The notes beneath the pieces were generated by a model that saw only the letters and a program-made list of their open reading frames with translations, was not told where the DNA came from and ran no database searches. From NCBI RefSeq assembly GCF_032854445.1, contig NC_088307.1:29416484-29480483 (forward strand): a stretch of 64,000 nt of DNA, in the 5' to 3' direction. Both the position numbers and the translations under genes were made by a program. The stretch comes from Liolophura sinensis. Taxonomy: Eukaryota; Mollusca; Polyplacophora; Chitonida; Chitonidae. Positions 1-64,000 of the stretch are shown here, in pieces (position 1 is the first letter of the stretch; each line of letters begins with the position of its first letter).

Positions 1-490
1 CAAATCATGTTTCAGAGACTTTTATGGTCTTCAAGAACATTTTTGGCTATTTTTTTTTATAGGTTTAATATTTGATTGAACAAAGTTCAGCTTGACAGGA
101 TCAGATTATTGTTTTGGAGCTTCCCCCAAAAAGATGAAGTTAATATCGACTTTCATAGGCATTGGAATTACAAACAAGTGGACATCAACATAGATAAACA
201 TTTGGAGCATTACTCTCTGAAAAGCTCAATGAAAACCGTGATTAAAATTTAATTTGTTGTGCAACTGAACAGTTTGAATTCTGTTTTGTCTTTTTCTTCA
301 CCTACATAGATTTGAACTACTGATACGTTTGACGATATTACATGGTCATTCACCTATTTCATCTACCACTGAAAGTCTTGTCACCACTTCCATTGACAAT
401 TCTATCACATCTGGCCATTGCCTGGATGGCTGCTTCCTTAGTTGAAATCCCTTCTGCCCAATTTTATGGATGTTGAATAATTTTCTGCAT
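1..490. other. No gene recognised
   Basis: AT-rich sequence with only short frames and no splice-consistent conserved protein segment. Confidence 0.6.
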
Positions 491-751
491 TATGACAACT
501 TAAGCTGTCTAAGTTTGCACACGTTTCTAGAAGTTGTGACAACTTGAGCTGCCTAAGTTTGCACACGTTTCTAGAAGTTATGACTACTTGAGCTAAGTTT
601 GCACACGTTTCTAGAAGTAATGACAACTTGAGCTGTCAAAGTCTGAACATGTTTCTGGAAGTTATGACAACTTGAGCTGTCTAAGTTTGCACACGTTTCT
701 AGAAGTTATGACAACTTGAGCTGTCTAAGTTTGCGCAGGTTTCTAGAAGTT
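491..751. repeat. Tandem repeat, 44-bp unit, about 6 copies
   Basis: Unit contains GACAACTTGAGCTGTCTAAG and ACACGTTTCTAGAAGTTA. One copy carries an internal deletion. Confidence 0.9.
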
Positions 752-3164
752 AAAGCAATACATGCAATAGTAACTTCTATCACTGGTTGGAGATGGCAAA
801 CCTTCACAAGCGAGGTCGTAGTGGGGAGACATTCAGATTTCTGAATTGGTCCCAGTAATACAGCCAGCATTACTTTCTTGATTTCGTCTGTATTGGCTTT
901 GTCTAGTTTGGAATTTGTCATCTGTCAGCATAGTCATTATTACGAGTGCCCGACTGGAGTTGAGTGATGTGACCCACTGGGAACTGCACAGAAGTGTATG
1001 TCACCAGATATCTCAGGAAGCACAGCATGCCCCGCCACACCCATTGTCTTCTCGTTGTCGTGTATTAGTCTGGGTGAATCATTGTGTAACTGTAACGGAG
1101 ACCCTGGCTGTGCGGGGCACCATCGCTTAACGGGCCGGTTTTATTGTATCATTATACCTACATATGTGTCTGTTTTTTTGTTTGTTTGGTTTCATCAGAA
1201 CTTTGGAAGCCAGTTCAAATATTGATAGCAATCAGTTTTTATTTGCAAGATCGATCTTTATTCAGATTGTGAAGGTAAGAAGACTGGGTAACAAATTAAG
1301 CTACGGATTAAACATGATAATTCCTTAGATATACACAATTCTGTTGTTGTTGTTGTGATAATACAGAACAGAATAGTGCCATGTTGAAACGAGTACTGGT
1401 ACATGAAAACTGAAAGAGCTTTGTTACAATGGTACAGAACATTGATCAGATTTGTGTGGACAGATTTAGAATTCTCTGAATTGCGTTCAGAAAATGAATC
1501 GTGTATGGCTGTGTGTTTTTACAAGTGTCAAGATTGACATTTCTGAGTGCAGGCTGGTTTTCAACGCGTTTCAACATATTCTATGCTAATTATTCTACGT
1601 ACTGAAAATGAAAGATTCAGCGTGGTAGCTGCTCTGTATTTCTGCTCAAATCTGAACAAAATTCTGTCCGAACTGCGTCAACTTTTTGACAGGTTAGTGT
1701 AGCAGAACATTGTGACAGATGAATTTGTTTGTATAACCCGAAATGTAATGAAATGGTTAGCAATACATTGTGTTCCACCATACCTGGTGAACTGCATGTT
1801 AACAAGATTGTAGCAAAGACAACTGAGCTTCACTCTATTATGAAAATTCAGGTAATAGTACAGGTGGTAGATTTTATGTACAGGATTCAGTCAAAGTCCT
1901 CTGTTAAGATTCAGGAACTGAGTACTCTGTGTCATCTTGTCCAGTGCGTGGTATTCACAGGATTGTGTCAATCGGGTTTAATCTGTTAGGCTCTGCTTCT
2001 TCATGAACTTCTCTGGCCATCCTTTGTAGCAGCCGGTATTTCTTTCGTAACTGCATGTTTTCAAGATTTTCGTCACATGTTTATGACATACTCAGGGAGT
2101 TGACCACCCCAACGCACTGCCACGCGAGCGCGTCCTGACACCGCTGTATACCCCAAACTACATTTACAGAATGAGATAGGATTGTGGTCTACTTGCACAA
2201 CATCGTTGTAACATCACCAGCGTGGAATTGCCCCGACAGTTCCTAGTGCTTGTTGTCAATGAAGTAAAACGCACGCAAGGTTATGCAGGCTTGAAGGAGA
2301 CTTCAGGAATTTCTCGCACATTTGTAATGTTATTTGGTTGTTGTGACGTTTTCCTACAGGAAAGAGAATGTTAACTCAGGCCGTCTGGCTTGGCTGTGCG
2401 GTGGGGTTAGGTTGTGTGACCTTATATATATTATATTACAAATGTGTATCAATTGACTTCATAACGTATCGTTGACAGTATTACCTTACTGTAAAATGCA
2501 AACCCATCATTTTGTGAAATAAATCAGACATTTCCGTGTCACCTCATTGTTTTGTTTGTTTGTTTGTGTCTGTACCTGCGCGTGTCTGTGTGGGTCATTT
2601 ATCTATTGTGATGAAAACAGGATACCTTTTCTGGTGTGGAGAAAGGATGAGTAACTGTACATTCCTAGATAAGAAAGCCCCAGGCACAAATACAAAGTTA
2701 ATCCAGGAAAATACAGTTAATCCAGGAATGAACTGTTAATCTGTAGAGTTACGAGGTTTTCCTCCAGTTTAAATGGTTGCATTAGTGTTACATAATAAAT
2801 GATTTCTGTGTTTAGTGATGGTAGGGAGTGGGGATACGAAGTGCACAGGTCACACAAAGCCTATGTTTCAGTTCTGATTCTTTATGTATGACGACATGGA
2901 TGACCTTAATCTGCCAGACAAATTTAGGAAAGTATGGCTGCTGTGGGAGGGATGAGGGAGAAATTAGAGTTTCTCAATAGAGCGACATCACAGCAAGTGC
3001 ACAATGTAATCTGAATTGACCACTGTTCTCGTGGAATGCATGAGTAACACAATACCCGTGATAACAATGTCAAGCTTACAGTTTAGGCTGCTATTAGATA
3101 AGGTGGGAAAGGTTCCCTATTTCTTCAAGACTGGACTGCGGTGAAGCATCGTGTTGTAATGTTG
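752..3164. other. No gene recognised
   Basis: Unique-looking sequence with short frames only. A GTT microsatellite (TTGTTGTTGTTG) lies near 1343. I see no recognisable protein, RNA or mobile element. Confidence 0.55.
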
Positions 3165-4275
3165 TGTCTGGTGTCGGTATACTGTGACTGGGTGTGGCAT
3201 CATGCCTGGTGTCCGTATACTGTGACCCAGTGTGGCATCATGTCTGGTGTCGGTATACTGTGACCCAGTGTGGCATCACGTCTGGTGTCCGTATACTGTG
3301 ACCCAGTGTGGTGTCCTTTCTGGTGAACATACACTGTGACTGGGTACGGCATCACATCTGGTGTTGGTATACTGTGACCCAGTGTGGCATCATGCCTGGT
3401 GTCAGTATACCATGACCCAGTGTGGCATCATGTCTGGTGTCCGTATACTGTGACCCAGTGTGGTGTCCTTTCTGGTGAACATACACTGTGACTGGGTACG
3501 GCATCACGTCTGGTGTTGGTATACCGTGACCCAGTGTGGCATCATGTCTGGTGTCAGTATACTGTGACCGAGTGTGGTGTCCTTTCTGGTGAACATACAC
3601 TGTGACTGGGTATGGCATCACGTCTGGTGTCGGGATACCGTGACCCAGTGTGGCATCATGTCTGGTGTCAGTATACTGTGACCCAGTGTGGCATCATGTC
3701 TGGTGTCAGTATACCGTGACCCAGTGTGGCATCATGCCTGGTGTCAGTATACCGTGACCCAGTGTGGCATCATGTCTGGTGAACATACACTGTGACTGGG
3801 TGCGGCATCATGCCTGGTGTCAGTATACCTTGACCCAGTGTGGCATCATGTCTGGTGTCAGTATACTGTGACTGGGTGTGGTGTCCTTTCTGGTGAACAT
3901 ACACTGTGACTGGGTATGGCATCACGTCTGGTGTCAGTATACCGTGACTGGGTATGGCATCACGTCTGGTGTCAGTATACTGTGACTGGGTGTGGCATCA
4001 CGTCTGGTGTCAGTATACCGTGACCCAGTGTGGCATCACGTCTGGTGTCCGTATACTGTGACCCAGTGTGGCATCATGTCTGGTGTCCGTATACTGTGAC
4101 CCAGTGTGGCATCATGTCTGGTGTCCGTATACTGTGACCCAGTGTGGCATCATGTCTGGTGTCATGTACCTTGACTGGGCATGGTGTTCTCCCTGGTGTC
4201 AGTATACCGTGACTGGATGGCATCATGTTTGGTGTCAGTATACTGTGACTGAGTGTGGCATCATGTCCAGTGTCA
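3165..4275. repeat. Tandem repeat, 38-bp unit, about 29 copies
   Basis: Unit TGGTGTCAGTATACCGTGAC plus CCAGTGTGGCATCATGTC. A variant unit (GTGTCCTTTCTGGTGAACAT) recurs at 3311, 3463, 3577 and 3881, spacings that are exact multiples of 38. Confidence 0.92.
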
Positions 4276-4439
4276 GTAGGCTGTGCCTGGAAGAGGTTTC
4301 ACATCTAATGGCAAGGAGTCCATGTGCTGAGACACTTCAGTTTCACTCTAACTTCTTGTGGAGCCTAGGTGACTATTAAATTGGTCAGCCAATCTTGTGC
4401 GACCATTTGTGCAGAAAGCCATTCGTCTTCTGCCAATAT

Positions 4440-4789
4440 GCTGGCCCGGATAGCACAGTTTGTAGAGTGTCTGCTTCGGAAGCAGTAAATACAGGGTCCA
4501 AGTGACACATAAGACCTTAAAAAGAGGAAGTTGTAACTGCCTCGCTGGGCGTTCAGCATGAAGGGGAAAGTGCAACGACTGGTTGACCCATATCAGTATA
4601 ATGGCTTGGACAGGGCGGCTTACTTGCCTTTGGCAAGGCGTCTTAGTGAAGCAGCACTAGATAAAAGAGCAGTGGAAATCTGTCCTGCATCAAGGAGGCA
4701 TATTACATGCACTTTAAGGATTCGTTCGTCGTCATATGACTGAAATATTGTTAAGTACAACATTAAAGCCCCAGCACTCACTCACTCAC
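4440..4789 (+). mobile_element. tRNA-derived SINE family B, full length with TSD
   Basis: The tRNA-like head (GGCCCGGATAGCACAGTTTG, with an anticodon-arm-like segment) is followed by a body of about 270 bp and an (ACTC)n tail. Flanking direct repeats TCTTCTGCCAATAT (14 bp, 4426-4439 and 4790-4803) are perfect. Its 3' end AAATATTGTTAAGTACAACA is shared with family C. Confidence 0.85.
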
Positions 4790-4803
4790 TCTTCTGCCAA
4801 TAT

Positions 4804-7336
4804 TGTGTGCAGAGGGGTCATGCATCCATAAAAGAGAAATTCTTAAGTATATATGTTATCAAGCAATACGTCCTTTTAATTACATTGGTGTAAGTGTCAA
4901 AATTAGGACCAGCCTATTATTTCCAAACAGAAGCTGTAATTATAAATAAGATTTTAATAATATTTAGCAACATCAAATCCATGCAGCCAAAGTTAGATTC
5001 GTGAAGCCCCAATTAAATTAGGAGAAATCATACTGCAGTCAGATTTCCATATTATTAGATAGACTGGCGTGCTCAGATGTTAGTGTTCATGATTTTGAAG
5101 AAAATTCCTGTAGGGAAGAGTGAGGAGTGGGGGTATTTGCATTACAAGAGTTCTTGTTGGTTCTCTTCTTTGGTTTGGAATTTCGTTAAGGCCGTAAAAT
5201 GATACCGTTGATGCCAACATTAAAATTTTTCTGAAAGTTCACGAACAAATCTTTGAACAACAAATAATAAAGCTTTGAACAACAGTAAAATCATACAAAT
5301 ATTGTAACATGTTAAGCTAGCTTCGTTAGCCATTACACCTGGGACTGGCTGGCATTGATTTTGGTTTTCACCAAGGAAACCCCTTCAGCAGTAGGGATTC
5401 GGGGCCAGGAAAGATTGGAAACCTGTACTGAGACTAAACAACAGTACTGAAATGCATGAAATAAAAATAGCATGCATTCAAAATAAAGGCGATTTACATC
5501 TGTCGTATAAAGAACACTATTTACAAATACAGGGCGGCTGGGGCACCTATCTGAAATCGATGCCTGAGATGACTATGAGTTCGGACAGACACATTATTTG
5601 GCGGCCAACAGATGTGTATTAAAGCAACCAAGGAAAGTACAGAGGTGTTCAAGATCAAGACAGGTCTGTGATAGTATACGTAATCAAAGCCCTTCAGAGC
5701 TAAGTCCAAACCATGCAGGTTTGCAGCCAAACATATAACTTTGGAACCCACTGGCTAGCCATAATCCAAAACTCTGCCGTTGTTTGAACCAGGAGCTTGT
5801 GGGGCAATAGTACGGAGACGTGTGGAGAACGTCTCTCAGCAGTCGAATTCTGCGTGGAGGTAAAACTGACAAGAACGCCGACCCTAACAACAATTAAGAT
5901 TTCACACGAACTAAATGACCCGTCCGTTCACTATCAAAATCGCCAACCGTTACAATATCAAAATATAAAGGTGGATTCTCAGTTTTGTTTTTTATTTTGT
6001 TGGTGTCAGCAACTGGTATTGGTCACTTTCTTTTGCCGATAAAGGTTGACACCATCTTTTAGTAGAATACTTGTGCTGGGAACAGAGCATGAAAAGTGAC
6101 GTTCGCTTCAACTCGGGTCAGTTCATACTTCGATTTCCTGTTCCTACAATGCCGGGCGACGCTTGTGTGGCAGTTCAAGTCTCACGTCAGTGAAATCATC
6201 TGTCTTGCAGCAAAACCACACACCTTGCCAAAGGTGGGCTGCTCCCGTTACCTCACCAACAAAAGCCAAAAAATTACCATTGTATACAAAAATGCTACAG
6301 ATACAGTTGTCTCCCCTTTTTCATGCAGAAAAACTGAGGACAGCTTTTTGTTTGCAAATGTTTTAATAATCCTACATGTATATATTTACTTTACATACAT
6401 ACAACAGCACTCAGAACAATGGAGTATCTATTCACGGTCACACATATATAACACCAAATGCTGACAAATGCTATTTGTTAAGACTTCATGGTTACTCAGT
6501 CATAGGATGCACAAATCTATGGCGGTAATAATCCTCATATTGTACCAGGCGTCATTTGCGAATCACCAAGTCACCATATAACAAATTCATCCTGCAAAGA
6601 TCCATCAGCTGAATACAGAAGACCGATATATTGGTGAATCGCTTCAGCTGTATGACCATTCACAGGGAAGGGAGATAACCCACTCGCAGGCAGGAAAATA
6701 TATCTGTATCTCTGGAGACCGTTGATGTCTATCAAAAGCGGAGTATTTCGTCTGATGCGGGATAAAGTCAAACACCTTTCTTTTTTCTTCTTTAGTTTTT
6801 AGGTCAACGATCTACACTTTAACAATAATCAAGTCAAATCAAGAGTCTGAAGTTGAGGTGGTTTTACATGACTACAAGTGATCTTACGTCAATAGCACAG
6901 GGTAGAAATTCATATACAACTACACAGAATTTTGTAGAGACTTTTGCCAATATAACCCATGTTAATAAAACATGAAAGACAAAAATTGCTCCTTGTACGC
7001 CTTCATACAGTACAAAGCATTTAATAAAAAAAAACTCCAAAAGAAACAAAGACGCTAAAATATAAACGTATCAACATAACAGACAGGTTCCAGGGTTAAA
7101 GCTCGCTAGGTAGCACCATGAGTTTTCATGTAACAATAAAATTCGGCAGAGCAGCCCTGAGTGTGAATTAATGCTGGTTAATACTGCATCACCGTTTTCT
7201 TCACACACAGAAAACAATCCCACTAAGAACGTTACAGGAAATGACCGGGTATCAGAAAAAAGGCTACCGACGGTAAACTGCATCTGAAATATTACAGATG
7301 TAATTCGCACTTATTTAGATTTTTAGCTGTCCTGTG
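4804..7336. other. No gene recognised; one dispersed repeat
   Basis: Apart from the dispersed repeat at 5565-5725 and one AAGGGAGATAA oligonucleotide (6668-6678), I see nothing assignable. Frames at 6096-6464 and 6571-6771 show no family motif. Confidence 0.55.
5565..5725 (+). repeat. Dispersed repeat, copy 1
   Basis: About 150 bp recognisably related to 39780-39935 (shared CGGACAGA.A.ATTATTTGG, ACATTAAAGC-like, and GACAGTATACGTAA-type blocks). The family is unknown. Confidence 0.45.
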
Positions 7337-7877
7337 AAAGTACAGGACTGATGTAGCTAATGTTGTCACCTTGGAGTAGGTCTCCAATAACAGTGCGAGT
7401 AATTCTAAGGCACATGTAAATGTTAGAGTTGGTAGCAAAGTACAGGACTGATGTAGCTAATGTTGTCACCTTGGAGTAGGTCTCCAATAACAGTGGGAGT
7501 AATTCTAAGGCACATGTAAATGTTAGAGTTGGTAGCAAAGTACAGGACTGATGTAGCTAATGTTGCCACCTTCGAGTAGGTCTCCAATAACAGTGCGAAT
7601 AATTCTAAGGCACATGTAAATGTTAGAGTTGGTAGCAAAGTACAGGACTGACGTAGCTAATGTTGTCACCTTGGAGTTGGTCTCCAATAACAGTGGGAGT
7701 AATTCTAAGGCACATGTAAATGTTAGAGTTGGTAGCAAAGTACAGGACTGATGTAGCTAATGTTGTCACCTTGGAGTTGGTCTCCAATAACAGTGGGAGT
7801 AATTCTAAGGCACATGTAAATGTTAGAGTTGGTAGCAAAGTACAGGACTGATGTAGCTTATGTTAGAGTTGGTAGCT
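7337..7877. repeat. Tandem repeat, 100-bp unit, about 5.3 copies
   Basis: Copies starting GTACAGGACTGATGTAGCTA repeat every 100 bp with few substitutions. Open frames found here are by-products of the repeat. Lies about 600 bp downstream of the KYAT stop. Confidence 0.95.
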
Positions 7878-8149
7878 TAAAACGTACTACATGTTTTGAA
7901 ATCATGTTTTGTGCATGGCACAACAACACAAGGCTGATGTTCCACTGCTGATATCCTATGTGCATATTAATAACCATAATTTACAACATTCAAGTTAGTC
8001 TATTGGGAACTGGAATTGTGAACTAATAAAGTATCTGACCAAATATGTCACTTAACTTTACACCTTTATGTTCACGTCTGAATAAACTACTCAGGTCTGA
8101 GTAAACTGTACTCAGTAATGTGTACCTGGGTATGAAAATGGAAATCTGA

Positions 8150-8372
8150 CATTACCCTATTTTCTCAACCTTTTTGCATATGAAAGTGCAACTTTCTGCA
8201 CAATTTATGTACATTTTTAATTTGATTTTAGATACAAAACTACACTACTTGTGTTGGTCAACTTCAGGGCTTCTTGGAAAGTGTAATTTTATTAGTCTAC
8301 ACAAAATAATGCCTATTTTATGCTTGAATAAACATCTTGAGAACACATAAAAAGGTTGAAGGATTAGAGTAA
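8150..8372 (-). mobile_element. MITE-like element copy 1, downstream of KYAT
   Basis: About 220 bp with imperfect terminal inverted repeats (TCTCAACCTTTTTGCATAT at one end, AAAAAGGTTGAAGGATTAG at the other). The interior matches, in reverse, the copy at 40290-40525, including a shared stretch around GGTCAAC..GGGCTTC. It contains AATAAA on the minus strand at 8293-8288, so it may supply the KYAT 3' end. Confidence 0.6.
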
Positions 8373-8479
8373 TACCTACTTCAGGGCCAGAGAAAACTCT
8401 GTGACATCAGTAGCCACAAATATGTTCATTATTATTAGGGTCCATAAAACAGACCTTATGATCAAAACAGTGCTCTGCA

Positions 8480-8485
8480 TTTAAT
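8480..8485 (-). terminator. Possible KYAT poly(A) signal ATTAAA
   Basis: ATTAAA on the minus strand begins 28 nt after the stop codon. A canonical AATAAA lies further on, at 8293-8288, inside the MITE-like element. Which one is used cannot be told from sequence. Confidence 0.3.
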
Positions 8486-8512
8486 TCAGATTGAGTATGG
8501 GCAGATGTTGGA

Positions 8513-8572
8513 TCAAAGAGAGGCATGCCATTCCTTGAGAATCTTCCCAGCTTTTTCCAGAGTAGAGTCTTC
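8513..8572 (-). CDS. KYAT3: KYAT coding exon 12 (stop codon)
   Basis: 60 nt encoding [19 protein letters not shown] and TGA (residues 402-420). Acceptor CATTGCAG, phase 0. (K)EDSTLE..GKILKEW is the family C-terminus. A longer open frame over the same bases is a different reading frame and is not coding. Confidence 0.94.
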   Translation of the reverse strand, partial: EDSTLEKAGKILKEWHASL

Positions 8573-11500
8573 CTGCAATGTGTCAGACAAAATGTATAAA
8601 TCAGAAATATCCCTAGGATATTATTTCTTACAACTACTTTCTCACACAATGCTGACTGAAAATCTGTCAGTTCTTTGCCTTACATTCATCTTATGTAGGG
8701 GGACCCGGTTCAAGTCTGGGTCAGGTCCCGAGTCAAGTCTGGGTCAGGTCCCGGGACTTGTTGTTAGAGCTGTTAGAGCAAGGAAACAGGACTGGTTGGC
8801 CCAGTGTCAGTATAATGCATGTGGCTAGGTGGGGTGTCATGTCTGTTGTCTTTGGCATGATATTTCAGTGGCGGCAACACTTTGGTTGCATGGACTTGCC
8901 CTGCCACAAGAAGACACAATATATATACACATACCTAATGACTCCTCATCGTCATAAGACTGAAAAATTGTTAAGTATGACATTAAATCACAAGCATGCA
9001 TGCATACATACATACATACCCACACGCGTACATACATGCATACATACATACATACCCACACGCGTACATACATGCATGCGTACATACATACATGCATTCA
9101 TCTTGCAGATCCACATCCTTTTTTTTCCACATGTAATGGCTTTACTTCTCCTTTCACCATTATTTTTGGAAATGCATCATAACTGTGTCTCCTTACAAAA
9201 GTGTTGTCCAAATTGCAGACAGAGTTTGCTGAGCACTTTAACAACAAGCTTTCCCACTATACTAACTATAGTACATGTACAGACATTTGTAGATACGTAC
9301 CTTAATAAAACAAAACCTTAAATATTTTTCTCCTAAGTCTTTGTTCTCCTTGGAATAAAATGCTGATGGCGGAATGGCAGAGACTTTCTATAACACAAGA
9401 AGTCTTAAAGTAAGTATGATTAAATACCTCAAAAAGGAACTGAATGACATAAACAGAACATCCCAGAAGTGAATCAATTCTTGTTGATGAAGACCAGTGT
9501 TTGGCTCCTTCAATTTGATAGATATAATGCAGAGAAGATAACTGCAGATGTCACTTAGTGACATATGTCACTAGCTCTACAGTAGCACACAGGTAGAGGT
9601 ACACATGCAGGTGACATATGTCATTAGCTCTACACTAGCACACAGGTAGAGGTACACATGCAGGTGGCATATGTCACTAGCTCTACACTAGCACACAGGT
9701 AAAGGTTCACATGCAGGTGACATATGTCACTAGCTCTACACTAGCACACAGGTAGAGGTACACATGCAGGTGGCATATGTCATTAGCTCTACAGTAGCAC
9801 ACAGGTAGAGGTACACATGCAGGTGGCATATGTCATTAGCTCTACAGTAGCACACAGGTAAAGGTACACATGCAGGTGACATATGTCATTAGCTCTACAG
9901 TAGCACACAGGTAGAGGTACACATGCAGGTGACATATGTCACTAGCTCTACACTAGCACACAGGTAAAGGTACACATGCAGGTGACATATGTCACTAGCT
10001 CTACACTAGCACACAGGTAGAGGTACACATGCAGGTGGCATATGTCACTAGCTCTACACTAGCACACAGGTAAAGGTACACATGCAGGTGACATATGTCA
10101 TTAGCTCTACACTAGCACACAGGTAGAGGTACACATGCAGGTGACATATGTCATTAGCTCTACTGTAGCACACAGGTAAAGGTACACATGCAGGTGGCAT
10201 ATGTCACTAGCTCTACAGTAGCACACACGCAGAGGTACACATGCAGGTGGCATATGTTACTAGCTCTACACTAACACACTGGTAACGGTACACATGCAGG
10301 TGACATATGTCACTAGCTCTACTGTAGCACACAGGTAAAGGTACACATGCAGGTGACATATGTCACTAGCTCTACAGCACCACACAGGTAAAGGTACACA
10401 TGCAGGTGACATATGTCACTAGCTCTACAGCAGCACACAGGTAAAGGTACACATGCAGGTGACATATGTCACTAGCTCTACACTAGCACACAGGTAAAGG
10501 TACACATGCAGGTGACATATGTCACTAGCTCTACACTAGCACACAGGTAAAGGTACACATGCAGGTGACATATGTCACTAGCTCTACAGTAGCACACAGG
10601 TAAAGGTACACATGCAGGTGACATATGTCACTAGCTCTACAGCAGCACACAGGTAAAGGTACACATGCAGGTGACATATGTCACTAGCTCTACACTAGCA
10701 CACAGGTAAAAGTACACATGCAGGTGATATATGTCACTAGTTCTACAGTAGCACACAGGTAAAAGTACACATGCAGGTGACATATGTCATTAGCTCTACA
10801 CTAGCACACAGGTAAAGGTACACATGCAGGTGACATATGTCATTAGCTCTACACTAGCACACAGGTAGAGGTGCACATGCAGGTGATATATGTCACTAGT
10901 TCTACAGTAGCACACAGGTAAAAGTACACATGCAGGTGACATATGTCACTAGCTCTACACTAACACACCGGTAAAGGTACACATGCAGGTGACATATGTC
11001 ACTAGCTCTACAGTAGCACACAGGTAAAGGTACACATGCAGGTGACATGTGTCGCTAGTTCTACAGTAGCACACAGGTAAAGGTACACATGCAGGTGGCA
11101 TATGTCATTAGCTCTACACTAGCACACAGGTAACGGTACACATGCAGGTGACATATGTCACTAGCTCTACAGTAGCACACAGGTAAAGGTACACATGCAG
11201 GTGACACATGTCACTAGCTCTACAGTAGCACACAGGTAAAGGTACACATGCAGGTGACACATGTCACTAGCTCTACACTAGGACACAGGTAAAGGTTCAC
11301 ATGCAGGTGACACATGTCACTAGCTCTACACTAGCACACAGGTAAAGGTACACATGCAGGTGACATATGTCATTAGCTCTACACTAGCACACAGGTAGAG
11401 GTACACATGCAGGTGACATATGTCATTAGCTCTACTGTAGCACACAGGTAAAGGTACACATGCAGGTGACACATGTCACTAGCTCTACACTAGGACACAG

Positions 11501-14500
11501 GTAAAGGTACACATGCAGGTGACATATGTCACTAGCTCTACAGCAGCACACAGGTAAAGGTACACATGCAGGTGACATATGTCACTAGCTCTACACTAGG
11601 ACACAGGTAAAGGTACACATGCAGGTGACATATGTCACTAGCTCTACACTAGGACACAGGTAAAGGTACACATGCAGGTGACACATGTCACTAGCTCTAC
11701 ACTAGGACACAGGTAAAGGTACACATGCAGGTGACATATGTCACTAGCTCTACACTAGGACACAGGTAAAGGTACACATGCAGGTGACATATGTCACTAG
11801 CTCTACACTAGGACACAGGTAAAGGTACACATGCAGGTGACATATGTCACTAGCTCTACACTAGGACACAGGTAAAGGTACACATGCAGGTGACATATGT
11901 CACTAGCTCTACACTAGGACACAGGTAAAGGTACACATGCAGGTGACACATGTCACTAGCTCTACACTAGGACACAGGTAAAGGTACACATGCAGGTGAC
12001 ATATGTCACTAGCTCTACAGCAGCATACAGGTAAAGAGATATTCACTACAACATAAATACATGTATTGATTTATTCGATAGGAGTTTTATGCTGTTCTCA
12101 AGAATATTTCAGAAGACAGTGGTCAGCATTATGGTTGGAGGAAATGGTGTAACTTCTGACAAACATCAATGTCTGAACTATACTCCTGCTAAAACTATAC
12201 TCTTGCATCACCTTTTCTTTTGTCATCCAACGGACAAATTTGAAGTCTGCCGGATCTGAGGTGCCATCATCTGGTACTGAAATATCTGCAAGAGAAAAGA
12301 AAAAAGAGGGAAACAAGTGACCTAACACCAATGCAGAAGAAGACAGAAACAAGTGCAACAACAACATCACTTTTTCTATTTATTTACTGATTTGATTGGT
12401 GTTTTACGCTGTACTTCATAATATTTCAATTTTTCGACAGCCGAAATTCTGTCATGCTAACCACCTCAGCCACGGAGACCCCACCATCACTTTGCCTGGA
12501 TTTGACTGACATCTTAAGCCTGAATGTACTGAATGAAAAATGTACAGCTCTCCACACTAAACAGGACTCACTCATGTTAGAGTAGTCTGCCATGATGAAG
12601 TATGACCCCTGGGGCACCGTGGGCACCATCCCCAACTGCTCTAACAGGTCAACCAGTGCGTCTCGCTTAGGCTGGATCTCCCGCGCCAGAGACTGGAGGT
12701 AACACTCAGGGCTTCCAAACAGAGACATTTCCCTCTCCAGCCCCTCTGCCACAGCTTCCTGGAAAGTGGTTATTCAGTCATTTTTATTTGTTATTTATTC
12801 GTCTGATTGATCTTTAGCATCATACTTAAGAAATTTTTCACTTTTACATCAAGTCACTTTTATAGGTAAAGAACAATGAATAGCCTGGGGTAATCCACCA
12901 ACCTTTGGCAACTATGCAAGTCACTGATGAACAGTCTCACGTGTGACATACACATATGCACACCATACTGGTAAAAGGTAAACACTCTGATAACACAAGT
13001 ACTTGTGTAAACACAAATAAAGGTCTGTAGAGGCTCTGAGTTTACCTGTACAGGTGCAGGACAATTAAAGGTAAAGTTTCGATGGATGGTCTGTACGACG
13101 TGCAGTAGAGGCTCTGAGCTTACCTGTAGAGGTGCTGGACAGGTAAAGGAAGCTATTATGCACGGTGTGTAGTGTGCACTGGAGACTCTCAGCTTATCTG
13201 TAGAGGTGCTGGACAGGAAAAGGTAGAGTTTTGATGCATGCTATGTAAGATGTACAGTAGAGGCTCTGAGTTTACCTATAGAGGTGATGGACAGGTAAAG
13301 GTAGAGTTTTGATGCATGGTCTGTAGAGGCTCTGAGCTTACCTGTAGAGGTGCTGGACAGGTAAAGGTAGTTTTTATGCATGGTCTGTAGTATGCACTGG
13401 AGACTCTGAGCTTATCTGTAAAGGTGCTGGACAGGAAAAGGTAGTTTTGATAGATGGTCTGTAGGACGGGCAGTAGAGGCTCTGAGTTTACCTGTACAGG
13501 TGCTGGACAGGTAAATCTAGAGTTTTGATGTATGGTCTTGAGAGCGTGCACTAGAGGCTCTGAGCTTACCTGTACAGGTGCAAAATTACAAGTAAAGGTA
13601 GTTTTTATGCATGGTCTGTAGTGGAAAGTCTGAGCTTATCTGTAGAGGTGCTGGACAGGAAAAGGTAGTTTTGATGGATGGTCTGTAGGACATGCAGTAG
13701 AGGCTCTGAGTTTACCTGTACAGGTGCTGGACAGGTAAAGGTAGAGTTTAGATGGATGGTCAGTAGGACATGCAGTAGAGGCTCTGAGCTTACCTGTAGA
13801 TGTGCTGGACAGGTAAAGGTAGTTTTCATGCATGGTCTTGACAGCCTGCATTAGAGGCTCTAGAGGCTCTGGGCTTACCTGTAGATGTACTGGACAGGTA
13901 AAGGTAGAGTTTTGATGCACGGTCTGTAGAGGCTCTGAGCTAACCTGTAAATGTGCTGAACAGGTAAAGGTAGAGTTTTGATGCATGGTCTTGAGAGCGT
14001 GCACTAGAGGCTCGGAGCTTACCTGTAGAGGTGCTGGACAGGTAAAGGTAGAGTTTTGATGCATCCTCTGTAGATGCTCTGGGCTTACCTGTAGAGATGC
14101 TGGACAGGAAAAGGTAGAGTTTTGATGCATGCTATGTAAAGGGTGCAGTAGAGGCTCTGAGCCTACCTGTAGATGTGCTGGACAGGTAAAGGTAGTTTTT
14201 ATGCACGGTCTGTAGAAGCTCTGAGCTTACCTGTAGAGGTGCTGGACAGGTTAAGGTAGAGTTTTGATGCATGGTCTGTAGGACGTGCAGTAGGGGATCT
14301 GGGCTTACCTGTAGAGGTGCTGGACGGGTAAAGGTAGAGTTTTCAAGCATGGTCTGTAGAGGCTCTGAGCTTACCTGTAAATGTGTTGGACAGGTAAAGC
14401 TAGAGTTTTCATGCATGGTCTTGAGAGCGTGCACTAGAGGCTCTGGGCTTACCTGTACAGGTGCTGGACAGGTAAAGGTAGAGTTTTCATGCATGGTCTT

Positions 14501-17500
14501 GAGAGCGTGCAGTAGAGGCTCTGGGCTTACCTGTACAGGTGCTGGACAGGTAAAGGTAGAGATCTGATGGATGGTCTGTAGGATGTGCAATAGAGGCTCT
14601 GGGCTTACCTGTACAGGTGCTGTCCAGCACCTGTACTGTAAATGTGCTGGACAGGTAAAGGTAGAGTTTTGATGCATGGTCTTGACAGCATGCACTAGAG
14701 GCTCTGGGCTTACCTGTAGAGGTGCTGGACAGGAAAAGGTAGAGTTTTGATGCATGCTATGTAAAGGGTGCAGTACAGGCTCTGAGCTCACCTGTAGAGG
14801 TGCTGGACAGGTAAATGTAGTTTTGATGCACGTCTGTACTGTGCACTGGAGACTCTGAGCTTATCTGCAGAGGTGCTGGACAGGAAAAGGTAGAGTTTTG
14901 ATGCATGCCATGTAAAGGGTGCAGTAGATGCTCTGAGCTTAGCTGTGGAGGTGTAGGAGAGGTAAAGGTAGAGTTTTGATGCATGCTATGTAAAGGGTGC
15001 AGTAGAGGCTCTGAGCTTACCTGTGGAGGTGTAGGAGAGGTAAAGGTAGAGTTTTGATGCATGCTATGTAAAGGGTGCAGTAGAGGCTCTGAGCTTACCT
15101 GTAGAGGTGCTGGACAGGTAAATGTAGTTTTGATGCACGGTCTGTACTGTGCACTGGAGACTCTGAGCTTATCTGCAGAGGTGCTGGACAGGAAAAGGTA
15201 GAGTTTTGATGCATGCTATGCAAAGGTGCAGTAGAGGCTCTGAGCTTACCTGTGGAGGTGTAGGAGAGGTAAAGGTAGAGTTTTGATGCATGCTATGTAA
15301 AGGGTGCAGAAGAGGCTCTGAGCTCACCTGTAGAGGTGTAGGACAGGTAAAGGTACAGTTCTGATGCATGGTCTGCAGAGCGTGCACTAGAGGCTCTGGA
15401 CCCACAGCCCAGCCTAGCTTCCAGCCCGTCACGCTGAATGTCTTCCCAGCACTTCCAATTGTCACTGTTCTCTCCCACATGCCAGGAAGGGAGGCTAAGT
15501 AGAACATAATTTATTTAAATGACTGACAGACTGGTTAACTACTTACCCCAAACTGTAATATTACTCTGAGAACACCCAAGACAACATTTGTATGTAGTGT
15601 TTCCTCAGTGATGCATGGAGACATGACACCATGGGACCACAATAAATACATCCAGCCACCTTACGAAACATGTAAAGGGCCTCCGGACATACGTGCAGAT
15701 GGTTTCTCCCAGGCTCTGCCCGGTTTCTTCCCACCTGCCGTTGTATAAGTGAAATATTCTTGAATCCAGTATAAAACACCAATTAAATAAATAAATACAA
15801 CACATGTAGGAAGACATCCCCATCGAAGGTAATCAATGAGCAAAGATAAAGGTAAGTAACAGTTAAAATTTCTGATGCAGAACACGTGTAAATTCCTGGT
15901 CATTAAACTTAAATTTTAGTGTCAGACTAATAGTGGCTAAACACAGACTAACTTACCTATCTTGATGCTAACTTACCTATACTGATACTAACTTATCTAT
16001 CTTGATCTGTTTACTACCAGCAAACACAAGATAAGTCACCTATCTTGACATGTTTACTACCTATCTTGTTATGTTTACTACCAGTAACCACAAGCTAACT
16101 CAGCTATCTTGATATGTTTACTACCCATAAACACAAACTAACTCAGCTATCTTGATAAGTTTACTACCTATCTTGTTATGTTTACTACCAGTAACCACAA
16201 GCTAACTCAGCTATCTTGATATGTTTACTACCCATAAACACAAACTAACTCAGCTATCTTGATAAGTTTACTACCCGTAAACACAAACTAACTCAGCTAT
16301 CTTGATAAAGTTTGCTACCCTAAATTTGATAAGTTTCTTCCACCTTTTCGCAAGGTTTTATACTATACCATATTCCATGGCATTTTTCTGTGTAGACTGA
16401 TTACATTTTGCTTACTGCGAAGCCCTGAAACGGGCCAATCAAATCAATGTAAAGATGTGCATAAATTGCACTGAAAATTGCTTTAGCTTTTGTATACGAA
16501 AAAGGTGAGGAATTAAGGTACTAGTAAACACAAGCTAACTTACCTATCTTGATATGTTTACTGCCATTAAACACCAGCCACTCATATACTTCATCTGCCA
16601 CACAGATGGTATCATTTTCTATGCACAGATTAGCTATCATTTCCAGCTCTTCTTGTGAAAATACCTGAAAAGGTAGATCACTACAAGTGTATTCCAATGC
16701 AGCAAGCTACCATCATTTACAGTAAACACTATTCAGATTAATTCTCATCACTAAACAAGATTATCACACTAACATTTACCAAGAGTTCAGGTGAACGCAA
16801 TATTTTACCCCAACAAATTAATTTATTTGAAATGCGTAAAAAGGTTATTAGCAGCAGTGTGGTGAGTATAAACCATGAGGGGGAATCTTCATGGGGTTTT
16901 GATGATAGGTACGTGGTTGTCATGACAACTGCACGAGTGAACAAACGTGTCCACCAAAAATGAAAACTTTATGTGGAAAACAACTGGAGTTGTAGCCCGG
17001 ACACGAAATCATATCTGTTTAAATATTATATACTTGGAAAATGGCTATCTGGTTACCATGACAACCGCAAAAATGGACAGGTGTGTTGCGACACATCATC
17101 ATCTGTGTAGTTATATATCCACCAAATATTAAAACTCTATATGGAAAACAGTTGGCGTTTGTTGGCCCGGACACAAATCATATCTATTTATATTGAATAC
17201 ATGGGGAACTGGCGATGTTGTAACCATGACAACTGCGGAACTGACAAGCATGAGTCGCGACACATCAACATCTGTGTATGTATGTATTCACTAAAAGGTA
17301 AAACTCTCAATGGAAAACAATTGGAGATATTGCCCAGACTCGAATACGGATGGACAGGCAGACAGACAGGCAAAAATCATATACAATAATATACAATACG
17401 CTTGGCCTAAATGGTTGCATTCCTTTTGCACACATATACAGCACATCACTTACTTTTCCTAATGGGTTGCTTGGAGTGTTCAGAATGAAAGCTTTTGTCT

Positions 17501-20500
17501 TGGCTGTGAATTTACTTCTCAGTTCTTCAGGGTCCAGTTTCCAGTCAGCACTTGAGAGCCTGCTTCCACTCTTTGTCTAACTCTTTGTCTACAAACACAT
17601 GTGCAATTTTGGTCTAACATTGACTGACTATAAGCACTATTCAAGAAAACAAATGTTGAAAATTTAGAAACCTTGTAGATGTACAAAAGGCCTGGATTTG
17701 AGAAAATAGCTGGTGAGCAGTTTACCATTCTCATTCATACCATGTTAGGTGAGCACTACGCCAGCAAATCAAACATACTGTACCATAAAACTATCTCATG
17801 TTGAGTTCCCTCTAAATTGGACTTTAAATTTATTTTGCATTCCGTTCGCATGGGCAGAGTTAGCTGGTTTAACTTGTGAAAGTGGCTTTGAGCCAGTGGC
17901 TTCAATTTAAACCAGTTCAGATCTGATCTGGTTTAAATTTTGGCCATGTGAACGTGGCCTCTGGCGGGAAACACCATTCTGTGCATGTGTGAAGGAGAGT
18001 TTTAGGGTCTCTGGCGGGTAACACCATTCTGTGCATGTGTGAAGGAGAGTTTTAGGGTCCCTGGCGGTTAACACCATTCTGTGCATGTGTGAAGGAGCGT
18101 TTTAGGGTCTCTGGAGGGTAAGAACATTCTGTGCATGTGTGAAGGAGAGTTTTAGGGTCTCTGGCGGTTAACACCATTCTGTGCATGTGTGAAAGAGAGT
18201 TTTAGGGTCTCTGGCGGGTAACACCATTCTGTGCATGTGCGAAGGAGAGTTTTAGGGTCTCTGGAGGGTAAGAACATTCTGTGCATGTGTGAAGGAGAGT
18301 TTTAGGGTCTCTGGCGGTTAACACCATTCTGTGGCATGTGTGAAGGAGAGTTTTAGGGTCTCTGGCGGTTAACACCATTCTGTGCATGTGTGAAGGAGAG
18401 TTTTAGGGTCTCTGGCGGGTAACACCATTCTGTGCATGTTTGAAGGAGCGTTTTAGGGTCTCTGGCGGGTCACACCATTCTGTGCATGTGTGAAGGAGAG
18501 TTTTAGGGTCTCTGGCGGGTAACACCATTCTGTGCATGTGCGAAGGAGAGTTTTAGGGTCTCTGGCGGGTAACACCATTCTGTGCATGTGTGAAGGAGAG
18601 TTTTAGGGTCTCTGGAGGGTAAGAACATTCTGTGCATGTGTGAAGGAGAGTTTTAGGGTCTCTGGCAGTTAACACCATTCTGTGCATGTGTGAAGGAGAG
18701 TTTTAGGGTCTCTGGCGGGTAACACCATTCTGTGCATGTGTGAAGGAGGGTTTTAGGGTCTCTGGCGGGTAACACCATTCTGTGCATGTGTGAAGGAGAG
18801 TTTTAGGGTCTCTGGCGGGTAACACCATTCTGTGCATGTGCGAAGGAGAGTTTTAGGGTCTCTGGCGGGTAACACCATTCTGTGCATGTGTGAAGGAGAG
18901 TTTTAAGGTCTCTGGCGGGTCACACCATTCTTTGCATGTGTGAAGGAGAGTTTTAGGGTCTCTGGCAGGTAACACCATTCTGTGCATGTGTGAAGGAGAG
19001 TTTTAGGGTCTCTGGCGGGTAACACCATTCTGTGCATGTGTGAAGGAGAGTTTTAGGGTCTCTGGCAGGTAACACCATTCTGTGCACGTGTGAAGGAGAG
19101 TTTTAGGGTCTCTGACGGGTAACACCATTCTGTGCATGTGTGAAGGAGTTTTACAGCCTCCACGGAGTAACGACATTCTGGAAATAAAGTTTATCAATGA
19201 ATCAATCAGTTACGGGATTAGTCCATAGTCTTTGGCTGATTACATACATGTAGATGCTCTACCCACCCTGCCACAACTAGGCAGTTTACTTTGTCAAGAG
19301 AAACATAAAACTCTCTATTAAAGAGATACAGGGGGCCTCTGTGGCTCAGTTGGTTAGCGCGTTGCAATTAAGGAAATGCAGAAAAACACAAAATGTGAGA
19401 CAGAAGTTCGATCCGTGGTCTGTTACCCAATGAAAATACACAGTTCTGCAATATCTGGCTATCCTTTGCATTCATGTTGTGGCAATGAAACGCTTCATGT
19501 AGGTGAATACAGGTCAGACAATATTTACCTCCAGGCACTAAAGAACTGATGGTCCTACCACAGACAAGCCAGACAATACTACCTCCAGCCACCGAACAAC
19601 TGATGGTCCTACCACAGACAGGCCACACAATATTACCTCCAGGCATTGAAGAAGTGATGGTCCTACCACAGACAGGCCAGACAATATTTACCTCCAGGCA
19701 CTGAAGAACTGATGGTCCTACCACAGACAGGCCAGACAATATTACCTCCAGGCACTGAAGAACTGATGGTCCTACCACAGACAGGCCAGACAATATTTAC
19801 CTCCAGGCACTGAAGAAATGATGGTCCTACCACAGGACAGGCCAGACAATATTACCTCCAGGCACTGAAGAACTGATGGTCCTACCACAGACAGGCCACA
19901 CAATATTACCTCCAGGCACTGAAGAACTGATGGCCCTACCACAGACAGGCCAGACAATATTTACCTCCAGGCACTGAAGAAGTGATGGTCCTACCACAGA
20001 CAAGCCAGACAATACTACCTCCAGCCACCGAACAACTGATGGTCCTACCACATACAGGCCACACAATATTACCTCCAGGCATTGAAGAAGTGATGGTCCT
20101 ACCACATACAGGCCACACAATATTACCTCCAGGCACTGAAGAACTGATGGTCCTACCACAGACAGGCCAGACAATATTTACCTCCAGGGACTGAAGAACT
20201 GATGGCCCTACCATAAACAGGCCACACAATATTACATCCCGACACTGAAGAACTGATGGCAGTACCACAGACAGGCCAGACAATATTTACCTCCAGGCAC
20301 TGAAGAACTGATGGTCCTACCACAGACAGGCCACACAATATTACCTTCAGGCACTGAAGAACTGATGGTCCTACCACAGACAGGCCACACAATATTACCT
20401 CCAGGCACTGAAGAACTGATGGTCCTACCACAGACAGGCCACACAATATTTACCTCCAGGCACTGAAGAACTGATGGTCCTACCACATACAGGCCACACA

Positions 20501-23500
20501 ATATTACATCCAGGCACTGAAGAACTGATGGTCCTACCACAGACAGGCCAGACAATATTACCTCCGGGCACTAAAGAACTGATGGCCCTACCGCAGACAG
20601 GCCAGACAATATTTACCTCCAGGCACTGAAGAACTGATGGTCCTAAAACGGAGAGTTTGCATATTTCCAGCAAACGTGACGGTGCCCACATACCCTAATT
20701 CCTCAACCTTTTCGCATATTAAAGAGCAAATTTCAGAAAGATTTATTCACCTTTTCCATTTGCTTTCAGACAAAACTACATTGGTTTGGTTGACCAATTT
20801 CATGACTTCACAAAAAGTATAAATATATCAAATACTCAACACAAGACCTGAACATTTGTTTGGAGAGTCCATTGTTTTCTTTCAAGAGTTAAGGAAGGAT
20901 GCCTACCGGCCTGAGGGGAATGAAGACTGGCACTCCTCCTGCTACTCTGACCATAGGCTCATAGCAGTCAAAGTAAGGCTCAATAATGATCACCTGTGGG
21001 GAAAGAGAAACACAAAAGATGTCAGCTCCACGGCTGGAAGAGTATAAAAAATCTGTCAATGAGAATGTCCTAAAACATTACACAAGTTTATATATGTACA
21101 GGAGTGCACATGTACCAGACTGACATTTGGTTGAGAAGATTAACATTTTAAATTATTATTCTGTTTCAATAATGAACACAAGGAGCTAAATGTCTAAGCA
21201 ATCACTGTGAAAAACAAGATAATCTTAACTTTGGGAAGAGTAGCCGAACCCACCCAGTAGCAACATAGTCAAGTGATTATGTCTGCTATATTTGTCTTAC
21301 AGTTTGGGACATTTGTTCCTTTATTGGTCTTTATTATTCTGGCACACATATGATAAGGTGGTATGAATTCACTTTTAATAAGATCACAGAAAACCTGTTT
21401 TTGAGACATACAATTTAAGGACAGCCCACCTGATAGAACCCAGTTCCAAGTTAGTTAGCATACTGATTCAGAGTAGCTAATCTGGGTGCTGAGCTTGGAT
21501 CATGGCCACTCGATCTCAGAACATGTAAATCTGTAACTGAACATGAATATGCCCTACACTGTACCTCATCCCCTGGGTTGATAAGCCCCTGTATCGTACA
21601 GAACAGGGCGCCATATGCTCCCACTGACACAAGCGTGTTCGTCATGGGGTCAATTGGTCGGCCAATCAGAGGGCTGTACAGCTTGGCCAGGGCACTGACC
21701 AATCGAGGGTGACCCTGCAGGTGTGGAGAAGACAGATAGGTTTGTAATGTGAGTTGGGTGTAGGGAGTGGGATAAAAATCGCATAATTAAATCATCTTTC
21801 ATCAATAATGTTCAATCAAGGACTGACTGTACTATTTTTCAAGATTATTTTGGTATAAACAAAAAAACCATAGCGGTTCATACAAAAGCTGTTCACCAAT
21901 TTTCGTTTATACTCCAATAAATCTAAAAAATAGCACAGTCAATCCTTACAATTTAGTTTAAGGAATAAAACGGCTCTATCTAACGTTTCATTTTCACTCC
22001 AAACTGTGAGAAATGTTAGTTGATTTGTTTTGAAGAAGGAAACGCGGCAGGCTCCAGAATACACACTGTATGAATAAGATTCTTTGGGCCAATGAAATTG
22101 GTGATCAAAGTTTTACCTTTACGAAGTGAAGTAACGTCACGTGCACAGCGAGCCAAATGACAAAGTAAAGTTTACATTTGTAGGTCGTTTCAAAACGAAT
22201 TGTGAAAACATTTTTCTAAAAACATTTACAAGGTAAATTCCACGCTAGAGAACTTTGGGCATGGAAGATGCAGAAGGAGTTGAATTTACTTCATGAGACG
22301 CACTTTCTAGGCAACAAGGCGTTTGCGCTGTTGTTGTTGCACATCAAGGATATGCAGGGGGTCACTTCGTCATGGCAGGTGCAAAACTGATATCTTATCA
22401 GATGGAAAGTGATTTTGACCAAAACGGCATGTTTTTGGTGAGACGATACATGTATAGTATTCTGTTTGTCATTTCACAGGACATGCCTTCTGTCTCTAGG
22501 GTCTGTTCTTAGAAAAAGTAGTCCTACAAGGGCATGGCTTCACTTCTTTTGGTTTATTAGAGTATAAGCACAAAAATGTGACTAATCAAATTGTGCCTTA
22601 GAAGCCTAAATTCTGGAAAATTAAATTTTAGCAGTTTGATTGGCTCATAGCAGTTCATTCCAAAAATTCTGCCAGTTAGAAGATACAGAGTCAGAACTAC
22701 TTTTACTCTGGGATTTTGTCAGACAAAAGAGGCCTGAATTTATTAACTCAGTTGATCTCCACAGTGTCGCAAGCTCAGCCGAGCTTTTTGTTATAAAATA
22801 ACAATACTGAAAGGAGTCATTTTATGGTACATGCAGCTGTCAACGGCACCCTTGAGCCAAGACCCGACCAAAAAATGATTTATATTGAATCTATCAATTA
22901 CTATAAAATTTCGCCTAAACCAACGTTAACTTAAGGAAAACCTGATGTTCTGATTGTATATCTGATGTATGCACTACAGGATCTCTCAATAGAGAACCTC
23001 CCAGTACACTGAAGCCTTATGACTCCTGCTGTCAAACCTTCTTATCACAGGCTTGACTTTTATATTTCACAAGTGTGCAAAACAGATTTAGGTTTTCACC
23101 ATCACATTTATGTCAGCCCCCAAACCTCCCCCTCCCTCAAAATGGATGACTTGTTGCAATATCCTCAGAACTCACATAACTGCGTGTGTACTGATGCATG
23201 TAGACATTATCACTGGTGGCAGCCCTACACAGGGCGTCAACTACGTGCTGTGGGGGACGCATGTCTGGGAAACCCTGCAACAATAATGAGGAAAGACGGA
23301 GCTTTGAATGTTAGATTTATTACCATTACAAACAAGAGCAGATATATCTTCTGTGGAACAAATCAGTTTTTTATGCCAAAAACTCTGGTACAGAGCTGAG
23401 TAAAACATGTACATACAGGTGGCCTGATTTATGTGCAAACAGGTAGCCTGATTTATGTGCATGCAGGTGGCCTGATTTATGTGCATGCAGGTGGCCTGAT

Positions 23501-26500
23501 TTATGTGCATACAGGTGGCCTGATTTATGTGCACACAGGTGGCCTGATTTATGTGCACTATGCCCAGCTTTCATGTTTAAATCAAAGACCAAAGCACTGC
23601 TACGCAACTGTCATGAGAACCCCTCCCCCTCCACTTAAATTTTACAGGTAGGAAAATCCAAACCCTAAAATGCATGCAAGCATATATAGTTTTGATGCCT
23701 TAACTATTAATTATTAAAACTTTGTCTTGTCATGCTACAAAAGTTATTTACTTCTTTATCTGATTCATGTTTTACACTGTACCCAAGAATATTTCACTTA
23801 TACGACGGCTACCACCACTGCAGTGGAAAGAAACCTGGCAGAGCCTGGGGGAAACCCAAAACCATCCACAGGTAACTGGCAAACCTTCCCCTGTACAACC
23901 GGAAATCACAGCGACTACACTAGTGAGAGACTCCTGAGGCAACGATAACCACCATACACCACAAAGACTCCCTAACCACTATGGGCCACAGAGGCCCCGC
24001 CCCCCCACCCCCCAACCACTACTGGCCACGATTAGACACTTGACTGGCCCCACTATAGGCCATGCAGGCCCCACTAACCACTATAGGCCGCCGGGACTCC
24101 CGTAGCTACTTTAGGTCCCACAGGCCCCCTTAACCACCACAGCCCACAATGAGAAACTCGACAAGCCCCTTAACCCCCCCCCCCCCCCCCCCCCACTATA
24201 GGCCACGCTGGCCCCTCAAACAATATACGCTATGATTAGGCACTCGACAGGCCCCCCTAATCACTATAGACCATGCATGCCTCACTAACCACTATAGGCC
24301 ACTGAAAGTTCCCTAACTGCTATAGGTCACGTACGCAGGCCTCCTCCACTATAGGTCACGCAGGCCCACCTAACCACTATAGGCCACAGAGGCCAACCTA
24401 ACCACTGTTTGCCACGCGAAGGCCCTGCCTACCACCATTGGGCACAAGTAGGCGCTCGACAAGCCCCCCTAACCACTATAGGCCACTGAGACTCCCCTAA
24501 TCGCTATAGGTCACGCAGGATTCCTTAACCACTATAGGCCATGAAGGCCCCCCTCATGCTATAAAATCAGAAAGCACCAATAACCAAAAGTGTCTTCTTT
24601 TTTTTTCAAATTCAAGACTATTCATACTACTTACGCCTACTTGTGAATACAACACGGCCACGTAAAACATCAGGGTGCTGGCCCACAGTAAATCATTGGC
24701 CTTTGACACAAACTTTTCAACATGCGAAATTTTCAACTTCAGTGCAAATTTAAGCCCATACGCATCTTACATGTATATTGACGATATTCTATGAGCTTCA
24801 TGTAAAAGCCTAACGAGAGGTGTTGACCACGTATTACCACCAAGTCTTGTACATGTCTAGTCACCAGGTGTTGACCACGTATTACCACCAAGTCTTGTAC
24901 ATGTCTAGTCACCAGGTGTTGACCACGTATTACCGCCAAGTCTTGTACATGTCTAGTCACCAGGTGTTGACCACGTATTACCGCCAAGTCTTGTACATGT
25001 CTAGTCACCAGGTGTTGACCACATATTACCGCCAAGTCTTGTACATGTCTAGTCACCAGGTGTTGACCATGTATTACCACCAAGTCTTGTACATGTCTAG
25101 TCACCAGGTGTTGACCACGTATTACCACCAAGTCTTGTAAAAGTATAGTCACCAGGTGTTGACCACATATTACCACCAAGTCTTGTACATGTAGTCACCA
25201 GGTGTTGACCATGTATTACCACCAAGTCTTGTACATGTCTAGTCACCAGGTGTTGACCACGTATTACCACCAAGTCTTGTACATGTATAGTCACCAGATG
25301 TTGACCACTTATTACCACAAAGTCTTGTAAATGTATAGTCACCAGGTGTTGACCATGTATTACCACCAAGTCTTGTACATGTCTAGTCACCAGGTGTTGA
25401 CCACGTATTACCGCCAAGTCTTGTACATGTCTAGTCACCAGGTGTTGACCATGTATTACCGCCAAGTCTTGTACATGTCTAGTCACCAGATGTTGACCAC
25501 GTATTACCACCAAGTCTTGTACATGTCTAGTCACCAGGTGTTGACCACGTATTACCACCAAGTCTTGTACATGTATAATCACCAGGTGTTGACCATTTAT
25601 TACCACAAAGTCTTGTAAATGTATAGTCACCAGGTGTTGACCACGTATTACCGCCAAGTCTTGTACATGTCTAGTCACCAGGTGTTGACCACGTATTACC
25701 GCCAAGTCTTGTACATGTATAGTCACCAGGTGTTGACCACGTATTACCGCCAAGTCTTGTACATGTCTAGTCACCAGGTGTTGACCACGTATTACCACCA
25801 AGTCTTGTACATGTCTAGTCACCAGGTGTTGACCACGTATTACCACCAAGTCTTGTACATGTATAGTCACCAGATGTTGACCACGTATTACCACCAAGTC
25901 TTGTACATGTCTAGTCACCAGGTGTTGACCACGTATTACCACCAAGTCTTGTACATGTATAGTCACCAGGTGTTGACCACGTATTACCACCAAGTCTTGT
26001 ACATGTCTAGTCACCAGGTGTTGACCACGTGTTACCACCAAGTCTTGTACATGTATAGTCACCAGGTGTTGACCACGTGTTACCACCAAGCCTTGTACAT
26101 GTATAGTCACCTGGTGTTGACCACGTATTACCACCAAGTCTTGTACATGTATAGTCACCAGGTGTTGACCAGGTATTACCACCAAGTCTTGTACATGTCT
26201 AGTCACCAGGTGTGGACCATGTATTACCACCAAGTCTTGTACATGTCTAGTCACCAGGTGTTGACCACGTATTACCACCAAGTCTTGTACATGTATAGTC
26301 ACCAGACGTTGATCACGTATTACCACCAAGTCTTGTACATGTCTAGTCACCAGGTGTTGACCATGTATTACCACCAAGTCTTGTACATGTATAGTCAACT
26401 GGTGTTGACCACTTATTACCACCGAAGAGCCTTGTACATATATAGTCACCAGGTGTTGACCACGTATTACCACCAAGTCTTGTACATGTCTAGTCACCAG

Positions 26501-29500
26501 GTGTGGACCACGTATTACCACCAAGTCTTGTACATGTATAGTCACCAGGTGTGGACCACTTATTACCACCAAGTCTTGTACATGTATAGTCACCAGATGT
26601 TGATCACGTATTACCACCGAAGAGCCTTGTACATGTATAGTCACCAGGTGTTGACCACGTATTACCACCAAGTCTTGTACATGTCTAGTCACCAGGTGTG
26701 GACCATGTATTACCACCAAGTCTTGTACATGTCTAGTCACCAGGTGTTGACCACTTATTACCACCAAGTCTTGTACATGTCTAGTCACCAGGTGTTGACC
26801 ACATATTACCACCAAGTCTTGTACATGTATAGTCACCAGGCATTGACCACTTATTACCACCAAGTCTTGTACATGTCTAGTCACCAGGTGTTGACCACGT
26901 ATTACCACCAAGTCTTGTACATGTATAATCACCAGGTGTTGACCATGTATTACCACCAAGTCTTGTACATGTCTAGTCACCAGGTGTTGACCATGTATTA
27001 CCACCAAGTCTTGTACATGTCTAGTCACCAGGTGTTGACCACTTATTACCACCAAGTCTTGTACATGTATAGTCACCAGGTTTTGACCACGTATTACCAC
27101 CAAGTCTTGTACATGTCTAGTCACCAGGTTTTGACCACTTATTACCACAGAAGAGCCTTGTACATGTATAGTCACCAGGTGTTGACCACTTATTACCACA
27201 GAAGAGTCTTGTACATGTATAGTCACCAGATCTTGACCACTTATTACCACAGAAGAGCCTTGTACATGTATAGTCACCAGGTGTTGACCACTTATTACCA
27301 CAGAAGAGTCTTGTACATGTATAGTCACCAGGTGTTGACCACTTATTACCACCAAGTCTTGTACATGTCTAGTCACCAGGTGTTGACCACTTATTACCAC
27401 AGAAGAGCCTTGTACATGTATAGTCACCAGGTGTTGACCACTTATTACCACCTATGAGTCTTGTACATGTACAGTCACCAGATGTTGACCACTTATTACC
27501 ACAGAAGAGTCTTGTACATGTCTAGTCACCAGGTGTTGACCACTTATTACCACCGAAGAGTCTTGTAAATGTACAGTCACCAGGTGTTCACCACTGATTA
27601 CCACAGAAGAGTCTTGTACATGCATAGTCCCCACAAGGAAACTCTAACACTTTTTACAGTACACGCAAAGCAAACTCTGCAATTCTGAACAGTTAAGGTG
27701 GAGGAAACTGAAAACGTTTGTATAATGCAGGCAGAGGGTGCAGTAGAATCCACTTCAGGTGTGCCTCGGTGACTAAATGACAAGCATCTTAACCACCTAG
27801 CTAACAACCTGACCCTGACATCAACACAGACAACCTTAACAACCTTATCATCCAAGCCAGTTTGACCAATGGAGAGAAACTATGGGACATAATGAACATG
27901 TACCTGTATGTACCTGTATGTACCCATTCATAGTGTTGGAACGATGCCATAGCTACACTGAACCTATCCTCTTTAGTCATGTGACAAAAATAATGGAGGT
28001 GAAATTAAACAGAATTTAACCCAGGCGAGCTAGACATTGAATAAGATAATCTAATGTACCTAACTTTCAAATATAATAGTGTCATTGATCTGTAGTTCTT
28101 TAAACTTTTGAAATCAGCAAAACTCAGCATTTCACCCATTTACACCCATGCTATTTATGACTTCCTGGTCCTGGTGAGGAACACGGATGTTCAAAACTAT
28201 GAAATGTACTTAATGATTGTTTGTTACCTGTCCCAGGTTGATTGCTTTATGCTCTGTTGCCAAGCGGCCAAACTCCACCCTAAAACACAAGGATATTTAT
28301 AAGGCATTCACAAGACCACTGGCTCTAAATCTGGGGTCAGTGTCATGACGCACACTTAGCCCAGTACTGCCTTTAACTGCCATGACAACATATGTTGCAA
28401 ACATATAACATACACACAGCTATGGGCTTTCTATATTGCTAACACTAGAAGAGCTTTATAAAATGAGCTCCGAGCTACTTAATGATCAACTGACTATAAG
28501 CAATATTCATAAATCCAAATAACCATTTATACAGAAACACATGTGATGAAAGGAAAACAACAAGATGATCTAAAATTAAAACACTGTTTCACTGAAGGTA
28601 TAGCATGTACAAAAGAGGAGAAAATGCATGTATAATAGCTGGGATTCCAGCAACTGAAGGTACAGTACATACGAAAAAGGAGAAAATTCATGTGTAATAG
28701 CAGGGATTCCAGCAAATGAAGGTACAGTACGTACAAAAAAGGAGAAAATTCATGTGTAATAGCAGGGATTCCAGCAACTGAAGGTACAGTACATACGAAA
28801 AAGGAGAAAATTCATGTGTAATAGCAGGGATTCCAGCAAATGAAGGTACAGTACGTACGAAAAAGGAGAAAATTCATGCGTAATAGCTGGGATTCCAGCA
28901 ACTGAAGGTACAGTACATACGAAAAAGGAGAAAATTCATGCGTAATAGCTGGGATTCCAGCAACTGAAGGTACAGTACATACGAAAAAGGAGAAAATTCA
29001 TGCGTAATAGCTGGGATTCCAGCAACTGAAGGTACAGTACATACGAAAAAGGAGAAAATTCATGTGTAATAGCAGGGATTCCAGCAAATGAAGGTACAGT
29101 ACATACGAAAAAGGAGAAAATTCATGTGTAATAGCAGGGATTCCAGCAAATGAAGGTACAGCACGTACGAAAAAGGAGAAAATTCATGTGTAATAGCAGG
29201 GATTCCAGCAAATGAAGGTACAGTACATACGAAAAAGGAGAAAATTCATGTCTAATAGCAGGGATTCCAGCAAATGAAGGTACAGCACGTACGAAAAAGG
29301 AGAAAATTCATGCGTAATAGCTGGGATTCCAGCAACTGAAGGTACAGTACATACGAAAAAGGAGAAAATTCATGTGTAATAGCAGGGATTCCAGCAAATG
29401 AAGGTACAGTACATACGAAAAAGGAGAAAATTCATGTGTAATAGCTGGGATTCCAGCAACTGAAGGTACAGTACATACGAAAAAGGAGAAAATTCATGTG

Positions 29501-30051
29501 TAATAGCAGGGATTCCAGCAAATGAAGGTACAGTACATACGAAAAAGGAGAAAATTCATGTGTAATAGCTGGGATTCCAGCAACTGAAGGTACAGTACAT
29601 ACGAAAAAGGAGAAAATTCATGTGTAATAGCAGGGATTCCAGCAAATGAAGGTACAGCACGTACGAAAAAGGAGAAAATTCATGTGTAATAGCTGGGATT
29701 CCAGGAACTGAAGGTACAGTACGTACGAAAAAGGAGAAAATTCATGTGTAATAGCTGGGATTCCAGCAATTGAAGTGGCTTTACCTCTGGGCAGGTGAGA
29801 GTAGAATGGACAGTGATAGTATCAGACTGTACTGTGCCTTCAGCAAATGAAGCCCGCGGAATGGTAGAACTGTGGTAAAAGTGTGCTGGTGGTGTGGTAG
29901 AAATGTGCTAGTGATGTGATAGAAGTGTGCTAGTAGCTTATCACATTTAGCCCGCTTTACAGCGGTTCACACATACACCTGGCCAGTAAACTCACCACAC
30001 ATTCTTGTCAGTTCCACGAATTCGATCCGCCATAACAAATTTGCTAGACAT
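8513..30051 (-). CDS. KYAT3: Kynurenine aminotransferase / cysteine-S-conjugate beta-lyase (KYAT1/KYAT3-like), complete gene, 12 coding exons
   Basis: Fold-type I PLP aminotransferase that converts kynurenine to kynurenic acid and also cleaves cysteine S-conjugates. The coding sequence joins 30051-29996, 28279-28228, 23274-23176, 21714-21565, 20993-20907, 17576-17454, 16664-16544, 15494-15328, 12758-12572, 12285-12212, 9387-9301 and 8572-8513. This gives 1263 nt and 420 residues, against about 422 in human KYAT1. Every intron is GT-AG and every phase matches. Visible active-site residues are Asn185 (SNPLGK), Asp213 and Tyr216 (DEVYEW), the Schiff-base Lys247 (GSAGKTF), Lys255 (TGWK) and the substrate-carboxylate Arg396 (RFCFIK). 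Wording such as [11 protein letters not shown] and WMTKEKKVSAIP is closer to KYAT3 than KYAT1, but invertebrate enzymes may predate that split. No mitochondrial presequence is visible, so it is probably cytosolic. An acceptor just upstream of the ATG implies a non-coding first exon, which I did not find. The introns are packed with minisatellites. Confidence 0.96.
8693..9094 (+). mobile_element. tRNA-type SINE family C in KYAT last intron, with TSD
   Basis: The element has an internally duplicated CAAGTCTGGGTCAGGTCCCG segment near its 5' end. The body is about 260 bp, with a 3' end (ACTGAAAAATTGTTAAGTA) followed by a CATA-rich microsatellite tail. It is flanked by a 10-bp direct repeat CATTCATCTT (8683-8692 and 9095-9104). 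It lies in the intron between exons 11 and 12, antisense to KYAT. Confidence 0.75.
9301..9387 (-). CDS. KYAT3: KYAT coding exon 11
   Basis: 87 nt, residues 373-401, from [20 protein letters not shown] to YLRFCFIK. Acceptor GTTATAG, donor AAG|GTACGT, phase 0-0. Arg396 in RFCF is the conserved substrate-carboxylate arginine. Confidence 0.95.
9549..12034. repeat. Tandem repeat, 53-bp unit, about 47 copies, KYAT intron 10
   Basis: Each unit contains the palindrome GTGACATATGTCAC, then TAGCTCTACACTAGCACACA and GGTAAAGGTACACATGCAG. Substitutions are few and unit length is nearly constant. Fills almost the entire intron between exons 10 and 11. Confidence 0.95.
12066..12150 (-). mobile_element. SINE family A 3' fragment, KYAT intron 10
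   Basis: TTTATGCTGTTCTCAAGAAT and CAGCATTATGGTTGGAGGAA match the 3' third of family A. It lies between the 53-bp array and exon 10. Confidence 0.55.
12212..12285 (-). CDS. KYAT3: KYAT coding exon 10
   Basis: 74 nt, residues 349-372, from [16 protein letters not shown] to VRWMTKEK. Acceptor CTCTTGCAG, donor AAG|GTGATG (a weak donor), phase 1-0. [12 protein letters not shown] is a strong family match. Confidence 0.93.
12375..12484 (-). mobile_element. SINE family A remnant (tail plus head, middle lost), KYAT intron 9
   Basis: TTTATTTACTGATTTGATTG and TTTTACGCTGTACTTC are followed after about 50 bp by the head complement CTCAGCCACGGAGACCCC. Almost the whole middle is deleted. Confidence 0.6.
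12572..12758 (-). CDS. KYAT3: KYAT coding exon 9
   Basis: 187 nt, residues 286-347 plus the first base of Asn348. It runs from [20 protein letters not shown] to [13 protein letters not shown]. Acceptor TTTCCAG, donor ATGA|GTGAGT (phase 1). [13 protein letters not shown] and [10 protein letters not shown] are family blocks of the small domain. Confidence 0.95.
13027..15327 (-). repeat. Exon-8-derived tandem array, 78-bp (and shorter) units, about 30 copies, KYAT intron 8
   Basis: Read on the minus strand, each unit repeats the last part of exon 8 (encoding [21 protein letters not shown]-like sequence) followed by a CAG|GTAAGC-type donor. Full units are 78 bp. Short ones lack about 12-15 bp near the GAGCGTGCAC segment. 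Five or six copies have lost the GT (CAGAT or CAGCT) and the others keep it. The array abuts exon 8 without a break. Confidence 0.93.
15328..15494 (-). CDS. KYAT3: KYAT coding exon 8 (catalytic lysine)
   Basis: 167 nt, residues 231-285, from [20 protein letters not shown] to [13 protein letters not shown]. Lys247 is the Schiff-base lysine and Lys255 (TGWK) contacts the PLP phosphate. Acceptor CTACTTAG, donor CAG|GTGAGC, phase 1-0. I set the 3' end at 15328 because PTPLQ then joins [10 protein letters not shown] of exon 9, as in the family. About 30 further copies of the exon end with donor sites follow immediately, so longer in-frame isoforms are possible. Confidence 0.94.
15683..15798 (+). 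mobile_element. SINE family A, 5'-truncated, KYAT intron 7
   Basis: GGCCTCCGGACATACGTGCA then CAGGCTCTGCCCGGTTTC and the tail AACACCAATTAAATAAATA. Confidence 0.7.
15940..16324 (-). repeat. Exon-7-derived tandem array, about 43-bp units, about 8 copies, KYAT intron 7
   Basis: On the minus strand each unit repeats AGTAAACATATCAAGATAG, the end of exon 7, followed by sequence matching the intron start (GTTAGCTTGTG). Proximal copies read GATAGCTGAGTTAG, which has lost the GT. Distal copies near 15950-16000 keep GATAGGTAAGTTAG. Confidence 0.85.
16322..16522 (+). mobile_element. MITE-like element copy 2 (KYAT intron 7)
   Basis: About 200 bp between CCACCTTTTCGCAAGG and GAAAAAGGTGAGGAATTAAG, which are inverted relative to each other. 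The interior shares blocks with the 40290-40525 copy (TTCTGTGTAG, GAAGCCC, AAATT.CACTGAAA). It separates the exon-7-derived array from exon 7. Confidence 0.6.
16544..16664 (-). CDS. KYAT3: KYAT coding exon 7
   Basis: 121 nt, residues 190-229 plus the first base of Ala230. It runs from [13 protein letters not shown] through [17 protein letters not shown]. Acceptor CTTTTCAG, donor ATAG|GTAAGTTAG (phase 1). It carries Asp213 (PLP nitrogen) and Tyr216. The last roughly 30 nt and the donor recur as a tandem array in the following intron (15940-16324). Confidence 0.95.
16900..17350. repeat. Tandem repeat, about 168-bp unit, 2.5 diverged copies, KYAT intron 6
   Basis: Recurring blocks: ACCATGACAAC.GC, GCGACACATCA.CATCTGTGT, AAAACTCTATATGGAAAACA and GGCCCGGACAC.AATCATATC. 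Confidence 0.75.
17454..17576 (-). CDS. KYAT3: KYAT coding exon 6
   Basis: 123 nt, residues 149-189, from [19 protein letters not shown] to [11 protein letters not shown], with Asn185 for the pyridine ring. Donor AAA|GTAAGT. The 5' edge is less certain. Two acceptors 12 nt apart precede a duplicated ACAAAGAG. Only the downstream one (TTAG|ACAAAG) keeps the frame open, because the upstream one (GTAG|ACAAAG) brings in an in-frame TAG. Confidence 0.9.
17577..17954 (-). other. KYAT intron 5, exon-6-proximal part
   Basis: Unique intronic sequence between exon 6 and the 50-bp array. Contains the duplicated ACAAAGAG next to the exon 6 acceptor. Confidence 0.6.
17955..19155. repeat. Tandem repeat, 50-bp unit, about 24 copies, KYAT intron 5
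   Basis: Unit GTGTGAAGGAGAGTTTTAGG plus GTCTCTGGCGGGTAACACCATTC-like remainder. Variants (GGAGGGTAAGAACATT) recur at intervals, suggesting block duplication. Confidence 0.93.
19329..19365 (+). mobile_element. SINE family A head fragment, KYAT intron 5
   Basis: AGGGGGCCTCTGTGGCTCAG followed by TTGGTTAGCGCGTTGC, the tRNA-like A-box region only. It is not a functional tRNA, because no cloverleaf continues after it. Confidence 0.6.
19510..20640. repeat. Tandem repeat, 54/55-bp unit, about 21 copies, KYAT intron 5
   Basis: Unit contains GGCACTGAAGAACTGATGGT, CCTACCACAGACAGGCCAGA and CAATATTTACCTCCA. The 54/55 alternation is a single T (TATTACC or TATTTACC). The segment 19560-19700 reappears at about 19985-20100, a larger duplication. 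Confidence 0.93.
20690..20835 (-). mobile_element. MITE-like element copy 3, truncated (KYAT intron 5)
   Basis: Begins CCTAATTCCTCAACCTTTTC, the same terminus as the other copies, followed by the GGTTGACCAATTTCATGAC block. The far terminus is missing or too diverged to place. Confidence 0.45.
20907..20993 (-). CDS. KYAT3: KYAT coding exon 5
   Basis: 87 nt, residues 120-148, from [20 protein letters not shown] to FIPLRP. Acceptor CCCCACAG, donor CCG|GTAGGC, phase 0-0. [10 protein letters not shown] matches the conserved [14 protein letters not shown] block. Confidence 0.95.
20994..23175 (-). other. KYAT introns 4 and 3 (with exon 4 inside)
   Basis: Apart from exon 4, this is unique intronic sequence and the only large part of the KYAT introns without a tandem array. 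Confidence 0.6.
21565..21714 (-). CDS. KYAT3: KYAT coding exon 4
   Basis: 150 nt, residues 70-119, from [16 protein letters not shown] to GLINPGDE. Acceptor CACCTGCAG, donor GAG|GTACAG, phase 0-0. It contains VGAYGALF, the PLP-phosphate-binding turn of the family. Confidence 0.95.
23176..23274 (-). CDS. KYAT3: KYAT coding exon 3
   Basis: 99 nt, residues 37-69, from [15 protein letters not shown] to HQYTRSY. Acceptor TTGTTGCAG, donor TAT|GTGAGT, phase 0-0. It covers the substrate-side loop and the (N/H)QYTR motif that precedes GHPRLV in the next exon. Confidence 0.94.
23405..23562. repeat. Tandem repeat, 24-bp unit, about 6 copies, KYAT intron 2
   Basis: Unit GTGGCCTGATTTATGTGCAT plus GCAG, just upstream (in genomic coordinates) of the decayed SINE. 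Confidence 0.9.
23735..23990 (-). mobile_element. SINE family A, decayed, in KYAT intron 2
   Basis: Tail-side ACACTGTACCCAAGAATATT, GAAACCTGGCAGAGCC, then TAGTGAGAGACTCCTGAGG and the head complement CTAACCACTATGGGCCACAG. The head passes directly into a tandem array of head-like units. Confidence 0.7.
23965..24550. repeat. Degenerate tandem array of SINE-head-like units, KYAT intron 2
   Basis: About 16-20 irregular units of roughly 30-36 bp built on CCTAACCACTATAGGCCAC followed by GCAGGCCCC. This resembles the complement of the family A SINE head (GCTAACC..CTGAGCCACGGAGGCCCC). It continues directly from the head of the SINE at 23735-23990. Includes a pure C21 run (24174-24194). Confidence 0.7.
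24815..27640. repeat. Tandem repeat, 48-bp unit (some 51), about 58 copies, KYAT intron 2
   Basis: Unit GTCACCAGGTGTTGACCACG, TATTACCACCAAGTCTTGTA and CATGTCTA. A GAAGAG-containing 51-bp variant clusters at the high-coordinate end. Because 48 and 51 are multiples of three, very long frames stay open on both strands. I treat them as artefacts. Confidence 0.95.
27641..28227 (-). other. KYAT intron 2, exon-2-proximal part
   Basis: Non-repetitive apart from a short CATGTACCTGTATGTACCTG duplication near 27898. No exon-like conserved segment. Confidence 0.55.
28228..28279 (-). CDS. KYAT3: KYAT coding exon 2
   Basis: 52 nt encoding [17 protein letters not shown] (residues 20-36). It starts after TTTTAG, with one base completing Trp19, and ends CAG|GTAACA in phase 0. 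NLGQ joins directly to GFPD of the next exon, restoring the family motif NLGQGFPD. Confidence 0.93.
28590..29778. repeat. Tandem repeat, 62-bp unit, about 19 copies, KYAT intron 1
   Basis: Unit GAAGGTACAGTACATACGAA, AAAGGAGAAAATTCATGTGT and AATAGCAGGGATTCCAGCAA. Two unit types (CAACTG..AGCTGGG and CAAATG..AGCAGGG) are interspersed. Confidence 0.94.
29996..30051 (-). CDS. KYAT3: KYAT coding exon 1 (start codon)
   Basis: Encodes [19 protein letters not shown] (residues 1-19, Trp19 split by the intron). The motif RI-G-D-NVW is the usual N-terminus of the family. It ends TG|GTGAGT (phase 2). Upstream, TTTTTTGTCCACAG|TCAACCATG reads as a good 3' splice site six bases before the ATG, so the exon probably starts at 30057 and the 5' UTR continues in an upstream exon. 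Confidence 0.9.
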
Positions 30052-30419
30052 GGTTGACTGTGGACAAAAAAGAGAGTCTTCAAAAAGAGACAATTTTAAA
30101 TGCAAGATAAATCTGATACATGTATATTCCAGAATTCCTAATAACTGACAACATATATATCCTTCAGTTCACCTTATATCCATGACAGTTCTATTTGTGC
30201 ACAAATGTTTCCTTCTCACACGATCAGATCTGCCTGTATACTTACCACACTGCCACTCCATATGTGAACTCAATCTGACAGACCTGAATCTGCTGATCGT
30301 CCAATCAAAATATTGCTGTCATGTTGTGGTATGTGAAGATGCACCTTTAGAAATGATCATTCTGATTGGTACGAATGTGTAGCCACTCCTTTCAAATAGA
30401 GGCCATACATATATATTAG

Positions 30420-30665
30420 GATTTATTTGATTGGTGTTTTATACCAATACTCAAGAATATTTCCCTTATACGATAGCAGTCGGCATTATGGTGGGAGGAA
30501 ACCAGACAGAGCCCCGGGGAAACCCACAACTATCCGCAGGTTTCAGGCAAACCTTCTCACATATGGCCAGAGAGGAAGTCAGTATTAGCTAGATTTGAAA
30601 CTCACAGCCACTGCATTGGTGAGAGGCAAACAAGTCGTAGAGGCTGAAGAACTGGGGAGTTTTAA
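30420..30665 (-). mobile_element. SINE family A, diverged, upstream of KYAT coding exon 1
   Basis: ATTTATTTGATTGGTGTTTT, the CATTATGGTGGGAGGAAACC block and GCATTGGTGAGAGGC are all recognisable. The tRNA-like head is degraded. Confidence 0.75.
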
Positions 30666-32189
30666 GTTGTCATTAAAGGTAACAGTCCTACTGCGTCATG
30701 TTAACTGAATTTTCTGATCTTTGTCTCACCCTTTTCCAGAGGCACAAATGACACCTCCTTCCTTTAGAACCTTCTCAAGTTCACAAAGATTCAGATTCTC
30801 AATCTTCTCATTCCTCAACTCTAAATAACTTCCTACGACACTTTTTTCAGATGCTCAAGTTACAGTGAATGGGATTAAAATAGCTGCCTCACATTTCTGG
30901 TCGCATGATACAGTTGGATTTATTCTACCCTCAGCAATAAAAGAGTCTGCGATCGAATATTAGGGTATGCATGTTATCAAAGTTACAAAATCAACACTTA
31001 AACAAGCACTGTACACCTGTATACTGGAATTCAAGACTTAACACTGCTGAAAAAAAAAACAGTATTTAGAACAATAACCCCTTTTTACTGTAAATAAACT
31101 TGCATTTCATATCCCTATACACCCAGGCTGTCACGCAAATTCCAAACATCAAGCGCTACATTACAACAAATATATGTATTAAACATGTAGAAATATAGGA
31201 GTTTTCAAAACCTGTGAATCCACCCAGCGTTCACACACTGCATACATATAGGCCACCTGGGTCAAACCCTTAACGTCCTATTGTAACTGTATCCTGTTAT
31301 AAGCCATGTCTGACTTCCTGATGGTGGGTGTGCACATGTGTGTCTACTGTCCTATAGTGTTCATCAACTTCACTTCACAAACCTACAGGACACACAGCTA
31401 GCTCATATGTAATCACAGACCGTGCCAAGGAATACAGCTCCGTACATGTGCTGTAGACTACTTACAATGTTTAATAATGCACCAAATGCTGACCTTTACA
31501 CTGTCCATCAGATGAATGTATGTGACCATATACCAGTACACTTTAGAAGTGAACACTGTCTGTATGTGTCACAGTAAAAGATGACATCTAAAACTTTAAA
31601 AGCCAATACTGCCTGTATGTGTCACAGCTAAATGTGACATCTAAAATTTTAGAAGGGAACACTGTCTGTATGTGTCACAGTAAAAAATGACATCTAAAAC
31701 TTTAGAAAGGAACACTGTCTGTATGTGTCACAGCAAAATGTGACATCTACAATTTTAGAACATGACACTTTTTCTTTTCTTTTCTAGACATACTAGACAA
31801 AACAAAAATGAGTGTGTTTCATATTCTATGTAATAAGATTTATAAGAAAGCCACGGTACAAGTAGCCTATGGATTAGAGTTATCACAAAATTAGAAGAAC
31901 GTAAATATTCTGGTCAGATAGAGTTGCAAGAATCCACAAACATCAATTTCTAAAGCCTGGGGATATGCATATTTCAAATGGGGTAATTTTTGGTACATTT
32001 GTTATCAGAGCACTGCTGAATATGGCCCATTACAAATGTTATGGTAATCTGATAAAAACAAAATGTTTTTCCCAGCCTATGTGTTAAGCCTGGTCATACA
32101 GTTAAGGCATGAGTAATCACTTAACACTAGAAGAATTATCTGTCTTGCATTGCTTTTACTCACATACATGTAACCTCCCTCTGAATATG
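30666..32189. other. No coding exon recognised upstream of KYAT
   Basis: May belong to a 5' non-coding intron of KYAT. Contains only the 54-bp repeat at 31550-31760. Confidence 0.5.
31550..31760. repeat. Tandem repeat, about 54-bp unit, 4 copies
   Basis: Blocks CTGTATGTGTCACAG, TGACATCTAAAA and TTTAGAA recur four times between KYAT exon 1 and the 80-bp array. Confidence 0.8.
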
Positions 32190-34110
32190 TCCACCTTTGC
32201 TTACACTCAGGCAGTGCTATGAACCCTTATATTCGCTTTACTTGTCTTGTGAATCCTTTGAAAGTACAGTTCACCTTTGCTTACACTCAGGCAGAGCTAT
32301 GAACCCTTATATTCGCTTTACTTGTCTTGTGAATCCTTTGAAAGTACAGTTCACCTTTGCTTACACTCAGGCAGAGCTATGAACCCTTATATTCGCTTTA
32401 CTTGTCTTGCGTATCCTTTGAAAGTACAGTTCACCTTTGCTTACACTCAGGCAGAGCTATGAACCCTTATATTCGCTTTACTTGTCTTGTGAATCCTTTG
32501 AAAGTACAGTTCACCTTTGCTTACACTCAGGCAGAGCTATGAACCCTTATATTCGCTTTACTTGTCTTGTGAATCCTTTGAAAGTACAGTTCACCTTTGC
32601 TTACACTCAGGCAGAGCTATGAACCCTTATATTCGCTTTACTTGTCTTGCGTATCCTTTGAAAGTACAGTCCACCTTTGCTTACACTCAGGCAGAGCTAT
32701 GAACCCTTATATTCGCTTTACTTGTCTTGTGAATCCTTTGAAAGTACAGTTCACCTTTGCTTACACTCAGGCAGAGCTATGAACCCTTATATTCGCTTTA
32801 CTTGTCTTGCGTATTCTTTGAAAGTACAGTCCACCTTTGCTTACACTCAGGCAGAGCTATGAACCCTTATATTCGCTTTACTTGTCTTGCGTATCCTTTG
32901 AAAGTACAGTCCACCTTTGCTTACACTCAGGCAGAGCTATGAACCCTTATATTCGCTTTACTTGTCTTGCGTATCCTTTGAAAGTACAGTCCACCTTTGC
33001 TTACACTCAGGCAGAGCTATGAACCCTTATATTTGCGTTACCTGTCTTGTGAATCCTTTGAAAGTACAGTCCACCTTTGCTTACACTCAGGCAGAGCTAT
33101 GAACCCTTACATTTGCTTTACTTGTCTTCTGTATCCTTTGAAAGTACAGTCCACCTTTGCTTACACTCAGGCAGAGCTATGAACCCTTATATTTGCGTTA
33201 CCTGTCTTGTGAATCCTTTGAAAGTACAGTCCACCTTTGCTTACACTCAGGCAGAGCTATGAACCCTTACATTTGCTTTACTTGTCTTCTGTATCCATTG
33301 AAAGTACAGTCCACCTTTGCTTACACTCAGGCAGAGCTATGAACCCTTACATTTGCTTTACTTGTCTTCTGTATCCATTGAAAGTACAGTCCACCTTTGC
33401 TTACACTCAGGCAGAGCTATGAACCCTTATACTTGCGTTACCTGTCTTGTTAATCCTTTGAAAGTACAATCCACCTTTGCTTACACTCAGGCAGAGCTAT
33501 GAACCCTTATATTCGCTTTACTTGTCTTGTGAATCCTTTGAAAGTACAGTCCACCTTTGCTTACACTCAGGCAGAGCTATGAACCCTTATATTCGCTTTA
33601 CTTGTCTTGTGTATCCTTTGAAAGTACAGTCCACCTTTGCTTACACTCAGGCAGAGCTATGAACCCTTATATTTGCGTTACCTGTCTTGTGAATCCTTTG
33701 AAAGTACAATCCACCTTTGCTTACACTCAGGCAGAGCTATGAACCCTTATATTCGCTTTACTTGTCTTGTGAATCCTTTGAAAGTACAGTCCACCTTTGC
33801 TTACACTCAGGCAGAGCTATGAACCCTTATATTTGCGTTACCTGTCTTGTGAATCCTTTGAAAGTACAGTCCACCTTTGCTTACACTCAGGTAGAGCTAT
33901 GAACCCTTACATTTGCTTTACGTGTCTTGTGAATCCTTTGAAAGTACAGTCCACCTTTGCTTACACTCAGGCAGAGCTATGAACCCTTATATTTGCGTTA
34001 CCTGTCTTGTGAATCCTTTGAAAGTACAGTTCACCTTTGCTTACACTCAGGCAGAGCTATGAACCCTTACATTTGCTTTACTTGTCTTCTGTATCCATTG
34101 AAAGTACAGA
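32190..34110. repeat. Tandem repeat, 80-bp unit, 24 copies
   Basis: CACCTTTGCTTACACTCAGG recurs at exact 80-bp spacing with no indel along the array. Substitution variants (ATTCGCTTTACTTG, ATTTGCGTTACCTG, TCTTCTGTATCCATTG) are grouped in blocks. Confidence 0.96.
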
Positions 34111-34664
34111 CCTGCACTAAGTAATATGCACGCTACAGCTTTGGCAGCCTTGCCGTAATTCCTTAGCAGCCTGCCAGTTGGATCCAGGAATTTTTGCAGA
34201 TTCCTTATCATCTGGTGACATCTGGAGGCCACAGTTTTTGTGTACATGTACTGTATTCTCAGCCATTTTCAGCTATTTCTGCGCATATTATAACAAGTAT
34301 ATCACTAACACCTAGCCAGGAGACTTGAGGTAGTCCTACGATGAATTTAATAACACAAACAAACATTTCATTTCAAATTTTCGCCTTTATGATTTTTAGA
34401 AAAGTCTGTCTGATGGGCACAATAAGACCTGTCTGTATTCATCCCTAAAACAGTACAACTATCCATAGCACTGAACTAGCACAATCCAATAATAACCATG
34501 GGAAAAAATGTTTACAGGCACACAATCCACTTGACCATTAAAACAATTCACAAAAACACAACAAACAAAACTAAATGGTTACTTAAAAGCAAAAGTGTCA
34601 CACTAAAAGAAGCCCTCAAATTCTCTGTAGATGTGAATGGATTATTCATGTTCGTGACAACAAA
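34111..34664. other. Unique spacer between two arrays
   Basis: No conserved protein or RNA feature seen. Confidence 0.5.
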
Positions 34665-35440
34665 CACACATAGCCAGGTACATGTACCACACAAACACAG
34701 CCATATACATGTACCACGCAAACACACACATAGCCATATACATGCACTGCACAAACACACACATAGCCATATACATGTACCACACAAACACACACATAGC
34801 CATATACATGTACCACACAAACACACACACAGCCAGGTACATGTACCTCACAAACACACACAGCCATATACATGTACCACACAAACACACACATAGCCAT
34901 ATACATGTACCACACAAACACACACAGCCATATACATGCACTGCACAAACACACACAGCCATATACATGTACCACACAACCACACACAGCCATATACATG
35001 CACCGCACACACACACACAGCTAAATACATGTACCACACACACATACAGCCATATACTGTACATGTACCACACACACATACAGCCATATACATGTACCAC
35101 ACAAACACACACAGCCAGGTACATGTACCTCACAAGCACACACAGCCATATACATGTACCTCACAAACAAACACAGCCAGGTACATGTACCGCACAAACA
35201 CAAACAGCCAGGTACATGTACCTCACAAACACACACAGCCAGGTACATGAACCGCACAAACACACACAGCCATATACATGAACCGCGCAAACACACACAG
35301 CTAAATACACGTACCTCACAAACACACACAGCTAAATACATGTACTGCACAAACACACACAGCTAAATACATGTACTGCACAAACACACACAGCCATAGA
35401 CAAGCACCACACAAAGACACACTGCTGTATACATGTACCA
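34665..35440. repeat. Tandem repeat, about 31-bp unit, left part
   Basis: Units of CACACAGCCATATACATGTA plus CCACACAAACA with length variation in the CA run. The array is interrupted by the SINE at 35453-35674. Confidence 0.92.
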
Positions 35441-35452
35441 CACAAACATACA

Positions 35453-35674
35453 GGGGGCCTCCGCGGCTCAGTCGGTTAGCGCGCTAGCTAGCCCATGCTG
35501 GCTTCCTCTCCAGCCGTAAGCGCGAAGGTCTTCCAGCAACCTGCGGATGGTCGTGGGTTTTCCCCTGGCTCTGCCCGGTTTCCACTCACCATAATGCTGG
35601 CCGCCGTTGCATAAGTGAAATATTCTTGAGTACGGCGTAAAACACCTATCAAACAAATAAATAAATAAAAAAAT
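35453..35674 (+). mobile_element. SINE family A, internally deleted, inserted in a 31-bp array, with TSD
   Basis: It has the same head and 3' end as the 42563 copy, but the B-box region is missing between GCGCGCTAGC and CATGCTGGCTTCC. The tail is (AAAT)n. Direct repeats CACAAACATACA lie at 35441-35452 and 35675-35686. Confidence 0.85.
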
Positions 35675-35686
35675 CACAAACATACA

Positions 35687-36190
35687 AAGCCATATACATG
35701 TACCACACAAGCACACACAGCCATATACATGTACCACACAAACACACAGAGCCACATACATGTACCACACACACACACACACAGCCACATGTACTGCAAA
35801 GACACACACAGACATATACATGTACCACACACAGCCATATACATGTACCCCCCCCCCCAACACACACAGGCATGTACATGTACCGCACAAACACACACAG
35901 CCATATACATGTACATGTACTACACAGACCCATAGCCATACACATGTACCACACAAACACAGCCATATACATGAACCACACAGACACATAGCCATATACA
36001 TGTACCACAAAAACACACACAGCCATGTGCAATGTACATATACCACATAAACACACACTACCATGTACATGTACTCCACAAACACACACAGCCATGTACA
36101 TGTACTGCACAAACACACATAGCCATATACATGCACCGCACACAGACACACAGCCATATACATGTACCCCACACAAACACACAAAACCCA
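35687..36190. repeat. Tandem repeat, about 31-bp unit, right part
   Basis: Continuation of the array at 34665-35440 after the SINE, with the same unit and a C run near 35850. Confidence 0.92.
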
Positions 36191-36543
36191 TTTCTCTTCA
36201 CAAGAAGCCAACAAAATATCAAAGCAACCTACATGTAAGAGACTAAAGTTTGCCATTTTAGGTCATTCTCTATCACACTAGCCCTGGACTAATGTGTTCC
36301 TGTTATGTTTGAACCGGTGCTCGCATAGTCATGACCTGCTCCCATTCCCCCCTGTAGGATATTCAGTTACATGTAACTCTTGGAAAATATTACTAACCTC
36401 CCCAGCCTGTCCAGTTACTCCTATACAATGCTTACGGTTCTGGAGCACCGTACTGAATAAAATCCTGAGCTGCTGATCATGCCAAACGTAAATATCCATC
36501 CATATTTCTTAAAGATCAACTTCTTAACTTCACAAAAATGGTA

Positions 36544-36795
36544 TTTTATTTATTTATTTGACTGGTGTTTCACGCCGTATTACGCAAGAATATTTTACTT
36601 ATACAACGCCGACCAGCATTATGGTGGGAGGAAACCGGGCACAGCCTACGACCATCCACAGGTTGCTGGTAGACCCTCCCACATACGACCGGAGAGGGAG
36701 CCAGCATGAGCTGGACTTGAACTCACAGCAATTGCATTGGTGAGAGGCTCCTGGGTCATTATGCAGCGCTAACCAGCTGAGCCACGGAGGTCCCC
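36544..36795 (-). mobile_element. SINE family A, full length, with TSD
   Basis: Reverse-oriented. It begins (TTTA)n, GACTGGTGTTTCACGCCG, and ends with the complement of the head (AACCAGCTGAGCCACGGAGG). Direct repeats CACAAAAATGGTA lie at 36531-36543 and 36796-36808. It is nested in a foldback element. Confidence 0.88.
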
Positions 36796-36918
36796 CACAA
36801 AAATGGTAATCCATCATGCTACCTGGGCCACACATTCCTTCCGTCTGAAGGTGGGGCCAGACAAATCAAAGCAGCCATTCTGTGATCTTGAAATCAGCAT
36901 AGAGGTTGAACATGAAGA

Positions 36919-37282
36919 GTGAGTGAGTGAGTGCTTGGGGTTTAACGTCGTACTTAACAATTTTTCAGTCATATGACGACAAAGGCATCATTAGGGTGCA
37001 TGTACGTGTAATGTGCCTCCTTGTTGCAGGACGGATGTCCATCGCTTTTTTATTTAGTGCTGCTTCACTGAGACGACTTACCGAAGGCAAGTAAGCCGCC
37101 CCGCCCGAGCCATTATACTGATACGGATCAACCAGTCGTTGCACTATCCCCTTCATGCTGAACGCCAAGCGAGGAAGTTACAACTTCCTCTTTTAAAGTG
37201 TTAGGTGTGACTCGATCAAGGATTGATCCTGGATCTACCGGTCCCAAAGCGGACGCCCTATCAACTGTGCTATCCGGGTCGG
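36919..37282 (-). mobile_element. tRNA-derived SINE family B, full length with TSD
   Basis: Reverse-oriented relative of the 4440-4789 element. It starts with (GTGA)n, then CTTGGGGTTTAACGTCGTAC, and ends in the tRNA-like head GTGCTATCCGGGTC. It is flanked by the 12-bp direct repeat TGAACATGAAGA (36907-36918 and 37283-37294). It sits inside a foldback element. Confidence 0.85.
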
Positions 37283-37450
37283 TGAACATGAAGAAATACA
37301 GATGGATACTTACATGTACCTTTGGGATGATTGGCTGCCTAGGATTTTATCAGTAAGGTGCTCTAGAACCCTAAGCATTATTTAAGGAGTAATCTGACAG
37401 GCTGGGGAGTTTAACAATTATCAACTGTTTTCTGAAACTTTACTGAGTGT

Positions 37451-38974
37451 CCTAAAGGGGTGAATGGAAGAAAGCCATGACTATGTAGGAACTTTAGCAG
37501 AAACATGTACAGTATGGGTTGGTCAAAAGGAAGAGACCAAGGAATCTTTTGTTCCTTTCACTGACGGAACTCCTTTTAAAAAGAACTTAGATCTTACTCA
37601 GGCATCAAGAAGGCCGGAGATAAAAGAATAAATTCAGTTACATGTACATTGTATCCAACTCCCCCCACACCTCCCAAAAAAAACACCTACAGGAAATTAC
37701 AGAAAATACAAACTGCATTATTTTTTTCTTTTAATTTTCTCAGAAAGTTAGCGGGTGGTTACTACATGTACTGCATCTGGTCTCTTTAATTCCAACAAAC
37801 ACACAAACAAAATATCTTCTTCTACCTTAGCAACATATTGCAGACATGATGAAGAAGTTATTCTCAAAGGGGAGATAACTCTATCCAGGCACAGGGGGCA
37901 CTTCCTAAGGGAGATAATTGATAACAGTACCCTTCCAGACATTGACCTGCTGAAATAAACACAGAACATGACTGTGAATGACAGAAAACAAAAAAAAAAA
38001 AAAAAAAAAGGTAAAGACTAGGCCGATCCTTTTGTTGGTCAATAGAGCGGTTGCACATGACATCTGGAGTAACATTGACTGGTATATCTGCGCGCATTAC
38101 TCTTTTGGGTTGTCAAAAGCGGATCATGCAACCCCTCTATCCCCATTATATATATTACTTCAGATGTTCGCTATGAAAAGCTGGCTCTTCTACTGCGTCA
38201 CAGCAACCTCATCTATAAATTTCCAAAAGCGGCTGCAGCTGACAGTGGGGCAATTAGGGAATTTTAGAGCAGGTTCGCCTCACGTGGTAGATGTGACGTC
38301 AACATCACAGAAGGGACTCATTGGCTGACAAAAGAACCAACCTAGACTTTACGACTGCTGGCTATTGAATTATTCCTAAGACACCTTTCTTCTTTTTTTT
38401 CTTCTTCATCTTCTTGTCAACTCAATCAATGTGATACCTCTGTACTTCCCTTGCTGGTTTTAATGTACTGGGCACTAAATAATTTGTCTGTCTGTAGTCA
38501 CAGTTGTTTCAGCTGTCAATTCTAGGTAGGTGTTCCCATGTGTCATCACTAATAAATCCATATAAGTATGAGACTAGTGGAAACTGGATAAATTCTAACT
38601 CCAACCGCCATGTTTGAATGCATACTCCTCACAGCCCATATAAGGGAGATAACCACTAACATTACTAGCCATTAGAATATTTTGCAAATCTTGTTTAATC
38701 TATTTTTAAATTGTCTGAGAAATTTTTTTATTCATCAATGTAGATTATGGTTTCCCCCTATGTCATTACTGGTGAGACTGATCCTAAACAATTATCCAGT
38801 CTGTGTGTCAAAAGGTCTAATTTGCCTAATAGTGGCAGTGATAATTGTATACATGATTGGCTTCACTGCGAGGATTATGCAGCCAAATACGGCGTTTGGA
38901 ATTGGAATTTATCTAGTTTCCACAAGTTTCATACTTGTGTGGATTTATAAGTGATGACACCAGCCCTGAATGAC
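37451..38974. other. No gene recognised
   Basis: Contains an A run at about 37989-38009 and two AAGGGAGATAA oligonucleotides (37907, 38642). Nothing else assignable. Confidence 0.5.
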
Positions 38975-39700
38975 TACACCACACTCTTTTATGTTTGTAC
39001 TGATGCTCGCATTGTCATGGAGTCCCCTTAACCCTGGTGGAAAGAATTGTAAAATTTAAAAAAAAACAGTCGTTTACTGACCTACCACACCCGTCCAGTT
39101 ACCCCTTTACAACGCTTAGGATCCTAGGGCACCTGACTGTTATAATCCTGATATGTCAATCATCTCAAAGGTAAATATCCATTCACATTTATTGAATTCC
39201 AGCACCTCCACTCACTTGTCATTTATGAAATGGACGCCATCTACAAGGGCGGAGATGCGCCGCCAGGCAGTTGGATACAAAACAACTGACCCATACTGCC
39301 CTCATTTGAGGAGGAACTGCACATGCTTTAGTTTCGTTCTCAGGTGTGCGATTTGTACATTTAATGTCAAAAGGACTAAAGTCCTAGTGTGATTGTATAA
39401 CAACAAAAGGACATCATAATTAGTATTGAAAGGGAGGGATAGTTTCTTATCCAGTTGTCTGTTGGTGCATGCATGCCATGTAGATGGCGGCCATTTCATA
39501 AATGAGAAGTGAGCTGAGAAGCTGGACTTTAATAAATATGGATAAATATTTACCTTTGGGATGACAAACATCTTGGGATTTTAACAGTCAGTTCAACATT
39601 CTAGGACTCTAAGCATTGTAAGGGAGTGACTGGACGGGGGTGGTAGTTCAGCAATCGACTGTTTTCCAAAATTTGACAATTGTTCCCGCCGGGGCATCAG
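38975..39700. mobile_element. Foldback element with about 230-270 bp inverted arms
   Basis: The left arm 38975-39245 and the right arm 39475-39700 align as reverse complements over most of their length. The most obvious stretch is ATTTATGAAATGG.CGCCAT, with flanking TAAATAT.CAT and GTCCAGTTACCCC-type blocks. No transposase frame lies between them. Confidence 0.65.
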
Positions 39701-39779
39701 TACAAAATATAAACGAGTGTGGCGCAGTCGTCCTGGGCTATGATGACACATGGGTACACCTACAAGTACCTAAAATTGA

Positions 39780-39935
39780 TAGCGGAGACAACTACTGTAT
39801 GACTACGGACAGATAAATTATTTGGTGCCCAGAAGTGGTACATTAAAGCCAGCAAGGGAAGCTTATGGAACAAGGAAGGGCTATGACAGTATACGTAACC
39901 ACAGCCCTATAGAGCCATGATTGTGAATGAACTCG
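39780..39935 (+). repeat. Dispersed repeat, copy 2
   Basis: Partner of the segment at 5565-5725, same orientation. It directly follows the foldback element at 38975-39700. Confidence 0.45.
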
Positions 39936-40289
39936 AGAGCGTTGTTGTTGTACTGAAATTTGCGTTCCATTCAGACATTATTCCCCACACGAGAATACCA
40001 CGCCAAAAGTAGAAAATTGTGTAAAAACTATCAGTTTTCATCCGTGCGTGTTGTCAGTAAGTAAAACCAATAATAATATAAAAAAAAACTCACCTTTTTC
40101 GTAACTGGGAGCCAAGTTAAAGCTTTATGACGTTTGCCAGCACGGCGCCGGCTGGATATATGAATAGGGTCTGTCACCAAGCGGGACCTAGCGGCTGGAT
40201 CACGACGTTCGAACCCAACTGTCTTATTCTTAGCCGATAATGTCTGGTTTTTGGCCCATCGTTTAGACTTACGTACGTACGATCATTTG

Positions 40290-40525
40290 TACACACGGTA
40301 ATTCTTTTCGCATGTTTGCAATGTGCTTATTCAAGGATATTCTGTATGAAGGCATTATTCTGTGTAGTTCGACTGATAAAATTCCACTTTTTTTTGAAGC
40401 CCCGAAATTGGTCAGTCAACCTAGTGTAGGTTTGTGTTGCGAAGAGAAAATTTAAAATGCTCAGCACAAATTACACTGAAAGCTGCTCTTTCATATGTGA
40501 CAAGTTTGAGGAACTATAGCTAGGG
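40290..40525 (+). mobile_element. MITE-like element copy 4
   Basis: From ATTCTTTTCGCATG to TTGAGGAACTATAG, about 235 bp, alignable along its length with the 8150-8372 copy in reverse orientation. There is no coding capacity, so this is a non-autonomous element. Confidence 0.55.
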
Positions 40526-40959
40526 TACGGTTGGTTAAGTTGGTTGCAGGTAGATGTACGTCCTTTTTATTTCAACTTTTATGCATCCGTAGGTTTCTAA
40601 AACAAAATGTAAAAAAATCAATGAAAAACTTGAAACAGTGCCTTCGTTTAGTTCTCTCTAATCTGTGATTCACTGTTCAAACGCAAAGAATATAGTCAGT
40701 CGTGCGTTTTAAGAAAAACGCGGTTTGTTTTCAAAAAAGCAACATGTGCTGTTCATGTTTACGCCAAATTTTCACCAATCAAAAAGCTCGGAAAAGATAG
40801 GTCAATAACATGAATATTAATATCCAGAGCCAAAGCACACTTAAAAGCTATTTCATTGGATAAAATACGAGGAAAAATCATAATGTTCGTTTCTATTGGT
40901 CCATTTGATTCATGACGTCGCTTTCGTTTGTATACAGCCCTCTGAAGCACGCCATTTGA

Positions 40960-41032
40960 CGCAAACGAAGACTTTGCGCGGAAAGAGGTGATCACTGATA
41001 AAAACCGCTGTATTTTTGCGAGAAGTTTTCAC
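40960..41032 (+). promoter_or_regulatory. Possible first non-coding exon and promoter of the lysine-rich gene
   Basis: A relatively CG-richer stretch (CATGACGTCGC at about 40911, a CRE-like core) precedes TTTTCAC|GTAAGG at 41032/41033, a plausible donor to pair with the acceptor at 42100. There is no TATA box or other decisive mark, and the start site is unplaced. Confidence 0.3.
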
Positions 41033-42100
41033 GTAAGGTTTGTCCAAATCACTGTTTTTCACAGAGAAACACTTGCCTAGGTGTTTCTCATCGCTGTTTG
41101 CATGACTTTTGAGCGTTTTTCAGGTGTTTGTATGCTGAAATTGGCACGGTTTTTGCCTCCCGAGAAGGAAGCACTGGTCAAATTTCTGCAAGCTCAGCGT
41201 AACAAAGAAAGACATGTTTGCCCTCACAGTTGTAGTAGTGCCCTAAAGTTCCCCAGTTTCACATACCTGATAAGTGTAACAGATCAGCCATAAACTTAGT
41301 GTATTCAAAGGAAACCTTTTTCCGAGCTTTCATCAGCTGCGCTACATCAGCGAGCGGTTTGAATCGGCAGTTAAATAAACTCGGGATGATCGAATGATGA
41401 AGAGTTTCTAGAAAACGTCTTCACCGGCGATTGCTTTTTTGTTTATTATTTTTTGGGTTCCGGTTTTTTTTTGTTTGTCTTCTTTTTGTTCAGTTTGCAA
41501 GATTGAAACGGTTTATATATATTTATACGTGTAAATTCAGGAAATAAATAAATTTGTTTTTCAGTACCGGTACCAGAAGATGAACTTTGAATTTAATTTC
41601 CCTGTTCATGTCAGTCGACATCATTGTGTTACTTTTCATAAGATTTCATCTCCACAAGTTGATCTGGGACACTTAAATGTCATTTGGTTCTCAACTATTC
41701 AAAATGATTTTATCCGTCCACCAGTATCTGTGACCAAGTTACAACTCCAACTGTTGTACATATACGGTTGTAATCTTTGGTGGATGCATGGATACAGAGG
41801 TAACAGTGTGTCAAAGGCACACTTCCGTGCTTGTTACGGTAACCAGAATGCCATTCCACTACACATCTACAATATAAATAGGCATGACTTTGCATACGGG
41901 CTACATCTCGCAGTTTTTTTTTGCAGACATATGCAGTTAATATATTTTTTTTGATGAATACATTATAGACATAGAGGTTGGTGCGGCGTTGTCTTGCAGC
42001 AGTTACCATGGTAACCATATTGCCAATTTTCCTGAATTATGTCTCCTGTACAAACTATGTCACTGTCTGATGTGTCATGTTTGTGTTAATCCTTGTTCAG
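41033..42100 (+). other. Putative 5' intron of the lysine-rich gene
   Basis: The open frame 41580-41954 has no family motif and an AT-rich, intron-like composition. It is treated as non-coding. Confidence 0.45.
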
Positions 42101-42117
42101 GTGTCAACGTTGTCGGA

Positions 42118-42181
42118 ATGGCAGCTAGGAAAGGCGCAACAAAAGCCAAGGCTCCAGCCGGGGATAGCGGTGTTAAAAAAG
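42118..42181 (+). CDS. Lysine-rich protein, coding exon 1
   Basis: Encodes MAARKGATKAKAPAGDSGVK K plus one base. The ATG is 18 nt into an exon that begins after CCTTGTTCAG (42101). Donor AAAAAAG|GTAAAA, phase 1. The acceptor upstream implies a 5' non-coding exon. Confidence 0.75.
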
Positions 42182-42814
42182 GTAAAATAAGAAGATGTGG
42201 TAAGGTACTTGGGACTCAAAATTAACTCTGGTTTGCTGGTCTTTATCCAAGAATATGGTTTAAACTGGATGGTACATTTATAGATTTAGATGATAATAAA
42301 TCACTAAATAGTTTGATCATGTTACTTGACTCAAGTACCAGTAGATTTTGAAGGGCGGCGGCCCTATTGGCTTGTGACATGTTGTGGTTAATTTGAACTC
42401 CTGGGTACATTTTGACCACTGGGTACATGTAACTGGTTTTTGATCATGGACTATTTCTTTGCTTACTTTGCATGTGAGCTATTTGATGTGAGAGTAGGTG
42501 AGATATTTCCTAAAATGCACTGGTTAGGGTGTTGAATACATGTAATACTTCTGACTGACTTCAGGGGCCTCCGTGGCTCAGTCGGTTAGCGCGCTAGCGC
42601 AGCGTAGTGACCCAGAAGCCTCTCACCAATGCGGTCGCTGTGAGTTCAAGACCAGCTCATGCTGGCTTCCTCTCCGGCCGTACGTGGGAAGGTCTGTCAG
42701 CAACCTGCGGATGGTCGTGGGTTTCCGCCGGGCTCTGCCCGGTTTCCACCCACCATAATGCTGGCCGCCGTCGTATAAGTGAAATAGTCTTGAGTACGGC
42801 GTAAAACACCAATC

Positions 42815-42846
<32 letters not shown>

Positions 42847-45800
42847 ACTGACTTCCCGTGGTTTTTTACAGCTGCCAAGAAAGGGCCCAAAAAAACTGGC
42901 AAGAAAGCAGGAAAGAAGGGAGCAAAAGGTAGAGTTGAGGTTTTTGTGGAGACTGATTAGTTACAAAGGCAAAGTGAAGGGTGAGGTGTAGAGTGTGCAT
43001 GTTCACAGATAAAACAGATAATATTGATAAAAATGTATACTACATGTATAGGTACCTGTCCAGTGAGCGTCGTTCAAACCTTTGTGTAGTCGTACACTGC
43101 ACATGTACAGGTACCCTAGAGCTTTGAATTGGTAATCTTTGTCATCGTGTCGTGGGAATCAGGATACAGTGCAGCTCATAAGAAGATAGGTGAAGTACTT
43201 GTCATCCTGGTGTCTACCACCTGGAGCTTCAGTGAGGCAGCACTATGAAATTGTCAGCATGGGGACTGCTGTGCTGCAAGTTGCGATATGTCTGAGAGAG
43301 TGTTGGAATTATGGCTAGAACCTAAGCAATCAAGCATACATACACACATTTGTTATGGGAGATGCATATTTCTGCATTGAGTTTTAGTATTCTTTTCTGA
43401 TGCTCTTTACATGTACTTCCATAGACATAAAAATGTTTCCTTTGAATTTGAGTTCGAAGCCAGTTTTTGGCAGTGTTTTTTTCCCTGTGTGCCAAAGTTC
43501 ATGATGACCATTCTGTCGAAATTCTGACAGCAGCATTTCTCAACATGTATAATTCCATATGTATGAAGTAAACTGAAAATTTTACATCATCTGGAACAGC
43601 TCAGGTTGCAGAGTGCTTGATGTTCTAAGATGAATTCGTTTCTGTTGTCAAGAGGTGGGCGCAGCAAAGAAGATTTTATGTAGTGTGTAACAGAGCTTGT
43701 TAAATAATGAGCCCACTCACTTGATCTCTTTGGCTCTTCAAGAACAGGGTTCTAGTTTTCCAAATTCCATTTAATATTGAATTCTAGCGCTAACATGTAC
43801 TGAATGAAGAGACTAACAAACTGAGTGCGTAGGCTCATTGTGTTGTGGGCTCTCTGGCATTTTTCAGGCTATGACAAGAAATGATATTTATGTGTACGTA
43901 GTTTATTTATATATGTATTTCATAAGACAGTTAATACATAAACAGTACATATATGTGATATATGTAGTTCACATGACCACATGCTCATTACAGATGATAG
44001 TATTCAAGGGGTTTTGATTTTTTATTCCAGGGGTACGTAAGACAATGTATACATGCTTAATGTGGATACAGTATTAATGCTGTGTCCATACAAAACATTT
44101 TGTCTTTGCAGAAGTTCATCTTAAACTTAAAGGTTGATAAAATTGATTAATACACTTTGCCAGGTAAGCTGTATGAGCTGTGGGCTACAAAAGTTTGATC
44201 AGTGTTGTTGTATGCATATAACCAAGGTAATGTTGGTGTTTGTAGTGACACCAGCGATAGAGCCAGTGCTTAAGGCAAGCACTGGGTCAGGGACAGGGGG
44301 TGACGGAAACCCTTATCATTCTGCTGCTCTAGACTCCTCTGCAGGTAAACTTGATGGAAGTTGGATAAGCCGTTGTTGATGCACAAAGTTGTAGTAAAAC
44401 ATACCCTTGGCTATTATTTTGTAAAGTATATACATGTACCTGTAAGCCAGCTTCTTAAAAGATGTACTACGTGTATTTCAAGTCTAGTTCATATTGTGTT
44501 TTGGGTGTGAACGCATACTAATACATGTAGTACAATGTATTCAAATTTTGGAACTCGTTACAGATATCTACAAACTTCAGACATTTACATGTTTACTTCT
44601 GTGACGTAGAATGTGAGTCTTTTCTAATTAAGTAAAACTTCATTACAAGTTCTTTTCGATACCATTATAGCTAAGTCATTGTGCGTGCTAATAATATAAC
44701 TATGCTCAGAAAACAATTTGACGTACATGTACAAGTTTACAGGGCATCTCATTCTGGGTATTTTTGTATTATAACCAAATCATGCTTTCTATAATAGTTC
44801 AAAAACAGAATTCACTTGTTTGTTTCCATAATTTTTCTAAACATCTTTCTTTCTTGGCCTGTAATATATGAAATAGAGTGATCAGCTCATTAAACTGAGA
44901 TTTTTAACTGTTTAAAACATATTTCGGTTTTGTTCATAATTTTGAGATGGAGTTGTAAGGATCTGTACAGACAGTCAGTGTTACTGTTAGCACACATACC
45001 TGTCTGGAGATGATGACCTTGATCTTGTTTGTTTCCGTGTCAGAGGTCGAGTCCGCCATAACAGCAAGCTCTGGTTCCAGAACAGGGGGTAGGGGAAATC
45101 CTTACCATTCTGCAGCTCTAGATGCAGGTAAAATAATGGGTACCGATTGTCTGGTAGGGGGCCATTTGCAATTAACCTGAGTTTTATCTTTATGATTCAG
45201 AGTAGCCCCCTATTCCACGCTACATTGTGTCAGCCATCATGGTGTGGACTGACTGGTATCAGAACTGTTCCAAATTTCATCAACAGAACAATCACAAGTT
45301 GTACAAGGCTTACACTTTCACACATTGGAAGAGAAACTCCTGTAGAGACATTGGGATTATTTTGTAGTAGATCAAACGTATTCACGAGTGCACGTTCTCT
45401 ACTGCTTCAGTATAGAAACCTCCTCAAAATCAAACTTTTGGAATTTTTAAAAGTTTTATTTCTTAATGTTTAGAAAAATCAAAGATGAATATTAAAAATC
45501 TGTGGGACTGTTTTTTATTTTTAGTTTAAATAATAAACTAAAGTAAACACCTGGACAATAAAATTTTGAAAATTGGAGAAATATCACATGGAAACTAACT
45601 AATTTTGTAACAGCTTTTCTCATATTTTTCACTAATAACTTTATATAAAAGTTAGATAAATTTTGAGAATCTAAACTGTAGGAAATCAGAGAATAAAGCT
45701 GTGAATGCCGTTTCTCTTTGGCTATTAAACAGTATTTTTACTAGCGGGATTATTGGATGGTAGCTAGCTCGAGCCACATTTTGTGGTACAGTGCACCATA

Positions 45801-48800
45801 TCCACATGTATGTTTTCTGAGATTTCAGTACAGATTGTTTCACACAAAGCACATTGTATTTAGTTATGATTAGCAAAATTATGCTTGTGTTAGGGACATC
45901 AGATGCTAACGAAGCCTGGAATTGTCCAGAAGAAGGCTTAATTAGTAGTAGACCTGTGAAAAACTCCACATGTGTAAAACTATATTTCAAGAAAAACCAA
46001 AGCAATAAATACTCTTAAAAGTGAGATGTAGCAGAGCCTGTTCCCAGCAACTCAGATTTCTCAAATTTATTGAGACATATTTTCACTATCATTGGCAAAG
46101 TGTGAAAATGGTCTCCTTTTGGCATTGTTTTTAGAAGGAAAAAATATTCAACAAAACTCAGGTTTAGCAGATCAAATGGCCCACATGTAACGCTGCACTG
46201 AGAAACCCAGCTTGCTGATCAAAGTGCATGTCTTCTGCTGTGCTGCCATCTCCGCCCAATTCACCATGCTGCATGTATCCAGATCATGGCATAATGTTGC
46301 TTTCACAGAACTGGGTAAATCATTTCTTCCTGACCTAAAAATAATGTTGAATACCCTGTGGCAGTCTATCTATAAATGTAATTTAGTGGGGGGAAAAAGG
46401 AAACGATGTCGTAAAATCTTGCGAGAAAATTGATTTGCAAAGTTTCATGAAAGTGTTCTCTTGGACATGAATGCCATTTTGCTCTTTATAAAGAATAGCT
46501 GGTCATTCAGGCTTGGCTGAATGAACCATTGGGCACCTTTTAACCTTATCATCGTTCAGGGCTTTCAAGAAAGAGCAAGATGCAAGGCTGCAGACAGCTA
46601 TCTTTGTAACCACCTACTTTTTGTACTGTAACCAGGCATATAACAATTTAACAATCATATCAAAAAGATACTTAAATTCGTTTCAGCCTTATTTTCCTCC
46701 TCCTGCGTTTTAATCTTGACCTAATTCTCATTGAAAACACTGATCAGTATTATAGAGCTTATTTGTCTTGAAGATGTCGTGGAGCAAATCTTGAAATATC
46801 ACTCCCACGTTCTGTTTTAATCAATAACATAAATTCTTGTCTCACCCATTCTGTTTAATCTATCACATAAATTCTTGTCATCACAGCCATTGTTATAATC
46901 TATCACAAAAGTTTTTGTCATCGCTCCCAGTGTTACAATCTATCATATACATGTAAATTCTTGTCGTCTCACCCACTGTTAAAATTTATCACATAAATTC
47001 TTTGTCATCTTTGCCACTGTTAAAATCTGTCGCACAAATTCTTGTCATCTTTGCCATTGTTAAAATCCCTGTCACATAAATTCTTGTCATCTTTGCCATT
47101 GTTAAAATCTATCACATAAATTCTGGTCATCTTTGCCATTGTTAAAATCTATCACATAAATTCTGGTCATCTTTGCCATTGTTAAAATCTATCACATAAA
47201 TTCTTTGTCATCTTTGCCACTGTTAAAATCTGTCGCATAAATTCTGGTCATCTTTGCCATTGTTAAAATCTATCACATAAATTCTTTGTCATCTTTGCCA
47301 CTGTTAAAATCTGTAACATAAATTCTTGTCATCTTTGCCATTGTTAAAATCTGTCACATAAATTCGTGTCATCTTTGCCATTGTTAAAACCTATCACATA
47401 AATTCTTGTCTTCTTTGCCATTGTTAAAATCTATCACATAAATTCTTTGCCGTCTTTGCCATTGTTAAAATCTATTGCATGAATTCTTGTGTCGTCTCAC
47501 CCATTCTAGTTAATCTGTCACATAACCGTTTGTGTCATCAAGACAATTGATATGATCCATCACATAAATTGAGAGTGAGGCTCAGTTGTGGTCCTAGAAT
47601 AGACCCAGTTACACATACTCCTAGTTCAGATGATTTTTTGACATGCTGGTGTCAGGAGAAATTTAGATGAAAATGATTTTCTCCCAGGGGTTCTGCTGTT
47701 CAGCCTCTGCTTGAGACTGTAGGGGGAGGGAAACAGAACATCTGTCTAGCCTCTTATGTGTGTGTCATTGGTTAACTCAAGAGTATTTTACCTTAATACT
47801 CTCCAGTAAGAGTCATTCTCATGTATTACCTTGAGTAAACCACCTATGGCAAATAACTGACAAACTTCCCCTCTTAGAGGTATGAGGGACAGATTTGCAC
47901 CTACAATACAATCTCAATTTCTGTGCCATCTTGGTGGATAACATACGATAAACGTCTACGTTGTATATGTGGTCACTTCATATTAAGGCTGGATAGATGG
48001 GACATGGTGTACAATGTGCTGTACTGAAAGACCTCATAATTTCTAGATCATTGTACATAATGTTATACTTTTACTCATTTCTCTATTCCCATTAACATTT
48101 TGCTCACCAGTATTGTAGTTTTCACTAAAGCGATGTTGACTTTTTCAGAGTGTCCGTATGTGCCATTACCTAATGACAATCAGTTTTTGCAGAGGATGAT
48201 GAATCTGCGGTTTATTGTCAGTCCAGTGCTTGGCTTTTGATTTTTTTTTTTCAGAGGAACCATAACCTTGTGCTCAGTATTTTAGAATATTCATTTCTCT
48301 CATTCAGTATCTCGCATTCATTATTTCAGAGTACTCATGTTTTCATGTCTGTCATACAAATATTTCATATGCCATTTGAAGACATCTTGCCACAAGACAT
48401 CTGACTGTTAAACTGACTGTCCTCCTGATAACTATGATAACACGGTGTTGTCATTGTCCATTATTAGGTCACCCTCTCAACCTTGCCTTTGGTGTCTGTG
48501 TGTACATTTGAAATGGTGTTGGGTGACTTCATGTACTTGTACATTTGAAATAGTGTGTAATGACTTCATGTACATTTGAAATGGTTTGTGGCAAGATGGT
48601 GTGCATGCACGTGGATGTGGAGGGTATGACGTGTACATGGATGAGTACGGTAGGACGTGTTACATACATGTACATGGATGAGGACGGTATGACGTGTTAC
48701 GTACGTGTACATGGATGAGGACGGTAGGACGTGTTACATACATGTACATGGATGAGGACGGTAGGACGTGTTACATACATGTACATGGATGAGGATGGTA

Positions 48801-51401
48801 AGACGTGTTACATACATGTACATGGATGAGGACGGTAGGACGTGTTACATACATGTACATGGATGAGGACGGTAGGATGTGTTACATACATGTACATGGA
48901 TGAGGACGGTAAGATGTGTTACATACATGTACATGGATGAGGACGGTAGGACGTGTTACATACATGTACATGGATGAGGACGGTAGACGTGTTACATACA
49001 TCTACATGGATAAGGACGGTAAGACGTGTTACATACATGTACATGGATGAGGACGGTATGACGTGTTACATACATGTACATGGATGAGGAGGGTATGACG
49101 TGTTACATACATGTACATGGATGAGGACGGTAGGACGTGTTACATACATGTACATGGATGAGGACGGTAGGACGTGTTACATACATGTACATGGATGAGT
49201 ACGGTATGACATGTTACGTACATGTACATGGATGAGGACAGTATGACATGTTACGTACGTGTACATGGATGAGGACGGTAGGACGTGTTACACATGTACA
49301 TGGATGAGGAGGGTATGACGTGTACATGGATGAGGATTGTATGACATGTTACGTACATGTTCATGGATGAGGAGGGTATGACGTGTACAAGGATGAGGAG
49401 GGTATGACATGTACATGGATGAGGACGGTATGATGTGTTACGTACATGGATGAGGACGGTATGACGTGTTACATACATGTGCATGGAGGAGGACAGTATG
49501 ACGTGTAACATAGATGTACATGGAGGAGGACGGTATGACGTGTAACATACATGTACATGGAGGAGGACGGTATGACGTGTAACGTACATGTACATGGAGA
49601 AGGACAGTATGACGTGTTATGTACATATACATGGATGACGACGGTATGACGTGTAACATACATGTACATGGAGGAGGACGGTATGACGTGTTACGTACAT
49701 GTACATGGATGAGGACAGTATGACGTGTAACATACATGTACATGGATGAGGACGGTATGACGTGTTACGTACATGTACATGGAGGAGGACAGTATGACGT
49801 GTAACATACATATACATGGATGACGACGGTATGACATGTAACATACATGTACATGGAGGAGGACGGTATGACGTGTTACGTACATGTACATGGAGGAGGA
49901 CGGTATGACATTTTATGTACATGTACATGGAGGAGGACAGTATGACGTGTTATGTACATATACATGGATGAGGAGGGTATGACGTGTTCAAGGATGAGGA
50001 GGGTATGACATGTACATGGATGAGGACGGTATGATGTGTTACGTACATGGATGAGGACAGTATGACGTGTTACATACATGTACATGGAGGAGGACAGTAT
50101 GACGTGTTACATACATGTACATGGAGGAGGACAGTATGACGTGTAACATACATGTACATGGAGGAGGACAGTATGACGTGTAATATACATGTACATGGAG
50201 GAGGATGGTATGACGTGTAACATACATGTACATGGAGGAGGACAGTATGACGTGTTACGTACATATACATGGATGAGGACGGTATGACATTTTATGTACA
50301 TGTTCATGGATGAGGACAGTATGACATTTTACGTACCTGGTATTTGCCAACTTTATACATAATGTATGTGGTATTTATAGCAAGTTGGCATGTAATGAAA
50401 GTTTCCCACTTTGCACGTGACAGTAACAAATCTTTGCAGTACCCAGAACTTCGACCTTTATTAACCAAGTGTTCTTCCCATTCGATCAGATTAGTTTTCT
50501 TGTGCCCTTGTACTCTTGCAGTTTTTCATTATTTTTGTTGTATATCTTACTAGGCCTGGATTATTATTTCTTTTTTGTCCGGACTTTTTGAGATATGTGG
50601 CTAAATTTGTGGTTCTGTTTGGTTTATAATACCTGACTCAGGCTGTCTGGACTTTTTGAGATATGTGGCTAAATGTGTGGTTCTGTTTATAATACCTGAC
50701 TCAGGCTGCCTCCTTGTATAAACAAGTAAAAATTCTTAAATACAGAATTGAAAACAATCTGAATGGACAAAAAAAGAAGAAAAATAATTTATCAAAAACT
50801 CGGACATGCCTTGTCTGTCCAGGAAAATGCTTTAAGCTTCCAACAAGAATCAGGCCATGCACTGCAGTGAACATGGTCTTCCTGGACTTAGTTTGCTGGA
50901 GTTTTATAGTGCTAGGTAATGTATTTCAGAGGAAAATACATGTAACATTGTGTTTGAGCTCATGCTGTACTTTAAAATCAGTAAGGCATTCTGGGCCATG
51001 CTTGTTGGCAAATGAAATGAAACTTCAGGTGATTTATGGTTGTCAGCAGGTGTCTGACAGGACCAGGGAACTTTAGTCATCAGCTCTCAGATTGATTGAA
51101 CTGTCTCTGTTGTTGATGTCACCGATTCACAAACAAGGTTGACAATTGATTCCAGCTCCCAAGGATTTACATGTAACTGTGTCTCTTTGAGTACAGCCTA
51201 TTCGTTGCAAACTTTAAGCACCACTGCAGGGATTGCATTCAGTCCTGATTTCACTGTATTTTGGCTGGTGTGCTTGAAGTCAGGGGGTTTTTGACAAACT
51301 TCATTAAGTGTAATATATTTTTCTTTTTGTTTGTTGCAGGGGGTAAGAGCAAATCCGTGAAACGCCTTGCTGGAGGAAAGGGCAAGAAAAGCAAGAAGTG
51401 A
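42118..51401 (+). CDS. Small lysine-rich protein of unknown family, five coding exons
   Basis: Coding exons 42118-42181, 42872-42928, 44246-44344, 45044-45127 and 51340-51401 join to 366 nt, encoding 121 residues. All introns are GT-AG and every junction is phase 1, so exons 2, 3 and 4 can each be skipped without frame change. The N-terminal 40 residues are a Lys/Ala/Gly tract (MAARKGATKAKAPAG, then KKAAKKGPKKTGKKAGKKGA). The middle holds two related modules ending GNPYHSAALD. The C-terminus is basic again (GGKSKSVKRLAGGKGKKSKK). No signal peptide or membrane segment is seen. The composition recalls basic chromatin or cytoskeleton-associated small proteins, but I cannot assign a family. The large last intron (6.2 kb, with two minisatellites) could hide a further exon. 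A possible AATAAA lies at 54100-54105. Confidence 0.75.
42563..42842 (+). mobile_element. tRNA-derived SINE family A, full length, young, with perfect TSD
   Basis: The head GGGCCTCCGTGGCTCAGTCG contains a pol III A box, and GAGTTCAAGACC acts as B box. The body ends TAAAACACCAATC plus a run of about 25 A. Perfect 13-bp target duplication TCTGACTGACTTC lies at 42550-42562 and 42843-42855. It is inserted in intron 1 of the lysine-rich gene, ending 16 bp before the acceptor AG. Confidence 0.9.
42872..42928 (+). CDS. Lysine-rich protein, coding exon 2
   Basis: 57 nt encoding AAKKGPKKTGKKAGKKGAK. Acceptor GGTTTTTTACAG, donor AAAAG|GTAGAG, phase 1-1. A SINE with its target duplication ends 16 bp before the acceptor AG. 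Confidence 0.75.
42929..44245 (+). other. Intron 2 of the lysine-rich gene
   Basis: AT-rich unique sequence. No repeat or exon seen. Confidence 0.55.
44246..44344 (+). CDS. Lysine-rich protein, coding exon 3 (module copy 1)
   Basis: 99 nt encoding (V)TPAIEPVLKASTGSGTGG then DGNPYHSAALDSSA. Acceptor GGTGTTTGTAG, donor GCAG|GTAAAC, phase 1-1. It matches exon 4 in both bases and protein. Confidence 0.72.
44345..45043 (+). other. Intron 3 of the lysine-rich gene
   Basis: About 700 bp between the duplicated exons. The intron starts (GTAAACTTG / GTAAAATAA) are similar only for a few bases. Confidence 0.55.
45044..45127 (+). CDS. Lysine-rich protein, coding exon 4 (module copy 2)
   Basis: 84 nt encoding EVESAITASSGSRTGG then RGNPYHSAALDA. 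Acceptor TTTCCGTGTCAG, donor GCAG|GTAAAA, phase 1-1. The shared GNPYHSAALD, with synonymous differences relative to exon 3, suggests the duplicated module has been kept as protein. Confidence 0.72.
45128..46814 (+). other. Intron 4 of the lysine-rich gene, first part
   Basis: No third copy of the GNPYHSAALD module was found by eye. The sequence is AT-rich and unique. Confidence 0.5.
46815..47575. repeat. Tandem repeat, about 40-bp unit, about 18 copies, intron 4 of the lysine-rich gene
   Basis: Unit GTTAAAATCTATCACATAAA plus TTCTTGTCATCTTTGCCATT, diverged at both edges. Confidence 0.92.
47576..48589 (+). other. Intron 4 of the lysine-rich gene, between two arrays
   Basis: Unique sequence without exon-like features. 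Confidence 0.5.
48590..50335. repeat. Tandem repeat, 37-bp unit, about 47 copies, intron 4 of the lysine-rich gene
   Basis: Unit ACATGGATGAGGACGGTATG plus ACGTGTTACATACATGT. A GGAGGAGGAC variant dominates the second half, and several units are shortened. Confidence 0.94.
50575..50708. repeat. Tandem duplication, about 67 bp, 2 copies
   Basis: GGACTTTTTGAGATATGTGG and TATAATACCTGACTCAGGCT each occur twice, with one short deletion. Confidence 0.85.
51340..51401 (+). CDS. Lysine-rich protein, last coding exon
   Basis: 62 nt encoding GGKSKSVKRLAGGKGKKSKK and TGA. Acceptor TTTGTTTGTTGCAG with a strong pyrimidine tract. It enters in phase 1, consistent with exon 1, 2, 3 or 4 as donor. Confidence 0.78.
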
Positions 51402-54400
51402 TGACAAAATCAGGGAATGACTTTTGTCCGATCATTTTGGTTTCTCGTCATGTTTATATCTCACTGAAAAGACAGCATGTCCCGTAGATTTAGAGACCAT
51501 TTTTTAGAGTTCCCACAATCCCACTCATTCACAGCCTGCCTTCCATCCCCTGTTGTTCAAAGTGGAACAGGCCGCCTAGATTTCTGTTTAGATGCAAGTT
51601 TACTGACAGAAGACGAAAGCAGCACATTCTATTCATGCCATGAAGGAGTGGCAAGATTTTGTGGTAGTCTATCCCAAACCCTAAATGTTGGTGCTAGAAT
51701 GCTGGGTATTGGTTTTGTTTTGATTTGTATAACAGAGTTGTTAAGTGTGGTTTTTGTTTTTATACTACTTATTTATTATGAAGTAGGTTATTTTTGACAG
51801 TGTGTCAGTGGTCAAAAAGGTTTTAGACATCATAGTTCTCAACTGACTAGTGTACACATGATAATAGTGCTGTAGTCTTTGACAGACGTCATAATTCTCA
51901 ACTGACTGTAGTGTACACATGATAATAGTGCTGTAGTCTTTGACAGACATGCTAGTTCTCAACTGACTAGTGCAAAACATGACAATAGTGCTGAGGTCTT
52001 TGACACCATCCCTTCTGTGACAATAATGGCAAGTTTTAGGGTTGAGTACATTGTGCTGGTTTTATGTCCATGGTGTGCATGGTGAAACATTTTACATGGT
52101 AATGAAGAAGAATTATGGACACAATATTACATCGATATTTGTGCCCTTGTAGTAGGCACCTGGGCAGAGTTTCACCAAGGGGTGTACAACATTTTTTTTA
52201 TCGTACATTGGTCGTAGGATATTTTGTATGTCACTATTGCCATACGATTTGACCTATAGGTGCGATTGTCGTACAACATACTTGTGAAGCTCAGGCACAG
52301 AAAAGTAAGTAACACAAGTGCTATCTGCAATGTTTGAATTGCAATTTCTGAGAGGGGAGGGCTTGTTGAAGGCAATCCTACAGTGAGAAAGACCTGCGAA
52401 AGTCCCATGCCAGCATTGTTCATAAGCCGGCACTAAGCTCACTTATATTGTATACTCCTACGATAATATATTAATAACACCACATACCGGCTCAAGCATA
52501 GTAGATTTTTATTACTTTCTGTCTTCTATAGTGCATTTTTGCTGCGTCTGTCCGATGGAGTATTTGGGGTTTTTTTCCGCAGAGATTTTTGATACACAGG
52601 ATTTGTACAACTTGTACGTACATTTGTACTCACTGTCATGAACGTTAAACTTGAACATAAACACTGTACACGCATACATATATTATATATACTTAATTGT
52701 TGTGTGGCAGACGTGCTTTGCAATGGGGAACTCGTACAACTCCTTCCCGCCTGTACAAGACTTTTCAAACCTGTGTACTTATTTCTTCTTTCCTTTATTA
52801 CGTTACACCTATCGGCACACGTAAACCATATATGGAGTACACATGCACTGCAATGTCACAGACAAAAATGGTACGTTCTACTGTCATTTGGACCATCTGT
52901 GTAGATCGTCCATGAGTCTTTGAGTTTTTTTTCTATGTATGTTGTTGTTGTCATAGTGTGTAAGCCTTACTCATTCATCAGTATCTCATTGGGTTCCATA
53001 TTTGGGTGTACCTGGGTTTGTTGTTTGAGGACATACCGATGAAGAGAATTTCATCTGTTAATCGCCATGACCATTTGAGTACTCGTGAAGAAAATGCCGG
53101 CCAGGAATTTTACTGACATATAAAGCTACTTTAGTCGTATATAAAGCGTGGTTTGGAGGAACACAAGCCATTGTTTCTCCATCATACAGAAATATAGATA
53201 CAGTTATCGGTTTGGAAATTGTCCGTTCTTGGACTTTACATTCCTGGTTGCCATCGGGAGGAGATAAATCTAAAGGATTCGTGGCAAAACAAAACAACAC
53301 ACAATCTCAGGGTATTCGTACAAAGTGCTTTAATTACAAATGTTTTAGGTGAAAGTCGTGCTGTTTGGGCAACTTTCATGCTTGATGCCTTGAAAAACTG
53401 TCCTGGTTGATCTTTATCAGGAAAACTGGCTCTGAAGACTTACAAAATACAAAATGGTATCTTTAAGTTTCGAAAGTGGTATTTGCAAGAATTAACATGA
53501 CATATCTAGCGCAAACAGAATAGTTGAGGTTAATCCGCTGTGAACGAGCGGTCCCTCACCGCATTACCTGGAAAACTAGTGTGTTATGGGGTGGGGCAAT
53601 TTTTGTTGATCATTACAAAATGTACATAGGACACCCATTGATCTCGGAATGTATTGGCCTGCTATACATACTAAACAAGAGTTACTTAGAATCTAATCCA
53701 TGGCACACCGGCTATACAGATGTGCTTCAATCAGCAGCGCTATTTTTATAAATACAAAGGAAAGCCGAAACACCGGTTGTGTATTTAGTTAATTATTCAT
53801 TACTTGCTGGTTGTCAAGATATCGTGTAATTAAAACTAGATCAACTGGAAACAAATCCCCTTGTAAGGGAGATGCAAGCTAACTTGTTTTGCTGTGCCTA
53901 TCGTCTCCGATTTCAGGCGTCAGAATCTGTACATCATCATGTCTGAAGCGATTCACAGTTTAGATGTACGCCTAATGGGCTTCTCTTTTCACTACCATGA
54001 CTTGACCATTTCCAAGAATGTACTTTGTTTTTGTTTATTTGTGTGACATGCTGTCTGTTAATCTAACATTGTAGTTTATTTAAATTTTTTAACGTACATA
54101 ATAAAATTGGACAGTATATTTAGTGGACAATGATGTGCATGTTGTGGTTTCCCTGTGGTTTTTTTTTTGTTTTAACCTATTCGTGTGAGTTTTCACGTGC
54201 CTTATAGCGGGCGGGCGGGTTTATGGGTGAAAAAACCGGAGTGGCCCGCGTAAACTATTGACCTTTGGCAAGTCACTGACGAACGTGTGGTCAGTATGTA
54301 TGCCCACGGTATTGCTGGTGTAGATCAGATGTCTTCTACCGCCTTTACTTTTCACCCACCAAATGACAATTATTGCAGGTGACACGCCACGATGGCAAGA

Positions 54401-54689
54401 TGTCTGTCGTCGAGATCGCCGAGACCATGATAACCTGCATGACCTAACAGACAGACGAAGGTTTCAGGAATTCAAAAATCCGGCGTTCAAGCCGAATGGA
54501 ATGCAGTCTCCATTTTGGCAGGTCGTTGTGACCGAACGGATGTTTTCGTTCGTCAGAAATAATCGAATCCTTTGTCTCTGTACGGGTAGTTTACTTTGGG
54601 AGTGACACGAAACTACGTCAGAGTTCTGTAGTACGTATTGTCGTAGCGGTGTAGGCCGATGTGTATGAAAATCAGTTTTGAAGGGCTGT
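51402..54689 (+). other. 3' flank or UTR of the lysine-rich gene
   Basis: No further coding exon recognised. A possible poly(A) signal AATAAA lies at 54100-54105. A decayed dispersed repeat (ACCTTTGGCAAGTCACTGAC at about 54260) also has relatives near 12900 and 55240. Confidence 0.4.
51825..52005. repeat. Tandem repeat, about 60-bp unit, 3 copies
   Basis: Blocks AGTTCTCAACTGACTAGTG, ATGATAATAGTGCTGTAGTC and TTTGACAGA repeat three times, in the presumed 3' UTR or flank of the lysine-rich gene. Confidence 0.88.
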
Positions 54690-54828
54690 TCAAACCTGCG
54701 GATGGTCGTGGGTTTCCCTCGGGCTGTGCCCGGTTTCCACCCACAATAATGCTGGCCGCCGTCGTGTAAGTGAAATATTCTTGAGTACGGCGTAAAACAT
54801 CAATCAAATAAATAAATCACAACACAAC
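54690..54828 (+). mobile_element. SINE family A, 5'-truncated
   Basis: Retains CAAACCTGCGGATGGTCGTG through TAAAACATCAATCAAATAA. The head is missing. Confidence 0.8.
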
Positions 54829-55771
54829 ATTTTGAGTCACCCTAGACCAGTGACGCCAAATACAAGGTGATTAAGATGGCTGCATGGCGCTAAAGGCGTG
54901 TACGTTGCTACTTTTTATGCATATACGTGAACAATTAGAAAAAAATCCTAACTGAGGTGAACTGATAAGTGACTGAACTTCACCGGGCGGGTAATACGTG
55001 TGACCATCTGCCAAATATCGCACTATCGTCATTGATCTGGATTACTCTCTATGCCGTAAGTCATTAATTATATTACAGTTTCGTTGAAGTGTTAAAAGAA
55101 AAAGATTGACACGGACAGGTATTACGCAGGAAATATCGCGTCCACGAAAGTCTGTGGTTTAAAGATTGATTGATTGTTGTTTAATGCATGCATAGTCAGA
55201 AACCATTCCAGACCCGGTCATTTTTATAGGTGATGTAAACGACCGACCTTTGGCAGGCTACTTACGAACTGCTCAACGGTGTGATGTGACTGAGACTCAC
55301 GCCAAATTCCCTAGTTATGAAAAGGCCAGCAGCCTTCAATGAACTCCAGATTTAACGACCCCAAAGGGCTGTCGACGATACGGGAGTGTCTCGTAGCAAT
55401 AATGTGACCGCTCTCTCACCTCACTCCTTTTGTGCCCTGTAGAGACAATCTTACCGCTCTTTCGTCCAGTTCCTCTTGTGTACCATTTAGAGTGCCATTT
55501 AGAGAGTAAAAGATGGTAACTGACACATCTATGCATGTTATGATAACTTCATACCGTTATCCTTGCACATACCCGAAGGTGAAGACAATGTTTATCGCTG
55601 GATGTTGTTACTTGCGAGAACGGAGCGACCACAAGAAATGACAGGAAAAACGAAGGCGGAACTTAAACCCCATAGCGGAAACAGTCGCAATCCATATTCT
55701 TGCCTTTTTAATCGCCACTGGTAGCCGTCGTAAATGTTCTTAAGGCGACGACTGCTCAGAAAATCGCGCAA

Positions 55772-55917
55772 ACACTCAAAAAATTAATGTGTCAATTTTA
55801 ATAGAATAATCTGTTGCAATAGCAGAATATAATCTAGCATCACTCAGACAACAGACTTTCTGTTGTCTGAGTGATGAGTGATTTCTGTTGAAATCAGAAG
55901 ATTAATTTTTTGAGTGT
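55772..55917. mobile_element. Small palindromic element (perfect 17-bp TIRs, internal hairpin)
   Basis: Outer inverted repeats ACACTCAAAAAATTAAT (55772-55788) and its exact complement (55901-55917). Inside lies a perfect 16-bp hairpin with a 5-nt loop (55839-55854 and 55860-55875). Total length is 146 bp. No clear target duplication was seen. Confidence 0.6.
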
Positions 55918-56334
55918 ATGTGTAAACTCTGGCCGATATTCATATGTAATGGGAGACCTATACACTTAAGCGATGTATTTACCTGAACGTCAGCTTTAAC
56001 AAAGTCAGATTCTCAACAGATGCGACAATGGTGATAGACTGAATATCCCAAACTGGAGTTAAATCGTAGGGTATCAACCAAGAAGCAGGCAGTGACTACT
56101 ACAGCTTCTTGTGGCAGCTAAAACTTAATTCAGGACTGTGGCTATTACTACGTCTTCATGGCACCCAAGATCAGCGACATTTTAGTTTCATCTTAGTTTG
56201 ATTCACCACCTGACGTGGTCACTAATTGATTTCTTCTTATTAGAAAGGGGTTGGAGAACCTACGTTTGAGCGCCCTTCGTACACGCCTAATTTTCTACGA
56301 CTGTTATTACAGATACGTATGTGGGACTAGATTT

Positions 56335-56680
56335 CCCCCCTCTCATTCGTCTTTGGTTACTGGGTGGACGACGATTGTGTGGCGGTTCCCTATCTCGTTC
56401 GTCCTTGGTTACTGGGTGGACGACGGTTACGTGGCCGTCCCCATTCTTGTTCGTCCTTGGTTACAGGGTGGACGACGATTGCATGGCCGTTCTCCCTCTC
56501 GTTTGCTCTTGGTTACAGGGTGGACGTTCTCCTCTCGTTCGTCTTTGTTTACAGCTTGGACGTCGATTGCGTGGCATTAACCACCACCACCACCAACCCC
56601 CCTCCCCCTCCCCCTCCGCCTTGTTCGTTCTTGGTTACAGGTTGGGCGTTGATTGCATGGCCGTTGACGTAGTCTTACGC
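56335..56680. repeat. Degenerate tandem repeat, about 57-bp unit, about 6 copies
   Basis: CTCGTTCGTCCTTGGTTACT, GGGTGGACGACG and TTGCGTGGCCGTTC recur with indels. A CCACCACCACC/CCCCCTCC simple tract interrupts the array near 56580. Confidence 0.8.
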
Positions 56681-57846
56681 TCGTTGATGGCTAATTGTCT
56701 TCCACCAATATGGAGTGAAAGGCTACAAGGAGGCTAACTTGCCGAAGGCCTGTGGTTTATTTCCAGCACCGGTCACAAACCGGAGCGCCTTTTGTGTAGT
56801 AATCTCAGGCTAGCGTTCATATTCACTGATGGTTTACCTGGTATACTAAGTGATATCTAACTTACGGTATATACCACCGATCTGGCTTATGGGCACAGGA
56901 TACCAGCGTCTCATCCAGGTAACCGACAAACTGCATGATTTGGAGCGTCAACGTAACCACGTCAGCTGAATTAGATCACCTAAGATTACCTAACCACAGA
57001 ACACTGTGCGACTTGACAAAAGCTCCTCGCATTTATAATTAATACTTTTACTAATTTTGCATTCCCGTGTTCTAAGCAACACGAAAGTCACACAAAATCC
57101 AATAAAGATTAGCCCTTCAGCACAATTACTAAGTAGTGATTTGCGCTTTTTTATCTTTTTTTTTGTTTTGATTTGTTTTGTTTTTTTGCAATGTGAAAAT
57201 AACAGAACGTTCGTAAAGGCAAAAATGTGGTGCATTTTGTCATCCTATATTCTAAAGTTACGATACATAAAAGATAAAATGCTTTCACTAAACATAACTA
57301 AGGACATATAATGTCATATTTGCTATATATATTTTACAGTCTCGTCTCCCATAAACCACATGCATACGTTTATAGACAAGGCTAAGCTCATGCTTAAACC
57401 CGACGACAAAAGCTGAATAACATATATACTGAATGATCAGAAGAACACGAGTGGCCGCATCCGTGTTCCGTACGTGTGTACGGTATGCTTCACCATCAGG
57501 TGGGTTTGCCCCAGTCCGTAATTCAGAACCTCTGGAACTCTACACCGCAACCTTGACCTTTCTCTCCCACAGAGGGATACATTTCATGACCTGGACCTTA
57601 GGCTTACACGATCGGTTGCGTTATTGGATGAATGTCTATGATGTGTTCACTCCCTCCACCAGTTAAAGACCATCTATGTTAACGCATGCGTAATTAAATG
57701 GTACAACAGGACACGGTGGTCGTTCAAATGTTCGGTATTGGGTTCATATGGTTGAAAACACACAACATGCTGAACCTAACCTCAAGTGTACAGTCGTCCA
57801 CAGTCCACATGTGTCTTTTAAAGCGTGTGTTAGAGTATACAGATAT

Positions 57847-57956
57847 TTATTTTATTTATTTAATTGTTGTTTTACGCTATACTCAGGAATATTTCACTTA
57901 AACGACAGCGGCCAGCATTATGGTGGGAGGACACCGGGCTGAGCCCGGGGGACAGA
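57847..57956 (-). mobile_element. SINE family A, 5'-truncated
   Basis: Reverse-oriented 3' part with TTTATTTATTTAATTGTTG, the ACGCTATACTCAGGAATATT motif and ATTATGGTGGGAGGACACCG, stopping after CCCGGGGG. Confidence 0.75.
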
Positions 57957-58127
57957 CATTAGATGCAAGCAGTTTTAAGCAATTGTTTGGGGGTTGAACA
58001 CAGAATTTAAGAACCACACATCGATGGTGTGCGAGGGGCTGGGCGTAAAGTGTTTGGAAAAAATTATTCAGTATGGCGTGACGCATCTGATATATATCGT
58101 AACTATATTAGGTCCCTTGCTTCTTCT

Positions 58128-58376
58128 AATTTATTTATTTATGTATTATTTGACTGGTGCTTTACGCCGTACTCCAGAATATTTATACTTATACTACTCC
58201 AGCCAGCATATATGGTGGGAGGAAACCGGGAAAAGCCTGGGGAAAACCCACGACCATCGGCTGGTTGTGCCAGACCTTCCGACATACGATCGACGGAAAA
58301 GCCAATATAATTTGCACGAACACACCGACTGCACTTGTGAGAGGTTCCTGAGTCATTGTTCTGGGATTGCCCCACA
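58128..58376 (-). mobile_element. SINE family A, full-length but diverged
   Basis: Reverse-oriented. It runs from (TTTA)n, TTTGACTGGTGCTTTACGCC, through the GGTGGGAGGAAACCGGG block to the GAGAGGTTCCTGAGTCATT head region. Confidence 0.75.
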
Positions 58377-58429
58377 ACTAGTCGCCCACAGATCACCTAC
58401 CTCTATCTCTTACATATATGCATAAATGA

Positions 58430-58550
58430 TATTTCTAAACAAGAATATTTCACTTCCTACGACGGCGGCCATACGACAATTGTGGGAGGAAACCCACTAC
58501 CATCCGTAGGTTGCGGGCAGACCTTTCATGTGAGGCCTAGGAGTAAGCCA
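58430..58550 (-). mobile_element. SINE family A fragment
   Basis: Only the 3' half is seen (AAGAATATTTCACTTCCTACG through TGGGAGGAAACCCAC and CAGACCTTTCATG), directly after the copy at 58128-58376. Confidence 0.6.
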
Positions 58551-59317
58551 CTATACGCTGAACGTGAATTTTCCAAAATTTTGATGCAAAAAACTATTTC
58601 TGGAATTTAGCTCAGGAATGAAAACTTCATTTTCGGTTTTGCTGTGATCGTTAAAAGTTGTGAAAACAGAATATAACATATATAATAACCCAATATAACA
58701 AAATTCAACTAGGTAACCAAGACAACACGAAAAGTTCGTCATACTGAACTTTAGTGACTTTTTTTCTGAAATAAACATATTGATTGTACGTTAAAATGTC
58801 CTTGGTGAAAGAGGAGATAGGTCTGCTTACTTTTCAGTATTACTCATCATATTCCGAGGATTATTCTATAATATACGGCGAGTGCCTTCGCTATGATAAG
58901 ATCTCTCGGGTAAACTTATTCTTAACATTTGATCTTTTAACCAATCGTGACAATTCAGAGGAGGTATTCCCGTCGTGATTAGCTCTCAGTATATTTGTGT
59001 CGATCACACCCAGCATCAGTTCCAAGGTTAACGCAGTCTACAGAAGTACCACCAGCGAACTACTTTCCTCCTTATCCTCTTGTTTGTTTACTTACAAATC
59101 CTTCAATCATCCGGATAATCCACCTCCCCCATTACTTTACCATAAGTATCTGATGACTATGGCATTCTTGAACAGTCCCTTAATCCACATGACTGACGTC
59201 TCTATGTATCTCACTAACATCCCATAATTGTCTCAAGCACAGGGGAAAAAAGTATTGTAAATTACTCCACGTGGTTTAAATCTAATGCAAATACACCTTA
59301 GTTAAAGGTCGTTGCGG

Positions 59318-59580
59318 GGGGCCTCCATGTCCGAGAGGGTTAGTACGCCAGCGCGACACAAGTTCCCAGAAGCCTCTCACCAATGCGGTCGAGGTGAGTT
59401 CGGGTCCAGCTTATGTTGGCTTCCTCTCCGGCCGTACATGGGAAGGTCTGACAGCAACCCGCGGATGGACGTGCGCTTATCCCTGGCTCTGCCCCCACAA
59501 AGCTGGCCTGTCGTGATTATCTAGTGAAATATTCTTGAATACAGCGTAAACACCACTCAAATAAATAAATAAATAAATAA
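59318..59580 (+). mobile_element. SINE family A, diverged full-length copy
   Basis: The head GGGGGCCTCCATGTCCGAG is altered in the A box. The middle CTTCCTCTCCGGCCGTACATG and the tail (AATA)n are intact. No convincing target duplication was seen. Confidence 0.8.
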
Positions 59581-59814
59581 AAGTCATTACAACTTAATTT
59601 GATTGACACTTTGCTTCAATAACCAAGCAAACGTCCTAAAAATTACAATATCTTGTAATAATTGTAACAGTGGATTGGGAATATAGATCATATAGTTATG
59701 TTTTAGCATGAAGATATACATGTATAGAGATCCATGTATACCTCCATGGTTTTTGTAAGTACAATACATAAGGTGCTGAATAAACTCAAGATGCCAAACA
59801 GCTAGCTGTATGGT

Positions 59815-60235
59815 TTCATCGACATGGCGCCCCAGTCAACTGGACTGCATGCATAGTCACGTATAGTGACAAAACAGGCGTCTGGTGTCAACAGGATTGC
59901 CTGCTTAGTCACGTAGTGACAAAACAGCTGTCTGGTGTCATCGACATGGCGTACCAGTTAACTGTTAACAGTATACGTAGTCACGTAGTGACAAAACAGC
60001 TGTCTGGTGTCATCGACGTGGCGTAACAGTTAACAGTATACGTAGTCACGTAGTGACAAAACAGCTGTCTGGTGTCATCGACATGGCGTACCAGTCAATA
60101 GTTAACAGTATATGTAGTCATGTAGTCACAAAACAGCTGTCAGGTATCATCGACATGCCGTACCAGCCAAATGGACTGCATGCATAGTCACCAGTAGTGG
60201 CAAAACAGCTGCCTAGTGTCATCGACATGGCGTAC
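59815..60235. repeat. Tandem repeat, about 60-75-bp unit, about 6 copies
   Basis: Blocks CATCGACATGGCGTACCAGT, TAGTCACGTAGTGACAAAAC and AGCTGTCTGGTGT. GTCACGTAGTGAC is an inverted repeat in most units. Confidence 0.85.
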
Positions 60236-63200
60236 CACATGTGCTCTCAACCAGGATTCACATATGATTTCGCTATAGTTGCCACACATTACGTAATACC
60301 ATAGGTTACCAAATTATCCATTCCAATTCGTGATAACACTTATTTATTGCAAAACCGTCCATATCTTTACTCACACGAAAAGTATGTTGCCAAAGAAAAA
60401 AGAGAACAACAAGACTTGACCTCTTCCTTGAGGTGCAACTTGTTCTCCGTGGTGACTTCATTGGTTCAATGTGCCGTGACGGATGCCTGACATACTATGG
60501 TAGAAATGGGGATGTTTTATCTTTGACAGCACATGAAAGTTTCAGTAAAGACATTTTTCTGGTTAATGTTGATCTTTATACTGTAAATTAAAGATACAGT
60601 ACCTCGTTTAAACGAAAAAACTAGCGTTTTTGGTCGAGAGTTCATTTTTGGCTGATTAGTACTAAGATACCATCTCTTTTATGGTCATATAACTTTTCTG
60701 GGTGATTCGACCAAGATTTATACTGCTGACTTGGAAATCTGCACAGTCGTGCTGGGATTTAAAAATTCGCACTTTCTTATCGTACTTCTATGGGGCCGAT
60801 TCACCGCCTCACTGTACCAGGTTCTTTGCGTCCTATTGTTTGGGTTATTTTTCTTATCGACAAACCACAACCAGTATGATTGTTTAGTTTTATATATTTC
60901 ATCTTTATTATAGTTGACAAATATCTCTGAAGAGTTTTAAAATATAAACTTCATAGTGTTGTGCCTTTATAGTAAATCTGTTTACCATCAGATAAACGAA
61001 CAAGTATGGACGTTATATTTCCAACATTCCATAGTTCCCTTGTAGTTTTGTTGTAGTCTTGGGGCAGTCTGGAGACAAGAATTTTGCCTTGATTTCGTGA
61101 TTTCGTGAATAAATGAATGAATTATTTCAAGAGAGTTTAACAGACTTAAACGGTCACAAAACTAAAAACGTGTGCTTTTAATACTTTATGTGGGGTGGAT
61201 ATATACAATTAATCTATTGTTCTTACTTTAGGTCAAAGGCTTATGTTAATTTCTACAGTGTCAATCAACCAACCGACAGACAGACAGATCGACTCATACA
61301 GCTTTATGTACCAGCAAAGGAATCACACAAACGCATTTTGCTGACTGGATGTGCCTTAAGCGCCTGAAGTACCTCATGAAAAAATGGCCTCCATTATCGT
61401 GCAAAGAATCATAACTGTTGTTTTCGTAATGAATTCGAGGCGACTTGTCACATGTAGATTTTTCAGTGGTATGCCATAAAACACTGGTATAAACTAAACC
61501 AATCTGTTTTTCTCAGAAAAGAGATTGCATGTAATTCTCGTTTCTGCCCAAAGTCGTCTCAATGGTAAAGTTTCCTGTATGTAAAGAATATTTAATGAGA
61601 CATATAATCCTGAAACATGACGTAGTTTGTCTTGAGGCAGTGGGATCCTGGATATCGATAGACTTGTATTGTTCACTGCAGCATCATCTGGGCACTGTAG
61701 TGTTAATCAGAGACGTTACGTGCATGTTTGCGGTTGACTCGTAACTTGCTGAGCTGGTCACATGACCTTTGGTGTGCTGTACGATTTTCAGTTCTGTTTA
61801 TCAGAAGACATTTTCCATCTCCAACGCTCTGAGCATCTTGACAAACGTGAATGTTAAAAAGAACATAAAGTCGGCTACTATATATACATAAAAAAAAAAT
61901 GATATAGGACACAGTTTTCACAGAAAACATGTAAAAAAATTCTAGGAAGTTTTGAAAGTCGAGAAGATGAAATTCAGCATTGAAGATATGGCACTGACGG
62001 ACAATTATCTCCGAGTCGCCATGCTGTACAAGCCCCTATGAACTTGGCCAATCACTACCGCTGAAAGCGTCAGGTGATAATTGGCTGTCACGTTAAAAAA
62101 ACCTATTAGCTCTCGGTGGTCAGTGTGGATTCTTATAATGGATAGACAGATATCGATGGAATAAATTGGATTTTGCGGTTAGTTTAAGTGTTAAACTGAA
62201 GCATTTTAAACCACACATCTGCGAGCAGGGAACTGAGAACGCGTGCCCATGTCATCATGCGTACATGTTGGGCAGGATACTGCAGTAACTTGTCAGAGTG
62301 AGCTGACAAGACAACAGCCTCGGTAGAGTCATTGCTTGAAGAAAAATATTTTGACTGTGCATTATTTTTCCTAGGTAAAGCCAGATTTATTATGAAAATA
62401 TCTCCTCAAAATCTGAATAGAAGGGTCTATCCGTCAGAAGGTCCTACTATGTTCGGTAAATTCCCTGAAGCCGGTGCAGCCAACTAGGCAAAATGCTTAC
62501 AACCATGAAGGGCGAGGACGAGGAGGACCGCTAAAACACAATGACTTGTGTCCATGAACATCACCCTGACCGACCGCCAAACTAAAAGAAACATCGGCCC
62601 TTTGGACACGGAACAAAGCCGATATTCTTTGGTTGGGTATCAGGCGTTTTTGTTTGTATTTTCTCATTGTCACATTGTTTAATACCGATGGCACGGGAGA
62701 GCTCCTAGGTTTTGTGACATCACTCCAGATAGCTAAAACATAGCAAAATGGCGTCACCAAGTGAGTAGCCAGGTACTGACGATTATTGGTATTTATTTTG
62801 TTAATAAGTGGTGTGGAATTTTTAAAAGTATTTTTAAAATATTTCTGGAATACTACTTTGTTAATGAATTCAGCTTTAGTGGCTGACATCCACTTGAAGC
62901 GTTATACCATGCGGCTGGCAATATGATATCAATGTCAGCCTCTGACGCATCGCCATCCTGTATTGTGTTCAGATAAGGCCTCAACACTTTCCCAGCAGTG
63001 ACACCGGATACACTATATTCCAGCTATGCTGAACTGTAGCTTTGTGGAACCGGACTTGGTTTAAACCAAAGCGGATGTTGTCAGTGTTGATTTGACTGCA
63101 TAGCATTTACCAGCATTTTCAGTGAGAATCGTTCTTATAGGCCAACGTAAGCAAGACACATTTTTGGTGAATGCTTTTGATACATTCCAATAGACAGAAA

Positions 63201-63689
63201 CAGGTAAGAGAGAAAAGGGACGTCTTGATCGCAGGTAAGCTTTTGTCAGCTTTACATATACATAACATGTTTGCATGGAGTCCTGCACTGGGTTGGCTTT
63301 CAGTGGTAGACACTGAGGCTGCATATACGTGAACTGGCATGAGTGCATCGGGGATATAACAGGCGAAGTCATGTGAGTCGGTAATGCAACGTGGCTACTT
63401 ACGTGTTTACATGCATGGGTTCGACGCAAAATCAGTTTCGAGCTGGAAATCAGGGTCGCAAAAATCCTGGCAAAGGAAGTCAGAATGTTCTTTCTAGAGA
63501 AACTCTCGCAAATACATGTACATGTCATATTTATTGATTTATTTATTTATTTATCCATTTGATTGGGGTTGTAACGTACTTCTCAACAATTTTTCACATA
63601 TATGAATATATATGGTCAGGCTTAAGATGAAGGACAGCGAATTCTCCAGGTAAACGAACGGCTTTCTCGGGTTCCTAACAAAACGTCTA
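60236..63689. other. No gene recognised
   Basis: Short frames only. The longest, 63061-63528 and 62497-62889 on the minus strand, show no family motif or splice support. Confidence 0.5.
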
Positions 63690-63910
63690 TATTAATTTCA
63701 TTGATTGATTGCTTTACGCCGTACTGAGGAATATTTTACATATTCGACGACGGTCGGCATTGTGGTGGGAGGAAATCGAGAAGAGCCCGGGGGAAACCCA
63801 CGGCCATCCGCAGGTTGCTGCCAGGCCTTCCCACGTACAGCCGAAGAGGCAGCCAGCATAAGCTGGCCTAAATTAAAGCCGCAGTCTTAAACAGCGGGTG
63901 GTGGATACGA
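63690..63910 (-). mobile_element. SINE family A, near full length
   Basis: Reverse-oriented. GATTGATTGCTTTACGCCGT, then GTGGTGGGAGGAAATCGAG and CCGCAGGTTGCTGCCAGGCC, ending in a diverged 5' region. A decayed tail-like AT-rich segment lies just upstream at 63530-63600. Confidence 0.7.
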
Positions 63911-64000
63911 ACACACGATCTCATTGTCCAAGGGTCGGTGTCTTTAACATGTGCAGCGGGTGTTGGAGATTATTTTTCTCAAACTATATACATAGTTCGC

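Follow-up and report, generated by a model that had tools for sequence, protein, structure and literature searches.

A minisatellite across the exon 8 donor of a chiton kynurenine aminotransferase gene and the occurrence of similar arrays in the genome

How does a cell choose the correct splice site when the boundary between an exon and its intron has been copied about thirty times? Most studies of donor choice deal with one or two competing sites. In the chiton Liolophura sinensis (the name given to the species of the assembly in a published correction, PMC12441733), an essential-looking enzyme gene holds within 2.3 kb up to 18 putative decoy donors that equal its own donor in sequence quality, so that this quality alone cannot account for the correct choice, which position and exon context must explain. 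Together with similar arrays at other exon ends of the genome, the locus provides a natural setting in which to test how cells choose the correct splice site. It is located in a window (the whole stretch of DNA that was analysed, 64,000 nucleotides) whose positions are used below. The origin of the repeated boundary, the way in which the gene could live with it and the frequency of such structures in the genome are addressed in turn.

The host gene and the array behind exon 8

The kynurenine aminotransferase gene is on the minus strand of the window. Exon numbers follow the preliminary description of the locus and eight exons were placed, all on the minus strand: exon 3 (23274-23176), exon 4 (21714-21565), exon 5 (20993-20907), exon 6 (17576-17454, its start picked by frame and similarity), exon 7 (16664-16544, donor AAGATAG/GTAAGT), exon 8 (15494-15328), exon 9 (12758-12572) and exon 10 (12285-12212). 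The 336 residues encoded by joined exons 3-10 align over their full length with kynurenine-oxoglutarate transaminase 3 (E 4.6e-136), and their alignment with a transaminase of solved structure is free of gaps at the exon 8-9 junction. Exon 8 counts 167 bases, ends in phase 0 and contains a conserved GSAGKTFS stretch whose lysine is presumably the PLP lysine. Its 54 codons alone align end to end with kynurenine aminotransferases of solved structure (best E 1.8e-25), which confirms that exon 8 is real.

Directly 3' of exon 8, wraparound alignment identified 30 full tandem copies and a partial one on the minus strand (15327-13018). The 78-base unit is composed of the last 71 bases of exon 8 followed by 7 intron bases (GTGAGCT). 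The seed (unit 0), i.e. the 71 repeated exon bases, is found at 15398-15328 and the authentic donor CAG/GTGAGC at 15330-15322, with 15327 as first intron base. Full copies 1 to 30 extend from 15327 to 13046 and partial copy 31, of 28 bases, from 13045 to 13018 at the distal end of the array. Overall, the array occupies 2310 of the 2569 bases of intron 8, and the remaining 259 bases (13017-12759) end with the acceptor TTTCCAG. The preliminary description had announced about 30 tandem copies of the exon 8 end with its 5' splice site, beginning at the donor 15327, and the alignment bears this out; its distal limit of 13027 has to be moved to 13018, and the peptide of copy 1, given as ending in FTCP, reads otherwise.

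The copies are 64 to 105 bases long, exactly 78 in half of them (15/30), and all 30 full copies end with AG. The exon 8 tail shares 80-95% identity with the 30 copies over aligned bases (mean 86%), and the copies share 76-100% with each other (mean 87%); copies 3 and 7 are identical over their aligned bases, as are copies 4 and 5. Local scores of the tail against the copies are comprised between 42 and 97 (median 80), and when the tail was shuffled 1000 times by dinucleotides, the best score over the 30 copies never exceeded 34, so that the resemblance to exon 8 claimed at the outset lies beyond chance. The array was found at one place in the assembly (609,464,459 bases, 632 contigs searched). 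A DNA search with exon 8, in which scores concern the best candidates only, yielded 21 places among the matches listed, all at the locus, the best array copy with an E of 1.6e-17; the exon 8 protein search likewise gave 21 places among the matches listed, all at the kynurenine aminotransferase locus. A search with the aminotransferase family scored 9 of 33 candidates, and none of these 9 was the gene described here.

Exon 8 is the source of the array and not the reverse, because the repeated exon part encodes a stretch conserved in distant enzymes, which we take to be those of human, mouse and mosquito. The same conservation rules out an array that preceded the exon and upholds the seeding by the exon-intron boundary that had been proposed for this locus. 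We consider it likely that a minisatellite spread into intron 8 from the intron's own 5' boundary through a frequent and general kind of duplication, with the exon-proximal donor still working and the array leaving with the intron. A tandem duplication would first have captured the 71 exon bases with the first 7 intron bases, and later slippage or unequal exchange would have raised the number of copies to about 30, partly by blocks. The identical copy pairs (3/7 and 4/5) fit block duplication and agree with the slippage or unequal exchange put forward in the preliminary description. The copy contiguous with the remainder of exon 8 would have stayed the working exon end, and the later copies, situated behind the authentic donor and removed with the intron, would hence drift. 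When growth takes place on the donor side, the first donor keeps its position, and for this reason the array may be tolerated.

Authentic and decoy donors of intron 8

Of the 30 donor positions repeated in copies 2-31, 24 carry a GT, or 25 of 31 when the authentic donor is included, in agreement with an earlier count of about 24 in about 30 copies. An AG precedes the GT in all 24 cases. The consensus is matched at 8 of 9 positions by 18 of the 30 decoys, exactly as by the authentic CAG/GTGAGC, and the predicted U1 pairing of these 18 is within 0.3 kcal/mol of that of the authentic donor. Judged by their sequence quality, the decoys are potential competing donors.

The authentic donor at 15327 is most likely the one that is used, with the array leaving together with the intron, because the protein is intact and regular splicing was found undisturbed by RT-PCR in the comparable amphioxus cases described (PMC3087553). 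The reading frame left intact by the first donor in the genomic sequence is compatible with such undisturbed splicing. In addition, the AG/GT at copy boundaries could mean that splicing inside the array restores the same junction, which would add to its tolerance, as can be reasoned from the proposal that introns arise through AGGT duplication, in the form outlined in PMC3443670.

The same features lend themselves to another, unlikely reading, according to which measurable splicing takes place at the decoys. Splicing would then either remove 78-nucleotide GT-AG units stepwise (recursive splicing) or at times select donor 2, with the addition of 26 residues, and the other donors would give stop-bearing transcripts and a lower output. 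The AG before every GT decoy and the parity of 18 decoys with the authentic donor, in consensus and in U1 pairing, speak for this reading, and duplicated AGGT segments are a recognised route to introns in the account given in PMC3443670. With upstream copies retained, the frame also stays open from donor 2, located after copy 1; however, it does so from this donor only, since copy 2 counts 77 bases and is followed by a stop, and the other 23 GT decoys lead to stops. The normal splicing described for amphioxus arrays likewise stands against decoy use. Moreover, the decoys are no better kept than adjacent bases: donor positions of the 30 decoys carry 0.152 mismatches per base and neighbouring bases 0.131, and this comparison of change rates gives no sign of selective retention or removal of decoys in the exon 8 array. 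Across 11 arrays, decoys stronger than the authentic donor are rare (one decoy), in a comparison where the exon 7 array was entered at a donor position 3 bases off and the array at C12:686729 includes off-register matches. A reading of these strengths as selection on decoys was dropped, since random change of a strong site gives the same pattern.

Tandem arrays and splice sites in the window and the genome

A view of the array as a singular event is contradicted within the same gene, in other exons of the genome and by the precedent reported in amphioxus (PMC3087553). A second array, which takes its seed from the exon 7 end, lies in intron 7 (16324-15947, minus strand) with a 43-base unit that includes the donor. 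It repeats the exon 7 end and donor with 87.5% identity over 56 bases (E 2.2e-14), and its 11 repeated donor positions hold 5 GT, 5 CT and 1 AT. When the 25 arrays of the window were compared with the rest of it, only two (13018-15327 and 15947-16324) matched an exon end, the annotated gene being the kynurenine aminotransferase alone, so that exons of other genes could escape. The arrays at 48632, 56341 and 59906 look codon-like by eye; no exon was found for them.

A survey took in, with their flanks, every one of the 100 exon matches obtained for the myosin head and ABC transporter families and 80 of the 132 kinesin matches, i.e. the first 80 free of internal stop. Splice sites were predicted with a frequency table, and their assignment relied on motifs and visual inspection. 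After inspection, 14 of the 180 exons present tandem copies across a splice site (nominal 95% interval 4.3-12.7%, the exons belonging to about 68 gene loci by rough grouping and those of one gene not being independent). The copies cross the donor in 10 cases and the acceptor in 4, a difference that is not significant (p 0.18); 12 of the 14 arrays have at least three copies and the other 2 only two. Examples are the donor arrays at C12:684214 (18 copies of 31 bases) and C3:25740887 (at least 7 copies of 124 bases, 98% identity) and the acceptor array at C2:5378501 (14 copies of 32 bases). Self-similarity overlapped the coding match in 13 exons (10/100 for myosin and ABC transporters, 3/80 for kinesins), and three cases, C1:26644459, C2:5378501 and C9:5672128, came from tandem-repeat detection only. 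Two candidates were removed, C1:26642195, whose copy is 484 bases away and not in tandem, and C12:28200112, whose array begins within the intron and does not include the donor. Splice-site-spanning minisatellites are probably present throughout the genome of this chiton and still arising. Were the sample representative, the exons that stand beside tandem decoy donors or acceptors would number in the thousands, with some decoys near-identical to their source (98% in one myosin gene), and the genome would serve as a permanent experiment on splice-site choice and as a supply of material for new introns.

Tandem arrays appear to avoid splice sites rather than to seek them. In the two survey samples, arrays cover 15.3% and 7.9% of the intron bases situated 100 bases or more away from any splice site; they span 6/94 and 2/72 predicted donors, 2/91 and 1/74 predicted acceptors, and 2/86 and 0/67 exon midpoints. 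The one-sided binomial p for the deficit is 0.007 and 0.07 for donors and 4e-5 and 0.02 for acceptors. With three sites missed by tandem-repeat detection added, the counts become 10/166 donors and 4/165 acceptors, still below introns. Since arrays span splice sites less often than they cover other intron positions, no mechanism targeted to splice sites is needed, and the exon 8 array would be one outcome of a frequent genome-wide tandem duplication thinned by selection at splice sites.

This deficit makes it highly improbable that duplication is aimed at exon-intron boundaries, for instance by a transcription- or RNA-linked mechanism, although the 14 affected exons of the survey could be taken in that sense. 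The AG/GT context is not significantly enriched either (8/10 versus 97/156, p 0.33). Targeting finds some encouragement in the donor consensus CAGGTRAG, which occurs in tandem triplets 3496 times per 59903 single occurrences genome-wide (5.8%), compared to 599/23644 (reversed pattern), 493/28545 and 458/23824 for control 8-mers (1.7-2.5%). The consensus is therefore 2.3-3.4 times more frequent in triplets per occurrence, in counts that overlap within arrays, and this excess might hint at some bias towards donors. The 3496 versus 599 triplet matches were rejected as proof of many splice-site arrays, for which they give weak support: in the 10 arrays that hold the first 100 CAGGTRAG triplet matches, no confirmed exon was found at the array head (0/10), and the three reading frames of their flanks gave no Pfam family.

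An assembly artefact is more doubtful still. Tandem arrays are prone to misassembly, and one amphioxus case is described as misassembled in the draft (PMC3087553); nevertheless, the chiton assembly was obtained from HiFi reads with, by the figures quoted in its report, a mean length of 8,347 bases, longer than the 2.3-kb array (PMC11068029), the copies differ from each other to the extent given above, and a second and further independent arrays were found. These points are limited by a coverage of 14X. Least credible of all is that the array codes for protein and yields a tandem peptide: the unit of 78 bases is divisible by three and copy 1 continues the reading of exon 8, but only 20 of the 30 copy lengths are multiples of three, stops appear from copy 3 onward, relatives of solved structure align across the junction with no insertion, and the exon-copy differences at codon positions 1, 2 and 3 (0.177, 0.119 and 0.181 in the 15 copies of 78 bases) show no third-position excess, from which it follows that the copies are not kept as coding sequence.

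Relation to known boundary-spanning repeats

Tandem repeats across exon-intron boundaries were named 'mirage' minisatellites in amphioxus (PMC3087553, PMC3902484), where the hosts mentioned are Adh3, the globins BflGb6 and BflGb9, PGBD5 and troponin C, and where allelic length instability is also described. By its anatomy, the exon 8 array is a mirage: it is a tandem repeat with a unit of minisatellite size, and this unit extends across an exon-intron boundary, so that the splice site is copied with it. The amphioxus mirages belong to a cephalochordate and count 3-7 copies in the cases described, whereas the chiton array belongs to a mollusc, counts about 30 copies and is known from sequence alone. 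Occurrence in cephalochordates, which the chiton array does not share, is a descriptive trait that does not define the structure. In human genes located in segmental duplications, variable tandem repeats are likewise reported at exon-intron boundaries and can alter splicing (PMC2812944). The human cases set out there concern paralogs in recent segmental duplications, with transcripts, in contrast with exon 8 of the chiton, which has no place outside the locus among the matches listed.

No mollusc case of a boundary-spanning minisatellite was found in the open-access literature as far as it could be consulted, which is weak evidence of absence. In the sections available, a paper on cone snail gene structure describes introns with simple microsatellites only (PMC3862624), an earthworm paper goes no further than minisatellites within introns and exon copies that are not transcribed (PMC12783039), and a comparison of chiton genomes contains, in its accessible text, no mention of minisatellite, satellite or tandem repeat (PMC12005716). 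The kind of structure was already known; the mollusc host, the number of about 30 copies and the estimate of frequency are new. The survey carries the amphioxus structure to a mollusc, in donor and acceptor versions and with up to about 30 copies, and opens the questions of how frequently duplications of this type are tolerated and whether intron gain draws on them. In the Rogers model, as presented in PMC3443670, introns are gained by tandem duplication of an AGGT segment, and in the chiton array the copy boundaries are likewise AG/GT, each copy being a potential GT-AG intron. The chiton array, known as a sequence, differs from this model in that the duplicated segment already held a working donor, and it carries AG/GT at 24 decoys.

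Exon boundaries of the kynurenine aminotransferase gene

The gene carrying the exon 8 array holds a second exon-boundary array on the minus strand (window 15947-16324), which arose from exon 7 together with the donor of that exon; the GT has been lost at about half of its repeated donors. On the same strand, the AG at the exon 6 acceptor is present twice owing to a direct repeat of 12 bases (window about 17565-17590; ACAAAGAGTTAG followed by ACAAAGAG), which could be an incipient duplication on the acceptor side. Minus-strand stretches at about 15790-15700 and 12490-12450 may resemble molluscan V-SINE sequence.

Donor and acceptor arrays elsewhere in the genome

In the searched chiton genome, a myosin exon is associated with a donor-spanning array of a 124-base unit (G000:C3:25740437-25741831), whose copies, at least seven since the array extends past the end of the fetched stretch, share 98% identity; the array thus looks recent. 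Upstream of a myosin exon on another contig (G000:C2:5378051-5380194) lies an acceptor array of 14 copies, whose 32-base unit is a copy of that exon's acceptor with 9 exon bases. At G000:C1:3805400-3807200, an open frame, presumably polycystin-like and assigned no family by a Pfam search, extends to CAG|GCGAGT, and behind it lies an array that carries CAG|GTAAGT. The GC site here may be a donor that adjoins GT decoys.

Other tandem arrays in the window

The intron after exon 10 contains 47 copies of a 53-base unit (9558-12036), none of which matched the exons of the kynurenine aminotransferase gene. A near-palindrome, GTGACATATGTCAC, occurs in this array. The array at 24818-27633 (58 copies of a 48-base unit) is traversed on both strands by long open frames (784 and 612 codons), as expected from a unit length that is a multiple of three.
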